The translations under genes were made by a program, and so were the position numbers. The notes beneath the pieces are model-generated. The model ran no database searches. It was given only the letters and a program-made list of their open reading frames with translations, and was not told the origin of the DNA. Below, piece by piece: positions 1-64,000 of a DNA stretch of 64,000 bases. Each line of letters starts with the position of its first letter. Position 1 is the first letter of the stretch. The DNA lies in contig JAIXWF010000019.1 in assembly GCA_027482185.1 (NCBI GenBank), forward strand, positions 186,001 to 250,000, given 5' to 3'. This stretch comes from Opitutaceae bacterium (GTDB taxonomy: Bacteria > Verrucomicrobiota > Verrucomicrobiia > Opitutales > Opitutaceae).

Positions 1-1776
1 CGTGTCGATGCCGCCGCCGGTGCCCTCGGTGACGAAGGGCAGGCCGAAATACGGGTTGGGGCTGCCGTCGATGAGCTTGGTGTTGGCGTCGATCTGCAGC
101 GTCGCGCCGGTGAGCTGGGACATCGTGTAGTTTTCGATGCCGTCGATGTCCTGGCGCAGCCAGCCGGCGTTGAAGAAGAGGTTGGGCAACAGCTGCTGTT
201 CGAGTTCGAGGTTGTAGTTGCCGGCGCGGAGATCGGCGAAGTTGGTCTGCGCGTGGTTGTACTCGGTCCAGTCGTAGATGCGCTTGTCGGTGACGCCCGC
301 CCACTGCCAGCTGCCGTAGGTGAAGGTGCGGCCGTTGACGGTGGCGGTGGGATTCGGGAAGTTCGTGGACGTGGCGTAGTAGCGCTCGAAGATCGCGAAC
401 CGCGGATCGTTGGCGGTCCAGCCGAGCGTCGCCGGCGTCGGTGTGGCCGTGGCGGGATTCGTCTGCGCCGGGGCGAAGAGCACGGGATTGCGTTGGAAAA
501 ACGCGACCGAGGTGCCGCCGTCGATGTAGCGCACGGGGCGGCTGACGTCGTCGAACTGAATGCCGCGCAGGAAGAGCGGCGATGCGGTGTTGGTCAGCGC
601 GCCGGTGCCGAGGATGGTGTTGAGCGCGGCGTTGTAACCCGGGGAGAGGACATTGGAGACGTAGGGCCCGACGGTGCGGCCGGTGTCGAGGAGCGTGATC
701 GTGCGCGTGGTCGGGTCGTAGGCGGGACGGCCGGCTTGGAACCACGGCGTGACTTGGTCGCGCGGCGTGAGGAAGTTCGGGCGGTTGGCCTTGTTCTCGA
801 AGCCTTCGGCGAAACCGCGGATGACGGTTTTGGAAAACGGCTTGTAGGTCACGGCGCCGAATTCGCGGCGCGTGAGATCGCGGGAGGGCTTACGCTCGAA
901 CTGCTGGTCGTTGTAGAGGAAGGCGCCGTAGACGGCCAACTTGCCCTTGATCAGCGAGCGGTTGAGCGCGAGCGAGCTGCGGAAGGACCCGTTGTGGTCG
1001 GTGCGGAGCTGGACGCTGCCGGTGTTCTTGTTGAGCGCCGCCTGGGCCGCGGTCTGGTTGACGATGCCGGAAGGGCTGCCGAGACCGAAGAGGAGCGAGT
1101 TGGGCCCGCGCGTGATCTCGACCGACTGCGTGTTGTACGAGTCGAACGGGATGCGGTTGTTGGTCGGGAAATAGTTGAGCGAGGCGTCCGGCGCGGCGAG
1201 GCCGCGGATGCGGTTGGACTGGGCGTTCGTCGTGGTGCCGCCGTCGTTGCCCAGGGTGTAGCCAGCGACGGTGTCTTTCGCCGTGCCGCGGTCCGTAATG
1301 GAAGGCGAATACGAGCCGGAGCCCTCGGTGCCGGCCTCGTACTTGAACACGTCGTTGATATCGAGGGAGGCGGTGTCCTCCATCTGCTGCTTCGTGACGA
1401 CGGTGATCGAGGCGGCGAGGTCGCTCAGGTTCGTGTTGAGGCGGCTGCCGGCGAGGGTGTTTTCGGCGAAGTAGCCGGAGTCGCGCGTCGATGTGACGCT
1501 GAAGGGGGAAAGAACGAGCGCGGTTTCACCGGCAGCGCCGGCCGCCGGGGCGGCGGCGGCGGCGGCTTTGGCGGCATCGGCCTGCATCGCGGTGCGTTCG
1601 TCGGGATCGAGGCGGCCGTTGCGGTTGAGATCGTAGCGCGCGAGGTTGCGCGCCTCCTCCGTGGCGGAGGCGCCGGCGGGAGCCTGCTGCGCCCAGGCGG
1701 GCAGCGCGGCCAGCAGCGAGCAGAGCGGAATCAGGGGCAGGCGGCGGACAGGGGACGTTCGGCCGGAGGCATTCAT
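1..1776 (-). CDS. TonB-dependent receptor, N-terminal part (3' end outside window)
   Basis: The minus-strand frame is open from an ATG at 1776 to the window edge, giving 592 codons with no stop. Residues 1-29 form a signal peptide ending AWA|Q. Residues 49-60 (D-x-N-x-N-G-x-L-D-x-x-E) match a complete EF-hand calcium loop, followed by an Ala-rich linker. A TonB plug domain starts near residue 92 (LSPFSVTSTRDSGYF resembles a TonB-box/plug start) and contains a VEITRGPNSLLFG motif, then beta-barrel sequence begins. The protein should sit in the outer membrane and import a ligand using TonB energy; the ligand cannot be read. Receptors with such N-terminal extensions are common in Opitutaceae. 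The C-terminal barrel is not visible, so intactness cannot be judged. Confidence 0.9.
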   Translation of the reverse strand, partial: MNASGRTSPVRRLPLIPLCSLLAALPAWAQQAPAGASATEEARNLARYDLNRNGRLDPDERTAMQADAAKAAAAAAPAAGAAGETALVLSPFSVTSTRDSGYFAENTLAGSRLNTNLSDLAASITVVTKQQMEDTASLDINDVFKYEAGTEGSGSYSPSITDRGTAKDTVAGYTLGNDGGTTTNAQSNRIRGLAAPDASLNYFPTNNRIPFDSYNTQSVEITRGPNSLLFGLGSPSGIVNQTAAQAALNKNTGSVQLRTDHNGSFRSSLALNRSLIKGKLAVYGAFLYNDQQFERKPSRDLTRREFGAVTYKPFSKTVIRGFAEGFENKANRPNFLTPRDQVTPWFQAGRPAYDPTTRTITLLDTGRTVGPYVSNVLSPGYNAALNTILGTGALTNTASPLFLRGIQFDDVSRPVRYIDGGTSVAFFQRNPVLFAPAQTNPATATPTPATLGWTANDPRFAIFERYYATSTNFPNPTATVNGRTFTYGSWQWAGVTDKRIYDWTEYNHAQTNFADLRAGNYNLELEQQLLPNLFFNAGWLRQDIDGIENYTMSQLTGATLQIDANTKLIDGSPNPYFGLPFVTEGTGGGIDT

Positions 1777-1968
1777 GGAGGCGTGAGGTTGGAGGGACGG
1801 AAACGGGCACGCGCCTTCGGGGTGGTGACGACTCGCGGCAACGGGGGTGACCGGGAGACGGGGAGAAAGCGCAACGCGAGCGGTACGCGGTGCCCATGGC
1901 GTAGCAACGGCGCCGGGCATCTGACAGTCTGGTGTCCGCGGCGCGGAGCCGCGAAAACGCGGCGAAAA

Positions 1969-3639
1969 TCAACCCTGCGCCGGCGCGTCGGGGGGCTCGG
2001 GCCGGAGCGGCGGCGCCGTCTTCAGCAGCGTCCACGCGAACATCGCGAGGCCCGCGGAAACCAGCACGAACCAATCGCCGTAGGCCACGTAGACACTCTG
2101 GCGGTCGATCCAGCGGATGTCCTGCTGCACCTCGATCGTGCGGGTGCCGCGGAAATAGATGCTGCCTTGGTCGTTCTCCACCGGCCGACGCACGACGCCG
2201 AACTCGTCGATCCAGCCGCTCCAGCCGCCGTTGCCGCAACGCAGGACGGGCCGGCGCGTCTCGACCGCCCGCAGCACCGAATGCGCCGCGTGCTGATAGG
2301 CCGCCCCGCCCTCCCCGAACCAGCCGTTGTTCGTGTGCACGGTGAGAAACGCGGCGCCGCCGAGCGTACTGTAGCGCGCGAGCGACGGATAGATGTCCTC
2401 GTAGCAGATGAGCGGGCCGACGATCGCGTTGCGCTCGCCGAGCGGCACAAGCAACGGCGACGACGTTTCCCCCGCCTCGAAGTCGCCGCCGATCGGCACA
2501 AATTTGCCGATCCAGCCGAGCACCGGCCGGAAGGGAACGAATTCGCCGAAGGGCACGAGCTGGCGCTTCGCGTAGTAGTCCTTGGCGACGCCGCCGTCGG
2601 GCGTGACGAGGAAGGCGCCGTTGAACCAGTGCTCGTCGGCGCCGGCTACCGGCTCGATCGCGATCGAGCCGAGAAGCAAGGGCACGCCGGCGCGTTTGGC
2701 CAAAGTCTCGACGAAGGCCTTGGCCTGCGCGTCGCCGCGCACGGCGAGCGGCGTGGTCGCCTCGGGCCAGAGGATCAGATCGGGTTTGCCGCGGGCGGCG
2801 GCGAGCGTCGTGTCCTGCAGGATGCCGAGAATCTCGGGAATGCGCGCCGGATCCCATTTCACGTCCTGCGCGATGTACGGCTGGACGACGGCGATGCGGG
2901 CGAGGCGCTGGGAATAGTTGCGCCGGTTGAACGACTCCGTGAGGTGGATACAGACGCAGGCGAGCAGCAGGAACAGCGCGAGGAAGAATTCCTGGCTGCG
3001 TTTGTTGAGACCGGTGACGCCCTCGCGGAACAACCGGTGCGCGTAGGCGGCGAAACCGAGGTTCATGACCACGAGCACGAACGACACACCATACGCGCCC
3101 GTGAACGCCGCCACCTGCAGAATGCTGGAGCGTTCCCATTGGCTCGCGGCCAGCGGCAGCCACGGGAACCCGCCGAGCAACCACGTGCGCGACCACTCGA
3201 CCAGCACCCACGCCCCCGCGAGGCCGAGCACGACGAGGAGCCGCAACGGCGTCGGCCGCCCAACGATGCGCGGCAGCGCCCACCAAGCGGCGAGGTACCA
3301 GACTCCGACCCAAGCGCCGATGAACGGTCCGAGGAGGAACAAACCGAACCACGTCACATGGTGGAGCCACCCCAACAGGATCGTCCACGCGACCGCTTGG
3401 GCGGCGAACAGCGTCCAGACAAAGACCTTCAGCCGCGGCTTCGTGTAGGCCCAGAACAGACCGGGCACGAGCATCGCGTAGGCGAATTCCGGCACCTTGA
3501 ACGGCGGGAAAGACAGGACGGCGAGGCAGGCTGTCAGCACAAAGACCACGACCGCCGCCGTGGCCTCGCCGTGCCGTTGGAGGAAATTCGGCTGCGGCGC
3601 GTAGGGATCGGGGTCGGCGGTGGCGGAAGCGGCGGTCAC
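1969..3639 (-). CDS. lnt: Apolipoprotein N-acyltransferase
   Basis: A 556-residue protein starting at GTG 3639. The N-terminal half has about six hydrophobic segments. The C-terminal half is a nitrilase-fold domain with the three expected catalytic motifs: Glu in LWPEATTP, Lys in AKRQLVPFGEFVPF, and Cys in ICYEDIYP. A last hydrophobic helix follows. Lnt adds the third acyl chain to lipoproteins at the periplasmic face of the inner membrane, which fits the lipoproteins encoded elsewhere here. The length (about 510-560) is normal for the family. The gene lies 192 bases upstream of the TonB receptor on the same strand and is divergent from the HIT gene. Confidence 0.93.
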   Translation of the reverse strand: MTAASATADPDPYAPQPNFLQRHGEATAAVVVFVLTACLAVLSFPPFKVPEFAYAMLVPGLFWAYTKPRLKVFVWTLFAAQAVAWTILLGWLHHVTWFGLFLLGPFIGAWVGVWYLAAWWALPRIVGRPTPLRLLVVLGLAGAWVLVEWSRTWLLGGFPWLPLAASQWERSSILQVAAFTGAYGVSFVLVVMNLGFAAYAHRLFREGVTGLNKRSQEFFLALFLLLACVCIHLTESFNRRNYSQRLARIAVVQPYIAQDVKWDPARIPEILGILQDTTLAAARGKPDLILWPEATTPLAVRGDAQAKAFVETLAKRAGVPLLLGSIAIEPVAGADEHWFNGAFLVTPDGGVAKDYYAKRQLVPFGEFVPFRPVLGWIGKFVPIGGDFEAGETSSPLLVPLGERNAIVGPLICYEDIYPSLARYSTLGGAAFLTVHTNNGWFGEGGAAYQHAAHSVLRAVETRRPVLRCGNGGWSGWIDEFGVVRRPVENDQGSIYFRGTRTIEVQQDIRWIDRQSVYVAYGDWFVLVSAGLAMFAWTLLKTAPPLRPEPPDAPAQG

Positions 3640-3744
3640 GCAGCCGGCACGCTACGCGCGCGGCCCGACGCGCTGCAAGCGCCGCGCGGGCCGCGGCCAA
3701 TTCGCCATCGACGCCCGCCCGCCGCGCTTCCACGGTGGCAACGC

Positions 3745-4170
3745 ATGAGCGACCTCCCCGATTGCCTCTACTGCCGCCGCGACCAGCGCCTCCAGGATCT
3801 GATGATCGAGATCGCGCCGTTGGCCGTCTCGACCCTGTACCTCTTCAAGGAACAGACCCACCGCGGCCGCTGCGTGGTCGCGTACCATGCGCACGTCAAC
3901 GAGCTCTTCGAACTCGACGCCGTGGAAGTCGGCCGGTTCATGAACGACGTGGCCCGGGCGGCGAAGGCGATCAAGACGGCGTTCGCGCCGAACAAGATCA
4001 ACTACGGCGCCTACTCGGACAAACTCCCCCACCTCCATTTCCATCTCGTGCCGAAGTACGAAGGCGGCGCGGCGTGGGGCACGCCGTTCGAGATGATGCC
4101 GGCGAACAAAACCCTTCTCGATGCCGCCGGTTACGCGGCAACGGTCGCGGCGATCAAGGCCGCGCTCTGA
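3745..4170 (+). CDS. HIT-family hydrolase
   Basis: A 141-residue protein read from ATG 3745. It contains the histidine-triad signature HLHFHLVPK, a CLYC pair near the N-terminus and an internal VVAYHAHVNELFEL stretch typical of HIT proteins. Family members hydrolyse or transfer nucleoside monophosphates; the substrate cannot be deduced. It forms the true 3' portion of a much longer open frame whose upstream part is antisense to lnt and the TonB receptor. The start was chosen at the first ATG after the divergent lnt start, where homology begins at once. Confidence 0.88.
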   Translation: MSDLPDCLYCRRDQRLQDLMIEIAPLAVSTLYLFKEQTHRGRCVVAYHAHVNELFELDAVEVGRFMNDVARAAKAIKTAFAPNKINYGAYSDKLPHLHFHLVPKYEGGAAWGTPFEMMPANKTLLDAAGYAATVAAIKAAL

Positions 4171-4367
4171 GCGGGGATCGCGCGGTCGAGAGTCGGGAGT
4201 TGAGCGCCGAGAATTGAGAGATTGGTACGGCGCGGGTCGGCGTCGTCGCGGCCGCGTGCAAACCCGGGCACGGAGCGGTTCGGCGCCCAACGTTCAATCG
4301 AGCGCAATCGACCGCATGAATTGGGTCGGGCGCGCGACGGCGGGGCCGGTCGAACGCGGGACCCGGA

Positions 4368-4595
4368 TCAGAACTTGAGACGGCCGTTGGAGTGGCCGCA
4401 TTTCGGGCACGGGCAGGTCTCCGTGCCGGTGGGCGCGGCGTAAAGAGCGTCGCAGCGGATGCAGTGGAACGTCGTCTTGCGGCGCTCGATTTCGAAGTGC
4501 CGGTGGTCGCGCCGGTCGTACCAGAGCCAGAGCGCGAGGAAGAACGCGGCTACGACACAGCAGAAGAAGACGGCACCGGCGGTAAGTTCGAACAT
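4368..4595 (-). CDS. Small membrane protein with C-terminal zinc ribbon
   Basis: A 75-residue protein from ATG 4595. Residues about 4-26 form one hydrophobic helix. A basic linker follows (YDRRDHRHFEIERRK), then a CxxC ... CPxC pair (CIRCDALY and CPKCGHSNG) suggesting one zinc-ribbon knuckle facing the cytoplasm. An upstream ATG at 4655 would add 20 residues lying over the sequence near the rplQ terminator, so the shorter form is preferred. I do not recognise a named family. The gene is separated from rplQ by a terminator and converges on the HIT gene. Confidence 0.7.
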   Translation of the reverse strand: MFELTAGAVFFCCVVAAFFLALWLWYDRRDHRHFEIERRKTTFHCIRCDALYAAPTGTETCPCPKCGHSNGRLKF

Positions 4596-4660
4596 GCGGA
4601 CGCCCCGAATGGGGCCGGAGCAAGGGAGGCCGGCAAACCAAAAGCCCGCCGGCATCGGGC

Positions 4661-4694
4661 AAAAAAAAGACGCGCCGGAAAATCCGGCGCGTCT
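4661..4694 (-). terminator. Rho-independent terminator after rplQ
   Basis: Read on the minus strand, a 12-base perfect stem (arms at 4683-4694 and 4668-4679) with a 3-base loop is followed by a run of eight T. It lies 24 bases past the rplQ stop and closes the ribosomal supercluster. Confidence 0.9.
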
Positions 4695-4718
4695 CGGGAA
4701 TCTGGGAAGACGGAGCGA

Positions 4719-5225
4719 TCAGCTCTTCGCTTCGCCTTCGGCCTTGGGGGCTTCGGCGGCGGGAGCGGCTTCCGGCGCGGGCGCGGCCTTGGCCTTCTTG
4801 CCCTTGGCTTTCTTGCCCTTGGACTTCTTGTAGCCCGGGTCGTCGGCCTTCACGAATTCGATAAGCGCGAGCTCGGCCGCATCGCTCTGGCGCTGGGCGC
4901 CGAGCTTGTAGATGCGGGTGTAACCGCCGTTGCGGTTGGCGAATTCCTTGTAGGTCTCGTTGAAGAGCTTCGTGACGGCGTCCTCGTTGCGGAGGTCGGC
5001 GTGCGCGAGGCGGCGGAGGTGGATGGCGTCCTTCTTCTCGGTCTTGGCCGCGGCCTTCTTGGCCTTGGTGACGAGCTTTTCCACGAACGGACGCAGGGCC
5101 TTGGCCTTGGTCAGCGTGGTCTGGATCCGGCCGTGCTCGATGAGCGAGGCCGCGAGATTGGAGAGCATCGCCTCGCGGTGTTCGCGGGTGACGCCGAGGG
5201 AGGCGTGGTGTTTGTTGTGACGCAT
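4719..5225 (-). CDS. rplQ: 50S ribosomal protein L17 (bL17)
   Basis: A 168-residue protein starting MRHNKHHASLGVTREHREAML, the standard L17 opening. The bL17 core ends near residue 130. A Lys/Ala/Pro-rich tail follows (repeated GKKAK, then Ala-Pro-Glu), which is longer than in the usual 120-130-residue L17. This is the last gene of the cluster, directly after rpoA as in the classical alpha operon, but the rpoA-rplQ gap is 161 bases and holds a large imperfect hairpin. Confidence 0.97.
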   Translation of the reverse strand: MRHNKHHASLGVTREHREAMLSNLAASLIEHGRIQTTLTKAKALRPFVEKLVTKAKKAAAKTEKKDAIHLRRLAHADLRNEDAVTKLFNETYKEFANRNGGYTRIYKLGAQRQSDAAELALIEFVKADDPGYKKSKGKKAKGKKAKAAPAPEAAPAAEAPKAEGEAKS

Positions 5226-5312
5226 GGCGTTTGGTTTTCAGGCGGTCCCCGATCGGCAATCCGGTCGCAGCGTTGGGCGGCAGCGGACGGCGCGAGGACC
5301 AAAATGGTGGGA

Positions 5313-5379
5313 CCGGAATCCGGAAACCGGAGACCGGAGGGCTGCGCGCCTTGTCCGGTTTCCGGTTTCCCGTTTCCGG
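5313..5379. repeat. Imperfect intergenic inverted repeat between rpoA and rplQ
   Basis: The arms at 5313-5338 and 5354-5379 are inverted copies matching at 23 of 26 positions, with a 15-base loop. Each arm is itself built from repeats of a CCGGAAA-like unit. There is no T-tract, so it is not a simple terminator. It may reduce read-through into rplQ, act as an RNA stability element, or be a copy of a dispersed repeat; the sequence alone does not decide. Confidence 0.7.
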
Positions 5380-5386
5380 GTTGGGC

Positions 5387-6388
5387 TCAGGCTTCCTTCT
5401 TGGTGTCGAGGAGGCGCTCGTCGAACTTCATGCCGAGGGACAGACCCAGGGCTTCGAGCTTCTCCTTGATTTCGTTGAGCGACTTCTTGCCGAAGTTGCG
5501 GTACTTGAGCATCTCCTGCTCGGTCTTCATCGCCAGCTCGCCGACGGTCGTGATGTTGGCGTTGTTGAGGCAGTTCGCGGCGCGGACGGAGAGCTCGATT
5601 TCGTTGACCGACATGTTGAGGAGCTTGCGGAGCTTGTTCTGCTCCTCGCTGACCTCGGACTGCTGGTTCTCGAATTCGTAGGCTTCCTCGGAGACGCGGT
5701 CGAAGACGTCGAGGTGGTGCTTGAGGATCGACGCGGCCTGCTTGAGGGCGTCGTCCGGGGTGATGCGGCCGTCCGTCCAGATCTCGAGGTTGAGCTTGTC
5801 GTAATCGGTGATCTGGCCGACGCGGGTGGCTTCGACGGCGTACTTGACGAGGCGCACCGGGGAGAAGAGCGAGTCGATCGGGATGACGCCGATGGCCTGT
5901 TCTTCCTTCTTGTTGGCTTCGCCGGGATAGTAACCGCGGCCGGTCTTGATCTCGATCTCGGCCTCGAAGGTTTTCTTCGAGTCGAGGGTGCAGATGACCT
6001 GGTCGGGATTGACGATCTGGATGTTGGCGTCGGCCTGGATGTCGGCGGCGGTGACGGGACCGGCCTTGTTGACCTTGATCTGAAGGGTGATGGCTTCGCG
6101 TTTCTGCGAGACGATCAGGATCTTCTTCAGGTTAAGGACGATGTCGGTGACATCCTCGACGACGCCGTCGATGGACTGGAACTCGTGGTTGACGCCGTCG
6201 ATCTTGATGGAGGAGATCGCGGCACCCTCGATGGAGCTGAGCAGCACGCGGCGCAGGGAGTTGCCGACCGTGTGGCCGTAACCGGCTTCGAAGGGCTCGG
6301 CGATGAACTTGGCGTAGGTCGGCGTGGCGCCTTCCTCGACCTTGGTGAGCTTGCTGGGCAGTTCGAACTTTCCGAGACGTTTTGGCAT
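5387..6388 (-). CDS. rpoA: RNA polymerase subunit alpha
   Basis: A 333-residue protein from ATG 6388; the open frame upstream to 6466 is unlikely to be coding. The N-terminal dimerisation domain (about 1-235) includes GYGHTVGNSLRRVLLSS. The C-terminal domain (about 255-320) includes VNEIELSVRAANCLNNANI, where the Arg equivalent to E. coli R265, used for UP elements and activators, is present. It sits between rpsD and rplQ, the conserved alpha-operon position. Confidence 0.98.
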   Translation of the reverse strand: MPKRLGKFELPSKLTKVEEGATPTYAKFIAEPFEAGYGHTVGNSLRRVLLSSIEGAAISSIKIDGVNHEFQSIDGVVEDVTDIVLNLKKILIVSQKREAITLQIKVNKAGPVTAADIQADANIQIVNPDQVICTLDSKKTFEAEIEIKTGRGYYPGEANKKEEQAIGVIPIDSLFSPVRLVKYAVEATRVGQITDYDKLNLEIWTDGRITPDDALKQAASILKHHLDVFDRVSEEAYEFENQQSEVSEEQNKLRKLLNMSVNEIELSVRAANCLNNANITTVGELAMKTEQEMLKYRNFGKKSLNEIKEKLEALGLSLGMKFDERLLDTKKEA

Positions 6389-6485
6389 GGCTGGGGAGTT
6401 CTGACGTGAAGCGTTGAGATTGGTTGAGAGGGAGTGGACGAAACGCCGGCGCTCGGCGAGCGCCAAGGCGTCGCGTCCGTCGGGC

Positions 6486-7097
6486 TCAGAAGCGCGAGTA
6501 GAACTCGACGATGAGCTGCTCGTTGATCTCCTGGGTCATCTCTTCGCGCGTCGGGAGACGCACGACGGTGGCCTTGAAGGTCTCGGGATTCATGGTGAGC
6601 CAACCGGGGACGTTGCGGATGCGGTTTTCCTCGAGGCAACGGGTGGCGAGCTGGCGGGACGCCGGCGTGTTCTTGACCTCGATCTCGTCGCCGGGCTGCA
6701 CGTTGTAGCTGGCGATGTCGACCTTGTGGCCGTTGACGCGGATGTGGCCGTGGTTGACGAACTGGCGGGCAGCGGCGCGGCTCTTGGCGAGGCCGAGCAG
6801 GTACACGGTGCTGTCGAGACGGGTCTCGAGCAGCTGGAGGAAGCGTTCGCCGGTGACGCCGCGCTCGCGCTTGGCGTTTTCGAAGACGCGGCGGAACTGG
6901 CGCTCGAGCAGGCCGTAGATGTAACGGAGCTTCTGCTTTTCGTTGAGGCCGACGGCATATTCGGAAACCTTGCGGCGGAGCTTGGGACCGTGCTGGCCGG
7001 GCGGGTAGCCGCGGCGTTCGAGGGCCTTGCCCGAGCCGAGGAGGTGCTGACCGAAACGACGGCTGATGCGAGTGGTGGGGCCGGTATAACGAGCCAT
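6486..7097 (-). CDS. rpsD: 30S ribosomal protein S4 (uS4)
   Basis: A 203-residue protein starting MARYTGPTTRISRRFGQHLL. It has the S4 RNA-binding (S4-like) domain with SRAAARQFVNHGHIRVNGHKVDI. It lacks the N-terminal zinc-binding cysteines, so it is the zinc-free form. uS4 nucleates 16S rRNA folding. Gene order rpsM-rpsK-rpsD-rpoA is canonical. Confidence 0.98.
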   Translation of the reverse strand: MARYTGPTTRISRRFGQHLLGSGKALERRGYPPGQHGPKLRRKVSEYAVGLNEKQKLRYIYGLLERQFRRVFENAKRERGVTGERFLQLLETRLDSTVYLLGLAKSRAAARQFVNHGHIRVNGHKVDIASYNVQPGDEIEVKNTPASRQLATRCLEENRIRNVPGWLTMNPETFKATVVRLPTREEMTQEINEQLIVEFYSRF

Positions 7098-7134
7098 GGT
7101 AGTAAAGTGCTGGAGGTTGAGGATGACCGGGCGG

Positions 7135-7785
7135 TTAGACGCGGCGGCGTTTGCGCGGGCGGCAGCCGTTGTGCGGGATCGGCGTGACGTCGACGATCGA
7201 GGTGATCTCGAGGCCGATCGCCTGCAGGGCGCGGATCGCGGAGTCGCGGCCGAGGCCGGGACCGGAGACGCGGATGACGATGTCCTTCAGGCCGTGCGCC
7301 ATCGCATTGCGGGCGGCGTCCTGGGCGACGACCTGGGCGGCGTACGCGGTGGACTTGCGGGAGCCGCGGAAGTTGCACTTGCCGGCGGAGGACCAGGCGA
7401 TGACGGCACCCTTCTGGTCGGTGATCGAGACGATCGTGTTGTTGAAGGAAGCGAGCACGTTGGCGACACCGGACGTGACGTTCTTGGAACCCTTGGCCTT
7501 GCGGACCTTGATGGTGCCCAATTCTTCCTTCAGGAGATCCTCGGCGGTCGGCTGTTTGGCGACACCGTGGACCATTTCGACGGGCTTTTGCTCGGCCGCG
7601 GGGGCGGCGGGAGCGGCGGCGGGGGCACCGGCGGCAGGCGCGGCGCCATCGGCGGTGGGCTTGGCGGCCTTCGGAGCCTTGGCCTTCTTCTCCGCCGGAG
7701 CGGCGGCAGGAGCGGCAGCCGGCGCGCCTTCGGCGGCGGGCTTGGCGGGCTTTTCTTTCTTCGGAGCGGACTTTTCTTCGGCCAT
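7135..7785 (-). CDS. rpsK: 30S ribosomal protein S11 (uS11) with long N-terminal extension
   Basis: The C-terminal 125 or so residues are normal uS11 ([13 protein letters not shown]-like block, [14 protein letters not shown], and a terminal [11 protein letters not shown]). They are preceded by about 90 residues of low-complexity Lys/Ala/Pro/Glu sequence ([20 protein letters not shown] and Ala-rich repeats). uS11 is usually about 129 residues; this one is 216. The ATG at 7785 lies 12 bases after rpsM, and there is no in-frame ATG nearer the core apart from M71, so the extension is probably translated. Confidence 0.95.
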
Positions 7786-7797
7786 GGGAGTGAGGGA

Positions 7798-8178
7798 TTA
7801 TGCTTCTTTCGCCTTGGTGACACCGACGGTCTTGCGCGGGCCCTTGCGGGTACGGGCATTGGTGCTCGTGCGCTGACCGCGCACGGGGAGACTGCGACGG
7901 TGGCGGATGCCGCGGTAGCAGTTGATCGCCTGGAGGCGCTTCAGGTTGCCGGCGATCTCGCGGCGGAGGTCACCCTCGAGCACCCATTTGTGCTCGGTGA
8001 TGAGGTGGAGAATCTTGTTCAGCTGCTCCTCGGTGAGGTCCTGGGCCCGCATGTCGGGATTCAGGCCCGCTTCCTTGACGAGCAGGTCGGCCCGCGTGGG
8101 ACCGATGCCGTTGATGTAACGGAGGGAGTACGCGACTTTCTTTTTCGCGGGGATGTCGACGCCGAGGAGACGAGGCAT
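7798..8178 (-). CDS. rpsM: 30S ribosomal protein S13 (uS13)
   Basis: A 126-residue protein starting [20 protein letters not shown]. It contains the helix-two-turn-helix region and the basic tail [21 protein letters not shown] typical of uS13, which contacts the A-site finger and the tRNA. It follows map by 68 bases; neither infA nor rpmJ, which often lie here, fits in that gap. Confidence 0.98.
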
Positions 8179-8246
8179 GGTGTGGTTTGGACGGGTTGAG
8201 ACTTAGTTGATGGAAAGGAAAAGGGAGGAAGGGCCGGGCCCGGGTT

Positions 8247-9029
8247 TCAAACCGGCGCGGGCGGCCGCGGAATCGTGAGCACTTCGGGACCGCGGTCGGT
8301 CGTGAGCACCGTGTGCTCGAAGTGGGCGGAGGGCGAACCGTCGGCGGTGACGATGGTCCAGCCGTCGGAGAGCGTCTTGGTCTTGAAGCCGCCCGCGTTG
8401 ACCATGGGCTCGATCGCGAGCGTCATGCCGGGCTTGATCTTCTCGCCGCTGCCGCGCCGGCCGAAGTTGGGAATCTCGGGCGGCTCGTGCATCGCGACGC
8501 CGACCCCGTGGCCGACCATGTCGCGCACGACGCTGAAACCGTTGGCTTCGACGTACTGCTGGATCGCGGCGGAAATGTCGCCGATGCGATTGCCGACGAG
8601 CGCCTGCTTGACGCCGAGGTCGAGCGCTTCGCGCGTGACCCGGAGCAGTTTTTCGTTGGCCGAGGAGATCGTGCCGACCGGAACAGTGAAGGCGTTGTCG
8701 CCGACATAGCCGTCGTGCCAGACCACCACATCGAGGGAAACGACATCGCCCTCGCGCAGGACCCGTCGCAGGGACGGGATGCCGTGAACGACTTCGTCGT
8801 TCACCGAGATGCAAGTGTGGGCGGGATAGCGGCGCGAACCGTGCTGATAGCCGTAACAGGCGCTGCGGGCTCCGAGCCGGGCGATCCAGTCGCGGCCGGC
8901 TTCTTCCAAGTCCTGAGTCGTGATGCCGGGTCGGACCAGCGGCTTGAGTTGGTCAAGCACGGTGGCCGCGATGGCGCACGCCTCGCGCATTTTCGCGATC
9001 CCGTCTTTGTTTTTGATCGGGATGCTCAT
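8247..9029 (-). CDS. map: Methionine aminopeptidase, type I
   Basis: A 260-residue protein from ATG 9029. The metal ligands of the pita-bread fold are all visible: D100 and D111 (SLDVVVWHDGYVGDNAF), H174 (MVGHGVGVAMHE), E207 (AIEPMV) and E238 (FEHTV). It removes N-terminal Met from new proteins at the ribosome exit. The start codon overlaps the stop of the upstream adenylate-kinase-like gene (ATGA), so the two are probably translationally coupled. Confidence 0.97.
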   Translation of the reverse strand: MSIPIKNKDGIAKMREACAIAATVLDQLKPLVRPGITTQDLEEAGRDWIARLGARSACYGYQHGSRRYPAHTCISVNDEVVHGIPSLRRVLREGDVVSLDVVVWHDGYVGDNAFTVPVGTISSANEKLLRVTREALDLGVKQALVGNRIGDISAAIQQYVEANGFSVVRDMVGHGVGVAMHEPPEIPNFGRRGSGEKIKPGMTLAIEPMVNAGGFKTKTLSDGWTIVTADGSPSAHFEHTVLTTDRGPEVLTIPRPPAPV

Positions 9030-9457
9030 GCGGCGACGCACCCGGTGGGCTCCCGAAGGAGGCCGAGGGTGCGGTAGTGTTGGACGACAGACTCGTCGGA
9101 ACCGGGACCGGCGAAGACCGCAGTGAGCGGTTCGTCGCGAGTCTCGAGCCATTCGTCCAAAACAAGGGCTTGGAGCAGCGTAGCCGGGAATTCGGTCAAA
9201 ACGAATCCCGCATCAGGTTTGCGCGCGAAGTACCAACGGCGCACAAGCGCCAGGCGTTGGACTTCCCCCGCCGCGGCCGAAACCGGGCGGCGCGAAATCT
9301 CCGCCCCTTTGAGGCGGGACGGAGAGACGTGCTCTAAATTCAAAGAACGGGCCCGGTTCATCAGGTCTTCGCCGCCAAGATCGGTCGAACCGAGGAGAAG
9401 GATCTTGGCTTTGGCCGCGAGGCCGAAACCGGCGAAGGGGTCGGAGATGCCAGCCAC
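9026..9457 (-). CDS. Degenerate adenylate-kinase-like protein (probable pseudoenzyme)
   Basis: A 143-residue frame from GTG 9457 that occupies the classical adk position between secY and map. The N-terminal AKILLLG resembles the first beta strand of Adk, but the P-loop GxxGxGKGT reads GSTDLGGED, so the Walker Lys and Thr are lost. Residues 84-93, GFVLTEFPAT, align with Adk GFLLDGFPRT, with the AMP-binding Arg replaced by Ala. The protein ends before the lid and the C-terminal catalytic Arg residues; Adk is usually 185-220 residues. The adenylate kinase relationship is my inference from motif alignment and synteny. The frame is clean, lies 20 bases after secY and overlaps map, so it looks maintained rather than decayed. 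Confidence 0.75.
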   Translation of the reverse strand: MAGISDPFAGFGLAAKAKILLLGSTDLGGEDLMNRARSLNLEHVSPSRLKGAEISRRPVSAAAGEVQRLALVRRWYFARKPDAGFVLTEFPATLLQALVLDEWLETRDEPLTAVFAGPGSDESVVQHYRTLGLLREPTGCVAA

Positions 9458-9476
9458 AAGCGCCGGAGTAAAGCTC

Positions 9477-10982
9477 TTATTTCAGGAACGCCTTGTAGGC
9501 CCAGATGCCGGCGCCGAGGGCGAGGAGCCCGAGCATCGGCAGCGCGAGCTTCATGACCGCCTCGTGGCTCAGCGCCTCGCCGGTCGCACCCTGCTGCGGG
9601 TTGGCGCTGCGGGCGCGGATGCGGCCCTTCTTCAGGAAGCCGTCGTAATGGCGCTGAAGGAGGAAGGTCTCGATCTGGCGCATCGTGTCGAGGATGACGC
9701 CGACCGTGATCAGCATGCCGGTGCCGCCGAAGAAATAGGCGATGCGGGTCGGGACATTGAGCTCGAAGAGAAGAACATCGGGCATGATCGCGATGACCGT
9801 GAGGAAGATCGCGCCGGCGAGCGTGAGCCGGGTCATGATGAAGTCGAGGAACTGGGCGGTCGGCTCGCCCGGGCGGACGCCGGGGATGTAGCCGCCGTAC
9901 TTCTTCAGATCGTCGGCGATCTGGATCGGCTTGAACATGACGGACACCCAGAAATAGCTGAAGAACAGGATGAGCGTCGTATTGAGCGCGTAGTACGTCC
10001 AGTGACCGCGGAGCAGGTTGTTAGAGAACTCGGTGAGGAACTTCAGTTCGAAGTGGGCGCCGAGCCAGGAAAAGATCTGCTGCGGGAAGAGCAGGATCGC
10101 GCTGGCGAAGATCACGGGCATGACGCCCGAGTAATTGACCTTGAGGGGCAGGAACGAACTCTGGCCGCCCATCACTTTGTTGCCGACGACGCGCTTGGCG
10201 TACTGGACCGGAATTTTGCGCTGGCCCTGCACGACGGCGATGATGCCCATCGTGACGGTGACGAAGAGGGCGAGCATGATCACGGCCTGCGGGAGACCGA
10301 GGCTGGCGCCGGTGCCGACGGGGCGGAAGAAAAGGCTGTAGGTCTGCTGGGCGGCGCCGGGGATGTCGGCGAGGATGCCGACGGTGATCAGGAGGGAGAC
10401 GCCGTTGCCGATGCCGCGCTGCGTGATCTGTTCGCCGAGCCACATGAGCAGCATGGTGCCCGCGGTCATGAAGATCACGGAGGTGAAGACGAAACTCCAT
10501 TTCTCGACGATCACGATGGAGCCGAAGCGAGCCACGTCGTAGCCGGGGAAGAGTTGGCCGGGATTGTTGAGGGCCAAAATCAACAGCGTGCCCTGGATGA
10601 GACAGATCAGCACGGTCGCGTAGCGCGTGTACTGGGTGAGCTTCTGGCGGCCGACGTCGCCTTCCTGCTGGAGGCGGCTGAGGGCCGGCACGACCGCGGT
10701 CATCAACTGGAAGATGATCGAGGCGCTGATGTACGGCATGATGCCCAGCGCGGCGATGGCACCCTTGGTGAGCGCGCCGCCGGTGAACATGTTGTAGAGG
10801 CCGATGAGGTTGCCCGCACCGCTCGACGCCTGCTCCTCGAAGAACCGCTGGAGCGGGTACGGGTCGATGCCCGGGAGCGGAATGTGCGACGCCACGCGGG
10901 ACACAAACAGCAGCGACAGCGTGTAGAAGATACGGGAGCGGAGCTCCGGGATCTTCAGGGAGTTCGTGAAGGCGGAAAACAC
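9477..10982 (-). CDS. secY: Preprotein translocase subunit SecY
   Basis: About 501 residues from a GTG at 10982 (VFSAFTNSLKIPELRSRIFYTL is the usual SecY opening; the frame upstream runs over an intergenic repeat). Ten hydrophobic segments are visible. The cytoplasmic loop RKIPVQYAKRVVG and the C5 loop YGGYIPGVRPGEPT are conserved SecY landmarks. It forms the SecYEG channel in the inner membrane. The start codon is not certain because no clear Shine-Dalgarno sequence is seen. Confidence 0.96.
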   Translation of the reverse strand: MFSAFTNSLKIPELRSRIFYTLSLLFVSRVASHIPLPGIDPYPLQRFFEEQASSGAGNLIGLYNMFTGGALTKGAIAALGIMPYISASIIFQLMTAVVPALSRLQQEGDVGRQKLTQYTRYATVLICLIQGTLLILALNNPGQLFPGYDVARFGSIVIVEKWSFVFTSVIFMTAGTMLLMWLGEQITQRGIGNGVSLLITVGILADIPGAAQQTYSLFFRPVGTGASLGLPQAVIMLALFVTVTMGIIAVVQGQRKIPVQYAKRVVGNKVMGGQSSFLPLKVNYSGVMPVIFASAILLFPQQIFSWLGAHFELKFLTEFSNNLLRGHWTYYALNTTLILFFSYFWVSVMFKPIQIADDLKKYGGYIPGVRPGEPTAQFLDFIMTRLTLAGAIFLTVIAIMPDVLLFELNVPTRIAYFFGGTGMLITVGVILDTMRQIETFLLQRHYDGFLKKGRIRARSANPQQGATGEALSHEAVMKLALPMLGLLALGAGIWAYKAFLK

Positions 10983-11000
10983 GGGATAAAAGTTCGGAGA

Positions 11001-11081
11001 GCGGATTGCGAATTGCGGACCGGCGGGCGTCGCGGTCGCGGTTGGGATTGCCGAATCCGCCAACCGCAAACCGCGATCCGC
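11001..11081. repeat. Imperfect intergenic inverted repeat between rplO and secY
   Basis: The arms at 11001-11018 and 11064-11081 match in inverted orientation at 15 of 18 positions. Both arms are built of GCGGATTGCG-like units. It lies just upstream of the proposed secY GTG and resembles in style, though not in exact sequence, the repeat between rpoA and rplQ. No T-tract follows. Confidence 0.6.
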
Positions 11082-11088
11082 AATGAAA

Positions 11089-11535
11089 TCAGGCGACGAT
11101 GGCCTGGCCGCCGGCCTTCTCGATCTTGGCCTTGGCGGATTCCGAGAACTTGCTCGCGGTGACCTTGAGCGCGCGGCCGATTTCGCCGTCGCCCAGCACC
11201 TTGACGGCGGTTTCGCCGGCGCGGATCAGACCGTGCTGCGCGAGGGTCGCGGCGTTGACTTCGGTGACGGAGGCGTCGAGCGCGGCCAAGGCGGCGACGT
11301 TCACCACGGCGATCTCGACGCGGTGGTTGTAGTTGTTGAAGCCGCGGTGCGGGAGTTTGCGGTACAGCGGCATCTGGCCGCCTTCGAAGCCGGGACGGAT
11401 GCTGCCGCCGGAGCGGGCCGTCTGGCCCTTGCCGCCGCGACCGCTGGTCTTGCCATGGCCGCCGCCTTCGCCGCAGCCGACGCGCTTCTTGCGGTGCACG
11501 GCACCGGGGACGTTCTTGAGTTCGTGGAGTTTCAT
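11089..11535 (-). CDS. rplO: 50S ribosomal protein L15 (uL15)
   Basis: A 148-residue protein starting MKLHELKNVPGAVHRKKRVG. The Gly-rich GCGEGGGHGKTSGRGGKGQTAR block is diagnostic of L15. It directly follows rpsE: the rpmD (L30) gene usually found between them is not present, as the 97-base gap has no room for a 55-65-codon gene. Confidence 0.97.
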   Translation of the reverse strand: MKLHELKNVPGAVHRKKRVGCGEGGGHGKTSGRGGKGQTARSGGSIRPGFEGGQMPLYRKLPHRGFNNYNHRVEIAVVNVAALAALDASVTEVNAATLAQHGLIRAGETAVKVLGDGEIGRALKVTASKFSESAKAKIEKAGGQAIVA

Positions 11536-11632
11536 GATGGTTCCTCGGGAGGGCGCCGCCCCGCGACCGCGGGGCGACTCGGATTTGAAAAAAAGAATGA
11601 CGGGGCGGAAACGATTCCGTCCCGTCGGGGAC

Positions 11633-12292
11633 TCAGGCGGACTTGCGGGCCGCCGCGATGTCTTCCGCGAGGCGGAGCTTGCGGAGACCTTCGAGCGTGG
11701 CGTGCACGACGGCGATGTGGTTCGAGGAACCCATCGACTTCGTGAGGATGTTCTTCACGCCGGCCGCCTCGAGGACGGCGCGGACGCCGCCGCCGGCGAT
11801 GAGGCCGGTGCCGGGGGACGCGGGCTTGAGCATGACGCGGCCGCCGTCGTATTCGCCCATGACATCGTGCGGGATCGTGTCGCCCTTGAGCTTCACGCTG
11901 ACGAGGTGTTTGTGGGCGTTCGCGGTGCCTTTCTTGATGGCGTCGGGAACTTCGTTGGCCTTGCCGTAGCCGATGCCGACCTTGCCCTTGCCGTCGCCGA
12001 CAACGGCGAGAGCGGCGAAGGAGAAACGGCGACCGCCCTTCACGACCTTGGCGCAGCGGTTGATGAAGACGACCTTCTCGATCATCTGCGGGCCGTCGCC
12101 TTCCTGGGGCTTCTGGTCGCGGTTGTCGCGGCGGGGGCCGCGGTTGCCGCCGGGACCGCGATTGCCGCCCTGGCCGCGGAAGCCGCCTTGGCCGCGCGGG
12201 GCACGCTGCTCGCGCGCCGGAGCCTGCTCCGGAGCGGGAGCGTCGGCGGCGGGCGTGGTGGTTTCCGGAGCGGAAGTGGGTTCAGTGCTCAT
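11633..12292 (-). CDS. rpsE: 30S ribosomal protein S5 (uS5) with RGG-rich N-terminal extension
   Basis: A 219-residue protein, against a usual 165-175. The uS5 core begins near residue 69 ([23 protein letters not shown]) and carries the standard [15 protein letters not shown] and [10 protein letters not shown]-like blocks. Residues 1-65 are an acidic/Pro/Ala segment followed by Arg-Gly-rich repeats ([11 protein letters not shown]; about 33-57), which resemble RNA-binding RGG boxes. uS5 lies at the mRNA entry channel, so the tail could reach incoming mRNA; that is inference. Confidence 0.96.
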
Positions 12293-12298
12293 GCTGTT

Positions 12299-12667
12299 TT
12301 AGAATTGGAGACCGCCTTCGCGGGCGGCGTCGGCGAACGTTTTGACTTTGCCATGGTACGGGGCGCCGCTGCGGTCGAAGACGACGGCGGAGATCCCGGC
12401 GGCCTTGGCCTTGGCGGCAAAGGCGACGCCGAGCGCCTTGGCGCTGGCGATGTTGGCCTTGAGCTTCTGCTTGCGCAGTTCGGCATCGAGGCTCGAGAGG
12501 AAGACGAGGGTCTTGCCGGCATCGTCGTCGATCGCCTGGGCGTACACGTGCTTGGTCGTGAAACGCACGGCGAGACGGGGACGGAGGGCGGTGCCGGTGA
12601 CCTTCTTGCGGATGCGCCAGCGGCGGTTCTGGAGAAGGCGGGCTTTGGTAACGGTCTTTGTGCTCAT
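12299..12667 (-). CDS. rplR: 50S ribosomal protein L18 (uL18)
   Basis: A 122-residue protein from ATG 12667, preceded by a good purine-rich site (AAGGAGAC). The sequence RPRLAVRFTTKHVYAQAIDDDAGKTL and the C-terminal FDRSGAPYHGKVKTFADAAREGG are standard uL18, which binds 5S rRNA. It is encoded within a longer frame whose upstream part is a shadow of rplF. The rplR stop is 6 bases before the rpsE start. Confidence 0.97.
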   Translation of the reverse strand: MSTKTVTKARLLQNRRWRIRKKVTGTALRPRLAVRFTTKHVYAQAIDDDAGKTLVFLSSLDAELRKQKLKANIASAKALGVAFAAKAKAAGISAVVFDRSGAPYHGKVKTFADAAREGGLQF

Positions 12668-12678
12668 GTGTTGTCTCC

Positions 12679-13215
12679 TTAGGCGACGGTCTTGCCTTCC
12701 TTGCGGCGAACGCGCTCGCCGACGATGCGGACGCCCTTGCCCTTGTAGGGCTCCGGCGGGTAGTAGCCGCGGATCTCGGCGGTGACGGCACCGACGAGCT
12801 GCTTGTCCGCGCCTTCGACCTTGAGCTTGGTCTGATCCGTGACGGTCAGCTTGATGCCGGCCGGGATCTCCATCAGAATCGGATGCGAGTAGCCGAGCGC
12901 GAGGTCGAGCTGGCTGCCTTTGAGATTGGCTTTGAAGCCGACGCCTTGGATTTCGAGTTCCTTGACGTAGCCGTCGGTCACGCCCTTGACCATGCCGGCG
13001 ACGACCGAGCGGGCCGTACCATACATAGCTTTGGCGAAGCGGGAATCGTCGGTGGGCGCGAAGGTAACCTTCTTGTCGGCGACGGTGACTTTGACGACGG
13101 GGGCGAAAGTCTTTTCGACTTTGCCCTTCGGGCCTTCGACGAGGACGGTGCCGCCGTTGACGGAGACCTTGACCTTGTCGGGAATGGAAACGGGTTGTTT
13201 GCCGATGCGGCTCAT
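12679..13215 (-). CDS. rplF: 50S ribosomal protein L6 (uL6)
   Basis: A 178-residue protein starting MSRIGKQPVSIPDKVKV. It has two repeated L6 domains and the C-terminal signature PEPYKGKGVRIVGERVRRKEGKT. It binds near the sarcin-ricin loop region of 23S rRNA. Position between rpsH and rplR is canonical. Confidence 0.98.
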   Translation of the reverse strand: MSRIGKQPVSIPDKVKVSVNGGTVLVEGPKGKVEKTFAPVVKVTVADKKVTFAPTDDSRFAKAMYGTARSVVAGMVKGVTDGYVKELEIQGVGFKANLKGSQLDLALGYSHPILMEIPAGIKLTVTDQTKLKVEGADKQLVGAVTAEIRGYYPPEPYKGKGVRIVGERVRRKEGKTVA

Positions 13216-13252
13216 TTTCTTGTAAGGGCTGGTGGCAGTGGCGCGGCGCCAA

Positions 13253-13645
13253 TTACCAAACGTTGCAGATCAGTTCACCGCCGGCCTTGTTGCGGCGGCA
13301 GTCGGCGTCCTTCATCAGGCCCTTGGAGGTCGAGATGATGCCGATTCCGAGGCCGTTCAGCACGCGCGGGATTTCGGTGTAGCGGAAATAGAGACGACGG
13401 CCGGGCGAGGAAACGCGGGTCAGGCCGGTGATGGCCGGGGCGCCGTCGACATACTTCATCTTCACGACGAGGGTCTTGTGGCCCTGCGCGTCGGTCCCGT
13501 TGGTGTGGTCGGAGATGTAGCCTTCGGCCTTGAGGATCGCGGCGACGCTTTCCTTGAGGGTCGAATGCGGGATCACGCAGTCGTCCAAGCGAGCTTTGCT
13601 CGCATTGCGGAGACGCGTGAGGAAGTCACTGATCGGATCGGTCAT
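13253..13645 (-). CDS. rpsH: 30S ribosomal protein S8 (uS8)
   Basis: A 130-residue protein starting MTDPISDFLTRLRNASKARL with the C-terminal uS8 signature block GIGIISTSKGLMKDADCRRNKAGGELICNVW. In E. coli S8 is the translational repressor of the spc operon by binding its mRNA near rplE; no equivalent site is obvious here. Confidence 0.98.
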   Translation of the reverse strand: MTDPISDFLTRLRNASKARLDDCVIPHSTLKESVAAILKAEGYISDHTNGTDAQGHKTLVVKMKYVDGAPAITGLTRVSSPGRRLYFRYTEIPRVLNGLGIGIISTSKGLMKDADCRRNKAGGELICNVW

Positions 13646-13705
13646 GGTGGATGTTCTGAGTTGCGGCCGCGCGGGTCATATCCGACCCCCGTGGGCCAAT
13701 GAAAT

Positions 13706-14011
13706 TTACCAGGAGGACTTGGTCACGCCGGGGATCTTGCCGGCGAGGGCGAGTTCGCGGAATTGGATACGCGAAACGCCGAACTTGCGGATGTAGGCGC
13801 GCGGGCGGCCGCTGAGGGAGCAGCGGTTGCGGATGCGCGTCGGGGAAGAATTGCGGGGAAGCTTCTGGAGCTTCTTTTGCGTGGCGTGGAACTCCTCGTC
13901 GGTGGTGGCCGGGTTGATGAGGATGGCCTTCAGCTCGGCGCGCTTGGCGGCGAACTTGGCGGAAAGCTTGATGCGCTTCTGGTTGCGCTCGATGGCGGAG
14001 GTCTTGGGCAT
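13706..14011 (-). CDS. rpsN: 30S ribosomal protein S14, zinc-free long form (uS14)
   Basis: A 101-residue protein from ATG 14011. It has the long-form S14 layout with the C-terminal [22 protein letters not shown] block. Only one Cys of the zinc-ribbon set remains, so this is the C-minus type that needs no zinc. It directly follows rplE. Confidence 0.97.
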
Positions 14012-14028
14012 GGCGTGAAGCGATTGAG

Positions 14029-14604
14029 TTAGGCGGCGGCCTTCGGAGCGTTGGTGGTCTCGGTGCGGCGGAACGGCATGCCGAGGAGCTTGAGCAGCTC
14101 GCGGCCTTCGTCGTCGTTCTGCGCGGTGGTCACGATGGTGATGTCGAGCCCCATGGACTTCTTGACGTTCTCCACGGTGATTTCCGGGAAGATGGTGAAG
14201 TCGGTGACGCCGAGGTTGTAGTTGCCCTGGCCGTCGAGCTTGGTCGGGACGCCGCGGAAGTCGCGGATGGTCGGGAGGGCGACGGCGAGCAGGCGATACA
14301 GGAATTCCCACATGGCGGCGCCGCGGAGGGTCACGCTGCAGCCGACGATCTGGTTGGGCTTCAGCTTGAAATTGGCGATGGCCTTGCGCGAGCGGTTGAG
14401 GATCGGCTTCTGGCCGGCGATGGCGGCCATGTCGCGGGCGATATCGGCGATCTGGTTCTTGTCGGCATCGGCGTCGATACCGGTGTTGACCGCGATCTTC
14501 ACCAGCTTCGGAACCTGATGCTTGTTCTTGTAGCCGCGGCTCTTGACGAGTTCAGGCACGACCTGCTCGACGTAGAGTTTCTTGAGAGTGGGAGTGTAGC
14601 TCAT
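14029..14604 (-). CDS. rplE: 50S ribosomal protein L5 (uL5)
   Basis: A 191-residue protein with the L5 landmarks [32 protein letters not shown] and the DFTIFPEI motif. It binds 5S rRNA and contacts the P-site tRNA. A 117-base spacer separates it from rplX, the longest gap within the spc section apart from repeats; no gene or clear structure was found there. Confidence 0.98.
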
Positions 14605-14721
14605 GGAAATTGCCCGGGATTACCGACCCCGAGGCGGAGAGTGTGAATCTTGAGTGGAAAAGCGCCCAGTAACGCAGGCGCGCCGCCGGTTTGGCAAGCG
14701 CGCATTCGCGCGGGCTCGGAA

Positions 14722-14994
14722 TCAGGCGGCGGGAGCGGCCTTCTTGCGTTTGCTCGCGTCGAAGACCGACTGGAGCATGAGGTTGGAAATCGCGACAGAG
14801 CCCTCGAGCTCGGAGATGGCACCCTGGGGGTTCTTCTCCGACTTCTTGACGTGCTTCTTGATCATCGCGACGCCCTCGACCCGGGCGCGCAGCTTGGGCG
14901 CGAGGACCTCGAGGACCTTGCCCGACTTGCCCTTTTGGGAGCCGGCGATGACGACGACTTGGTCGCCGCGTTTGATGTGAAATTTCTGGGCCAT
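14722..14994 (-). CDS. rplX: 50S ribosomal protein L24 (uL24)
   Basis: A 90-residue protein starting [30 protein letters not shown], which contains the KOW motif. uL24 starts assembly of the large subunit. The stop of rplN is one base upstream of its ATG, showing a tightly packed operon. Confidence 0.97.
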
Positions 14995-14995
14995 T

Positions 14996-15361
14996 TTAGA
15001 GAACCTCCGGGGCGAGCGAGATGATCTTCATGAAGTTCTTCGCGCGCAGTTCGCGGGCGACCGGTCCGAAGATGCGGGTGCCGCGGGGATTGTTGGTCGC
15101 GTCGATGATGACGATCGCGTTGGAATCGAAGCGCAGGTAGCTGCCGTCGGCGCGGCGCACCGGGGCCTTCGTGCGGACAACGACGGCCTTGGCGACTTCA
15201 CCCTTTTTCACGGTGGCGTCGGTGGTGCTTTCCTTGATGTGGACGGTGACGACGTCGCCGACGTGGGCGTACGGCGTCTGCTGGCCCATCCGTTGGATGA
15301 GAGCGGCTTTGCGGGCGCCGGTGTTGTCGGCGACTTCGAGAATGGAGCGCAGTTGGATCAT
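14996..15361 (-). CDS. rplN: 50S ribosomal protein L14 (uL14)
   Basis: A 121-residue protein starting [23 protein letters not shown]. It contains the L14 signature [29 protein letters not shown]. It forms an inter-subunit bridge. Length is within one residue of the family norm. Confidence 0.98.
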
Positions 15362-15394
15362 GGCAGGCCTCCTTGGGCGGTTGGTTGGTTGAGG

Positions 15395-15772
15395 TTAGGC
15401 CTTGGGCGCCGGCGCGGGGGCAGCAGCCTCGGTGGACTTGGTGGTCTTGGTCGGGACGGCGGCAGCGACATCGGTCTCGCTGATGGCCGCGCCGTCGGCG
15501 ACGACGGCCTTCTGGAGGACGGCCGTCACGCGCCAGCGCTTGAGGCGGCTGATCGGGCGGGTCTCCATGACCTCGACCTTGTCGCCGACCTTCGTCTCGT
15601 TCTTCTCGTCATGGACGTGAAGGACGGTCTGGCGGTTGACGACCTTGTGGTACAGGGGATGCGGAGTCTTGTAAGCGATCGTGACCTTGATCGACTTGTC
15701 CCCGGAGCGGCTCGAAACGAATCCGATCTGGGTTTTGCGCGTGGTGCGCTGGCCGGGAGTGGCGGTGGACAT
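15395..15772 (-). CDS. rpsQ: 30S ribosomal protein S17 (uS17) with C-terminal tail
   Basis: A 125-residue protein. Residues about 8-88 form the OB-fold S17 core (KTQIGFVSSRSGDKSIKVTIAYKTPHPLY, then DKVEVMETRPISRLKRWRVTAVLQKA). A 35-residue Ala/Thr/Pro tail follows, whereas uS17 is usually 80-90 residues. Tail extensions are a recurring feature of ribosomal proteins in this cluster. Confidence 0.96.
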   Translation of the reverse strand: MSTATPGQRTTRKTQIGFVSSRSGDKSIKVTIAYKTPHPLYHKVVNRQTVLHVHDEKNETKVGDKVEVMETRPISRLKRWRVTAVLQKAVVADGAAISETDVAAAVPTKTTKSTEAAAPAPAPKA

Positions 15773-15799
15773 GGTGATGGTTCCTTATGGGCGGGGCAC

Positions 15800-16006
15800 T
15801 CAGGCGGCCTTGGGCGCCTTGGCTTTCTTTTCGTTGGCGATGGTCTCGAGGCGGGCGATGTCCTTGCGGAGCGTGCGCAGCTCGTGGGTCTTTTCGACCT
15901 GGCCCGTCTGCTTGCGCAGCTTGAGCTGGAGGAGCTGTTCGCGGAGTTCGCGCAGCTTGGTGGTGATCTCGGCGGGCGAGAGGTCGCGGATTTCTTTCGA
16001 AGTCAT
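15800..16006 (-). CDS. rpmC: 50S ribosomal protein L29 (uL29)
   Basis: A 68-residue, two-helix protein starting [21 protein letters not shown] from ATG 16006. The block [19 protein letters not shown] is standard L29, which lies at the peptide exit and helps dock trigger factor and SRP. The gene order rplP-rpmC-rpsQ is canonical. Confidence 0.97.
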
Positions 16007-16031
16007 GACGGTGTCGTTTGCTGGTTGCTCG

Positions 16032-16454
<423 letters not shown>

Positions 16455-16495
16455 GGGAGTGATCTCCTAGGTAAAGGGTGTATCCGGAAACCGGA

Positions 16496-17128
16496 TCAGT
16501 TGTTGTCGGACTCTTTTTTGCAGATCCAGCACTTGACGCCGATCTTGCCGTAAACGGTGAGCGCCTCGGCGAACCCGTAGTCGATGTTCTCGCGGAGGGT
16601 GTGCAACGGCACGCGGCCCTTGCGCTGCCACTCGCGGCGGGCGATATCCGCGCCGCCCAGGCGGCCGGAGCACTGGATACGGATGCCCTCGGCGCCCAGC
16701 GCCATGGCCATCTCGACGGCCTTTTTCATGGCGCGGCGGAAAGCGATACGGCGTTCGAGCTGGAGCGCCACGTTCTCGGCCACGAGCGCGGCCTCGATCT
16801 CGGGCTTCTTGACCTCCTGGATGTCGAGGAGGATCTCTTTGCCGGTGAGCTTCGCGAGCTCTTCCTTGATCTTCTCGATTTCCTGGCCCTTGCGGCCGAT
16901 GACGATGCCGGGACGGGCGGTGTAGATCTTGACGCGGACGCGGTTGGAGGCGCGCTCGATGAAGATGCGCGGCACCGACGCCTGCTTGAGTTTCTCCATC
17001 AGCTTGGAGCGGATGAGCTGGTCCTCGGCGAGGAGCTTGCCGAAGTCCTTCTTGCTGGCGTACCAGCGGGACTGCCAGTTGCGGCGGACGGCGAGACGGA
17101 AACCGACGGGATTGGTTTTTTGGCCCAT
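16496..17128 (-). CDS. rpsC: 30S ribosomal protein S3 (uS3)
   Basis: A 210-residue protein from ATG 17128 ([20 protein letters not shown]). The KH domain carries [18 protein letters not shown], and the C-terminal part has [25 protein letters not shown]. uS3 forms part of the mRNA entry site and helicase. The terminal ICKKESDNN is a short lineage-specific ending. Confidence 0.98.
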
Positions 17129-17138
17129 GGAAGTGGTA

Positions 17139-17483
17139 TTACGAGTTGGTGTTGCCGTCCGAGAGAACGATCTTGATGTGCGACATCTTCTTGCGGCGGG
17201 GCATGGCGGAACCGCGCGCACCGGCCTTGAAGCGCTTCAGCACGGGGCCGTTCTCGATGATCGCGCTCTTCACGCGGAGGGAGTCCGCGGAGAGGTTGTT
17301 GTTGTTCTCGGCGTTCGCGATGGCGCTCTTGAGCGTCTTGGCGATGAGTTTCGCGCTCTTGCGCGGAACCAGCATCAGATAATCGACGGCTTCCGCGGCC
17401 TTGCGGCCTTGGATCGTACGGGCGACTTCGCGCACCTTCTTGGGAGACATGCGCGCGTAGCGGGTGAGGGCTTGGACTTCCAT
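17139..17483 (-). CDS. rplV: 50S ribosomal protein L22 (uL22)
   Basis: A 114-residue protein starting [24 protein letters not shown]. The C-terminal beta-hairpin that lines the exit tunnel is seen in [29 protein letters not shown]. It lies downstream of rpsS as in the S10 operon, but here an extra gene for an exported protein separates the two. Confidence 0.97.
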
Positions 17484-17567
17484 GTTATTGCAGGGGATTC
17501 CGTCCCGGGAGGGACGGCGGCAGCGGCGGACGGAGGTCGCACCCTGCCCTTTTGGTTTGGTTCTGAG

Positions 17568-17906
17568 TTAAGATTTGAGCAGTTTGACGGTGGCGATGTC
17601 GCCCGGGCGGACCGCTTGGCGGCCGGCCAAGGAGAGGATGAGGGCGGCGCTGACGTCGGGGCGGACCTCGACGAGCAGCAACTCCCCCACTTCGGCCGTA
17701 CCGCGGGCCAGCCGGCACACCATGCCGGACCGAAGTCCGTCAGCGTGTCCGCCGCGCAGCACGACCACATCCGCCTTGGGGCCGGTCTCCACCGCAACCA
17801 CCGCCACCGGCGTCGCCACGAGAGGCGAAGCGAGGCCGGCGAGCACGAGCGCGGCGCCCCGAAAGAGGCGACGGCGAAGCACAGCGGCAAAAGCGACGGT
17901 GGACAT
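17568..17906 (-). CDS. Small exported protein inserted between rpsS and rplV
   Basis: A 112-residue protein from ATG 17906. Residues about 8-33 form a signal peptide or anchor (RRRLFRGAALVLAGLASPLVATP). The remainder (40-112) reads [20 protein letters not shown], then GELLLVEVRPDVSAALIL and RPGDIATVKLLKS. This pattern (a glycine turn, G-x-x-x-G-M-x-x-x, a beta-rich centre and a final PGD) resembles the FlgT C-terminal type domain seen in many periplasmic proteins; that match is by eye and tentative. It lies 29 bases after rpsS and 84 before rplV on the same strand, so it should be co-transcribed with the S10 genes. An exported protein here is unusual; its function is unknown. Confidence 0.75.
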   Translation of the reverse strand: MSTVAFAAVLRRRLFRGAALVLAGLASPLVATPVAVVAVETGPKADVVVLRGGHADGLRSGMVCRLARGTAEVGELLLVEVRPDVSAALILSLAGRQAVRPGDIATVKLLKS

Positions 17907-17935
17907 GGCGGGTGACGGAGGCCGGCGGAGCGGCC

Positions 17936-18211
17936 TTAGATTTCCTTGCGGGTCATACCGCCGTGCGCCTTGAAGATGCGCGTCGGCGCGAACTCGCCCA
18001 GCTTGTGACCGACCATGTTCTCGGTGACGTACACCGCGATGAAGGCCTTGCCATTGTGAACGCTGAACGTGTGGCCGACGAAGTCGGGCGTGATCGTCGA
18101 GCGGCGGGACCAAGTCTGGATGGGCTTCTTGGTGCCGGCCTTCACGGCCTTCTCGATTTTCTCGAGCAGGTGGTAGTCGACGAAGAAACCTTTTTTGATG
18201 GAACGTGCCAT
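17936..18211 (-). CDS. rpsS: 30S ribosomal protein S19 (uS19)
   Basis: A 91-residue protein starting [21 protein letters not shown] with the uS19 signature [41 protein letters not shown] region. It contacts S13 in the 30S head. Length is normal. Confidence 0.98.
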
Positions 18212-18229
18212 GATGCGGGAGGGGCGGGA

Positions 18230-19096
18230 TTACTTCTGACCGCGCGGCTTGCGGCCGTTGTGGTGGACGATGATCTGCGCGTTCGAGGGTTTCGAACGGC
18301 GGCGGGTCGGGAAGCCCTTCGCGAGCTGGCCCCACGGGGAGACAAGCTGCTGACGGCCGCCGCCACCCTTGGATTTGCCTTGGCCGCCACCGTTGGGGTG
18401 GTCGACCGGGTTCATCGCCATACCGCGGACGGTCGGGCGGATGCCGAGCCAACGGCTGCGGCCGGCCTTGCCGAGGGACTGGAGGCTGTGGTCGCCGTTG
18501 CCGACCTCGCCGATCGTGGCGCGGCACTTCGGATTGACGAAGCGCAGTTCGCCCGAGGGCATCTTGAGGGTGGCCTGGCCGTTCTCGACGGCCACGAGTT
18601 CGAGGCCGGCGCCGGCGGCGCGGGCGATCTGGGCGCCGCGGCCGGGGACGAGCTCGACGCAGTGCAGGCGCGTGGACGGCGGGATGATCTCGAGCGGGAA
18701 GTTGTTCCCGACGTTGAAATCATTCGTCGTCGCCTTGTTGGAGGCGAAGATGGTGTCGCCGACCTTCAGGCCCTTGGGCGCGAGGATGTACGCTTTGGTG
18801 CCGTTGTTGTAGCTCAGGAGCGCGATGTTGGCGGTACGATTGGGATCGTACTCGAGCGCCTGGACCTTGGCGGGCTGGTCGAGCAGCGCGCGCTTGAAGT
18901 CGATGATGCGGTACAACTGCTTGTGGCCGCCGCCGCGGTGACGCGACGTGACGCGGCCGTAGACATTGCGGCCGCCGGTCTTGTGCTTGGGCTCGGTCAG
19001 GGCGCGCTCCGGGCGCTTCTTGGTGAGGCCCTCGGGCTGGTTCAGCTGCGTGAAGCGGCCGGCAGCGGTGAGCGGACGAAAACTTTTGATAGCCAT
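18230..19096 (-). CDS. rplB: 50S ribosomal protein L2 (uL2)
   Basis: A 288-residue protein beginning MAIKSFRPLTAAGRFTQLN. The C-terminal segment has the essential GMAMNPVDHPNGGGQGKSKGG loop; the conserved His of MNPVDHP lies close to the peptidyl-transferase centre. It follows rplW by 33 bases. Confidence 0.98.
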   Translation of the reverse strand: MAIKSFRPLTAAGRFTQLNQPEGLTKKRPERALTEPKHKTGGRNVYGRVTSRHRGGGHKQLYRIIDFKRALLDQPAKVQALEYDPNRTANIALLSYNNGTKAYILAPKGLKVGDTIFASNKATTNDFNVGNNFPLEIIPPSTRLHCVELVPGRGAQIARAAGAGLELVAVENGQATLKMPSGELRFVNPKCRATIGEVGNGDHSLQSLGKAGRSRWLGIRPTVRGMAMNPVDHPNGGGQGKSKGGGGRQQLVSPWGQLAKGFPTRRRSKPSNAQIIVHHNGRKPRGQK

Positions 19097-19129
19097 TTGG
19101 GATGATCTCCGGATTTGGGCGAGCGCGCG

Positions 19130-19411
19130 TTAGACGAGCTCGATCTTGTCGCCGGCCTTGAGCGTAACGATGGCCTTTTTGTAGTCGGAACCGACGCTGG
19201 GACGGCCCTGACGGCTCTTCTTGTTCTTGCCGCGGTAGATCTGGGTGTTCACCCGGCGCACCGTGACTTTGAAGGTCTGTTCGACGGCCTCGGCAATCTG
19301 GTGCTTGTTGGCGTGCTTGAAGACTTCGAACGTGTATTGGCCGAGCTCGGACGAAAGCTTGTTGGACTTTTCCGAGAGGCGGACGAGTTTGAGGACTTTG
19401 TCGGCTTGCAT
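19130..19411 (-). CDS. rplW: 50S ribosomal protein L23 (uL23)
   Basis: A 93-residue protein from ATG 19411, whose A is shared with the last base of the rplD stop (TAATG), indicating coupling. The motifs SEKSNKLSSELGQYTFEVFKHANKHQIAEAVE and VNTQIYRGKNKKSRQGR are standard uL23, the main docking site for trigger factor and SRP at the tunnel exit. Confidence 0.97.
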   Translation of the reverse strand: MQADKVLKLVRLSEKSNKLSSELGQYTFEVFKHANKHQIAEAVEQTFKVTVRRVNTQIYRGKNKKSRQGRPSVGSDYKKAIVTLKAGDKIELV

Positions 19412-20046
19412 TAGTTTTTGCCTCCGTTGACGCGGGCGAGGATCGTGTCGAGCGCCTTGGTGCTGACGATGATCTTGGCGTACTGGGCCAGATCGAGGGT
19501 ATTGAGCTTCGCGGCTTCCTGGAGGGAAACGCGCTCGATGTTGCGCGAGGCGCGGGCCGTCTCGGCGGCGAAGGGGGCGTCGACGAGCAGCACGCGGCCC
19601 TTGGGAGCGATGCGGCCGACGATCTCGCTGATGGCCTTGGTCTTCGTGACCTTGGTGTCGAACTGCTCGATGACGGCGAGTTCGCCGGCGGTCGCGCGAT
19701 CGAACAGCGCGCGGCTGAACGCGAGCTGCTTCACCTGGGCGTTGATCTTCTTCGAGTAGTCGCGGGGCTTCGGGCCGAAGACCACGCCGCCGCCGACCCA
19801 AAGGGGCGAGCGGATGGAACCGGCGCGGGCGCGACCGGTTCCCTTCTGGCGCCACGGCTTCTTGCCGCCGCCGCGGACTTCGCCGCGGGTCTTGGTGGAG
19901 TGCGTGCCTTGGCGATTGTTCGCATTGATGGCGACGATCACTTCCTTGACCGCCTGGAGGCCCTTGTCGCCTTCGAAGGTCGGGAGGGTGGCAAAGTCCT
20001 TCTCGGAACTGGTTTTGCCGTCGGAGCTGAATACGGTGAGTTTCAT
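19411..20046 (-). CDS. rplD: 50S ribosomal protein L4 (uL4)
   Basis: A 211-residue protein with the L4 tunnel loop RGGGKKPWRQKGTGRARAGSIRSPLWVGGGVVFGPKPRDYSKKI. In E. coli L4 also represses the S10 operon by binding its leader. Here a structured spacer upstream of rplC, rather than a leader upstream of rpsJ, is the more obvious candidate for such control. Confidence 0.98.
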   Translation of the reverse strand: MKLTVFSSDGKTSSEKDFATLPTFEGDKGLQAVKEVIVAINANNRQGTHSTKTRGEVRGGGKKPWRQKGTGRARAGSIRSPLWVGGGVVFGPKPRDYSKKINAQVKQLAFSRALFDRATAGELAVIEQFDTKVTKTKAISEIVGRIAPKGRVLLVDAPFAAETARASRNIERVSLQEAAKLNTLDLAQYAKIIVSTKALDTILARVNGGKN

Positions 20047-20060
20047 GTCGGTGCGTCTCC

Positions 20061-20768
20061 TTATTTCTTGGCGGCGGGCTTGGCGGCGGCCTTGTCGGCC
20101 TTGGCCGGAGCGGCGGGCGCGGCGGGCAGCGCGCGCTGGCCCTTGATCGCAGTGCGGACGATGACGTCGTCGCCGTTGGCACCGGGGATGGCGCCCTTGA
20201 CGAGGAGGAGGTTCTTTTCCGCGATGACCTTGACGATGCGGAGATTCTGGACCGTGCGCTTCTCGGCACCCATGTGACCGGGCATCGCCTGATTCTTCCA
20301 GGAGCGGCCAGGGGTCTGGCGCATGCCGATCGAACCGATGCGGCGGTGGAACATCGAACCGTGGGAGGCGGGACCGCCGGCAACCCGGAAGCGTTTCACC
20401 ACGCCTTGGAAGCCCTTGCCTTTGGTGACGCCGATGACGTCGACCAACTGGCCCTCGGTGAAGGAGGTGGCATTGACGACGTCGCCGACCTTGAGGGTCG
20501 GGGCGGCGGCAAGGCGGACCTCGGCGAGCACGCGGGGGGCGGCGTCGAGATTCGCCTTCTTGGCGTGGGCGAGCTCGGCCGCGGAGGTGTTCTTGGACTT
20601 CTTCTGCGAGAAGCCGATCTGGACGGCGTTGTAGCCGTCGGATTCAACGGTCTTGACCTGGACCACAGCGCAGGGTCCGGCTTCGACCACGGTGACGGGT
20701 ACGAGCACGTTCTGTGCATCGTAGACCTGCGTCATGCCGAGTTTCTTACCTAAAATTTCGGAGATCAT
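20061..20768 (-). CDS. rplC: 50S ribosomal protein L3 (uL3)
   Basis: A 235-residue protein from ATG 20768 with the L3 signature FRVAGGPASHGSMFHRRIGSIGMRQTPGRSWKNQAMPGHMG region, including the Gln that PrmB methylates in other bacteria. A Lys/Ala-rich tail (about 20 residues) extends past the usual end. It is preceded by a 148-base structured spacer after rpsJ. Confidence 0.98.
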   Translation of the reverse strand: MISEILGKKLGMTQVYDAQNVLVPVTVVEAGPCAVVQVKTVESDGYNAVQIGFSQKKSKNTSAAELAHAKKANLDAAPRVLAEVRLAAAPTLKVGDVVNATSFTEGQLVDVIGVTKGKGFQGVVKRFRVAGGPASHGSMFHRRIGSIGMRQTPGRSWKNQAMPGHMGAEKRTVQNLRIVKVIAEKNLLLVKGAIPGANGDDVIVRTAIKGQRALPAAPAAPAKADKAAAKPAAKK

Positions 20769-20778
20769 AGGCTAAGCG

Positions 20779-20852
20779 GTAGGTGGATAGTTTTCCGTTT
20801 GACGGACCTACTTTAGCGGGGGTCTGGCGGTCCCACGGGGCGGGACACAGAC
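20779..20852 (-). promoter_or_regulatory. Structured spacer between rpsJ and rplC (possible mRNA leader element)
   Basis: Two stem-loops are visible in the 148-base spacer. The first pairs 20779-20784 with 20806-20811 (6 bp) and encloses a second short stem (20795-20798 with 20802-20805). The other pairs 20822-20826 with 20848-20852 and 20830-20834 with 20842-20846. The rest of the cluster is packed with short spacers, so a long structured one before rplC/rplD suggests regulation, perhaps by L4 or another ribosomal protein. There is no T-tract. Function is inferred. Confidence 0.4.
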
Positions 20853-20916
20853 AACTGCTAACTGTAGAGTGATGGAATCCGGGTGCGGATTTCGTGGATA
20901 CGAGGTGGGACTGAAC

Positions 20917-21225
20917 TCAGACGTTGATAGTGATATCGACGCCGGAAGGGAGATTGAGCTTCTTGAGCTCGTCGACCGTCTGCGCCGTCGGCTCGATGAT
21001 ATCGATCAGGCGCTTGTGGGTGCGGGTTTCGAACTGCTCCATCGACTTCTTGTCGACGTGCGGGGAGCGGTTGACGGACAGCTTTTCGATGCGGGTCGGG
21101 AGCGGGATGGGGCCGGAAACCCGGGCGCCGGAGCGCTTGGCGGTTTCGACGATGTCCTGCGCCGACTGGTCGATGACCCGGTAGTCGAAGCCCTGGAGTT
21201 TGATGCGAATTCGTTGGCCTTTCAT
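20917..21225 (-). CDS. rpsJ: 30S ribosomal protein S10 (uS10)
   Basis: A 102-residue protein from ATG 21225 ([20 protein letters not shown]). It contains [40 protein letters not shown]10 also acts as NusE in antitermination. It comes 20 bases after fusA, with no tuf gene between them. Confidence 0.98.
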
Positions 21226-21245
21226 GGCGAAAAAAGAACGGAGGT

Positions 21246-23441
21246 TTAGGTGCGCGCCGGCGCCTTGGAGGAGGTTTCGACGATCTTCGCGAGGAGCGAA
21301 TTGGGGACTTGTTCGAAGTGCGACGGCGTGATGCCGGCACTGGCGCGGCCCTTGGAGAGCGAGCGGATGTCGGTGACGTAGCCGAAGAGCATTTCGAGCG
21401 GGACGAACGCGTTGATGATGCACGCGCCGGCCTTGTTCTCCATGCCCTGGATCTGGCCGCGGCGACGGTTGATGTCGCCCATGAGATCGCCCTGGTACTC
21501 TTCCGGGGTGGTGACCTCGACGCCCATGATCGGCTCGAGCAGGATCGGGTTCGCCTTCTTCATCGCTTCCTTGAAGCCGAAGATGCCGGCCATCTTGAAC
21601 GCGAGCTCGGAGGAGTCGACCTCGTGGAAGGAACCGTCGATGATGCGGACCTTGACGTCGACGACCGGGTAGCCGGCGACAACGCCGTTGTTGCAGCCTT
21701 CCATGATGCCATCAGTCGCCGGCTTGATGAATTCCTTCGGAATCGCACCGCCGACGATCTCGTTGATGACCTCGATGCCCTTGCCCTTTTCATTGGGCTC
21801 GAGCTTGACCACCACGTGACCGTACTGGCCCTTGCCGCCGGACTGGCGGATGAATTTGCCTTCGGCCTCGGCCGGTTTGGTGACGGTTTCGCGATAGGCG
21901 ATCTGCGGCTTGCCGGCCGTCGCCTCGACCTTGAACTCGCGCTTCATGCGATCGCGGATGATGTCGAGGTGGAGCTCGCCCATGCCGGCGAGGATCGTCT
22001 GGCCGGTGTCTTGGTCGGTCTTGACGCGGAGCGTCGGATCCTCGGCCACAAGGCGCTGGAGCGCCGTGGACATCTTTTCCTGGTCGCCCTTGGAATTCGG
22101 CTCGATGGACATCGAGATGACGGGTTCCGGGAAGGACGGCGGCTCAAGGCGGATATCGAAATCCTCGTCGCACAGCGTGTCGCCCGTGATCACGTCCTTG
22201 ACGCCGACGACCGCACAGATGTCGCCGGAGTAGGCGAGTTCGATTTCCTCGCGCTCAATCGCGCGCATCAGCACGAGACGCGAAATGCGCTCGGAGCGGC
22301 GGGTACGGGGATTGTAAACCGACATACCCTTCGGGAGCTTGCCGGTGTAGACGCGGAAGAAAACAAGTCGGCCGACGAAGGGATCGTTCCAAAGCTTGAA
22401 GGCCAAGCCGGCCATCTTCGCCTTGTCGTCGACGACTGCGGCCACTTCCTTGCCGTCGCTGTCCTGGCCGATCATCGGCGGAACATCGATCGGGTTCGGG
22501 AGGTAGTTGACAACGCAGTCGAGCAGGCGCTGGACACCCTTCTTCTTGAACGCGGAGCCGGGGACGACGCCCGTGAACTTGAGGGAAATCGTGGCCTTCC
22601 GGACGGCGAGCATCAGTTCATCGACCGTGATTTCTTCGCCGCCGAGATACTTTTCGGCGATGACGTCGTCGAAGTCCGAAACCGCCTCGATCAACTTGTC
22701 GCGGTACTCCTTGGCCTGGTCGGCCATTTCCGCCGGGATCGGCATGGTCTGCGGATTCAGTCCCAGCTGGTCGTTCGGGTCGGTGTCGAAGCTGTAAGCG
22801 ACATTCTGCACCAGATCGATGAGCCCGGTGAAGTTTTCCTCTTTGCCGATCGGCAGGAAAATCGGGTGCGCGTTGGCCTTGAGCTTCTCGCGCATTTCGG
22901 AGACGGCGCGGAAGAAGTCGGCGCCGGTACGGTCCATCTTGTTGATGAACGCGATGCGCGGAACTTTGTACTTGTTGGCTTGGCGCCAGACCGTCTCGGA
23001 CTGGGGCTGCACGCCGGCGACGGCGCAGAAGACGGCGACGGCGCCGTCCAGCACGCGCAGGGAGCGCTCGACTTCGGCGGTGAAGTCGACGTGACCGGGA
23101 GTATCAATAATGTTGATGCGCTGCTTGATGCCCTTCCAGGGGCCCCAGGAAGCGTTCCAAGCGCAGGAAATGGCGGCCGCGGTGATGGTGATGCCGCGCT
23201 CGCGTTCCTGCTCCATCCAGTCGGTCACGGTCGTACCCTCGTGGACTTCGCCCATCTTGTGGACGGCGCCGGAGTAGAAGAGAATGCGCTCGGTCGTCGT
23301 GGTCTTGCCGGCATCGATGTGCGCGGCGATGCCGATATTGCGCGTCCATTCCAACGGGAAAGGACGATCCTTGGCATTCACCGGCGAGATCTTCGCCTTG
23401 TCGGTGACAACCGTGATGTTGATGGGAGCGGCAGCGGACAT
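21246..23441 (-). CDS. fusA: Translation elongation factor G
   Basis: A 731-residue GTPase that drives tRNA-mRNA translocation. G1 is [16 protein letters not shown]3 DTPGHVDFT and G4 NKMDRTGAD; domain IV contains [12 protein letters not shown]. The N-terminus has about 24 residues before the usual [10 protein letters not shown] start. The segment between [10 protein letters not shown] and INIIDTPGH has a few extra residues ([14 protein letters not shown]). Both features explain the length above the usual 690-700. It lies between rpsG and rpsJ. Confidence 0.98.
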
Positions 23442-23460
23442 GAGCAGGAGGCGGATCGGG

Positions 23461-23934
23461 TTACCAGCGCAGGTGGGCGAAGGCGCGATTGGCCTGGGCC
23501 ATCTTGTGGGTGTCTTCCTTCTTCTTCACGACGGACCCGGTGTTGTTGTATGCGTCGATGATCTCGGCGGCGAGGGCGTCCTTCATGCGCATGCCTTTGC
23601 GGCCGGCGGCGGCGTCAACGATCCAGCGCAGCGCAAGCGACTCCTGGCGCTCGAACGAAATTTCCACGGGCACTTGGTAGGTGGCGCCGCCGACGCGGCG
23701 GCTCTTCACCTCGAGGCGCGGACGCGCGTTCTCGAGTGCACCGAGCATGAGATCGACCGGATCACCCTTTTCGAGCTTCTCGGAGACCTTCTCGAAGGCG
23801 CCGTAAACAATGCGCTGGGCAATGTTCTTCTTGCCGCTCTTCATGATGACATTGACGAGGTGCGCAACCAACGGGCTGTTGTAGCGGGCGTCCGGGACGG
23901 TCTGGCGTTTCTCAGCTCTGTGACGACGTGACAT
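23461..23934 (-). CDS. rpsG: 30S ribosomal protein S7 (uS7)
   Basis: A 157-residue protein starting [23 protein letters not shown] with the S7 motif [19 protein letters not shown]. It organises the 16S 3' domain. Canonical position between rpsL and fusA. Confidence 0.98.
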
Positions 23935-23961
23935 GGCGAAATCGGATTGGAAAACGTTGGC

Positions 23962-24342
23962 TTACTTGGCGGCCTTCGGGCGCTTGACGCCGTACTTGGA
24001 GCGGGAACGGCGGCGCTTTTCGACGCCGGTGGCATCGAGGGTGCCGCGGACAATGTGGTAACGGACGCCGGGCAAGTCCTTCACGCGGCCGCCGCGGACG
24101 AGCACGATCGAGTGCTCCTGCAGGTTGTGGCCTTCGTCCGGGATGTAGGAGATGACTTCGTTGCCGTTCGTGAGGCGAACCTTCGCGACCTTACGGATGG
24201 CGGAGTTCGGCTTCTTGGGGGTGCGGGTCATGACCTGCACGCACACGCCGCGGCGGAACGGGTTGCCGTCCAAAGCCGGGGATTTCGACTTGGCGGTCAC
24301 CTTGCGGCGGCCTTTGCGCACGAGTTGGTTGATGGTCGGCAT
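23962..24342 (-). CDS. rpsL: 30S ribosomal protein S12 (uS12)
   Basis: A 126-residue protein starting [20 protein letters not shown]. Decoding-centre loops [19 protein letters not shown] and [17 protein letters not shown] are intact; Lys in PKKPNS (streptomycin site) is wild type. It is the first gene of the ribosomal cluster, so the promoter should lie directly upstream. Confidence 0.98.
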
Positions 24343-24387
24343 ACGAGAATGAGAAACTTGCGAGTGGAAAGTGACGAAAAGGGGACG

Positions 24388-24415
24388 ACGCTACTTTGCG
24401 CGCAAAGCTCGGCAA
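24388..24415 (-). promoter_or_regulatory. Candidate promoter for the ribosomal cluster with palindromic spacer
   Basis: On the minus strand a TTGCCG (-35-like, 24410-24415) and a TAGCGT (-10-like, 24388-24393) are 16 bases apart and about 45 bases upstream of the rpsL ATG. The spacer is almost filled by a perfect 14-base palindrome, CTTTGCGCGCAAAG (24394-24407), which could be an operator. Assignment rests only on motif and position. Confidence 0.45.
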
Positions 24416-24441
24416 GAACTTTTTGGCGAAAAGTGGCGATT

Positions 24442-24476
24442 CCCGCGAATCGTCCGCGGCGGGACGGATTCGCGGG
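24442..24476. repeat. Perfect 10-base inverted repeat upstream of rpsL promoter
   Basis: The arms CCCGCGAATC (24442-24451) and GATTCGCGGG (24467-24476) are exact inverted copies. A further 4-base pairing (GTCC/GGAC) lies inside. It lacks a T-tract. It could be a protein-binding site upstream of the rpsL promoter or a second stem-loop after the ftsZ terminator. Confidence 0.5.
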
Positions 24477-24575
24477 AGTGAAAACGGACTGCGGTGGCGC
24501 CGCAGCCGCGGGACTCCGACGAGACGAAAAAGCGCAGACTGAAAGTCGTCGTGCCGCGGACAAGCCGATTTTTCC

Positions 24576-24607
24576 AAAAAAAACGCCCGCTCCGAAGAGC
24601 GGGCGTT
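24576..24607 (-). terminator. Rho-independent terminator downstream of ftsZ
   Basis: Read on the minus strand, a perfect 10-base stem (24598-24607 with 24582-24591) with a 6-base loop is followed by a run of eight T. It ends the dcw transcript about 165 bases beyond the ftsZ stop and insulates the ribosomal cluster. Confidence 0.9.
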
Positions 24608-24616
24608 AAACCGACC

Positions 24617-24734
24617 GGAGCTAGGCTCAACAGTCGATTTGTGGCGGGAGGACCTGCAGGAGACGGGGAGCGCGTACGAATGACAAGGGAAAATTGCTCG
24701 CCCCGCTCATCGGTCACAAACTCGCCTGGGCTCC
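24617..24734 (-). ncRNA. Rod-like inverted-repeat region between ftsZ and its terminator (candidate RNA element)
   Basis: About 118 bases whose ends pair: 24617-24621 plus 24623-24626 with 24724-24727 plus 24730-24734, then 24638-24643 with 24715-24720. An inner CGGGG/CCCCG pair (24664-24668 with 24701-24705) can form, or the competing pair 24644-24648 with 24702-24706. The whole forms an interrupted rod followed within 10 bases by the terminator stem. The 428-base stretch from 24343 to 24770 has no supportable gene; this element, the terminator, the 10-base repeat and the rpsL promoter are what it holds. It could be a 3' UTR element of ftsZ or a small RNA. I recall that a motif named ftsZ-DE has been described near ftsZ genes but cannot confirm identity. 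Confidence 0.35.
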
Positions 24735-24770
24735 TTACGGCGGTTCTCGCCAGAGGGAGGCGCCGCCGGT

Positions 24771-26069
24771 TCAGAGCGCGATTCGGATACCCTTGCGCAG
24801 GTAGGTCGGAACATCGAGATCCTGGCCGTCGAAGAGGTTGCGATCGGTCTTCTCAAAGTGCCCGCGCGTTTCGACCTCACCGAAACCAAATTCCTCCTGT
24901 GCACTCGGGATCGTCGAAGATTTGCCATCACTCCCGGCGCGAGCAGCAACGGCAGCTTCGGCTGTCTTGCGCACCCCGGCCGATTCCACCGGGGCGGCAG
25001 CGGCGGGCTCCTGCGGCGAAACCGCGGCGCCAACAGGAACGCGGCCCCGGGCGGGGCTGGCGGCGGGGCGCCGGGCGGGTACGCCGCGACCGCCGATGTC
25101 GCTGGTGCCGACGACGCAGACCTCGACCTTGCCGGCCAAGTCTTCGTCGATGACCGCGCCCATGATGATGTGGGAATCGCGGCCGAACTGGTCCGTGATC
25201 GCCGTCATCAGTTCGTTAACCTTCGGCAACGTGAGATCGGCGCCGCCGATGATGTTCACGAGCAAGCGATCCGCCCGCCGGGCAAACTCAGGGGTATGCA
25301 AAAGCGGGCACAACTTGAGGCTGGCCACGGCATCGCCGACGGCATTCTCCCCTTCCCCGGATCCCAGCCCGAAGAGGGTCTTGCCGCCGCGCTGGTGGAA
25401 GGCTTGGCGCAGAGTCGCGAAGTCGAGGTTGATGAGGCCGGTCTTGAACAGCATCGACCAGATCGACTTCACGCCGCGCCCGATCCACTCGTCGGCGCGG
25501 GAAAACGAATCCAGAACGCTCTCGTTCTCGGCCCCGGCCTGCAAGAGGACGTCGTTGGGCAGCGGGATGACGGCGTCGCAGGACTGACGCAGGGCGCGGA
25601 GCCCTTCCTCGGCCTGTTTGAGCCGGCGTCCGCCTTCGAAGGAAAACGGCATCGTCACAAATGCGATCACGAGCGCGCCGGTCTCCGCCGCGATCTCGGC
25701 CACAACAGGCGAGGCGCCGCTGCCGGTGCCGCCGCCCATACCGGTGACGAGGAAAACCAAGTCGCAGTCCTTCACCACGCCGGCGATCTTTTCGCGGTCG
25801 GCTTCGGCCGCCTCACGGCCGAGGTCGGGATCGCCGCCGGCGCCAAGACCGCGCGTGACCCCCATGCCGATCAAGACTTTGTCCTGCACGGGAGAACTCG
25901 AGAGCGCCTGGTAGTCGGTGTTGATGACCGCCAGTTGGAGCCGCTCGAGATTTTCCATCTTGAGGCGATCGACGGCGTTGGAGCCGGCGCCGCCGACACC
26001 GACGAGTTTGATCGCGATATTGCGGTCGGTGAGCAGACCGTGTTCGAGGGGAAGTTCGTTGAGATTCAT
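24771..26069 (-). CDS. ftsZ: Cell division protein FtsZ
   Basis: A 432-residue tubulin-like GTPase that builds the Z-ring. GTP-binding signature GGGTGSG is at 112-118. A flexible Ala/Pro-rich linker (about 335-405) precedes a C-terminal peptide LDVPTYLRKG that fits the FtsA-binding tail. The T7 synergy loop, NxDxxD in nearly all FtsZ, reads N214-L-D216-F-A-T219, so the second Asp is Thr (codon ACT at 25413-25415). In E. coli this Asp (D212) is needed for GTP hydrolysis. It is the last gene of the dcw cluster, 12 bases after ftsA. Confidence 0.97.
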   Translation of the reverse strand: MNLNELPLEHGLLTDRNIAIKLVGVGGAGSNAVDRLKMENLERLQLAVINTDYQALSSSPVQDKVLIGMGVTRGLGAGGDPDLGREAAEADREKIAGVVKDCDLVFLVTGMGGGTGSGASPVVAEIAAETGALVIAFVTMPFSFEGGRRLKQAEEGLRALRQSCDAVIPLPNDVLLQAGAENESVLDSFSRADEWIGRGVKSIWSMLFKTGLINLDFATLRQAFHQRGGKTLFGLGSGEGENAVGDAVASLKLCPLLHTPEFARRADRLLVNIIGGADLTLPKVNELMTAITDQFGRDSHIIMGAVIDEDLAGKVEVCVVGTSDIGGRGVPARRPAASPARGRVPVGAAVSPQEPAAAAPVESAGVRKTAEAAVAARAGSDGKSSTIPSAQEEFGFGEVETRGHFEKTDRNLFDGQDLDVPTYLRKGIRIAL

Positions 26070-26081
26070 GCGGGGCCGGGC

Positions 26082-27296
26082 TCAGGAGTTGGCGAACAGG
26101 CGTTTCACACCGCTGAAGAAACCCGAACCGCGGCGGCCCGGGCCGGCTTTCTCCGCCTGCGCGCTGACGCCGTAATAGAGGAGGCCGAGCCCGGTGTGGT
26201 AACCCGGGTCGCGCATGTTTTCGTTCACCCAGGAAGGGGCTTCGCCAAGGTGCGCGGGAACGCCGAAGACTTTGGCCGCCGCTTCGGCAAGGCCCGGCAA
26301 CTTCGCGGTCCCACCCGTGAGCACGACGCCGGCGGCGCAGGTTTCGGGGGAGAAGGCGTTGCCGAGTTTCTTCTTCACCACTTCGAGCAGTTCCCACGTA
26401 CGGGCAGAAGTGATCTGTTCGATCGCCTGCTGGGAAAACTGGCGATCGCCGATCGCAAAGTTTCCGTCGAGCCAGACCTTTTGCGCCTTGTCCTTCGTGA
26501 GGACGCTGGCGCGACCGAACCGGAGCTTGAGCTTTTCCGCCTGCCCTTCGGTGAGCCGGAGACCGATGCTAAGGTCGTTGGTGAGATGGGTGCCTCCGAC
26601 CGGCACAACGCCGGTGGTGTGCGGGGCGCCATCGCGGTACAGCACGAAGTCGGTCGTGCCGGCCCCGAGGTCGATCGCGAGCACGCCATGCTGGCGCTCT
26701 TCGGCGCTCGTGACCATGTGGCCGGAGGCGAGACTGGAGAGGACGAGTTCGCGCACCTCGAGGTTGAAGCCGCGGATGACGTGGATGTTGTCGGCGAGCC
26801 GCTGCTCCTGACCGTGAACGGTCCAGTAGCCGACGTCGAGCCGCTGGCCGACGAGATTCTCGGGGCTGCCCGGCACGAGCCGGCCGTCGACCCGGAAGGG
26901 CCGCCGGATGTGATGGACGACGACGCGGCCCGCGGGCAGTTGCTTGGCCTTGGCAAGGTCGCAGACGGTCTGCACATCGCCCGGCTCGATCATGTTGTCC
27001 GAGGCCTTCACGTTCACCGCGGCTTCGTTGTAGAAACCCTCGAGGTGGCCGCCGGTCTGGGCGAGGAACACGGTGTCGATGCGTTCGCCGGCGTCGCGTT
27101 CGGCCTGCTGCAGCGCCGTGTGCGTGGATTCGCTCGCGGCCTTGTAGTCGACGACGGTGCCCTTGATGACGCCGCGGGAGCTGCATTCGCCGCGGCCGAT
27201 GATCGCCAGCTCGCGGCCGGTGTACTCGCCGACGAGGACGCTGATTTTCGAGGTGCCGATTTCGACGGCGCCGATGAAGGTGGTGCGGGAGCTCAC
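26082..27296 (-). CDS. ftsA: Cell division protein FtsA
   Basis: A 404-residue actin-fold protein that tethers FtsZ to the membrane. The phosphate loops FIGAVEIGTSKISVLVGE and LAIDLGAGTTDFVLYRDG and the late GVVLTGGTAKLPGL motif are present. The C-terminus RGSGFFSGVKRLFANS is an amphipathic membrane-targeting helix. The GTG start at 27296 lies one base from the ftsQ stop and gives a normal N-terminus; the longer open frame to 27368 overlaps ftsQ. Confidence 0.95.
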   Translation of the reverse strand: MSSRTTFIGAVEIGTSKISVLVGEYTGRELAIIGRGECSSRGVIKGTVVDYKAASESTHTALQQAERDAGERIDTVFLAQTGGHLEGFYNEAAVNVKASDNMIEPGDVQTVCDLAKAKQLPAGRVVVHHIRRPFRVDGRLVPGSPENLVGQRLDVGYWTVHGQEQRLADNIHVIRGFNLEVRELVLSSLASGHMVTSAEERQHGVLAIDLGAGTTDFVLYRDGAPHTTGVVPVGGTHLTNDLSIGLRLTEGQAEKLKLRFGRASVLTKDKAQKVWLDGNFAIGDRQFSQQAIEQITSARTWELLEVVKKKLGNAFSPETCAAGVVLTGGTAKLPGLAEAAAKVFGVPAHLGEAPSWVNENMRDPGYHTGLGLLYYGVSAQAEKAGPGRRGSGFFSGVKRLFANS

Positions 27297-27297
27297 G

Positions 27298-28281
27298 TTA
27301 GTGCTTCGGCTGGGAGAAGGGAGAGACGTTGAAACCGGGGGAAAGCGGCGGCAGCGCGGTCCGCACATCGGTCACGGGCGCGAGCGGCGTAATCGCGACC
27401 GGCACCTCGCGGCCGAGCGTGAAGTCGATGCGCACGCGGGACGGCGGCAGGTTCGCGGCCAGGTAGTCGCGCATGTAATCGAGTTTGGCCAGCTGCGGGA
27501 AAAAATCGGTCCGCGCGGAAAACACCACGGTGGAGCCGTTCCGCGTCGTCACTTCGATCTCGCGGTCGGACTCGAGGCGGGCGAGCGAGACCACGGACCA
27601 GTCGGCGTAAAGGTGGCCGGCCTCGTATTGCGCACGCGCCAGCAGGTCGGAAACGGCGTCCATGCCGCGGACCGGACGGAAGCCCGCGCCGTCGCGCACC
27701 AGCGCGAAGCCGTCCAGCCAGGGCAGCGATTCGACCAGCGCCGGGTCGTAACTTGTTCCCGGATACACCACGCCGTCCCGCGCGACGAGCAGGACGCGTT
27801 CGGCGCCGCCCGGGGCGGCGGCCCGGATGCGGGCGACCGGGGAACGCTCGGAAATCTGCACGACAAGTCGGTCGGGGAAATGGCGCGTGAGGTTGGCGGC
27901 CTGCACCTGGCGGTCGGCGAGCAGGCGTTCGCGCAGGCGGTCGAGGTCGAGTTCCATCAGGGCGGCCCCCGACGGCAGCGCGAGGGTCCGGCGCAGCCAG
28001 GCCGAGTCCAGCACGCCGCCGGCAGCGGTGCGCAGCTCGAAGTGTTTCACGGGCACGGCCTTCGCGGCGGCGGGCATCGCCCCGGAGTTCTCGCGCAGGG
28101 CGGCCGCGACCCGCCACGCACCCCAGAGCGCGGTGCCGCCGAGGGCGACGGCGCTGCCCGTGCGGAGCAGCGCCATGGCCAGGCGCCAACGGCCGCCGCG
28201 CGACATGGCGCGCGGCTTCACCGGCTGCGGGATGTCGCGCCAGGTGCGGGAGGCGGAAGCGTTGGCGGAAGGGGAATTCAA
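27298..28281 (-). CDS. ftsQ: Cell division protein FtsQ
   Basis: About 327 residues from a TTG at 28281, chosen because it overlaps the ddl stop as TTGA, the same coupling seen for neighbouring genes; an ATG 78 bases downstream is the alternative. After a basic cytoplasmic tail there is one membrane helix (about LLRTGSAVALGGTALWGAW), then a POTRA domain (FELRTAAGGVLDSAWLRR, ERLLADRQVQAANLTRHFPDRLVVQISERSPVA) and the FtsQ beta domain. It links early and late divisome proteins. Confidence 0.88.
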   Translation of the reverse strand: MNSPSANASASRTWRDIPQPVKPRAMSRGGRWRLAMALLRTGSAVALGGTALWGAWRVAAALRENSGAMPAAAKAVPVKHFELRTAAGGVLDSAWLRRTLALPSGAALMELDLDRLRERLLADRQVQAANLTRHFPDRLVVQISERSPVARIRAAAPGGAERVLLVARDGVVYPGTSYDPALVESLPWLDGFALVRDGAGFRPVRGMDAVSDLLARAQYEAGHLYADWSVVSLARLESDREIEVTTRNGSTVVFSARTDFFPQLAKLDYMRDYLAANLPPSRVRIDFTLGREVPVAITPLAPVTDVRTALPPLSPGFNVSPFSQPKH

Positions 28282-29213
28282 GGACGGGCGGCGGCCGCGC
28301 GGAAACGTTGCAGGGCGGGCGAAACCAATTCGCGGACCAACGCCGTGAAATCCAGCCCTGCGCAACGCGCGCTCATCGGCAGCAGACTCGTTTCCTTCAT
28401 GCCGGGCAGGGTGTTGATTTCGAGCAAATACAGGGCGCCGTCGCCGGAGAGGATGAAATCGACGCGCGCGTAGTCGCGGCAGCCGCAGGCGGCGAAGGCC
28501 GTCGCCGCGGCGGCGCGGACCGCGTCGGTCTGCGCCGGCTCGAGCGGAGCGGGCGCAAAGTACTCGGTCATTCCTTTGGTGTATTTGCTCGTGTAGTCGT
28601 AGACGCCCGATTTCGGCCGGATCTCGACCACGCCCATGGCTTCGCCCCGCAGCACGCCGACGGAAAGTTCGCGGCCGACGATCCGACGCTCGATCAGCCA
28701 ATCGCCGGTAGTAACGGCGGCCAGCTTGGCCGCGAGTTCCGCGCGCGTGGACGTCAAGGCCAGCCCGACGCTGCTGCCTTCGGCGTTGGGCTTGACGACG
28801 ACGTCGGCGCCGAGCCGGGCGATGACATCGTCGACTGCCGGCTTCGCCGCCGCGGAAAAGGTCAGGCCGGGCACGACTTGGACGCCGCGGGCGGCCGCGG
28901 CGGCCTTGGTGCGCGTCTTGTCCATCGTGAGCTCGCTGCCGGCCGCGTCGCAGCCCGCGTAGTGGATGCCGGCCGCATCGAGAAGCCGCTGCATGCCGCC
29001 GTCCTCGCCGAAGGTGCCGTGCAGCGTCGAGAAGACGACATGACGCCGCGGATCCACCCCGGCGGGCACGGCCGGCGCGTTCACCTCGAAGAGGCGCACG
29101 GGAAACGACCGCGCGAGGGCGAGCGCGGAGGCGCGTCCGGACCCGAGCGAAACCTCGCGCTCGGCGGAGACGCCGCCCGCAAACACGGCGATCACAGGTT
29201 CATGCTTGCTCAT
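28278..29213 (-). CDS. ddl: D-alanine--D-alanine ligase
   Basis: A 311-residue ATP-grasp enzyme from ATG 29213. It contains VIAVFAGGVSAEREVSLGSG, FSTLHGTFGEDGGMQ, VVKPNAEGSSVGL, the YDYTSKYTKG loop and LLEINTLPGMKETSLLP with the metal-binding residues. It makes the D-Ala-D-Ala used by MurF. The start overlaps the murB stop (ATGA) and its own stop overlaps ftsQ. Confidence 0.96.
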   Translation of the reverse strand: MSKHEPVIAVFAGGVSAEREVSLGSGRASALALARSFPVRLFEVNAPAVPAGVDPRRHVVFSTLHGTFGEDGGMQRLLDAAGIHYAGCDAAGSELTMDKTRTKAAAAARGVQVVPGLTFSAAAKPAVDDVIARLGADVVVKPNAEGSSVGLALTSTRAELAAKLAAVTTGDWLIERRIVGRELSVGVLRGEAMGVVEIRPKSGVYDYTSKYTKGMTEYFAPAPLEPAQTDAVRAAAATAFAACGCRDYARVDFILSGDGALYLLEINTLPGMKETSLLPMSARCAGLDFTALVRELVSPALQRFRAAAARP

Positions 29214-30187
29214 AAAACATCCTCCCAGCGCCGGCCGTACAGCAGGACCTCGGGCTGCAGGTCGACGCCCTTGGCGGCCTGCACGCGCGCGCGGATGCGT
29301 CGGACCAGTTCCAGCACATCGGCACCCGTGGCGCCGCCGCGGTTGACGATGAAATTGGCATGCACGCGGGAAACCTCCGCCTCCCCCACCCGCTCGCCCT
29401 TGAGCCCGCATTCGTCGATCAGGCGGCCGGCGGAGGTGCCCGGCGGATTCTTGAAAATGCAGCCGGCGCTCGCCTCGCGGGGCTGGGACTCCTGGCGCTT
29501 GCGACGGTAATCCGCGATCTTGCCCCCGATCGCCTCGGCTTCGGCGCGGGAAGCGGGCCGCAGGGTCGCGGCCAGGGCGATGGCGTCCTGCAATTCCTCG
29601 CAATGGCGGTAGTCCACATGCAATTCCGCCTTCGCCCGCCGGCGGACTTCGCCGTCGAGCGAGATCATCTCCACGTCCTCGACGACGTCGAACATCCAGC
29701 TTCCCATGGCGCCGGCGTTCATGCGCAGCGCGCCGCCGACCGCGCCGGGAATGCCCTCGAGAAACTCGAAACCGGCCAAGCCGGCCTGCGTCGCCAAGCC
29801 GCAGAGGTTCTTGAGCCTCAGCCCGGCCCCGACGCGGACCCGGCCGTCCGGCAACGGCTCGAAACGCGACCACGTTTCGTGCGCGAAACCCACGACCAAA
29901 CCGTCGACCCCTTCGTCGGGCACGACCAGATTGGAGCCGCGGCCGAGCGGAAAGATCGGCAGGCCCCGGGCGCGGGCGATGCGCAGGAGCGACTGGAGGT
30001 CGGCCAACGACGCGGGCTCCGCGTAGAGTCGCGCGGCCCCGCCGACGCGCAGCGTGGTCTTCGGGGCCATCGGCTCCTCGCGCACCACGCGGGTCGCCGC
30101 GGCAACGCCGGCGACAAGGGCAGCCGCATGCGCGGCCCAGTCGGGGCGGGCCGGGGAGACGGAAGGGAGCGGCTGGAGTTCGGTCAC
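29210..30187 (-). CDS. murB: UDP-N-acetylenolpyruvoylglucosamine reductase
   Basis: A 325-residue FAD enzyme from GTG 30187, 8 bases after murG. FAD-binding motifs LGRGSNLVVPDEGVDGLVVG and EFLEGIPGAVGGALRMNAGA are intact, as is the type-II motif KRQESQP. The active-site motif SAGSxFKNP reads SAGCIFKNPPG, so the proton-donating Ser is Cys (C243). Cys can in principle substitute as acid. murC, often adjacent, is absent here. Confidence 0.94.
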   Translation of the reverse strand: MTELQPLPSVSPARPDWAAHAAALVAGVAAATRVVREEPMAPKTTLRVGGAARLYAEPASLADLQSLLRIARARGLPIFPLGRGSNLVVPDEGVDGLVVGFAHETWSRFEPLPDGRVRVGAGLRLKNLCGLATQAGLAGFEFLEGIPGAVGGALRMNAGAMGSWMFDVVEDVEMISLDGEVRRRAKAELHVDYRHCEELQDAIALAATLRPASRAEAEAIGGKIADYRRKRQESQPREASAGCIFKNPPGTSAGRLIDECGLKGERVGEAEVSRVHANFIVNRGGATGADVLELVRRIRARVQAAKGVDLQPEVLLYGRRWEDVL

Positions 30188-30195
30188 GGGAGAAA

Positions 30196-31323
30196 TCAGG
30201 CAACGACGAGGGCGCCCTCGCCGCGGCCGGAGCGGGGGCGGCGGGCGAGGTGCTCGAGGTCGGCGAGCATGAGTTCGAGGGAATTGGCCCGATCGAGGCG
30301 GCGCAGGTTCTCGCGGTGGACCCGCAGCGCCGCCTCGTTGCGCAGCAGGGCCAGCGTCTCCGGGAGCAGCCGGTCGAGCTCGGACTGCGGCACGACGGCG
30401 CCGCCGCCCTCGCGCGCGAAGTATTCGGCGTTGGCCCGCTGATGGTCGTCCGCCGCTTGCGGATACGGGACAAGCACAGCCGGGGTTTCGCAGCGGACCA
30501 ACTCGGCCAGCGTGCCGGCGCCGGCGCGGGAAACGACGAGGTCGGCCGCGGACATCAGCTCCGCCATGCGGTCGCTGAACGCGAGAAACCGCGCGGCGAC
30601 CGGACGGCCGCCCGGTCCGGGATGCGAAATCGTTTCCTCGGCGCCTTTGCCGAGGCCGGTGACGACGCAAAGCTGGACGCCGTCCGCCGCGAGCACCGGC
30701 GCCGCCCCGCGCGCCCAAGCATTCAGGGCCGAGGCGCCCTGGCTGCCTCCGAGCAGCACGAGCAACGGTGCCGCGGGATCGAAACCGAGCGCCGCGCGGG
30801 CCGTCGCCGCCGGCAACCGGACGATCTCGCGGCGGACCGGCAGGCCGACATGGCGCGCGACCGCGGAGCCGAGGCCGGGCAAAGCGATCCCGGGCGGGAG
30901 ATAGACGCGGTTTGCGAAGCGTCCGAGCGTGCGGACGGCGCGGCCGGGCACGCGGTTCGATTCGTGCAACGCGGACGGAATGCCGAGCAGACCGGCGGCC
31001 ATCATCACCGGAGCGGAGGTGAAACCGCCGAAGCCGACGACACTCGCGGGCCGAAAACGCCGCATCAACCGCAGGCAGAACACCACGGCATGGGTCTGGG
31101 ATACGACAAAACGGGCCAGGCCCGCCGGGCGCCACGTGAGCCCGGAACCCGGCATGCGTTCGAAGCGAAGGTGCGGGTACTTCGCGGCCAAGCGGGAGTC
31201 GACCTGCTTGCGGCTGATGAGCAGCACGGTCTCGTGGCCGCGGGCCTGCAGGCCTTCGGCGAGGGAAATGCCGGGCGAAAGATGTCCGCCGGTCCCGCCG
31301 CAGGTGATGAGAAACCGGCTCAT
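30196..31323 (-). CDS. murG: UDP-GlcNAc:lipid I transferase MurG
   Basis: A 375-residue GT-B glycosyltransferase from ATG 31323, which overlaps the ftsW stop (ATGA). N-terminal ITCGGTGGHLSPGISLAEGL, central LLVLLGGSQGASALN and the C-terminal VVSRAGAGTLAELVRCETPAVLVPYPQAADDHQ donor-binding block are all present. It converts lipid I to lipid II on the cytoplasmic membrane face. Confidence 0.96.
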   Translation of the reverse strand: MSRFLITCGGTGGHLSPGISLAEGLQARGHETVLLISRKQVDSRLAAKYPHLRFERMPGSGLTWRPAGLARFVVSQTHAVVFCLRLMRRFRPASVVGFGGFTSAPVMMAAGLLGIPSALHESNRVPGRAVRTLGRFANRVYLPPGIALPGLGSAVARHVGLPVRREIVRLPAATARAALGFDPAAPLLVLLGGSQGASALNAWARGAAPVLAADGVQLCVVTGLGKGAEETISHPGPGGRPVAARFLAFSDRMAELMSAADLVVSRAGAGTLAELVRCETPAVLVPYPQAADDHQRANAEYFAREGGGAVVPQSELDRLLPETLALLRNEAALRVHRENLRRLDRANSLELMLADLEHLARRPRSGRGEGALVVA

Positions 31324-32462
31324 GCGAGTACCTCCCGCATCGTCCGAACCTCCTCGCGCAGCGTCGCGCGGCCCCAGGTGCGGTGGGTATTCCAGATCAC
31401 GCCGAGCAGCACTCCCATCAGCAGCAGATTGGAAAGGCCGGCGCTGATGAAGGGCAGCGACATGCCCTTGGTCGGAAACACGCCGGTCACGACGCCGATG
31501 TTGATGACGGCCTGGATCGTGATCAGCAGGATGCAACCCGCGACGAGCAGGAAATGGAACAGGTTCGGCGCCCGCCGCAGGTGGAGCAGGCCGCAGATGA
31601 AGATCGTCGCGAAGAGCGCGACGACACCGAGGGTGACCCACATGCCGAGTTCCTCGCCCACGACGGAAAAGATGAAATCGGTGTGCGCCTCCGGCAGGTA
31701 ACTGAGTTGCTGTCGCCCCTGCCCCAGCCCGGTGCCTTCCATGCCGCCGGCGGCATAGGCCGCGAGCGCCTGGCGCAGCTGGTAGGATTTTTCCTCGCTG
31801 AGGAATTCCATCATGCGGCGCAGCCGGTTGGGATTGTTCATGACGAGCACCGTGAACGCACCGATCACGGCGCCGACCGTGGGCAAAATGTAGCGCCAGC
31901 GGGCCCCCGCGAGGAACATGAGCACGAGGCCGACCGCGACCATCAGGGCGGCGGTGCCGAAGTCGGGCTCCAAGACCACGAGGCCGGCGAACGCGCCGAT
32001 GATGCCCAGCGGCGCCAGGAAGCCGCGGGACAATTCGGCGATGCGCGTCTGGTTCAGGGCGAGAAAGTGGGCGAGGCAGAACACGAGTCCGAACTTCGCG
32101 AATTCCGAGATCTGCAAACGCACCGGCCCGTAGCCGAGCCAGCGCCGGCTGCCCTTCACTGAAATGCCGATGTGCGGAATCAGCACGAGGAACAGCAGCA
32201 CGAGCAAAATGCCCGCAATCCACCAGGCGTAGCGCCGCGCATAGTCCAGGTTCACGCGGCTGACGACGAAGCAGAGCACCGCCGCCGCAACGACGCCCGC
32301 GACCTGTTTGTTGAGATAGAAGTACGGGCCCTGCCGGAACCACGCGCTGGCGCTGAACAGAATCGTCAGACCCAAAATCGCGAGGCCCAGCGCCGCGACG
32401 ACGATTACGGTCGCGGGGCTGAGCAGCGAACAAGCCGGGGCGTTGGCGCGGGGGGCGGACAT
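31320..32462 (-). CDS. ftsW: Lipid II polymerase FtsW (SEDS family)
   Basis: A 380-residue polytopic protein with about ten membrane helices. Signature segments KGSRRWLGYGPVRLQISEFAKFGLV, LVVLEPDFGTAALM, SYQLRQALAAYAAGGMEGTGLGQG and the final PTKGMSLPFISAGLSNLL mark the SEDS fold. It polymerises septal glycan with FtsI. It follows the LysM gene by 13 bases. Confidence 0.95.
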   Translation of the reverse strand: MSAPRANAPACSLLSPATVIVVAALGLAILGLTILFSASAWFRQGPYFYLNKQVAGVVAAAVLCFVVSRVNLDYARRYAWWIAGILLVLLFLVLIPHIGISVKGSRRWLGYGPVRLQISEFAKFGLVFCLAHFLALNQTRIAELSRGFLAPLGIIGAFAGLVVLEPDFGTAALMVAVGLVLMFLAGARWRYILPTVGAVIGAFTVLVMNNPNRLRRMMEFLSEEKSYQLRQALAAYAAGGMEGTGLGQGRQQLSYLPEAHTDFIFSVVGEELGMWVTLGVVALFATIFICGLLHLRRAPNLFHFLLVAGCILLITIQAVINIGVVTGVFPTKGMSLPFISAGLSNLLLMGVLLGVIWNTHRTWGRATLREEVRTMREVLA

Positions 32463-32475
32463 CAGGAAAACGAAC

Positions 32476-33384
32476 TCAGGGCGCCTTCGGCGCCGGCGTC
32501 AGGGGATTGTCCTCGATGCGGATCACCGGCACTTGGCTCGCCGGCGGCGGCGCCAGCAGCATCGGGACGGCGGGCGGGCGATTCGTCTCGGCCGCGGGCG
32601 CGGTACCGGCCTTGGGCGCGCCGGATTTGGCCGCGCCGTTTTTGCCGTTCTTGGCCGCGTCGGCGCCGGGGATCACGAGCTCCATGCCGGCGCGGATCTT
32701 CGCGGGATCGGAGATGTTGTTGGCGACGGCGATATCGGCGGCTTTGACCCCGTAGGTGCGGGCAATCCCGCCGAGCGACTCGCCGGACTTCACGGTGTGG
32801 CGCGTGCCGGAACCGCCGGCGCGGGCGGGCGCGGGTTCGGCGGCCTTGGCGGGGGCGGCCGTAGCCGCGGGCGCGGGCGCGGCGACATTCCCATGGGGCG
32901 TCTTGCCCGGGATGAGGAGTTTTTGGCCAGGCTTGAGGTTGGTGTTGGCCGGGAGGTTGTTGGCGGCGGTGAGTTGGGAGAGCGTCAGGTTGTGCTTCTT
33001 GGCGATCGTCCAGAGGCTGTCTCCGGACTTCACAACATAGGTACTGGTGGGCGTGACGTCGGCCACGGGTTCCGCGACCAGGGTGCCAGCCACGGGCGTG
33101 CCCGGACGAGTCGGCACGAAACGCACGCCGCCGGCGCCGCCGGAGGTCGCCGCGGCGTCCGGGTTGAAGGCCGGTGTGGCCGGCGCGAAGAGCGGGGCCT
33201 CCGGGGCCGGAGCCGGCGCAGGCGCGGACACGGGCAGGCTGACGGTGGGCGGCGGCGTGACCACGGTGTCGGCCGGAGTCGGCGCGGGCTTGCTCGTCGA
33301 GCTGCAACCGGGATTGGCGAAAATCAGGACGAGCGCGAACAGGTGGATGCCTACGACGAGGCCGAAAATCTTCAGGATTTTCAT
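32476..33384 (-). CDS. LysM-domain lipoprotein in the murD position
   Basis: A 302-residue protein. A hydrophobic N-terminus ends with a possible lipobox at Cys27 (NPGC), followed by a Pro/Ala linker. Two LysM domains are seen, at about 114-160 (YVVKSGDSLWTIAKKHNLTLSQL) and 195-241 (HTVKSGESLGGIARTYGVKAADI), separated and followed by Ala/Pro/Lys-rich linkers. LysM binds glycan, so this is probably a peptidoglycan-binding envelope protein. It lies between mraY and ftsW, where murD normally sits, and should be co-expressed with the division genes. No catalytic domain is visible. Confidence 0.88.
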   Translation of the reverse strand: MKILKIFGLVVGIHLFALVLIFANPGCSSTSKPAPTPADTVVTPPPTVSLPVSAPAPAPAPEAPLFAPATPAFNPDAAATSGGAGGVRFVPTRPGTPVAGTLVAEPVADVTPTSTYVVKSGDSLWTIAKKHNLTLSQLTAANNLPANTNLKPGQKLLIPGKTPHGNVAAPAPAATAAPAKAAEPAPARAGGSGTRHTVKSGESLGGIARTYGVKAADIAVANNISDPAKIRAGMELVIPGADAAKNGKNGAAKSGAPKAGTAPAAETNRPPAVPMLLAPPPASQVPVIRIEDNPLTPAPKAP

Positions 33385-33447
33385 AACGGGAAACGGAACG
33401 GAGGTTGGAAAAACGCGGGTTGGACGGACGGAGAGAGTGCGATCGGA

Positions 33448-33645
33448 TCAGCGGCGCGGCAGGCCTGCGCCGGGGGCAACGCGGGAGCGGCGGGCGGCCC
33501 AGGCGCGCATGAAGGCGCGGTTGCCGAGCACCGGCACGCCGCCGGCAAGCGGCAGCTGCACCGCCGGACGCGGCGGCAGGGTCGCGGGAATGGTTGCGGC
33601 GGACGGCGGGAAACGGAAGCGATCGGAGAGTGCGGTGGTCGGCAT
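33448..33645 (-). CDS. Small basic protein between mraY and LysM gene
   Basis: A 65-residue frame from ATG 33645, only 2 bases after the mraY stop, rich in Pro, Ala and Arg (ends AARRSRVAPGAGLPRR). It has no membrane helix and matches no family I know. Tight placement in a coupled operon supports translation, but the composition is what random high-GC frames look like, so it could be spurious. It is followed by 63 bases before the LysM gene. Confidence 0.5.
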   Translation of the reverse strand: MPTTALSDRFRFPPSAATIPATLPPRPAVQLPLAGGVPVLGNRAFMRAWAARRSRVAPGAGLPRR

Positions 33646-33647
33646 GG

Positions 33648-34763
33648 TCAGCGCAGTTTGAGCGTGGCGAGGCTGGCGAGTGCGCAGCCGAGGGAGAGAA
33701 CCCAGAAGCGGAGGACGACCTTGGTCTCGGGCCAGCCCTTCTTCTGAAAATGGTGGTGGATCGGGGCCATCAGGAAGACGCGGCGGCCTTCGCCGTAGCG
33801 GCGCTTGGTGTACTTGAACCAGCCGACCTGCGTGACGACCGACAGCAGTTCCATCACGAACACGCCGCCCGCGATCACCAGCGTCAGCGGATGGTGGATC
33901 ATGAACGCCATCACGCCGAGGAGGCCGCCGAGGGCGAGCGAGCCGGTGTCGCCCATGAACACTTCCGCGGGGTGCGAGTTGTACCAGAGGAACGCCATGC
34001 AGCCGCCGATCAGCGCCCCGCAGATGACGGTCAGCTCGCCGACCTTCGGCACGTGGCTCATCAGCAGGTATTCGGAGTAGATGACGTTGCCCGCCACATA
34101 CGCCATGATGCCCATCACGAGCGCGACGGTGATGGTGCAGCCGACGGCGAGGCCGTCGAGGCCGTCGGTCAGGTTGATGGCGTTGCTGAAACCGACAATC
34201 CAGAGGTAGAGCAGCGTGACGAGCATCCACCACGGCATGTGCGTGACGACGGCGTGTTTCACGAACGGCACCCAGAATTCGCGGATCTCGCGCGAGCTGT
34301 CGGGATGGAGCAGCAGCAGGCCGAGCGCGCCGAAGGTCGCGAACGACTGCCACGCGATTTTCTCCCACGAAGAAATGCCGTCGCGATTCTTGTGCACGAC
34401 CTTCAGGTAGTCGTCGCGGAAGCCGGGGACGGTGAGCGCCGCGTAGACGAAGAGGCTCGTGAAGACCCAGATATTGGGGGCAGCCCAGAGCACGGCGCTG
34501 AAAAACACCGCGGCGAAGATGATCAACCCGCCCATCGTCGGCGTGTGCTTTTTGTCGAAATATGTCGCCCCGAGCGCGCCGGTGCGGTCGTCGATGTAGC
34601 CGTGGCCAAACTTCAGCTGTTTGAACTTGCGGATCAGTACCGGGCCGATCGCGAACCCGATCACGAGCGCGGTCAGCGCCGCCAGCGCCGTGCGCAGCGT
34701 GATGTACCGCAGCAGGCGCAGCGGGCCGAAGTACTCGGAATAGTCGGCGAGGTAGCTCAGCAC
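33648..34763 (-). CDS. mraY: Phospho-MurNAc-pentapeptide transferase MraY
   Basis: A 371-residue membrane enzyme from GTG 34763, overlapping the murF stop by 7 bases. Signature segments KKHTPTMGGLIIF, FRDDYLKVVHKNRDGISSWEKI, FSNAINLTDGLDGLAVG and APIHHHFQKKGWPETKV are complete, with about ten helices. It makes lipid I from UDP-MurNAc-pentapeptide. Confidence 0.96.
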   Translation of the reverse strand: MLSYLADYSEYFGPLRLLRYITLRTALAALTALVIGFAIGPVLIRKFKQLKFGHGYIDDRTGALGATYFDKKHTPTMGGLIIFAAVFFSAVLWAAPNIWVFTSLFVYAALTVPGFRDDYLKVVHKNRDGISSWEKIAWQSFATFGALGLLLLHPDSSREIREFWVPFVKHAVVTHMPWWMLVTLLYLWIVGFSNAINLTDGLDGLAVGCTITVALVMGIMAYVAGNVIYSEYLLMSHVPKVGELTVICGALIGGCMAFLWYNSHPAEVFMGDTGSLALGGLLGVMAFMIHHPLTLVIAGGVFVMELLSVVTQVGWFKYTKRRYGEGRRVFLMAPIHHHFQKKGWPETKVVLRFWVLSLGCALASLATLKLR

Positions 34764-36157
34764 GGCAGGGGGAGCGAGGTCTGGGCCTCGAGGACTCTTT
34801 CCAATTGGTAACGCCGGCTGCCCTTCACAAAGACCGAACCGCGCCATTCGCCCAGGACGGCCGCGGCCGGCTCGGGCGAGGAGATCTGCTGGATCTGGGC
34901 CGTGAAATCGCCGCGCTCGAGGATGCCCGCGCAGACCTCGTGGGCCCAGGTCCCGAGCACAAAGACGAAGTCGCCGGGGCGCAGCTCGAGCGAGACCCCG
35001 AGTTCGTGGTGGTAGCGCCGCGCCTCGGGCCCGAGCTCCTCCATGCAACCGAGCACATAGAGCCGCGGCTGGTCGGCCGGCGCGATGCCGGCGAACGTCT
35101 TCAGCGCGTCGGCCATCGAGGCCGGGTTGGCGTTGTAGCAATCGACGTAGAGCAGGCGGCCGTGTTCGCGGCGGATCTCGCCGCGGAGCCGCGCGGGCTG
35201 CCAGCCGGCGAGCCGGGCCTGGATCTGTTCCCGCGTCACGCCGAGCCAAAGCGCGGCGCAGATCGCGAGCACGGCGTTCTGGGCCTGGCCGTCGGAAACG
35301 CGGCGAAACACAAAGGTCAACGGGGGCGGCAGGCCGTAGGCCAAGGAGACGGCGGTCTCTTCGTTGCGATGGGAAACCGAAAAATACACCGTATCTTTCG
35401 GCGGCTCCGCCGGCCGCACCACTTCGGCCCGCTCGACGACCATGGTGCGCACGCCCAGCTCGCGGAACGGGGCGTAGTCGGCGGTCGGGCGCGCGAACAC
35501 CGCGACCCCGCTGCGGCGCGTCGCCGCGGGCAGCACCGCTTTCTCGCGCGCAACACCCTCGAGCCCGCCCAGCGCTTCCGTATGCGCCGCCGCGATCAGC
35601 GTGATCAGCGAAACATCCGGCTCGATCATCCGCGCCAGCGGCTGCATGTCGCCCGGCGCACTGATCCCGGCCTCGATGACGGCGAAGGTATGCCGCGCCG
35701 GATCCAGCCGCAGCAGCGTCAGCGGCACGCCGAGGTGGTTGTTCAGGTTGCCCTCGGTGGCGGCGACGCCGCTCGCGGCGCCACCGAGGAGGAGGGCCAG
35801 CAAGTCCTTGGTCGAGGTCTTGCCCGCACTGCCTGAAATTCCGACGACCGGACCGCGGAAACGGCGCCGGTGTTCGCCCGCAATCGCGTGAAACGCGGCC
35901 AAGGTATCCGGCACCACCAACTGCGGCAGGGCCACCTCCGGCACGGGCCGCGCCACGAGAGCCGCGGCCGCGCCCGCGGCCTGCGCGTCGCGCAGGAAAT
36001 CGTGCCCGTCGCGCTGGTCGCCGCGGATCGCGACGAAGACTTCGCCGGGCCGCAGCTTGCGCGTATCGAAGTGGAAACCGGCCAACGGCGCCTCCGGCGG
36101 CACCGTCCAGCGGCCGCCGGTCCAACAGGCAAGGGATTCGGGAGAAAAGTCGGGCAT
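34757..36157 (-). CDS. murF: UDP-MurNAc-tripeptide--D-Ala-D-Ala ligase
   Basis: A 466-residue Mur ligase from ATG 36157, 8 bases after murE; a TTG 12 bases earlier would overlap murE. The ATP loop is GISGSAGKTSTKD; other Mur signatures are GNLNNHLGVPLTLLRL and the late VDCYNANPASMADAL. It adds D-Ala-D-Ala to the growing stem peptide. Confidence 0.95.
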   Translation of the reverse strand: MPDFSPESLACWTGGRWTVPPEAPLAGFHFDTRKLRPGEVFVAIRGDQRDGHDFLRDAQAAGAAAALVARPVPEVALPQLVVPDTLAAFHAIAGEHRRRFRGPVVGISGSAGKTSTKDLLALLLGGAASGVAATEGNLNNHLGVPLTLLRLDPARHTFAVIEAGISAPGDMQPLARMIEPDVSLITLIAAAHTEALGGLEGVAREKAVLPAATRRSGVAVFARPTADYAPFRELGVRTMVVERAEVVRPAEPPKDTVYFSVSHRNEETAVSLAYGLPPPLTFVFRRVSDGQAQNAVLAICAALWLGVTREQIQARLAGWQPARLRGEIRREHGRLLYVDCYNANPASMADALKTFAGIAPADQPRLYVLGCMEELGPEARRYHHELGVSLELRPGDFVFVLGTWAHEVCAGILERGDFTAQIQQISSPEPAAAVLGEWRGSVFVKGSRRYQLERVLEAQTSLPLPC

Positions 36158-36165
36158 GGTACGAC

Positions 36166-37755
36166 TCAACCGGCAGCCCCGCCCGGGCTTCGCCCCAGCT
36201 TCCGTTGCAGCAGTTCCCGCGCGACGATCCGGTCGTCGAAGGGCACGACGGTGTCGGCGAATTCCTGGAAATTCTCGTGGCCCTTCCCCGCGAGCACGAC
36301 GCAGTCGCCCGGTTTAGCCAGATCGAGCGCGAGGCTGATCGCGCGGCGCCGGTCTTCGATCCACGTGATTTTGGCCGGCGCCGTGACTCCCGCCTGCATC
36401 GCCGCGAAGATCGCGGCCGGCCGTTCGTGCCGCGGGTTGTCCGCGGTCGCGACGGCGAAATCCGCGTGCGCCTGCACGGCGGCGGTCATGGCGGCCCGCC
36501 CGCCCGCTTCCCCGCCCCCGCCGCAACCGAACACAACCAGCAGCCGGCCGGCCGTGCGCGTCCGCAGGTCGGCCAGCGTGTGGCCGAGCGCCGCGGCGGA
36601 ATGCGCGTAGTCGACGAGGACGTCGAAGGCCTGCCCGGCATCCACGGCTTCGAGCCGGCCGGGCACGCCGCGGAACGCGCGGAGCCGGGCGAGCACGACC
36701 TGGAGGTCGCGGCCGAGACCCCAGGCCGTGGCCGCGGCGGCAAGCAGGTTCGCAAGATTGCGGCGCCCGATGAGCGGCGCGTCGATTTCCATCGATCCGC
36801 CGGGCCAAACGAGGCGGAACGACGTGCGCCGGCGACGAAACACCGGCTGCTCCGCCCGCACCTGGGCCAACGCGTTTTCACCGAACGTGACGACCCGGGG
36901 AACCGATCCCTCGGCCGCGAGCTGTTCCGCCAGCCGCGCACAGCGGGCGTCGTCGAGGTTGATCACCGCCACCTTGGGCTGCGGACCGTTCCGTCCATCG
37001 AAGAGCGAAGCCGCCGGCGCCGAGTCCGGACCGGCACCGAGATTCGTGACCACGACCGCGCCGAAGTGGACGCCGCCGACCCGCTGCTGCTCGATTCCCT
37101 GGGAACTGATTTCGACCACCGCCTGGCGGCAGCCGGCGTCGCGCATCTGGGCCAGGAGGCCGAACACATCGAGCGATTCCGGGGTCGTGCGGTACGCCGG
37201 CACCGAGCGCGCGCCGAGATCGTAGGCGATCGACCCGATCAGCCCGATGCGTTGGTCGGCGCCGAGCAGGTGCTGCAACAGATACGCCACCGTGGTCTTG
37301 CCATGCGCGCCCGCCACGCCGATCAGGCCGAGATCGCGATCCGGGAAACGGTAGTAACGCTGCGCCGCGCGCGCGAGCGCCGCGCGGGGATCGGCAACCT
37401 GCACGCAAGTCACGCCCGCAGGCGCGAACGCCGGCATGGTCCGCGCCACGACCGCGACCGCGCCGCGGCTCACGGCATCGGCGATGTACGCCGATCCGTC
37501 GGCCCGGCTGCCCGGCAGAGCGAAGAAGACCGTGCCCGGCAGAACGCGGCGGCTGTCGGTCACGAGACCGGAGATGGGACGGTCGAGCGGGCCGCGGACG
37601 GCGGCGGCCTCGCCGTCGCGGAAGCAGTCGGCGAGTTTCGGCGCCAGCCTGAAGATCCGGTTGGTCTCGAGCGTTTCGCGGCGGGTGCGCCGCGCCGGCC
37701 GCGGCCGGGCAAACGCATGGATCAGCGCGGCATCGGAGGTCAGATAGCCGATCAC
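36166..37755 (-). CDS. murE: UDP-MurNAc-L-Ala-D-Glu--meso-DAP ligase
   Basis: A 529-residue Mur ligase from GTG 37755, overlapping the ftsI stop (GTGA). The ATP loop is GVAGAHGKTTVAYLL; the substrate loop contains YRTTPESLDVFG. The C-terminal ATADNPRHERP carries the DNPR motif that selects meso-diaminopimelate, so the wall should be the DAP type. GKGHE-like GKGHENFQEF is near the end. Some 30 N-terminal residues are Arg-rich and may reflect too early a start. Confidence 0.94.
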   Translation of the reverse strand: MIGYLTSDAALIHAFARPRPARRTRRETLETNRIFRLAPKLADCFRDGEAAAVRGPLDRPISGLVTDSRRVLPGTVFFALPGSRADGSAYIADAVSRGAVAVVARTMPAFAPAGVTCVQVADPRAALARAAQRYYRFPDRDLGLIGVAGAHGKTTVAYLLQHLLGADQRIGLIGSIAYDLGARSVPAYRTTPESLDVFGLLAQMRDAGCRQAVVEISSQGIEQQRVGGVHFGAVVVTNLGAGPDSAPAASLFDGRNGPQPKVAVINLDDARCARLAEQLAAEGSVPRVVTFGENALAQVRAEQPVFRRRRTSFRLVWPGGSMEIDAPLIGRRNLANLLAAAATAWGLGRDLQVVLARLRAFRGVPGRLEAVDAGQAFDVLVDYAHSAAALGHTLADLRTRTAGRLLVVFGCGGGGEAGGRAAMTAAVQAHADFAVATADNPRHERPAAIFAAMQAGVTAPAKITWIEDRRRAISLALDLAKPGDCVVLAGKGHENFQEFADTVVPFDDRIVARELLQRKLGRSPGGAAG

Positions 37756-39728
37756 CGGGGGCCTCCCTGCGGGACGGCCGCATAAAGCCGGGGACGGACC
37801 GGCGGGTTGTCGGACTTGATTTCGAGAATCGGAATCAGGCGCTCGCCGATGCGCTTGAACGACGGCGCCGCGACCAGGCGCCCGTAGGCGACGCCGCTCG
37901 GCGTCTGGACCTTGGCCTGGTCGACGATCACGGAGATCACGACCTGCGGCCGGCCGGCCGGGAAGAACCCGACGAAGGAGCCGACGTGATGCTTGTTCGA
38001 ATACACCAACCGCGTCGAGCCGTCGGCGCGCGTTTCCTCGACCAGCTTCTGGGTCGTGCCAGTCTTGCCCGCGACATCGAAGCCGGGAATCGCGGCTTCC
38101 GCGGCCGTGCCGCCGACGGCGGCGACGCCCATGAGCATGCGGGCGACTTTCTGCGCGGTCTCCTTCGAGACCACGCGGTGGATTTCCTCGGGGCCGAAAC
38201 GGTGGACGGGCTCGCCCGCGGAGTCCGTGATCTGCGCGACCAGCTGGGGGCGGAGCAAAATGCCGTCGTTGGCGATCACGGACATGGCCTGGTGCATCTG
38301 GAGCACGGTCGAGGCCACGGCGTGGCCCATCGCGATGCGGGTGATGTCGATCGGATACCATTTCCGGTAGTCCGTGAAAATGCCGCCGACCTCGCCGCCG
38401 ACGGGGAAGCCGAGCGGCCGGCCGAAGCCGAACTTCCGCACGTACTCGTGGAAGCGCGGCTCGCCGAGCTTCAGCGCCAGCTGGGCGGCGCCCTTGTTGC
38501 TGGAGTGGCTGATGATCTCGGAGACCGTGAGGTCGCCCATCCGGTGGTCCTCGGACGGAAGCTTCACCATGACGCCGCGGTTCGCGATCCGGTCGAGGGC
38601 GCAATCGAAGACGTGGTTCGGCGTGACCAGCCGGTCTTCCAGCGCGCCGGCGGCGGCGACGATCTTGAAAACCGAACCCGGCTCGTACACGTCGGCGACG
38701 GCGGCGTTCTTCATCCGGGCCAGCTCCTCCGGCGGCACCTTGTTGTACTCGTTGAGGTTGAAACTCGGGTAATTGCCCATGCCGAGGATGAACCCCGTCC
38801 GCGGGTCGCTCACGACGATGCTGGCCTTCAGCGGCTGGAACTTGTCCGCGATGTAGAGGAGCTCCTGTTCGATGATGTCCTGCACCGCGAGGTCGATCGA
38901 AAGACCGACATGGTAGCCGTTGACGCGCGGCGCCTCACGGGTGCGGAACTGGGCGAGTTCGCGGTTCCGGCCGTCCTTCTCCCCCACCCGCCAGCCGTCC
39001 TGGCCGCGGAGGAAGAAATCGAAAACCGCCTCGACGCCGGCGGCGGGCTGCTGGGCCTTGTTGACGAAGCCGACGACGTGCGCCGCCAGCTGGTTGCCCG
39101 GGTAGGTGCGGCGGTAAATGCGGTCGCCGGTGATGCCCTGGATCCCGAGTTGGCGGATCTCGGCGTAGAGTTCCTCGGAGACTTCGTCGCGCAGCCGCGC
39201 CCACTGGATCCGCCGCGGTTCCTTTTCGTTCACCCGCACGGCCGGGTTGCCGTCGTCGTCGGCGTCGCCGGCCGCCGGCGCGGGGGCGGCCGCGACGGAC
39301 CCTTCGGCCGCGCCGAGCGCGAGCCGGATGGCCATGGGATCGGCGGGAGCCGCCTTCGCCGCCGCCGCCGGGGCCGGCGCGCGGAACTTGGTGGTGAAAA
39401 TCCGGCGCAGCTCCGGTTCGGGCAGGCCGATGAGCTGCGCGAGGCGGGGCCACTTGGCCTCGTCCTGGGGCCGGAGGTAATTGGGATCGACGCCGAGCTC
39501 GATCACGGAACGGCTGGTCGCGAGCGGCACCCCGCGGCGGTCGAGGATGTCGCCGCGGCGCGCCGTCTCGGTGATCAGCTGCTGGCGCGTGCGCGTGATG
39601 GTGGCGAGGAGTTCGTCGCGGTTGATCGCGTGGAGCCACACGAGCCGCACCGCGAGCGCGCCGAAGCACGCCAGCAGGACGCCGGCGAGGAGCGCGGTGC
39701 GGTAGCTCGAGGAGAACCCCTTGGACAT
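37752..39728 (-). CDS. ftsI: Septal transpeptidase FtsI (PBP3)
   Basis: A 658-residue class B penicillin-binding protein from ATG 39728. One N-terminal helix (about 11-31) anchors it. The active site has S352-V-F-K355 in EPGSVFK, SSN at 409-411 and KTGT at 554-557. A low-complexity Ala/Pro and Asp-rich insertion at about 117-165 interrupts the pedestal region. It crosslinks septal peptidoglycan with FtsW. It follows ftsL by 5 bases. Confidence 0.95.
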   Translation of the reverse strand: MSKGFSSSYRTALLAGVLLACFGALAVRLVWLHAINRDELLATITRTRQQLITETARRGDILDRRGVPLATSRSVIELGVDPNYLRPQDEAKWPRLAQLIGLPEPELRRIFTTKFRAPAPAAAAKAAPADPMAIRLALGAAEGSVAAAPAPAAGDADDDGNPAVRVNEKEPRRIQWARLRDEVSEELYAEIRQLGIQGITGDRIYRRTYPGNQLAAHVVGFVNKAQQPAAGVEAVFDFFLRGQDGWRVGEKDGRNRELAQFRTREAPRVNGYHVGLSIDLAVQDIIEQELLYIADKFQPLKASIVVSDPRTGFILGMGNYPSFNLNEYNKVPPEELARMKNAAVADVYEPGSVFKIVAAAGALEDRLVTPNHVFDCALDRIANRGVMVKLPSEDHRMGDLTVSEIISHSSNKGAAQLALKLGEPRFHEYVRKFGFGRPLGFPVGGEVGGIFTDYRKWYPIDITRIAMGHAVASTVLQMHQAMSVIANDGILLRPQLVAQITDSAGEPVHRFGPEEIHRVVSKETAQKVARMLMGVAAVGGTAAEAAIPGFDVAGKTGTTQKLVEETRADGSTRLVYSNKHHVGSFVGFFPAGRPQVVISVIVDQAKVQTPSGVAYGRLVAAPSFKRIGERLIPILEIKSDNPPVRPRLYAAVPQGGPR

Positions 39729-39733
39729 CGGCG

Positions 39734-40114
39734 TCAGCGCTGGGCGAGGCGGACGGTGATCGGCGCGGCCTCGGCGAAGAGCTCGCGGTTGGCGCGCACG
39801 GCCATGCGGCGGACGACGTCCTCGGAGACGTTGACCACCGGCACGTCGTTGAGGGAAACAAGGCCGAGCTTCAGGGTCGCATTGCGCTCCCGCAGCAGCT
39901 CGGGGTGCTGGGCACTCTCGATCGCGGCGTGCTTCTCGCTGATGAGGCGTTCGATCTCGGCGATGCGGGCGGCGGCCTGGCGGTTGGCGTTGGCCGTAGT
40001 GGAAATCTGGTGACGCATCCACACCATGCCGAGGCCGACGGTGCCGCCGGCGCCGATCGCGAGGATCAGGCACACGACGAGCTGGTTCACGAATGCATGG
40101 GAAGTCTTCTTCAT
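39734..40114 (-). CDS. FtsL-like divisome protein
   Basis: A 126-residue single-pass protein: a short basic cytoplasmic N-terminus, one hydrophobic helix (about 12-32), then a helical stretch with heptad character (TTANANRQAAARIAEIERLISEKHAAIES). This layout and the position between rsmH and ftsI fit FtsL, which forms a coiled coil with the FtsB and FtsQ partners. Sequence identity to known FtsL is not recognisable by eye, as is usual for this family. Confidence 0.75.
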   Translation of the reverse strand: MKKTSHAFVNQLVVCLILAIGAGGTVGLGMVWMRHQISTTANANRQAAARIAEIERLISEKHAAIESAQHPELLRERNATLKLGLVSLNDVPVVNVSEDVVRRMAVRANRELFAEAAPITVRLAQR

Positions 40115-40158
40115 GGCGGCAAAGGGACGGGAAAAGGGGGAACGGCGCCGAGCGGGGC

Positions 40159-41133
40159 TCAGAGCCGGCGCAGAGCGCGCAACTTGGCGGAGCGGCTGCG
40201 GGGATTGGCGGCGAGTTCGGCGTCGCCGGGGACGACGGGCTTGCGGGTGAGCGGCTCGGCGAGCTTCACGCGCAGGTCCTGCGGCGTGGCGTCGTCGGCG
40301 CTCTCGGGCTGCCCGCAGCAGCGGCGGAAAAACTGCTTCACCGGCCGGTCCTCGAGGGAATGGAAACTGATCGCCGCGAGCACGCCGCCCGGCCGGCCCG
40401 GCGCGGGAGCCGCCAGCCGCGCGAAGGCCGCCGGCAGCGCGCGGTCGATGGCGCCGAGCTCGTCGTTCACCGCGATGCGGATGCCCTGGAACGCGCGGGT
40501 CGCGGGATGGATCCGCGACTGGTGCCGGTCGCGCGCGGGAATCGCGGCCGCGATCGTTTCCGCGAGCGACGCCGTGCGCGCCAGCGCGCCGGTGCCGCGG
40601 GCGGCGACAAGGGCGCGGACGACGCGGCGCCAGTGCGGCTCCTCGCCGAAATCGCGGACGGCGCGGACGAGCATCTCCTCGGTCGCCGTTTCCAGCCAGC
40701 GCGAGGCGGGCACGCCGGACCGCGGGTCCATGCGCATGTCCGCCGGCGCGTCGGTGCGGAACGAGAACCCCCGCTCCGGATCGTCGAGCTGGAACGACGA
40801 GACGCCGAGGTCGAAAAGGATGCCGTCGAATTCGCCGAGCGAGAGCTCGCCGAGCTGGCCGAAGTCGCGATCGACGAGGGCGAATCGGCCCGGGAAAGCC
40901 TCGCCCAGCGCCGCGGCGCGGGGGCCCGCGGCCGGGTCGCGGTCGAGCGCGACCACCTCGGTTCCCGGGACCGCCTCGAGCAGGGCGCGGGTGTGCCCGC
41001 CGCCGCCGAAGGTGCAGTCGAGGTAGCGGCCGCCCGGGCGCGGCGCGAGGAAGTCGACCACCTCGCGCAGCATCACGGGGGCGTGGCCGGGGGTCATGAC
41101 TCCGGGGCGAATCTCATCGTGCAGCAGGGCCAT
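40159..41133 (-). CDS. rsmH: 16S rRNA (cytosine1402-N4)-methyltransferase
   Basis: A 324-residue SAM methyltransferase from ATG 41133; a TTG at 41175 would overlap the preceding small frame more deeply. Conserved blocks are [54 protein letters not shown] and [15 protein letters not shown]. It modifies the P-site nucleotide of 16S rRNA and is a regular dcw member after mraZ. Confidence 0.95.
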
Positions 41134-41362
41134 CGGTGAGACTCTTCGGGTTGGGGGACTTCCGCGGGGCAACAACGGTTCGCAACACCAGCGCGTTCCG
41201 GATGCGCGGCGTGACGCCGACGGCCGGAAACGCCACCGCCCGCTCGGCGGCGTCGATCCACGCCGGAAACGGCCGGCGCGCCGCGGCAGTCGCCGACAGC
41301 GCCGCCTTCCGGAGCGGAACCCGGGGCACGGCGGCTTTGACCTTGGCGGCGCGGCGGATCAT
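41114..41362 (-). CDS. Small basic hypothetical protein between mraZ and rsmH
   Basis: An 82-residue frame from ATG 41362 ending 20 bases inside rsmH. It is rich in Arg, Ala and Val with no helix or motif I recognise. It fills the 272-base gap between mraZ and rsmH, which in most genomes are adjacent. A longer frame opens from 41431 inside mraZ. Coding status is uncertain; position and overlap with rsmH are the only support. Confidence 0.4.
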
Positions 41363-41405
41363 GGGGTGGACAGGTTCGGAGATTTCGGGCGACAGCACCG
41401 GGCGC

Positions 41406-41870
41406 TCAGATGTCGAGGCGGCGCATGACATCGCCGTAGTTCTCGCCGGCCGTCCGCGCTTCTTCCTGCTTCCAACGGGCGGGGCTGTAGATGTTGAACT
41501 TGGTCAGGGAGCCGACGAGGACGGCCTCGCGCTCGATCCCGGCATGCTTCAGCAGATCCGGCGTGAGCAGCGTGCGGCCCGCTTTGTCGATCGTGAAGCC
41601 CTGCGTGCGGGAGAAGAAACGCGCGAGAAACGCCTGCGCCGAAGAGTCGCCCAATTTCTGCGCCGAGACCTTTTCGCGCAGTTTCGTCACTTCCGCCGGC
41701 GGCAGCACGGCGATGTAACCGTCCGGGTGCGGCGTGGCCAAAAAGGCCACTCCCGAACCGCTTTCCTCCGTCTGGGCATGACGCCACGCCGACGGGATCG
41801 TGAGTCGACCCTTGTCGTCCAACGTGTGCTCAAAAAAGCCCGTAAAGACGGAATTGTCTGCCTGCGCCAT
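41406..41870 (-). CDS. mraZ: Transcriptional regulator MraZ
   Basis: A 154-residue protein from ATG 41870; the upstream in-frame start at 41900 lies over the operator repeats. It has two SpoVT/AbrB-like MraZ halves, with FEHTLDDKGRLTIPSAWR in the first and GFTIDKAGRTLLTPDLL in the second (the DxxGR motif is in both). MraZ binds repeats upstream of its own gene and represses the dcw operon; such repeats are present here. Confidence 0.95.
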   Translation of the reverse strand: MAQADNSVFTGFFEHTLDDKGRLTIPSAWRHAQTEESGSGVAFLATPHPDGYIAVLPPAEVTKLREKVSAQKLGDSSAQAFLARFFSRTQGFTIDKAGRTLLTPDLLKHAGIEREAVLVGSLTKFNIYSPARWKQEEARTAGENYGDVMRRLDI

Positions 41871-41880
41871 GTGGGTGAGT

Positions 41881-41896
41881 GGAGCAAAGTTGCTCC
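41881..41896 (-). promoter_or_regulatory. Perfect hairpin in the mraZ leader
   Basis: GGAGCA and TGCTCC (6 bases each) are exact inverted copies around a 4-base loop, 10 bases upstream of the mraZ ATG. It overlaps the last MraZ repeat. It could hinder ribosome access or serve as part of the operator; no separate Shine-Dalgarno sequence is visible. Confidence 0.45.
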
Positions 41897-41927
41897 ACAA
41901 CGCCCCATTTCAACCCACTTTGCCCCC
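41893..41927 (-). promoter_or_regulatory. MraZ-binding box (10-bp-period direct repeats)
   Basis: On the minus strand TGGG (41914-41917), TGGG (41904-41907) and TGGA (41894-41897) occur at exact 10-base spacing, preceded by a weaker GGGG (41924-41927). Direct TGGG repeats about one helical turn apart are the known MraZ operator in several bacteria. The array ends about 20 bases upstream of the mraZ ATG, so autoregulation of the dcw operon is likely. Confidence 0.8.
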
Positions 41928-41937
41928 TTTTCGTCAA
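41908..41937 (-). promoter_or_regulatory. Candidate mraZ promoter overlapping the MraZ box
   Basis: A TTGACG (-35-like, 41932-41937) and a TTGAAA (weak -10-like, 41908-41913) are 18 bases apart and interleaved with the MraZ repeats. Such an overlap would let MraZ exclude RNA polymerase. The -10 match is poor. The 266-base divergent region 41871-42136 holds nothing else that I can support. Confidence 0.3.
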
Positions 41938-42136
41938 GAAAAGACCCTCTGAGAACCCCTTAAACTTACTCACATCTTCACAACCCGATCCTGCTCCTGT
42001 GAACAAGTTCAACAACTCGGGCGTCGCCGCGGGCGCCAAACCATGGCCGGATTAACGCCAAACCTACACCTGACCCGACCGGCCGCTGGAATTTGGGTTG
42101 TTCTTCGATCGGGCTTGGCTCCTTTCTGCGCGTTCC

Positions 42137-42436
42137 ATGCACCATCCCGTCAACATCCAGCTCATCGGCCGCGAAGTCGGAATCGTTTGGAGCGATGGTC
42201 GGGAAACGTACCATCCCTTCGAGGACCTGCGGGCGGCTTCGCCCAGCGCCTCGAACCAGGGCGAACGCGACATCCTCGGCAACCGCTACGGCGGCGACGG
42301 CCCGAAGCGTTTCCCTGGCATCGAGGTGCTCGGCTGGGAGCAGGTCGGAAACTACGCGATTCGCTTCGATTTCAGCGACGGCCACCGCACCGGGCTCTAC
42401 AGCTACGACTACCTGCGGCAGATTGCGCCGGCCTGA
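42137..42436 (+). CDS. DUF971-family protein
   Basis: A 99-residue protein from ATG 42137. The pattern [33 protein letters not shown] and [25 protein letters not shown] matches the small DUF971 / gamma-butyrobetaine-hydroxylase N-terminal-like domain (L-x-W-x-D-G at the start, F-x-D-G-H-x-x-G-x-Y near the end). Stand-alone copies are widespread; in some bacteria they are linked to Fe-S cluster or Mrp proteins. The role here is unknown. It is divergent from mraZ. Confidence 0.85.
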
Positions 42437-42513
42437 GGCGGCAACGGCTGGCCCGCGGTGACGGATTGCAGGGTTGCCTCCGCGCAAAGCGGCCCCGCAC
42501 GCTCGGCGGTTCC

Positions 42514-42981
42514 ATGAGCTCCTACGTCTTCCCTGCCCGCACGACGACGGCCGAGATCGAACTCGGCGCCACGCTGCAACCGAAGTTCGGCCCCGACGGG
42601 CTGATCCCGTGCATCACGCAGGACGTTCACTCCGGCGAAGTGCTGATGTTCGCGTTCATGAACGCCGAGGCGCTGGCCCACACGCTGGCCACGAAGAAGG
42701 CCACGTACTGGAGCCGTTCCCGCAACAAACTTTGGGTCAAGGGCGAGGAATCCGGCAACGTGCAGCAGGTGCGCGAACTCCGCACCGACTGCGACCAGGA
42801 CGTGCTCCTGATCAAGGTCGAGCAAACCGGCGCCGCCAACGCGAGCTGCCACAACGGTTTCAAATCCTGCTTTTACCGGAAGCTCGCCGACCTCGGGACG
42901 GCGGCGGCTACCGGCTACAAACTCGCGACGACCGCCGAGCGGCTCTTCGACCCGGCGACCGTCTACAAGAAGAAGACCTGA
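42514..42981 (+). CDS. hisI: Phosphoribosyl-AMP cyclohydrolase
   Basis: A 155-residue protein from ATG 42514. It contains [20 protein letters not shown], the metal-binding TDCDQDVLL and the [12 protein letters not shown] segment with the catalytic zinc Cys and His. It opens the purine ring of PR-AMP in histidine synthesis. It is the HisI domain alone, without a fused HisE, and lies outside any his operon. Confidence 0.95.
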
Positions 42982-43002
42982 CCGCGCGGCCCGGCCGCCG
43001 TT

Positions 43003-44340
43003 TCACGCGAGTGCCGGAACCGCGAAACCCGGCCGGTACGCGCGCGTGAGCTGCGCGTTCAGCGCCGGCTCACGGAAGGTCTCGGTCTGCGGATCGAAGG
43101 CGAGCGAGCGGCCGGCGCGGAACGCGAGGTTGCCGAGGTGGCAGTGCACGCAGGAGCGGTGCGCGTCGAGCGGCGAAACCGGCAGATCCGACGGGCGCCG
43201 CGAACGGATCGCCGCGATCCAACGCTGCCATTTGTCGGCCTTCTCGACCTTGGGCGCATCGGCCGGAACCGGGATCGCTTCGCGCGGCGTGCCCTTGGTT
43301 TCCTTGTAGGTAAAGAAGCCTTTGCCGCGGACGTACATGCCCTTCGTGCCGAAGAAACTGTTGCCGCAGTTGCCGCCGTCGGCCTCCTCGAAGGAACCGA
43401 GATTGCGCACTTCGAACGTGAGGATCGAGCCGTCGGCGTAGCCGAAGGTCGTCGCCTGCGTGTTCGGCGTTTGCCCCGCGTCGTCGAGACCGAAGCGTCC
43501 GCCCGCACTGAATACGCTCACCGGCAGGCCGCGGTTGTGGCCCCAGCACGCGATGTCCATCTCGTGCACGCCCTGGTTGCCGATCTCGCCGTTGCCGTAG
43601 TTCCAGAAGTAGTGCCAGTCGTAGTGCACGTGCAGGCCGGGTTTGTTGGCCCGGGTGGCGTTGAGCTGGAACGGCTCGGCGGCCGCCGGCCCCTGCCAAA
43701 GATTCCAGTCGAGGTGGTCGGGCGCGGCGCCGGGTTTGCCCAGGCCGATGGAGCCGCGGTTGCCGTTTTTGTAAACGTAGCCGCGCGACTCGACGATCTT
43801 CCCGATGAAGCCGTCGTGGATGAGCTTCATATCCCGGATCAGCGTCGCGTTGCACCGGCTCTGCGTCCCGTGCTGCACGATGCGGTTATGCTTCGCCGCG
43901 GCCGCCGCGACCTGCCGGCCCTCGAAGACATTGTGCGAAAGCGGCTTCTCCACGTAGACATCCTTGCCGGCCTGGCAGGCCCACACGGAGGCCAGCGCGT
44001 GCCAGTGGTTCGGCGTGGCGATCGTCACGGCGTCGACTGCCGGGTCGGCCATGACGTCACGGAGATCCTGATACAGCTTCGGCGCCTTGCCCTGGGCGGC
44101 TTTGACGAGATCGGCGCCCTTGGCGCGGACCTTGGCGTCGACGTCGCAGAGCGCGGTGAACTCGACGTCCTGCTTGTAACCAAGCAAGTCGCGGATGTGG
44201 CTGCCGCCCTGGCCGTTGAAGCCGATGGTGCAGACGCGGATGCGGTTGTTGGCGCCGATGACGGAGCCCTGGGCCTTGAGGCCGGCGACGATGACGGCGG
44301 AAGCCGCCGTGCCGAGGAACTGCCTGCGGGAGGTTTTCAT
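43003..44340 (-). CDS. Gfo/Idh/MocA-family oxidoreductase, Tat-exported
   Basis: A 445-residue protein from ATG 44340. The N-terminus TSRRQFLGTAASAVIVAG is a twin-arginine signal. A Rossmann segment follows (RVCTIGFNGQGGSHIRDLL), then TIATPNHWHALASVWACQAGKDVYVEKPLSHN, with the EKP Lys typical of the family. The C-terminal half contains HYDWHYFWNYGNGEIGNQGVHEMDIACW. Such exported dehydrogenase-like proteins are expanded in Planctomycetes and Verrucomicrobia and probably act on sugars. The substrate is unknown. It converges on hisI with a 21-base gap. Confidence 0.9.
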   Translation of the reverse strand: MKTSRRQFLGTAASAVIVAGLKAQGSVIGANNRIRVCTIGFNGQGGSHIRDLLGYKQDVEFTALCDVDAKVRAKGADLVKAAQGKAPKLYQDLRDVMADPAVDAVTIATPNHWHALASVWACQAGKDVYVEKPLSHNVFEGRQVAAAAAKHNRIVQHGTQSRCNATLIRDMKLIHDGFIGKIVESRGYVYKNGNRGSIGLGKPGAAPDHLDWNLWQGPAAAEPFQLNATRANKPGLHVHYDWHYFWNYGNGEIGNQGVHEMDIACWGHNRGLPVSVFSAGGRFGLDDAGQTPNTQATTFGYADGSILTFEVRNLGSFEEADGGNCGNSFFGTKGMYVRGKGFFTYKETKGTPREAIPVPADAPKVEKADKWQRWIAAIRSRRPSDLPVSPLDAHRSCVHCHLGNLAFRAGRSLAFDPQTETFREPALNAQLTRAYRPGFAVPALA

Positions 44341-44479
44341 GGGGTAAAGACGGGACACGTGAACATACGGCGAGGGGTAACGCCGGGACGCGGGGCGGAA
44401 GAAGCCGTGCGGACCCTAGCAGGTCGGGCGCGGCGCGGCCATCGGACCAAGGTCGCATTCGGCGGCGGGCGCCGGACGT

Positions 44480-45667
44480 TCAATGCAGGCGGAGGAGCAG
44501 CTGTGTCCGACCCTCGACGCCGAGCTTGCGGTAGATGGAGGTGAGCTGGCCCTTCACGGTCTTGACGCTCTTGCCGAGACGGCGGGCGATGCCGTCGTTG
44601 CCGAGGCCCTCGCACACCGCCTGCACGATCGTGTGTTCCGCGGGCGTGAGCCGCGCGAGCAGCGAATTGCCGGCCAAGCGGTCGGGCGCGGGCGCATCGG
44701 CGCGGTTCTCAAGGTAGACGATGAAGCCGGGATAGGCGGCGCGCGTGTGCTCCTCGACGTGGAGGCGGATCGTGGCGGCGAGGCCGGGTTCGGCGCGGTG
44801 CGCCACCGTGGTGGCCGCGGGTTCGCCCGGTTGTCCGGAAGACTGCCGGGCGAGCCAGTCGGCCTTGAGGGCGGCGCAAGCGGCGAGGATCTCCGCGGGG
44901 GGCCGGAACACGGCGCGCGGCTGGTACGCGCGCGCTTTCTCGCGCCCGAAATTCCAGCGCGCGCAGAGTTCAAGGGCCGCCTGGTTCACGTGCAGCGGCG
45001 CGAGTTCCCAGTCGAGGAACATGAGCGCGAACGGCAGGTGATGGTTGAACGATTCGAGGCTGCGGCGCCGCGCTCGCTCCTCCTCGAGGGCGAGCAGGCG
45101 GTTGAGCACGATCTCGATGTGCGGGTGCACCGCCTCGAGCAGCGCGATTTCCGCGGCGGTGAAGTCGCCTTGGGCGGCGGTGCGGCGGATCGCGACCTGC
45201 GAACCGACGCGGTCGCCGCGCCAGTAGAGCGAGACAGCGAGGTGCTGCCAGCCGCCGGGGGCGAGGAATTCGCGGTAAAACGGGGAGCGGCGCAGTTCCT
45301 CGGGATCGGGGACGACGTCGGAGAGGCGGTAAACTTTGAGCCGTTTCGGCTGCGAGAGGACGAAACCCGGCGTCATGTCGACTTCGCGCCGGTCGCGGAA
45401 CCAGGCGGACGGCCGCTCGGCATTGGGCGTGGCGAGGATCTCCGTGGCCTGCCACGACGTGGCGAAGTCCAGGAAGTTCAGATAAACGACGAGCGCGTCG
45501 AAGGGCGCGGTCGCCCGCAGCAGCCCCTGCAGGGCGGCCCAGAACTGCGGGATGTCGGCGGCGGCGTGCAGCCGCAGGAGCAGCGACTCGAGCCGGGCGT
45601 CGGCCGGGCGCAACACCGGAGCGGCGGCAACCCGGCGGCCGGAACCGGACTGGGCGGCGCGGGCCAT
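44480..45667 (-). CDS. LuxR-family transcriptional regulator
   Basis: A 395-residue protein. The last 60 residues form a LuxR-type helix-turn-helix (LTPAEHTIVQAVCEGLGNDGIARRLGKSVKTVKGQLTSIYRKLGV). The preceding 330 residues have no receiver domain; a GAF/PAS-like sensing role is plausible but not shown. The middle contains a helical EEERARRRSLESFNHHLPFALMFLDWEL stretch, which is PAS-like. It lies 30 bases after lpxA on the same strand. Regulated genes are unknown. Confidence 0.85.
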   Translation of the reverse strand: MARAAQSGSGRRVAAAPVLRPADARLESLLLRLHAAADIPQFWAALQGLLRATAPFDALVVYLNFLDFATSWQATEILATPNAERPSAWFRDRREVDMTPGFVLSQPKRLKVYRLSDVVPDPEELRRSPFYREFLAPGGWQHLAVSLYWRGDRVGSQVAIRRTAAQGDFTAAEIALLEAVHPHIEIVLNRLLALEEERARRRSLESFNHHLPFALMFLDWELAPLHVNQAALELCARWNFGREKARAYQPRAVFRPPAEILAACAALKADWLARQSSGQPGEPAATTVAHRAEPGLAATIRLHVEEHTRAAYPGFIVYLENRADAPAPDRLAGNSLLARLTPAEHTIVQAVCEGLGNDGIARRLGKSVKTVKGQLTSIYRKLGVEGRTQLLLRLH

Positions 45668-45697
45668 GCCGAAGATGCGCGGGGACCGCGGCGCCGC

Positions 45698-46486
45698 TCA
45701 GCGCGCGCCCGGAGCGAGCCCGCGGGTCCCGGCGCGGGCAAAGGCCAGCAAGTGCTGGAACTCCGCGGACGCAGCCTCGGAATGGGCGGCCAGTTTCTCC
45801 AGGGCCTGCGTGCGGTTGAGTCCGTCGCGGTAGAGGATGCGGTGGATCAGCTTCACGCGGTCGATCCGCTCGGGCGTGAACCCGTGGCGCTCGAGTCCGA
45901 CTTTATTGATGGCGCGGATCTCGGCCGGCACGCCGTCGGCGATGAAGAACGGCGGCAAATCGTGGACGAGTTTCGCGCAGGCCGAGAGCATCGCGTGCGC
46001 CCCGAGCCGGCAGAACTGGTGCACGCCGCCATAGCCGCCGATGACGACGTGGTCCTCGACGACAACATGGCCGGCGAGCACGGCGCCGTTGCTCATGATG
46101 ATGCGGTTGCCGAGCACGCAGTCGTGGGCGACATGCGTGGAGGCCAGGAAAACGTTGTCCGAGCCGATGCGGGTGAAATCGCCGTCGAAGGTGGCGGCAT
46201 GGACGGTGACGTATTCGCGGAACACGTTGCGCTCCCCGATGCGGACGCCGGGGTTGCCGCCCTTGAACTTGAGATCCTGCGTCTTGCCGCCGAGGCAAGC
46301 GTAGGGGAAGACCTCGCAAGCGGCACCGAGCTCGGTGTTGCCCTCGACGGAGGCGTGGTGGTGCAGCTTGGTGCCCGCGCCGAGTTTCACGCCGGCGCCG
46401 ACGAAGGCGTAGGCGCCGACCGCGACGTCGGGACCGAGTTCGGCGCCCGGCTCGATGATGGCGGTGGGATGGATCGTCGCCGCCAT
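45698..46486 (-). CDS. lpxA: UDP-N-acetylglucosamine O-acyltransferase
   Basis: A 262-residue left-handed beta-helix protein with hexapeptide repeats from residue 5 onward. The catalytic His lies in STHVAHDCVLGN, followed by GHVVVEDHVVIGGYGGVHQFCRLG. The C-terminal helical domain has GLERHGFTPERIDRVK. It is the first step of lipid A synthesis and lies 4 bases after lpxC-fabZ, so both should be co-transcribed. Confidence 0.96.
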   Translation of the reverse strand: MAATIHPTAIIEPGAELGPDVAVGAYAFVGAGVKLGAGTKLHHHASVEGNTELGAACEVFPYACLGGKTQDLKFKGGNPGVRIGERNVFREYVTVHAATFDGDFTRIGSDNVFLASTHVAHDCVLGNRIIMSNGAVLAGHVVVEDHVVIGGYGGVHQFCRLGAHAMLSACAKLVHDLPPFFIADGVPAEIRAINKVGLERHGFTPERIDRVKLIHRILYRDGLNRTQALEKLAAHSEAASAEFQHLLAFARAGTRGLAPGAR

Positions 46487-46490
46487 CCGC

Positions 46491-47816
46491 TTATTCCTCC
46501 CCTTCGTCCACGACCGCGAACATGAGTTCGGCCGAGGAAACGACCTGGCCGCCGACCGTGCAGTTGCACTCGGCCGCGGCGAGTTTGTCCCCGCGCACCT
46601 TGGTGATCTTGGCGTTGATGATGATCTGGTCGCCGGGGCGGACGGGTTTGCGGAACTTGACCTTGTCCGCGCTCATGAAGAATGCGGTCTTCCCGCCGTT
46701 GGCCGTGCGGCGAAGCATCACGATGCCGGCGGCCTGGGCCATGGCCTCGAGCTGGAGCACGCCGGGCATCACGGGGTTCGAGGGGAAGTGGCCCATGAAG
46801 TAGGGCTCGTTGATGGTGACGTTCTTGATCGCGACGAGTTCGTCGTTGCCGATGAACTCGACGACACGGTCGATCATCACGAACGGATAGCGGTGCGGGA
46901 TCGTGTCGAGGATCCGGCGGATATCGAGGGAGGTTTCCGTCGGCAGCACGACGGCGGGGCGCGGCTTCTTTTTCGGGCCCTTGCGGCGTTCCTCGAGCTT
47001 GGCGAACAGGGCCTTCGTGAGCTCGGCGTTGATCGCATGGCCGGGCCGAGTGGCGACGATGTGGGCCTTCAGCGGGAGGCCGAGGAGCATGATGTCGCCG
47101 ACGATATCGAGGATCTTGTGGCGGACGAATTCGTCCGCGAACCGCAGCGGTTCCTTGGAGATGATTTTGTCGCCGCGGATGACAACGGCGCAGTCGAGGG
47201 AGCCGCCCTTGATTTTGCCGAGCTTCAGGAGTTCCTCGATGTCTTCGTAAATCGTGAAGGTGCGCGCAGCGGCGATCTGGGTCATGTAGACATCCGGATC
47301 GACCGTGAGCGAAAGGTGCTGCGTGTGGATGCCGCGGTCGTCGGCCGACGTGCACGAAATCTTCAGTTGGTCGCAGGGCAGCGCGATGATCGAGGAGTTG
47401 CCGCGCGTGACGGAGACCGCGGATTCGAGTTCGAAGTATTCGCGGTCGGCGTCCTGCTCGACCGGGTCGCCCTGGAGAATGAGGTTAACGAAAGGGCGGG
47501 CGGAACCGTCCATGATCGGCGGCTCCGAGCCGTTCATCTCGATGATCACGTTGTCGATGCCGCAGCCGTGGAGGGCGCTGAGCACGTGCTCGACGGTGTG
47601 GATCTTGGCGTGCCCGGATTGGATGGTGGTCGCACGCACCAAGTCGGTGACCTGATCGACCCGGGGGCGGAGTTCGGGGGCGCCGTTGAGATCGACGCGC
47701 TTGAATACGATCCCGGTCCCGGCCGGCGCCGGCTTCATCGTCAGAGTCACGGCTTCGCCGGTGTGGAGCGCGCTGCCTTGGAGGGAGACCTCGCGCGCGA
47801 GGGTGCGTTGTTTCAT
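46491..47816 (-). CDS. lpxC/fabZ: LpxC-FabZ fusion: UDP-3-O-acyl-GlcNAc deacetylase / beta-hydroxyacyl-ACP dehydratase
   Basis: A 441-residue protein from ATG 47816. Residues 1-285 are LpxC with zinc ligands in [16 protein letters not shown] and [14 protein letters not shown]. After a Lys/Pro linker, residues about 298-441 are FabZ with [13 protein letters not shown] and the Glu in [15 protein letters not shown]. The fusion joins committed lipid A synthesis to fatty acid elongation, which compete for the same 3-hydroxyacyl-ACP. Such fusions are known in Bacteroidetes, Chlorobi and some Verrucomicrobia. Confidence 0.96.
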
Positions 47817-47959
47817 TGCTGTCGGGTCAGTTTCGGGACCGGTACCCGCGGAGGGCAAGCGCGGATGTGGGACCGGGCCCGGCCTTGACACTCCCGAGGG
47901 CCCTTGCCCACTCTCGACCCTCTTTTTCCCAACCCGACCGTCCGCAACGACCCTCCGCC

Positions 47960-48517
47960 ATGCCCGCAGCCAACGACATCCGCAAAGGCCAAGTCATCAA
48001 GTTCAACAACGAGCCGCACCTCGTGATGGAAACGCAGCACCGGACGCCGGGCAACCTGCGCGCCTTCGTGCAGATCAAGATGCGCAATCTGCGTTACGGC
48101 AAAGCCCTCGACCAGCGCTTCGCCTCCACGGATTCGATCGAAGTCCTCCCGACCGACCGCAAGACCCTCGAATTCAGCTACGCCGACCGCGATTCGTACG
48201 CGTTCATCGATCCGGATACCTTCGAGCAGATCGAGCTCACGGAAACGCAGCTGGGCGACGTCCGGAACTACCTCGCCCCCGGCGGCAAGGTCGACATCCT
48301 CTTCGTCGACGAGCGTCCGCTCTCCGTCGATCTGCCCTCGACCGTCGCGCTGAAGGTCGTCGAGTCCGCCGACGGCATCAAGGGCGACACCGCCTCGAAC
48401 GTCCAGAAGCCGGCCAAGCTCGAGACCGGCCTCACCGTGCAGGTCCCGCTCTTCATCAAGGAAGGCGAAGTCATCCGCGTCAGCACGGTCGACGGCACGT
48501 ACCTCGGCCGCGTTTGA
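47960..48517 (+). CDS. efp: Translation elongation factor P
   Basis: A 185-residue protein from ATG 47960. Three domains of EF-P are present, ending in [29 protein letters not shown]. It relieves ribosome stalling at proline runs. The loop tip that carries the modified Lys34 (or Arg32) in other bacteria reads PGNLRAF, where PGKGQAF is standard, so the tip residue is Asn32. It has its own terminator and is divergent from lpxC-fabZ. Confidence 0.95.
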
Positions 48518-48558
48518 GCGCAGCCTGAATCGGCGGCCTGCGGCCGCTTGAATTTTTC

Positions 48559-48589
48559 GACCCGCGGTTCGTCCCGCGGGTCTTTTTTT
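48559..48589 (+). terminator. Rho-independent terminator after efp
   Basis: A perfect 9-base stem, GACCCGCGG with CCGCGGGTC (48559-48567 and 48574-48582), is followed by seven T. It ends the monocistronic efp transcript 41 bases past the stop. Confidence 0.92.
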
Positions 48590-48635
48590 GCCCGGAGGCA
48601 AGAGCCCGGCCCCGACGCCCGCGGACCGCCGGAGC

Positions 48636-50120
48636 CTATTTCCGCACCGGCAAGGTCTGGTCGGCGTGGAGCGCGCAACGCCAGACGGGCGGGTCGTCCA
48701 TCGTCTTCGCCATCTTCGCCTCGCACTTCGGGCACGAAGGCGTGACGTAGTCGCCGGCGGTGGTTTCGTTCATCAGCTCGGTGCGGGCCGCATCGGGCAA
48801 CGCGTTGAGTTTCTCGATGAAGATATCGCCGGGCAGGAGTGTGATGTGCTTCTCCTCGGCGAAGTCGCGGGCGGGAACGTTGAACTTTCCGGTCGTCACG
48901 ACGTAGCCGCGGCGGATGTCCTCCGCGTTCAGCACGGCGAACAGTTCCTGCAGCGGCTTGGCGTCGATCAAACCCGCCGGCTGCGCGAGGCAGCGGACGA
49001 GGGCGAAGGGACGCGTCTCGCCCTTCCAGGAAATCTTGATGTTCACGGGTTCGTGCGGGCCCGCCTTGGTGCGGGCGGCCACGACGCCGGTCTTCGTGTA
49101 GTAGCTCGCGACGAGTTCCTCGAAGCGCTTCCACTCGAGCTTGGCCAGCAGGGGCGCGGCGAAACGCGCGCCCGGTTCGCCGGCCACTTCGGGCTCGAAC
49201 GGCGTGTGCGAAACGGTCGTCGCGGCCAGCTCCAGCTGGCGCTGCTTCCGCCGCCACACGAGATAACCGATGCCGCCGCCGATCACGAGAAACGCGATCA
49301 GGTAGGTCTGCGGGGTGAGGATCGCCTCGGCCGCATCGACCTCGGTGTCGGCGGCCTCGAGCTTGCGGCGCGCGGCGCTGGAAATCTTCGCCTTTTTCGG
49401 CACGGTCTTCTCGCCGGCCGGCGCGGCCTTGGCGGCCTCCTCGGGCTCGACGACGGCGACCGCGTTGGCCACCGCATCGGTGACCGACTCCGTCGCGGCC
49501 GCAGCCGGCGCGACCGGCGCGGCGGCCGGGAGCGGCGCCGCGGTTTCAGCCGCCGGCAACGGCGCCACGCGGGGCACTGCCGGCGCGGGCGCCGGGGCGG
49601 TTTCGGCCGTCGACGACGGGGCCGACGAGGGAGCAGGAGCGGGAGTCGGGCGGGCGCCGGCCGAAGGCGGGAGGACGCGCTTGATTTCGAGCCGGGCCTC
49701 GGGCGCAGCCGCCGGGGCGGCCGGGGCCGGGGCGGACGCGACAGGATCGGGGGCGAGATTCTCCGGGTTCGGCGGCGGGGCATTCGGGGCCGGCGCCGGG
49801 CCGAGCGGCAATTGCACCGGACCGGAAGGCGCGGGGGCCGCGGCCGGGGCGGGTTCCGCCGGGCGGCGCACCGGTTCGGCGGCGATGCGCTCGACGTCGA
49901 CGACCACGCCGCCGCGCAAAATCACGCGCTCGCGGGCGAACAACCAAACCTCGCGATTGCCCGCCGCCATCTGGCTCTTCGGTTCGCCGTAGCGGGAAAG
50001 GACCTGCTCGCGCGTCGCGCCGAGCAACGGATGCTTCTCCGCCGCCGCTTGCGCCGGGACAACGGCCAAGGCCGCGGCGACACAGCAGGTCCGGAGGAAG
50101 GCGGCGAAAGGAAGCGGCAT
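48636..50120 (-). CDS. Membrane-anchored Mrr-like protein with BamE-like N-terminus and zinc-knuckle C-terminus
   Basis: A 494-residue protein. Residues 1-26 are a signal peptide. At 32-78 a small domain (LLGATREQVLSRYGEPKSQ, NREVWLFARERVILRGGVVV) resembles the SmpA/BamE fold. Residues 80-265 are a Pro/Ala-rich linker. A membrane helix spans about 271-289. Residues 325-440 resemble an Mrr/restriction-endonuclease-like domain (LEWKRFEELVASYYTKTG, FNVPARDFAEEKHITLLPGDIFIEKL). Residues 463-485 (CPKC, then C-x2-H) form a zinc knuckle. The catalytic DGGID and QxK motifs of Mrr are replaced by HEPVNIKI and VRC, so nuclease activity is unlikely. Domain calls are by eye. Confidence 0.75.
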   Translation of the reverse strand: MPLPFAAFLRTCCVAAALAVVPAQAAAEKHPLLGATREQVLSRYGEPKSQMAAGNREVWLFARERVILRGGVVVDVERIAAEPVRRPAEPAPAAAPAPSGPVQLPLGPAPAPNAPPPNPENLAPDPVASAPAPAAPAAAPEARLEIKRVLPPSAGARPTPAPAPSSAPSSTAETAPAPAPAVPRVAPLPAAETAAPLPAAAPVAPAAAATESVTDAVANAVAVVEPEEAAKAAPAGEKTVPKKAKISSAARRKLEAADTEVDAAEAILTPQTYLIAFLVIGGGIGYLVWRRKQRQLELAATTVSHTPFEPEVAGEPGARFAAPLLAKLEWKRFEELVASYYTKTGVVAARTKAGPHEPVNIKISWKGETRPFALVRCLAQPAGLIDAKPLQELFAVLNAEDIRRGYVVTTGKFNVPARDFAEEKHITLLPGDIFIEKLNALPDAARTELMNETTAGDYVTPSCPKCEAKMAKTMDDPPVWRCALHADQTLPVRK

Positions 50121-50184
50121 GATCGCGGGGAGGTTTTGCGTTAACCACGCAGGTACAGCAATGCCGAACTTCGACGGCGGCGGT

Positions 50185-51426
50185 TCAAACCACCCGCGCC
50201 CAAAGCACCTTCAAATATCGGCTTTCGAGGCAGTTGGAGTAAACGGGATGGTCCGGTCCGGGACCCGTGCGGTCGAAAAACTGCAGGCGCCGGTTTTGCC
50301 GGTGCGCCGCCTTGATCACATGCGCCTCGAAGTCCTCCAGCGAAAGCAGGCCGGAGCACGAGCACGTGACGAAGATGCCGCCCGGTTTCACGAGACTGAT
50401 GGCGAGGAGATTGAGATCCTCGTATTTCTGCCGGCCTTCCCAGTTGCCGTGTTCGTCGCGCGTGAAAATGAACTTCGGCGGATCGAGGATGACGACGTCC
50501 CATTTTTCCCCGTTCGTCTGCATCTGGCGCGCATAGGCGAAGGCGTCCGCGTGCACGAATTTGAGCCGCGCCTGGTTGAGGTTCGCGTTGCGTTTGGCCT
50601 GGGCGATCGCGGCTTCGTCGAGGTCGACGCTCGTGACATCCGCGGCGCCGCCGGCGACCTTGGCGTTGAGGGAAAAGCCGCCCGTGTAGCAGCAAAGATC
50701 GAGGACGCGCGCATCCTTGGTGAAACGCGCGATCGCCCGGCGGTTGTCGCGTTGGTCGCAGAAGAATCCGGTTTTGTGGCCTTCGGAGAAATCCACTTCG
50801 TAACGTATGCCGTGCTCGCGGATCTTCACCGTGCGCGGGGCGGCGGCGTTGGTTTCGTTGAAGGTCGAGGGCTTGATGCCTTCGAGCGAACCGAGGTCGT
50901 GGTCGACCTGCACGCGGGCGAACTTCGTTCCCGCCAATTCATGCAGCAGCGGCAGCCACTGCGGCAGGCGCTGGGCGATGCCGAGCGAATAGACCTCGCA
51001 CAGCAACGTGTCGCCGTAGCGGTCGATCGTCAGGCCGCTGAGGCCGTCGCCGTCGGAACCGATCAGCCGGTAGGCATCGGTGACCTCGTCGAGTTTGAAG
51101 AGCTCGCGGCGGAGAGCGACCGCGCGGCGAATCGCTCCCTCGAAATAGCTTTCCTGCACCGGCTCGGTGGAATGGCAGACGACGCGGAGCGGGATCTTGG
51201 CGCGGGGATTGAAGAGCCCGCCGCCGGCGAGATTGCCGTTCTTGTCGTAGACGTTGACGAAGTCGCCGGGTCGCGCGTCCGACGAGACTTGGCCGAGCAG
51301 CCGCGGGAAGATCGCCGGCTGGAACGTGAAATATTTGAGCTGCGCCCAGGGCTTCGGCCAGGCGGAGCGGTCCACCGGCGGCGGAGGCGCTTTCTCGGGT
51401 TTCGGCGGCGGCGGCAGATCGGACAT
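50185..51426 (-). CDS. RlmI-like class I SAM-dependent rRNA methyltransferase
   Basis: A 413-residue protein from ATG 51426. An N-terminal Pro-rich tail precedes a PUA domain (PAIFPRLLGQVSSDARPGDFVNVYDKNGNLAGGGLFNP). The central segment is RlmI/RlmK-like, and a Rossmann methyltransferase follows with VLDLCCYTGGFSLNAKVAGGAADVTSVDLDEAAI and the catalytic-loop motif VVILDPPKFIFTRDEH. The family makes 5-methylcytosine in 23S rRNA. The exact target is not known. Confidence 0.88.
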   Translation of the reverse strand: MSDLPPPPKPEKAPPPPVDRSAWPKPWAQLKYFTFQPAIFPRLLGQVSSDARPGDFVNVYDKNGNLAGGGLFNPRAKIPLRVVCHSTEPVQESYFEGAIRRAVALRRELFKLDEVTDAYRLIGSDGDGLSGLTIDRYGDTLLCEVYSLGIAQRLPQWLPLLHELAGTKFARVQVDHDLGSLEGIKPSTFNETNAAAPRTVKIREHGIRYEVDFSEGHKTGFFCDQRDNRRAIARFTKDARVLDLCCYTGGFSLNAKVAGGAADVTSVDLDEAAIAQAKRNANLNQARLKFVHADAFAYARQMQTNGEKWDVVILDPPKFIFTRDEHGNWEGRQKYEDLNLLAISLVKPGGIFVTCSCSGLLSLEDFEAHVIKAAHRQNRRLQFFDRTGPGPDHPVYSNCLESRYLKVLWARVV

Positions 51427-51534
51427 GGCCTTTCTTGTGCCGCGTCGCCGCCGGCCCGCAATTTTTTTGGGCGGCCGCGCGCCGAATCCCGCGTTGGTCG
51501 ACGCGACGGCCCGCCGCATCGTCGCCGGTGGCCA

Positions 51535-51563
51535 AGAAAAAAGGCCGGCATGGCGCCGGCCTT
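51535..51563 (-). terminator. Rho-independent terminator after the thymidine phosphorylase gene
   Basis: On the minus strand a 9-base stem (51555-51563 with 51541-51549) with a 5-base loop is followed by a T-rich run. It lies 27 bases past the stop codon of the gene that follows. Confidence 0.88.
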
Positions 51564-51589
51564 CGCAAGACGAACTGCGGATCGCAGCC

Positions 51590-52936
51590 TCAGGCCACGC
51601 GCTCGACGATAAGCGGCGGCGGCGTGGGGCGCTTCGGCGCGAGGCGGTAGGCGTTCTTGAAGTACTCCAGGGCCTGCTCGAGCTTCGCCTCGTCGTTGTA
51701 GTGGATCATCATCAGCGGCTCGCCCTGCTTCACCTGCGTGCCGACCTTCTTGATTTCGGAAACGCCGACCGAATGGTCGATCTTGTCGCCCGGGTTTTCC
51801 TTGCCGGCGCCGAGGAGGTGCACGCCGCGGGCGATCATCGCCGCGTTGATCGTGTGCACGTAGCCGCGCTTCGGGGCGGGCAGCTTGCGGATGTGGCGGG
51901 CGGCCGGGAATTTTTCCGGGTGGTCGATGAAGGCGGTGTCGCCGCCCTGGGCCTTGACGAGGTCCTTGAACTTCTCGAGGGCGGAGCCGTCGGTGAGGTG
52001 GCGCTGCACCGTCTGCTTGGCCGACAGCGTGGAACCTGCGACGCCGGCGAGGCGGACGATTTCCATGCCGAGCTTGAGGACGAGTTCCTTCATGTCCTCC
52101 GGACCTTCGCCCTTGAGCAGCTGGATCGCTTCCTTGACCTCGAGGGCGGTGCCGACGGTGTCGCCGAGCGGCTGGTTCATGTCGGTGACGAGGGCGACGC
52201 AGCGGCGCTTCATGGAGCGGCCGACGCGGGTCATGGAGCGGGCGAGCTGCTTGGCCTGCTCGAGGTCCTTGATGAAGGAACCGTTGCCCCACTTGACGTC
52301 GATCACGAGGCCCTCGGAGCCTTCGGCGAGCTTCTTGGAAAGGACGCTGCCGGTGATGAGCGGGAGGCTCGGGATCGTGCCGGTTTCCTTGCGGAGCTCG
52401 TAGAACTTGGCGTCGGCCGGAGCGAGGTCCTCGGTCTGCGCGACGATCGCGCCGCCGATGCGCGCGAGCTGGGACGAGAAGTGTTCGTTGGTCTGGTGAC
52501 CCTTGAAGCCGGGGATCGCGGCGAGCTTCTCAAGCGTGTTGATGATGTAGTCGTGCTCGACGCCGCACATCATCGGAACCACCACGCCGGAGGCCATCGC
52601 GAGCGGGACGAGCACGAGCGAGGTCTTGTCGCCCACGCCGCCGGTGGAGTACTTGTCGATCTTGGGCTTGGCGATGTGCGAAAGGTCGATCACTTCGCCG
52701 GACAGCATCATTTCCTCGGTGAGGTCCGCGGTTTCCTGGGCGGACATGCCCGAGAAGTAGATCGCCATTGCGAGGGCCGCGAGTTGGTGCTGGGGCATCT
52801 CGCCGTCCAGCGTGCTGTCGATGATGTAACGGATCTCCTCCTGCGTGAACTCGCCGCCGTCGCGTTTCTTCTCGATCAGGAAGTTGAACGAGGGCTTGAT
52901 GAACCTACGCGCCGGGATGTTACGTTTGCTGCTCAT
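51590..52936 (-). CDS. Divergent thymidine/pyrimidine-nucleoside phosphorylase
   Basis: A 448-residue protein from ATG 52936. The family fold is clear: IDSTLDGEMPQHQLAALAMAIYFSGMSAQETADLTEEM, the phosphate loop KYSTGGVGDKTS (95-106), ITGSVLSKKLAEG and VTDMNQPLGDTVGTALEVKEAI. The family signature SGRGLGHTGGTxDKLE is replaced by CGVEHDYIINTLEKLA, so the base-contacting Arg (R171 in E. coli) is Val126. Ser and Lys of the base site (S-x-x-S-K-K) remain. It may have altered specificity; deoA is therefore not assigned. It has its own terminator. Confidence 0.85.
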   Translation of the reverse strand: MSSKRNIPARRFIKPSFNFLIEKKRDGGEFTQEEIRYIIDSTLDGEMPQHQLAALAMAIYFSGMSAQETADLTEEMMLSGEVIDLSHIAKPKIDKYSTGGVGDKTSLVLVPLAMASGVVVPMMCGVEHDYIINTLEKLAAIPGFKGHQTNEHFSSQLARIGGAIVAQTEDLAPADAKFYELRKETGTIPSLPLITGSVLSKKLAEGSEGLVIDVKWGNGSFIKDLEQAKQLARSMTRVGRSMKRRCVALVTDMNQPLGDTVGTALEVKEAIQLLKGEGPEDMKELVLKLGMEIVRLAGVAGSTLSAKQTVQRHLTDGSALEKFKDLVKAQGGDTAFIDHPEKFPAARHIRKLPAPKRGYVHTINAAMIARGVHLLGAGKENPGDKIDHSVGVSEIKKVGTQVKQGEPLMMIHYNDEAKLEQALEYFKNAYRLAPKRPTPPPLIVERVA

Positions 52937-53102
52937 GGATAGTGATAAGGGTGCACGGCAAAGCGGAGCGCCCGCCGGGCGGAAAAGTTTCGAGGCAACG
53001 CGTTCCGACCGGAAAGTCGAGGCTAAAACCCCGTCGCTCCCGAGGTGAAACCCGCCTTGCAACTCGCTTTCCGCAGGACCTGGGCCCCGCGGAAGGCTAC
53101 CC

Positions 53103-54302
53103 TTACTTCGCTTTGCCGCCGTCTTTGACCCAAGCCGCGACCACCGCGCGCTCAAGGTCGGTCATCTGCGTGATGTTGCCCATCGGCATGATGCGCGTGA
53201 CGACCACTTGCTGGTACATGCGTTGGGCGTTCTGCGCGATCGCATCGGGCGTGTGCAGGAGCACGCCGCCCGGCGGCTGCGTGATGCCGGGAAACGTCGG
53301 CACCGGGGCGTGGCAGGAAACGCAATGCTGGCCGACGATCGCGCGGACCTGCTCGAAGGTCGCCGGTTTTTCCAAGGGCGGCAGCGCCTGGATCCGCGGG
53401 GCGGTCCACCACGCCACGACGCCGAGCAGCACCGCTCCGAGCAACGGATACTGCCACGCGAGCACACCTTTGTGCCGGCGATTGAAGAAATGGCGGATGC
53501 TCACGCCGGCCGCCCCGATCAGGACCAACACGGCCCACGCGTGCGGGTGCCCGTAGGTCGACGCGTAGTGGTTGCTGATCATGATGAACAGCACCGGCAG
53601 CGTGAAGTAGTTGTTGTGCACGCTGCGCTGCTTGCCGCGTTTCCCGTAGATCGGATCGGGCAGGCCGCCGGCGCGCATCGCGTCGACCATCTTCTTTTGC
53701 CCGGGGATGATCACGAAGAACACGTTTGCGACCATGATCGTGCCGATCGCGGTGCCGACGTGGATGAACGCCGCCCGCCCACTCAGAAATTGGTGCAGCC
53801 CCCACGCCAGCAGCGCCAGCAGCCCGAAGACTACCGCGCCGAGCCACGCGTCGTGTTTGCCCAACGGCGAACGGCACAGCCCGTCGTACACGAACCACGC
53901 GAGCACCATGCTGCCCAGGCCGATGCCGATCGCCTGCGGCGTCGACAACGCGACGAGCGAACTGTCGACCATCATCGTCTGCGCCCGCAGCCAATAGACC
54001 ACGACGAGCAAGGCCGTGCCGGAAAGCCACGTCGTGTACGCCTCCCATTTGAACCAGTGCAACGTGTCCGGCAGCGACGCCGGCGCGACCGCGTACTTCT
54101 GGGGATTGTAGAAACCGCCGCCGTGCACGGCCCAGAGTTCGCCGGAGACGCCTTTCTTGGCGTTGTCCGAGCCCGCGGGCGGCGGCGTCAGGCTGTTGTC
54201 CAGCCAGATGAAATAGAACGAAGACCCGATCCACGCGATGCCCGCGATGATGTGCAACCACCGCAAGAGCAGGCTGAGGAATTCGACCAGATGCGCTTCC
54301 AT
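53103..54302 (-). CDS. puuD: PuuD-type membrane urate oxidase with cytochrome c domain
   Basis: A 399-residue protein. Eight or so membrane helices (residues about 8-300) start with LLRWLHIIAGIAWIGSSFYFIWLDN and include a Gly/His-rich HGGGFYNPQKY loop and GKRGKQRSVHNNYFTLPVLFIMISNHYA, landmarks of the DUF989/urate hydroxylase family. A cytochrome c domain follows with haem site C327VSCH331 and a likely Met ligand in RIMPMGN. PuuD oxidises urate and passes electrons to the respiratory chain. It is divergent from argS; no other purine-breakdown gene is nearby. Confidence 0.92.
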   Translation of the reverse strand: MEAHLVEFLSLLLRWLHIIAGIAWIGSSFYFIWLDNSLTPPPAGSDNAKKGVSGELWAVHGGGFYNPQKYAVAPASLPDTLHWFKWEAYTTWLSGTALLVVVYWLRAQTMMVDSSLVALSTPQAIGIGLGSMVLAWFVYDGLCRSPLGKHDAWLGAVVFGLLALLAWGLHQFLSGRAAFIHVGTAIGTIMVANVFFVIIPGQKKMVDAMRAGGLPDPIYGKRGKQRSVHNNYFTLPVLFIMISNHYASTYGHPHAWAVLVLIGAAGVSIRHFFNRRHKGVLAWQYPLLGAVLLGVVAWWTAPRIQALPPLEKPATFEQVRAIVGQHCVSCHAPVPTFPGITQPPGGVLLHTPDAIAQNAQRMYQQVVVTRIMPMGNITQMTDLERAVVAAWVKDGGKAK

Positions 54303-54421
54303 GAAGACTTATGACAAGCTCGCGGGATGCCAACCGCGCACCGATTCCGGCGCAAGCCCCGCCTCCCCGCCGGCCAACTCCGCGCTTGCCCGCGGCGCCG
54401 CGCTTCCGGTTCCCTGACGGG

Positions 54422-56182
54422 ATGCACGTCACCTTCCAGCTCGCCACGGAAATCGAGGCGGCCCTGCTCGTCGCCGCCGCTGCGGCCGGCTTGGCCGACG
54501 CCGCCGACTTCAAGCCCGATGTGCGCACCGCCGAGGCCCGCCACGGCGACTTCCAGGCCAACGGCGTCCTCGGTTACGCCAAGGCCCGCAAACTCAATCC
54601 CCGCGCCGTCGCCGAGCAATTGGTCGCCGCCCTCTCCCCTGCCCTGCGCGACGCCAGCGACGTCGCGATCGCCGGCCCGGGCTTCATCAATTTCACGCTC
54701 AAGCCCGCCGTCCTCCTCGCCTGGCTCCGCCAATTCGGAACCGCCCCCGCCCTGCGCGCCGGCGCCGCCGCGGCCCACGCCGGCCAGACTTGGGTCGTCG
54801 ACTATTCCTCGCCCAATACGGCCAAGCAAATGCACGTCGGTCACCTCCGCTCCGCCGTCATCGGCGAGGCGATCTGCCGGCTGCTCGAATTCACCGGCGC
54901 CAAGGTCATCCGCGACAACCATCTCGGCGACTGGGGCACGCAGTTCGGCAAGTTGATCTACGGCTACAAACGCTGGGCCGATCCCGCCGCCCTCGCCGCC
55001 GACGCCATCGAGGAACTCGAACGACTCTACAAACTGGGCAACAACGCCACGCCCGACGGTTCGCCCGAACTCGACGAGGCCCGCGCCGAACTCGTGAAGC
55101 TCCAGCAGGGCGATTCGGAAAACGTCGCCCTCTGGCAGAAATTCTCCGACGTCAGCCTCGCCGCCTTCCAGAAGATCTACGACCGCCTCGGCATCCGCTT
55201 CGACCACAACCTCGGCGAGAGTTTCTACAACGACAAGGTCGAGCGCATCTACCGCGAGCTCACCGAGACCGGCCTCGCCCAGGAAAGCGAAGGCGCCCTC
55301 GTCGTCTTCCACCCGGAGCACCCGCGTTTCAAGACGCAGCCGTTCATCGTCCGCAAGGCCGACGGCGCCAGCAACTACGCCTCCACCGATCTCGCCACCG
55401 CGGCGTATCGTGCGGAGCACTTCAAGGCCGACGGCATCGTCGTCGTCACCGACTTCCGCCAAGCCGACCATTTCGAGCAGCTTTATCTCACGGTCAGGAA
55501 ATGGTTCGCGGCGAAAAACTACCGCCTGCCGGAGCTCCACCACGTGACCTTCGGCGCCGTCACCGGCGAGGACGGCAAAGCCCTCAAGACGCGCAGCGGC
55601 GACGTCATCCGGCTCAAGGCGCTGCTCGACGAAGCCGAAGACCGCGCCTACGCGATCGTCCTGGAGAAAAACCCGGACCTGCCGGAAGACGAACGCCGCG
55701 AAATCGCGCGCATCGTCGGCATCGGGGCCGTGCAGTACGCCGACCTTTCGCAGAACCGCAGCAGCAACTACGTGTTCTCGTGGGACAAGATGCTCGCCCT
55801 CGACGGCAACACCGCCCCGTACCTGCTTTACGCCGTCGCGCGCATCCACTCGATCTTCCGCAAAGCCGGGGTCGCCCCCGGCGACGCCGCCGCCGAGGCC
55901 GGCGCGACCTCGCCGGAAACCGCGGCCGAGATTTCGCTCGCGCGAAAGTTGACCAAGTTTCCCGACGCCGTCCGCCTCGCCGGCGAATCGCTGCGGCCGC
56001 ACTTCCTCGGGCTCTACCTCTTCGAGCTCGCCGGAGAATACAGCTCGTTCAACAACGCGGACAAAGTCCTCGTCGACGAACCGGCCGTGCGCGCCCGCCG
56101 GTTGCTCCTCTGCGCCCGCACGTTGCTTCTGCTCGAGACCGGCCTCGGCCTGCTCGGCCTGCGCACGCTGACGCGCATGTGA
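54422..56182 (+). CDS. argS: Arginyl-tRNA synthetase
   Basis: A 586-residue class I synthetase from ATG 54422; the frame upstream to 54311 overlaps the divergent promoter region and is Pro/Arg-rich. The HIGH motif is M-HVGH (138-141) within SSPNTAKQMHVGHLRS. The KMSKS position is KTRSG (ALKTRSGDVIRLKALLDEA), normal for ArgRS. An ArgRS N-terminal additional domain and the C-terminal anticodon domain ending LLGLRTLTRM are present. Confidence 0.96.
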   Translation: MHVTFQLATEIEAALLVAAAAAGLADAADFKPDVRTAEARHGDFQANGVLGYAKARKLNPRAVAEQLVAALSPALRDASDVAIAGPGFINFTLKPAVLLAWLRQFGTAPALRAGAAAAHAGQTWVVDYSSPNTAKQMHVGHLRSAVIGEAICRLLEFTGAKVIRDNHLGDWGTQFGKLIYGYKRWADPAALAADAIEELERLYKLGNNATPDGSPELDEARAELVKLQQGDSENVALWQKFSDVSLAAFQKIYDRLGIRFDHNLGESFYNDKVERIYRELTETGLAQESEGALVVFHPEHPRFKTQPFIVRKADGASNYASTDLATAAYRAEHFKADGIVVVTDFRQADHFEQLYLTVRKWFAAKNYRLPELHHVTFGAVTGEDGKALKTRSGDVIRLKALLDEAEDRAYAIVLEKNPDLPEDERREIARIVGIGAVQYADLSQNRSSNYVFSWDKMLALDGNTAPYLLYAVARIHSIFRKAGVAPGDAAAEAGATSPETAAEISLARKLTKFPDAVRLAGESLRPHFLGLYLFELAGEYSSFNNADKVLVDEPAVRARRLLLCARTLLLLETGLGLLGLRTLTRM

Positions 56183-56257
56183 GCCGGCGGTCCGGTCGGC
56201 CCGGCCCGGACAAAACGCTCTTGCCGCTCGCCGCCGGCCGAACCAGTTTCCCCGCCC

Positions 56258-57007
56258 ATGGCCACGCAGGAACTCTACGTCCGCAACGCGAATGAATCCG
56301 AGGCCCGCGGGCCTTTCAGCGTGCAGCAAGTGGCCGACTTGGCCGAGACGGGCCAGCTGACCCCCGAGTCGCTCGTTTACGATGCCGCAACGGAGCAATG
56401 GGTGACGATCGACTCGAATCCCGAACTCAAGGCGGCGATCTTTCCGGAAAAGAAGAAGCTCTCCCTCAAGCAGAAGGAGATCAAAACGCTCAACAAGGCC
56501 GACGAGGACGCAAAGCCGATCACGGTAAACGATATGCTCGATGCCGCCGAGGGGCGCAGCGAGGACACGCGCGGCAAGGCGGATCCGGAGATCGCCATGG
56601 CCCGCGCCGCCAAGATCGGCATGATCGGCGCCATCGTCGCGCTGGTGGCCGCCGCGGCCGGGGAAGCGTTGCCCGGCATCGATGCCTTGGTGTCGATGGA
56701 TGGGGCCAAGCTCATCGCCAAACCGCTCGTTTTCCTCGGCATCATCGACCTCGCCTTGGCCGCCGCGCTCGGGCTCGGCATGTCGTCCATCTACCCCGTC
56801 GTGCGGTTCCGGGCCGCCCTCGGCCTCGGCCTGATGGGGTTCATGTTTTTCGCCCAGGGCGCAGGTCCGGAGCTGACCGCGGTCGTGGTCGGTTCGATCG
56901 GACTCTACTGCAGCACCATCTTCGTCAGCTTGATCCCGGCCGTGGCTGCGGTGGCCGCGGCGGTCGGCGGCATGGGTTTCCTCGCCTGGCGCCTGCTCGC
57001 CGGCTGA
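56258..57007 (+). CDS. DUF4339 (GYF_2) domain membrane protein
   Basis: A 249-residue protein. Residues 5-50 (LYVRNANESEARGPFSVQQVADLAETGQLTPESLVYDAATEQWVTI) match the GYF_2/DUF4339 domain, a presumed protein-interaction module. A charged linker (65-118) is followed by four or so membrane helices from about 119 to the C-terminus. It lies between argS and the BrkB gene, 4 bases before the latter's GTG, so it is probably co-transcribed with it. The function is unknown. Confidence 0.85.
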   Translation: MATQELYVRNANESEARGPFSVQQVADLAETGQLTPESLVYDAATEQWVTIDSNPELKAAIFPEKKKLSLKQKEIKTLNKADEDAKPITVNDMLDAAEGRSEDTRGKADPEIAMARAAKIGMIGAIVALVAAAAGEALPGIDALVSMDGAKLIAKPLVFLGIIDLALAAALGLGMSSIYPVVRFRAALGLGLMGFMFFAQGAGPELTAVVVGSIGLYCSTIFVSLIPAVAAVAAAVGGMGFLAWRLLAG

Positions 57008-57011
57008 GTCC

Positions 57012-58568
57012 GTGGCGCCGCAACCGCACGCTCCGGGAGTCCAATCGGGCCGCGCGCCGTCGCTCGGGGCCAAGCTCGCGCACATCTATCAGCGCGGCAT
57101 CTGGCAGGCGGCTTTCCTCGACGAACGTTCGTTCAAGGGCCGGCTCTACGCCGTGCTGCGCGTCCTCTCGATCACGATCACGGTGTTCCGCGAATCCCGG
57201 ATCGCAAACCGCGCGGCCGCCCTGAGTTTCAGTTCCCTGCTCGGCCTCGGCCCGATCATCGCGATTGCCGTCCTGGTCTCCGGCTTCGCCCTCGGCAACA
57301 ACAGCAACCCGCTGCTCGTCGCCGAGACCTTGAACCGCATGCTCAAGGTCATCGCCCCGCAGATCCAGCAGTACGAGGAACTCGGGGCCGCGCCGGCGGC
57401 GCCCGGTTCAACCCAGGCGGTCGGCCCGCAGGTCAATCCGCAGCTCGTCGACTTCATCGACAACGTCGTCCGCGCCTCCCGCTCCGGCTCCGCCGGCGTG
57501 CTCGGCGTGTTCTCGCTGCTCGTGATCGTGCTGCTGCTCTTCAAATCGATCGAAGATACGTTCAACGACATCTGGGGCGTGCGGCAGGGCCGGTCTTTGC
57601 TCGCCCGGATCATGTTCTACTGGACCGTGCTCACGCTCGGGGCCGTGCTGTTCTTCTCATCCGTCGCGCTGCTGGGCGCCGGCACATTCCTGAGCGTGTT
57701 CATGGAAAAGCTGCCCGTCGGCGCGCAGTGGCTGCGCTCCCTCGGGATCGCGCTCCCCGCCTTCTCGTTCACGATGCTCACGATCGTGCTCACGCTCTTC
57801 TACCGCGTGATTCCGAACACCCGCGTTTTCTGGCGCGCCGCCCTCATCGGCGCGTTGGTGGTGGCCGCCCTGCTCGTCGTGAACAACCTCGTCGCGTTCC
57901 TCTACGCCCGGCGCGTGCTCCTCGAGAAAAGCCTCTACGGCAGTTTGGCCCTGCCGCTCGTCGTGATGTCCGGCCTCTACATCGTGTGGCTCTGTGTGCT
58001 CACCGGCGGCATCGTCAGCTACGCCGTGCAGAACGTCCATTTCCGCAACAGCCAGGCCGCGTGGAGCACCTTGACGGAATCGATGCGCGAACGGCTCGCC
58101 CTCGTCGTTTTCCTCACGATCTGCCGGCGTTTCCGCGATTGCTTGCCGCCCATTTCGGCCTCGCAGCTCAGCACGTTGCTGCGGGTCCCGACCCAGCTGC
58201 TCAACGAGTGCCTCAACCGGCTCGTCCTGATGCAGCTCGTCACCGCCCTGCGTCCGGACCCCGGCGCCACCGCCGCCGACTCCCTCTTCCAACCCGCCCG
58301 GCCCCTCAACCGGATCACGCTCTACGATTTCAAAACCCTCGACGACAACTTCGGCGAGGACCCCGTCGGTTGCGCCCTCGAGCGCATCGATCCGCTCGTC
58401 TCCGAATACGACGCCGCGATCGGCCGCCTCGGCGAACAGCCCTTTTTCCAAAAAACGGTGGAGCAGCTGTTCGAGGACCACCCCTTCGACGAGTCGCGGC
58501 CCCCCTTCGCGATGGGCGAACGCCGCCCCACCCGGCCCGCCGCGGTTCCGCTTTCGCCCGCATCCTGA
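57012..58568 (+). CDS. YihY/BrkB-family membrane protein
   Basis: A 518-residue protein from GTG 57012. The family hallmark RAAALSFSSLLGLGPIIAIAVL is at about 70-92, followed by membrane helices typical of YihY/BrkB (IVLLLFKSIEDTFNDIWGVRQGRSL, YRVIPNTRVFWRAALIGALV, LYGSLALPLVVMSGLYIVWL). The C-terminal 150 residues form a soluble part with a winged-helix look (SASQLSTLLRVPTQLLNECLNRLVLMQLV). The family was once called RNase BN wrongly; its role is unknown. Confidence 0.9.
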   Translation: MAPQPHAPGVQSGRAPSLGAKLAHIYQRGIWQAAFLDERSFKGRLYAVLRVLSITITVFRESRIANRAAALSFSSLLGLGPIIAIAVLVSGFALGNNSNPLLVAETLNRMLKVIAPQIQQYEELGAAPAAPGSTQAVGPQVNPQLVDFIDNVVRASRSGSAGVLGVFSLLVIVLLLFKSIEDTFNDIWGVRQGRSLLARIMFYWTVLTLGAVLFFSSVALLGAGTFLSVFMEKLPVGAQWLRSLGIALPAFSFTMLTIVLTLFYRVIPNTRVFWRAALIGALVVAALLVVNNLVAFLYARRVLLEKSLYGSLALPLVVMSGLYIVWLCVLTGGIVSYAVQNVHFRNSQAAWSTLTESMRERLALVVFLTICRRFRDCLPPISASQLSTLLRVPTQLLNECLNRLVLMQLVTALRPDPGATAADSLFQPARPLNRITLYDFKTLDDNFGEDPVGCALERIDPLVSEYDAAIGRLGEQPFFQKTVEQLFEDHPFDESRPPFAMGERRPTRPAAVPLSPAS

Positions 58569-58665
58569 ACCGCGCCGGCGGATCGGTCCCCGGCTCTCGC
58601 CGCGGACCGCACGAATTCACCCTTGCCACTCCGGAAGGCGAACCTAGCTTCGCCCCTTTTCCCCT

Positions 58666-60342
58666 ATGATCACCTGGATCCAGCGCTACTTCCAGAGCCA
58701 CTTTAAGACCATTTTCGCGGTGCTGCTTGCCGTCATCATCGTCTCCTTCGTCTTCACGATCGGCGCCGCCCCGGGGATCGGCGACGGCAGCCGCCGCGGA
58801 CTTCGCGACCGGCCGTTCTTCGGCTACAACCTGGCCCTCGAGAAGGACCAGGAGCGCCTCATGGGCGACGCGGGCCTCAGCGCCAATCTTCGCGTCGGCC
58901 CCTTCGGCGGCCTCGATGCCGCGCAGATCCAGAACTACGCGTTCCAGCGCGCCGCGACGCTCCACCTCGCCGACCTCTGGCACATCCCGGCCGCCACCGG
59001 CGCCGAGATCGAGGCCCAGATCAAGACGCTCCGCATGTTCGCGGGCCAGGACGGCCAGTTCGATGCCAAGGCGTATCAGACCTTCCGTGACAACCTGAAA
59101 TCCAATTCCCGCGGCCTCACCGAGGCCGACATCGCGCGCATCCTCAGCGACGACGTCCGCGCCGAGAAGGTGAACAACCTCCTCGCCGGCCCGGGCTACG
59201 TCCTGCCCGCCGACATCAAGAACCAGCTGACCCGCGCCGATACGTCGTGGACCCTCGCCACCGCCACGGTCAGCTACACCGACTTCAAGCCGGAGATCAA
59301 ACCGACGGACGCCGAGATCACCCAGTTCTTCGAGCAGGCCGGCGGCCGCTACGACATCCCGCCGCGCGTCGTCGTCAGCTACGTCGATTTCCCGGTTACC
59401 CAGCACATCGCCGGCGTGACGGTCTCCGAGGCCGAGGTCCGCGCCTTCTACGACGCCAATCCGGCCCGTTTCCCGAAGCCCGCCGACGCCAAGTCCCCGC
59501 CGCCGGCCGTCGCCGCGCCGAATGCCGGCGCCGACTTCGCCGCGGTCCGCGCGCAGGTCGAGATGTCCCTCAAGGTCGAGCGCGCCCAGAAGCTCGCCGC
59601 CAAGGCCGCCGCCGATTTCGCCCACGACCTCTATGTCGCCAAGGCGACGACGCCCGCCGCGATCGAGAACTTCCTCGCCGGCCGCAAGGTCGCCCCGAAG
59701 GCCGTCGCCCCGTTCTCCCGCGACGAAGCGCCGGCCGAACTCGGCCGTTCGCCCGACGCCGTCGCGGAAGCGTTCCGCCTCGGCAAGGACCGCTTGGTCT
59801 CCGATGCCATCCCCGTTCCGACCGGCGCCGTCGTCCTGTTCTGGAAGGATGTCCAGCCGACCCGGAAGCCGCTCCTTTCCGAAGTCCGCGACCGCGTGGC
59901 CTCCGACTACGCCGAGAACGAAAAGCGCAAGCGCTTCGTCGAACTCGGCCGCACCGCCAAGGCCCAGCTCGAGGCTCGCCTCAAGGCCGGCGATGCCTTC
60001 GAACAGGCCGCCGCCGCCGTCGCGACCGCCACGGGGCTCAAGTTCGAGACGAAGTCCCTCCCCGCTTTCACGCTCCGCGACCGCCCGCAGGACCTCGACT
60101 TCACCGTCATCGGTGCCCTCGAGAAACTCGAAAAGGGCCAGGTCTCCGACCTCTCCGTCAACGCCAACGCCGGCGTTTTCGTCTACGCCGCGGACAAGAA
60201 GCTGCCCGACCTCACCGAGGCCAACCCGCGCTACGCCGAAACGCGCACGCAGCTCGCGAGCTTCACCGCCCGCCTCGGCGCCTCCGCCTACCTCTCCGAA
60301 CTCGTCGAACAGGAACTGAAGAAGGCCGAACCGAAGTCCTGA
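58666..60342 (+). CDS. PpiD/SurA-like membrane-anchored periplasmic chaperone
   Basis: A 558-residue protein. A single N-terminal helix (about 16-33, TIFAVLLAVIIVSFVF) anchors it. The SurA_N-like helices follow (DAAQIQNYAFQRAATLHLADLW; FDAKAYQTFRDNL; TEADIARILSDDVRAEKVNNLL). The VTVSEAEVRAFYDANPARF segment is typical of PpiD/SurA relatives. I do not see a clear parvulin active site, so it may be a chaperone without isomerase activity. It is likely to help outer-membrane protein traffic. Confidence 0.82.
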   Translation: MITWIQRYFQSHFKTIFAVLLAVIIVSFVFTIGAAPGIGDGSRRGLRDRPFFGYNLALEKDQERLMGDAGLSANLRVGPFGGLDAAQIQNYAFQRAATLHLADLWHIPAATGAEIEAQIKTLRMFAGQDGQFDAKAYQTFRDNLKSNSRGLTEADIARILSDDVRAEKVNNLLAGPGYVLPADIKNQLTRADTSWTLATATVSYTDFKPEIKPTDAEITQFFEQAGGRYDIPPRVVVSYVDFPVTQHIAGVTVSEAEVRAFYDANPARFPKPADAKSPPPAVAAPNAGADFAAVRAQVEMSLKVERAQKLAAKAAADFAHDLYVAKATTPAAIENFLAGRKVAPKAVAPFSRDEAPAELGRSPDAVAEAFRLGKDRLVSDAIPVPTGAVVLFWKDVQPTRKPLLSEVRDRVASDYAENEKRKRFVELGRTAKAQLEARLKAGDAFEQAAAAVATATGLKFETKSLPAFTLRDRPQDLDFTVIGALEKLEKGQVSDLSVNANAGVFVYAADKKLPDLTEANPRYAETRTQLASFTARLGASAYLSELVEQELKKAEPKS

Positions 60343-60461
60343 TCCGTCCCCGGCGCGGCCCGGACCGCCGGTCCGTCGCCACCGCCGCCGGTCCCGCCCG
60401 TGCCGCCGTTCGTGCAGCACGGGCTTTTCATGGGCACGCTCTCCGGCCAACCTGACGCCCG

Positions 60462-60710
60462 ATGCCGCTTCGCTTCTACCGTCCCGCCTCGGTCCCCTGC
60501 CGCCTCTGCGGCGCGGGTTTCGAGCACCGGCAGGCCGCGGAGTCAGCGCCGCTCGCCGCGTGTCCGACCTGCGGCCAGGCCGTCGTCGCCGCCCCGGTTC
60601 AGCCGGTAAATTCTCCGAAACTTTCGGCACCACTTTCCGTCTCGCGCGCCAGACAGGCAGGATTCACCGTCCTGAAGCGCACCCCCGGGGGTGAGTTCGA
60701 AAGACAGTAA
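60462..60710 (+). CDS. Small zinc-ribbon protein
   Basis: An 82-residue protein from ATG 60462. Two CxxC knuckles (CRLCGAGFEH and CPTCGQAV) form a zinc ribbon similar to the FmdB regulatory-protein type. The C-terminal part (LSVSRARQAGFTVLKRTPGGEFERQ) is a conserved-looking tail. It sits between the PpiD-like gene and the TolC-like gene, 61 bases before the latter. The function is not known. Confidence 0.75.
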   Translation: MPLRFYRPASVPCRLCGAGFEHRQAAESAPLAACPTCGQAVVAAPVQPVNSPKLSAPLSVSRARQAGFTVLKRTPGGEFERQ

Positions 60711-60771
60711 CTTTCGGACCCATTCCGTGTTCTTCACCGTCCGCGCCGATCTTCCACCCTTTTCTTCCGAC

Positions 60772-62295
60772 ATGTTCCGCCCTATCGCCCGCGCCCTGCT
60801 CGCCCTCAGTCTTCCCCTCGGCTGCGTCTTCGCCCAGTCCCCGGCACCGGCCGCGGCGGCGCCCGCTCCCGCCGGCGCGAAGCCCTTCACGCTCGAGGAA
60901 GCGCTGTCGCTGGCCCTGAAGAAGAATTTCGACCTGCAGATCCAGGCGTTCACGGTCGAGAATGCCAAAGACAACGTCACGATCCAGGAAGCCGGCTTCG
61001 ACCCGACCCTCACGGCGAACGTCACCCGGTCACTGTCGCAAAGCGCGTCCACCACGAGCCGCCTCGACGGCACCGCCACCACCGGCCCGCGCAGCGACAA
61101 CACGCAGATGCGCGTCGGCGCCCAGCTGCCGAAGATCGCGCAGACCAACGCCACCCTCAGCGTCACCACCAACGTCACCCGCACCGGCACCAACTCGGCC
61201 AACGCGCTCGTCAATCCGAGCTACACCAACGGTGTCAGCGCCACGATCAACCAGCCCTTGCTGCGCGACGCGGGCAAGCAGGCGGCCATGGCTCCCCTCG
61301 ACCGGGCCAAGCTCGGCCTCAACATCGCCAATCTGAATTACAAGAGCCGCGTGCTGACGCTGATCTACGACACCGAGATCGCGTACTACAACCTGGTCAC
61401 GGCCCGCGAAACGCTCCGCATCCGCCGCCTTACCCTCGAGTACAACCAGAAATTCCTCGACGAAAACAAGGCCCGCCGCTCCACCGGCGTCGCCACCGAC
61501 CTCGACGTGCTCTCCGCCGAAGTGCAGGTCGCAAATTCCCGCCGCGGCGTCATCCAGGCCGAGCAATCGGTGAGCGATGCCGAGGATCGCCTGCGCAATC
61601 TCATCAACCTGCCCGATTTCGACGGGCAGATCGGACCGGTTGCATTCGACGAATACAAAGCCGGCCCCCAGACCTTCGCCCAGTCCTACAAGCGCGCGCG
61701 CGAGTACTATCCGGATACGCTCTCCGCCGCGGAACAGATCCGCCAGCTCGAGATCGACCTCGAGACCGCCCGCCGCAACCAGAAGGCCGACCTCGATTTG
61801 ATCGCCACGCTCGGCTACACCGGCCGCGCCACCAACGAAGGCTATCAGAAGGCAATCTCGAATCTGCCCAGCGACCACGGCAACAACTGGGCGCTCGGCC
61901 TGAACTACTCGATGCCCTGGGGCCAACATGCCGACAAGGCCCGCTACCGCATCGCCCAGAGCAACCTGAATTCCCAGAAGACCCGGCTCGAGCAACTGGA
62001 GCAGAACCTCCTCGTCAACGTCCGCACCGCCGTGCGCGCCGTCGAATCCAACCGTTCCGCCGTCGAGATCGCCGCCAAGGCGACCGAATTGGCGGAACGC
62101 CAGTACGACCAGCAGAAGGCCCGTTTCGACGCCGGCTTGTCGACCAGCCGGCTCGTCCTCCTCGCCCAGGACGATCTTGAAACCGCACGCTTCCAGGAAT
62201 TGAGCGCCCGTCTCGCCCTCCGCCGCGCCGTCGCCGAACTCCAGCGTCTCGAAGGCAGCTCGCTCGAACGCTTCGGCGTTGCCTCCGCCCGCTGA
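60772..62295 (+). CDS. TolC-family outer-membrane protein
   Basis: A 507-residue protein from ATG 60772. It has a signal peptide (cleavage near VFA|QS), an Ala/Pro linker, then two OEP repeats with long helices (FTLEEALSLALKKNFDLQIQAFTVENAKDNV, GVATDLDVLSAEVQVANSRRGVIQAEQSV, and the second copy with ATELAERQYDQQKARFDAGLSTSRLVLLAQDDLETARF). It should form a trimeric outer-membrane channel. No transporter partner is encoded next to it, so its cargo is unknown. Confidence 0.92.
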   Translation: MFRPIARALLALSLPLGCVFAQSPAPAAAAPAPAGAKPFTLEEALSLALKKNFDLQIQAFTVENAKDNVTIQEAGFDPTLTANVTRSLSQSASTTSRLDGTATTGPRSDNTQMRVGAQLPKIAQTNATLSVTTNVTRTGTNSANALVNPSYTNGVSATINQPLLRDAGKQAAMAPLDRAKLGLNIANLNYKSRVLTLIYDTEIAYYNLVTARETLRIRRLTLEYNQKFLDENKARRSTGVATDLDVLSAEVQVANSRRGVIQAEQSVSDAEDRLRNLINLPDFDGQIGPVAFDEYKAGPQTFAQSYKRAREYYPDTLSAAEQIRQLEIDLETARRNQKADLDLIATLGYTGRATNEGYQKAISNLPSDHGNNWALGLNYSMPWGQHADKARYRIAQSNLNSQKTRLEQLEQNLLVNVRTAVRAVESNRSAVEIAAKATELAERQYDQQKARFDAGLSTSRLVLLAQDDLETARFQELSARLALRRAVAELQRLEGSSLERFGVASAR

Positions 62296-62375
62296 GGGCC
62301 CGCCGTATCCGCCGCGGACGGACCGCCGAAATCCGCGCTCGCCCCCTGCCGCGCCGCCGCGTCTGATCGGCGGCG

Positions 62376-62954
62376 ATGTCCGCCGCACTCCAGGTCCGCC
62401 TGCTGCTCTGGCTCTGGCTCGGGGCCGCGTTCTATGCCGGCTACGCCGGCTGGATCGCCCGCCTGCCGCTCACGGCGCTGCCCGCCGTGGCGCTGCTGCT
62501 CGCGGCCGCCGCCTTGGCCGCGGGCCGCCGGCTCCCCGCGATGCGCGCCTGGCTCGCCGCCCTCGATCTGCGCACCCTCGTGCTGCTCCACGCCGTCCGG
62601 CTCGTCGGCCTCTTCTTCATCCCGCTCTATCTCCGGGGCGATCTGCCGCGCGCCTTCGCCGTCGCGGGCGCCTCCGGCGAGACCCTCGTGGCTCTGTTCG
62701 CCGTCGCTCTCGCGGCCCTCCCGCTCGCGGAACCGCGGCGGCGAAGGCTCCTGCTGATCTGGAGTGTCGTCGGGCTGATGGATTTCATGCTGCTGGGCCT
62801 CACGCTCCTGCGGCTGCTCGCCGCCGGCGAAGGCAACTTCGGCGCCTTTGCCGTCCTGCCGCTGAGTCTCGTACCCACGCTGCTCGTCCCGCTGCTGCTG
62901 GCGACCCACGGCCTCGTGCTGGCCCGGCTCCTGCGGCCTCCAACCGCCGCTTGA
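62376..62954 (+). CDS. Small polytopic membrane protein
   Basis: A 192-residue protein with about six hydrophobic helices and short loops (e.g. RLLLWLWLGAAFYAGYAGWI, LLLIWSVVGLMDFMLLGL). No family is recognised. It lies 80 bases after the TolC-family gene and 38 bases before the pseudopilin gene, on the same strand. Confidence 0.75.
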   Translation: MSAALQVRLLLWLWLGAAFYAGYAGWIARLPLTALPAVALLLAAAALAAGRRLPAMRAWLAALDLRTLVLLHAVRLVGLFFIPLYLRGDLPRAFAVAGASGETLVALFAVALAALPLAEPRRRRLLLIWSVVGLMDFMLLGLTLLRLLAAGEGNFGAFAVLPLSLVPTLLVPLLLATHGLVLARLLRPPTAA

Positions 62955-62992
62955 TCTCCCGCCCCCGCGCGGCTTCACTCGGCCACCAAGCG

Positions 62993-63502
62993 ATGCGCCG
63001 CCCCGCCTTTTCCCGTTCCCGCCGCCAAGCCGGGTTCTCCCTGGTGGAGCTTTCGGTCGTCCTGCTGATCATCAGTCTCCTGTCCGCGCTCGCCCTCCCG
63101 GGCTACCGCAAAATCCAGCTCAGCGCCCGCTCCGCCGCCGTCGAGAACGACCTCCGCGTATTCGCCGGCGCCTTCCAGAACTACGCGCACGACAAAGGCG
63201 ATTGGCCGGTCGACGGCGCCGCCCCCGGCGAGATCCCCGAGGGCATGGCGAACTACCTCGCCCGGACGACGTGGCAGCAGCCCACGCCCATCGGCGGCGC
63301 CTATTCCTGGACGCCCAACACCCTGCAGCAGGGCGAGCGCTACCGCGCCGCCCTCATGATCGAAGCCGTCGACGGCAAGCCGGTCAGCGCCGACCTCAAC
63401 CAGCTTGTCGAGATCGACCGCAAACTCGACGACGGCAACCTCGACACCGGCAACTTCCGGCTCGGTTTCCGCAACCAACCCGTGTTCGTGATCGAACATT
63501 GA
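62993..63502 (+). CDS. Type IV pilin-like / type II secretion pseudopilin
   Basis: A 169-residue protein from ATG 62993. A basic leader (MRRPAFSRSRRQAG) ends at the prepilin peptidase site G|FSLVELSVVLLIISLLSALALPGY, with the Glu at +5 intact. A globular domain follows, with LRVFAGAFQNYAHDKGDWP and GAYSWTPNTLQ, resembling GspG-like pseudopilins common in Verrucomicrobia and Planctomycetes. No assembly machinery is in the window. Confidence 0.88.
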   Translation: MRRPAFSRSRRQAGFSLVELSVVLLIISLLSALALPGYRKIQLSARSAAVENDLRVFAGAFQNYAHDKGDWPVDGAAPGEIPEGMANYLARTTWQQPTPIGGAYSWTPNTLQQGERYRAALMIEAVDGKPVSADLNQLVEIDRKLDDGNLDTGNFRLGFRNQPVFVIEH

Positions 63503-63521
63503 ACCCGGCCCGCGCGTCCCG

Positions 63522-64000
63522 ATGTTCCAAGTCACTCTCGTAAACCTCGCCGCGGACGCCTCCGCCGCCGACACCGCCTACGACCGGAGCGATCTCGGCG
63601 AACTGCCGCCGGACGCCGTGCAGGCCCTCCTCGAGCGGTTCGCGCGCATCGACGCCGTCGGCAACGCGGAGGCGGAGCCGCAGGTCAACCTCTCCGCCCG
63701 CGCCGGCAAGTTCTTCGTGCGCACCGGCCGGGGGAAACTCTTTCTCTACAACGCCCGCGACGCGGCCCAATCCTACGCGGAGCTTTCGGCCGCCGAGATC
63801 GTCGCGCAACTGCTGGGCGACGAAGCCGGCGCGGGGCCGGCGTCGGCCGCCGCCGATGCCACCTCCGCCCCGCCCGCCGCGAAGCCGCGGCCGGCCAACC
63901 GCGGCATTGCCGTGGCGATCCTCGCCGCCGGGCTGGCCGTGAACGCGTACACCGCGTACTCCGCCTTCAATACCCAGACCGTCAACCCGCGGCCCGCCGT
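63522..64000 (+). CDS. Hypothetical protein with C-terminal membrane helix (3' end outside window)
   Basis: An open frame of 159 codons from ATG 63522, 19 bases after the pseudopilin stop, running off the window edge. Residues 1-100 form a soluble domain (MFQVTLVNLAADASAADTAYDRSD... FFVRTGRGKLFLYNARDAAQ). An Ala/Pro linker and a hydrophobic helix (about 128-148, RGIAVAILAAGLAVNAYTAYSAF) follow. I do not recognise it. Its adjacency to the pseudopilin gene suggests they may be co-transcribed. Confidence 0.7.
   Translation, partial: MFQVTLVNLAADASAADTAYDRSDLGELPPDAVQALLERFARIDAVGNAEAEPQVNLSARAGKFFVRTGRGKLFLYNARDAAQSYAELSAAEIVAQLLGDEAGAGPASAAADATSAPPAAKPRPANRGIAVAILAAGLAVNAYTAYSAFNTQTVNPRPA

Follow-up and report, generated by a model that had tools for sequence, protein, structure and literature searches.

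The FtsZ protein encoded in the window (the whole stretch of 64,000 nucleotides of Opitutaceae bacterium DNA that was analyzed) has no acid at the place of the second aspartate of the T7 loop, and this absence is fixed among the FtsZ sequences examined from its family and order, Opitutales. The hydrolysis network is otherwise conserved, and no second FtsZ was found in the assembly, which is 98% complete. We consider, with moderate confidence, that this is an ordinary division FtsZ, which would have worked with one T7 acid since the ancestor of the order and would possess a slow but real GTPase activity.

The ftsZ Gene, Its Product, and Its Neighbors

The ftsZ gene (P0001; 24771..26069, minus strand) encodes a protein of 432 aa. 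In a profile search, this protein reached 319.3 bits with the TIGR00065 equivalog model, whose cut-off is 295.2 bits, and both the GTPase domain (PF00091) and the C-terminal domain (PF12327) scored over their cut-offs. The fold agrees with this assignment: among the 50 VIA-align matches listed, solved FtsZ structures matched the predicted model with Z values of 33–35 and rmsd of 2.3–3.7. The mean pLDDT of the model is moderate (65), being better in the core and low in residues 1–16 and 327–432.

The T4 glycine loop GMGGGTGSG (residues 110–118; 25716..25742, minus strand) is intact and contains the GTP-binding signature GGGTG[ST]G in the form GGGTGSG. The conserved C-terminal peptide DLDVPTYLRKG (residues 417–427; 24789..24821, minus strand), in which DVPTYLRK is aligned beside DIPAFLRK of E. 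coli, is present as well. The preliminary description of this DNA had named these two elements in calling the rest of the protein normal. The ftsA gene (26082..27368, minus strand; TIGR01174 equivalog, 279 bits; PF14450) is located directly upstream of ftsZ, as is characteristic of a division cluster. On the other side, ftsZ is followed by the same-strand genes encoding S12, S7, and EF-G (21246–24342), which brings the division cluster up against a str-type ribosomal cluster.

Sequences Compared

The FtsZ rows examined comprise 74 from the family, 14 from the order, 47 from the class outside the order, and 37 from the phylum outside the class. The family rows come from 74 of the 96 matching genomes of the family, the genome under study included; 30 of them are the best matches of the search, whose loops were visible at selection, and two more were added. 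Every genome of the order that gave a match (14) is represented, whereas the class and the further phylum are represented by 47 of 115 and 37 of 125 such genomes. The remaining rows were hand-picked for spread over families with the loops unseen at selection, and the family with the code f13, which gave very weak matches, was left out. The 84 "core" rows are the 88 family and order rows minus four very divergent order rows (L086–L089).

Outside the phylum, 18 FtsZ served as controls: that of E. coli and 17 that chanced to lie in plasmid and viral collections. Of these 17, 13 are plasmid records from Pseudomonadota, Bacillota, and Actinomycetota, taken from 117 with a match, and four are IMG/VR pieces of unknown host. 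In the Rossellomorea plasmid record CP128836.1 (L267), an ftsZ that encodes both T7 aspartates is carried on the plasmid next to a PemK/MazF toxin gene.

The Second T7 Acid Is Absent

The minus strand of 25398–25430 is translated as NLDFATLRQAF (residues 214–224). The T7 loop (25413..25430, minus strand) reads N214-L-D216-F-A-T219 in place of the canonical two-acid NxDxxD. The loss of the second Asp, reported in the preliminary description, was confirmed both by translation and by a MAFFT alignment of 173 FtsZ, in which N207, D209, and D212 of E. coli share columns with N214, D216, and T219 and the loop is free of gaps between the two proteins. Thus, T219 (codon ACT; 25413..25415, minus strand) occupies the position of E. 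coli D212, and D216 (25422..25424, minus strand), corresponding to D209, is the remaining T7 acid. The latter is found in all 88 family and order rows.

The alignment of many Opitutaceae FtsZ, which had been proposed as a check, revealed neither D nor E in the D212 column in any of the 88 rows; this column contains T (55), A (14), S (11), Q (7), or G (1). The acid is likewise absent from 80 loci on named genome contigs (70 T and 10 A), which are the best 80 of 178 relatives. Their titles include Opitutaceae, Opitutus, and Opitutae, and in part just Verrucomicrobia bacterium, and their species may overlap with the genomes behind the 88 rows. The order is taken to be Opitutales on the strength of these titles. 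Since the state is common to independent genomes, T219 is neither a chance substitution nor a base error. The sequencing error at 25413–25415 that the preliminary description had allowed for is ruled out by these two sets, and a mis-aligned loop is ruled out by their agreement and by the lack of gaps. Nor has the acid slid a few residues along the loop: D or E anywhere in columns 210–222 occurs in 8 of the 84 core rows and not in the window FtsZ.

A tree of 172 FtsZ rows was built with the T7 columns removed; the partial row L123 was left out of it, although its residue 212 was counted. The 88 family and order rows lie on one side of a branch with an SH-aLRT of 99, and the core rows alone with 97. 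A single, long-past loss of the D212 acid, retained since then across the order examined, would therefore fit. Since many deep branches are poorly supported (40 of the 169 inner branches are starred) and several rows are long-branched, only the grouping of the order was used. The acid state at 212 changed at least 14 times over the tree rows, 13 of these changes being outside the group of the order.

T7 Acids in the Rest of the Phylum

The statement that nearly all FtsZ have NxDxxD holds for the controls, where D209 and D212 are both found in 18 of 18; however, it does not extend to the phylum, since both acids are present in only 29 of the 84 rows of other Verrucomicrobiota, with 18 more having only the 209 acid. 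In the class outside the order (47 rows), the 212 acid stands alone in 29 rows and the 209 acid alone in 4, both acids are present in 11, and both are missing in 3; N207 is kept in 16. The corresponding numbers for the phylum outside the class (37 rows) are 4, 14, 18, and 1. The loss of the D212 acid is thus not confined to the order, which is the one large group examined in which the loss is fixed; the opposite state prevails in the remainder of the class. A trade-off between the 209 and 212 acids was assessed on the tree, which offers just five independent pairs on supported branches (median p 1). L096, L100, L104, L105, L107, L125, and other class loci contain G, S, T, or H at D209, often without N207, and keep D or E at 212.

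The f13 genomes G106, G113, G121, G129, G146, G153, G158, G162, G167, and G172 (2.2–2.5 Mb, 96–99% complete) match the window FtsZ very weakly (E from 5e-10 to 3e-15), in the N-terminal part except for G153, and in frames of 376–462 aa. These can be explained either as extremely divergent FtsZ or as another family member. G186, also of f13, has no match. Altogether, an FtsZ match is absent from G324 (order), G186 (class), G056 and G080 (family), and G295, G357, and G359 (phylum), which are 87–99% complete; assembly gaps, extreme divergence, or loss may be the cause.

The Hydrolysis Network Is Otherwise Conserved

The network residues D45, Q47, G71, R142, N207, and D209 (E. coli numbering) are all present in the window FtsZ, and in the 88 rows they are found 85, 71, 88, 85, 83, and 88 times, respectively. 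R142, whose role is described in PMC8936486, is R149 of the window protein (25623..25625, minus strand) and is kept in all 84 core rows. E138 is present in 88 of 88 rows. Strictly invariant columns make up 25 of 305 in the core rows and include D209, R142, E138, N165, and G71; G105, G107, and T108 of the GTP-binding loop are also found in 84 of 84.

Among the charged residues, only D212 is invariant in the controls (18/18) and absent from the core rows (0/84). The other control-invariant residues that the core rows have lost or nearly lost, all of them uncharged, are replaced as follows: M29L, M97L, T110S (loop T4), T127V, I163L, L189I, A223T, A243L, A312G, and G314S/T. Several residues are specific to the order: at E. 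coli Y222, K is found in 97% and R in 2% of the core rows (K230 in the window FtsZ, 25380–25382), and W at V188 (W195), C at S246 (C254), and F at V130 (F137) are each found in 84 of 84. K230, W195, C254, and F137 were considered as compensators and set aside for want of structural evidence that they reach the active site.

According to the S. aureus filament structures (PMC8936486), D210 swings and places the attacking water, whereas D213 and G72 essentially stay put; R143 reaches D213 via a water, and G72 contacts the precatalytic water. With an offset of one, D210, D213, G72, and R143 of SaFtsZ were taken as D209, D212, G71, and R142 of E. coli. Judged from these structural roles and from residue conservation in the order, the T7 acid that was lost is the static one and the acid that was kept is the moving one.

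No Second FtsZ Was Found

Only one PF00091 match is present in the assembly under study, which is 98% complete; neither a second FtsZ, FtsZ-like, or tubulin gene nor a PF13809 match was found in it. A search with E. coli FtsZ as a query returned the window ftsZ and one stretch with E = 0.0185 in the 821-aa frame L273. When 100 family genomes were searched with the window protein, 96 gave a match and five a second one; in four cases the second match neighbors the first on its contig, and in the fifth it is a short piece at a contig end. Within the limits of an assembly that is 98% complete, the claim that this is the only ftsZ is borne out, the search for a second gene, which had been named as a way to overturn the reading, gave none, and a backup by a second FtsZ or a tubulin is rejected.

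How FtsZ Could Work with One T7 Acid

In the reading that we favor, GTP-bound subunits would join head to tail as usual. D216, the counterpart of the swinging D209, would still perform the chemistry together with R149, the T3 glycine, N214, and D52 near the Mg ion, while T219 (or A, S, Q, or G at the same place) would no longer help to hold the water. The Z ring would assemble normally, GTP hydrolysis and treadmilling would be slow, and the bacteria would tolerate this slowness. Rate, dynamics, and tolerance are here what we infer for the FtsZ of Opitutales. Abandonment of hydrolysis should have let D209 and R142 drift like position 212; instead, both are kept in all core rows. The E. coli D212A protein has 7% of the wild-type GTPase activity and the plant AtFtsZ1 D275A protein 15% (PMC8142252), and the E. 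coli value means that hydrolysis without D212 is possible but slow. However, conservation of the retained residues is no proof of hydrolysis, since they have a role in assembly as well. In addition, the loss of D212 is harmful in other species, yet a whole order lives with it, which points to real compensation rather than to mere tolerance and speaks against slow GTPase. The preliminary description had offered compensation by another residue or slow turnover, and these remain the right two alternatives.

Compensation is the most probable of the rival readings, although we regard it as tentative. An acid elsewhere would replace D212 and provide near-normal hydrolysis; the most plausible candidate is D80 (E. 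coli N73; 25830..25832, minus strand), which belongs to the T3 loop of the subunit that binds GTP. This candidate is two residues from the glycine touching the catalytic water, G71, the equivalent of which in SaFtsZ makes the contact mentioned above (PMC8936486). D or E at this position is found in 88 of 88 order members, in 44 of 47 class rows and 30 of 37 phylum rows (74 of 84 other Verrucomicrobiota), and in only 4 of 18 controls. The T3 acid may be ancestral to the phylum and permissive for the loss of D212, which it may predate and may have made harmless. On the other hand, no association between the T3 acid and T7-acid loss was found in the tree rows outside the order (E. coli included, L123 excluded): both T7 acids are kept in 26 of the 73 rows with the T3 acid and in 4 of the 11 without it. 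Moreover, M. tuberculosis FtsZ combines the T3 acid with both T7 acids, as do 4 of the 18 controls.

It is unlikely that hydrolysis was abandoned, i.e., that GTP is bound and assembly is kept with hardly any hydrolysis, and turnover or constriction is driven otherwise, for example, by peptidoglycan synthesis (compare beta-tubulin). Position 212 can be occupied by T, A, S, Q, or G, as expected for an unneeded acid; in tubulin, the equivalent K254 blocks hydrolysis (PMC13394414); and S. aureus constriction rates are similar when treadmilling is nearly stopped (PMC10994846). The strict conservation of D209 and R142 in the core rows makes this reading less likely, all the more as sister orders show that D209 can go. 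Furthermore, early ring condensation in B. subtilis needs FtsZ treadmilling (PMC8079713), and treadmilling is essential in the initial phase according to the S. aureus paper as well (PMC10994846). Finally, an artefact or backup (a base error at 25413–25415, a mis-aligned loop, or a second canonical FtsZ) is highly improbable, as only the missing 2% of the assembly speaks for it, and against it stand the uniform state of the 88 rows and of the best 80 of 178 loci, the gap-free loop, the single PF00091 match, and the five second matches in the 96 matched of 100 family genomes, all of them adjoining or contig-end pieces.

Returning to the one-acid GTPase, a broader and rather speculative extension can be proposed. 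The two-acid T7 mechanism would have been dismantled in Verrucomicrobiota in opposite ways: Opitutales would have lost D212 and kept D209, and most of the examined rest of the class would have lost D209, the supposed water-positioning residue, and kept D or E at 212. An ancestral T3 acid may have made either one dispensable, and cell division in the phylum would rely on a rewired FtsZ GTPase that has one acid and is probably slow. If this is true, FtsZ-based division does not in general depend on fast treadmilling driven by GTPase activity.

Literature and Significance

As far as the sources cited here go, the FtsZ studied to date require the second T7 Asp for hydrolysis or assembly, and this residue is a standard target for obtaining GTPase-poor FtsZ. 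SaFtsZ D213N does not assemble (PMC8936486), and expressed D213A slows treadmilling in B. subtilis (PMC8079713). E. coli D212G complemented an ftsZ null only together with a suppressor, which arose at about 1 in 10^6 (PMC5405962); older work cited in PMC4383033 has D212G functioning in division, and cells over-producing D212A with FtsA divide in the presence of native FtsZ (PMC4383033).

Verrucomicrobial FtsZ are described as being among the most divergent (PMC9871819; V. spinosum in PMC12283558). Literature searches turned up no report of a changed T7 Asp in Verrucomicrobiota or Opitutales, and older or subscription papers may contain one; a term search likewise met none inside PMC9871819, PMC5147048, PMC2875224, and 12 of 25 places in PMC12283558. 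The divergence of verrucomicrobial FtsZ is already known, the loss of the T7 acid is apparently undescribed in the sources consulted, and a prior notice in print is possible.

An order without D212 beside orders often without D209 forms a natural mutant series, which bears on the question of which acid does the chemistry and on how much GTPase activity and treadmilling division needs. Annotation or drug design that assumes NxDxxD would misjudge Verrucomicrobiota.

Comparison with Known Systems

With canonical FtsZ (TIGR00065; E. coli, B. subtilis, and S. aureus), the window FtsZ shares the fold, the GTP-binding loops, D209, R142, and N207, as well as the C-terminal peptide, the position of ftsA beside ftsZ, and the one copy found. 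It differs in that the order has no acid at the D212 position and has a T3 acid in all members examined.

The NxDxxE/K motif of the beta-tubulin T7 loop is, we assume, the equivalent of NxDxxT in the window FtsZ. K254 of beta-tubulin, the partner of the non-hydrolyzed GTP of alpha-tubulin, is likewise a non-acidic residue at the equivalent place (PMC13394414). However, tubulin has an alternating catalytic partner, whereas here, the only FtsZ found is the one without the acid, so every interface would lack it.

The FtsZ of Ca. Thiosymbion oneisti is also a natural protein with low GTPase activity, which was measured there and is expected here (PMC8953583). Its catalytic residues are described as conserved and its T7 loop as fairly conserved, unlike in Opitutales, where one T7 acid is absent.

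In the laboratory mutants (E. coli D212A and D212G, B. subtilis D213A, S. aureus D213N, and AtFtsZ1 D275A), the same residue was removed and the other T7 acid was left, as in the order. These, however, are single changes in an unadapted protein and, in the reports cited above, lead to low GTPase activity, no assembly, or division defects, whereas the change in Opitutales is natural and fixed.
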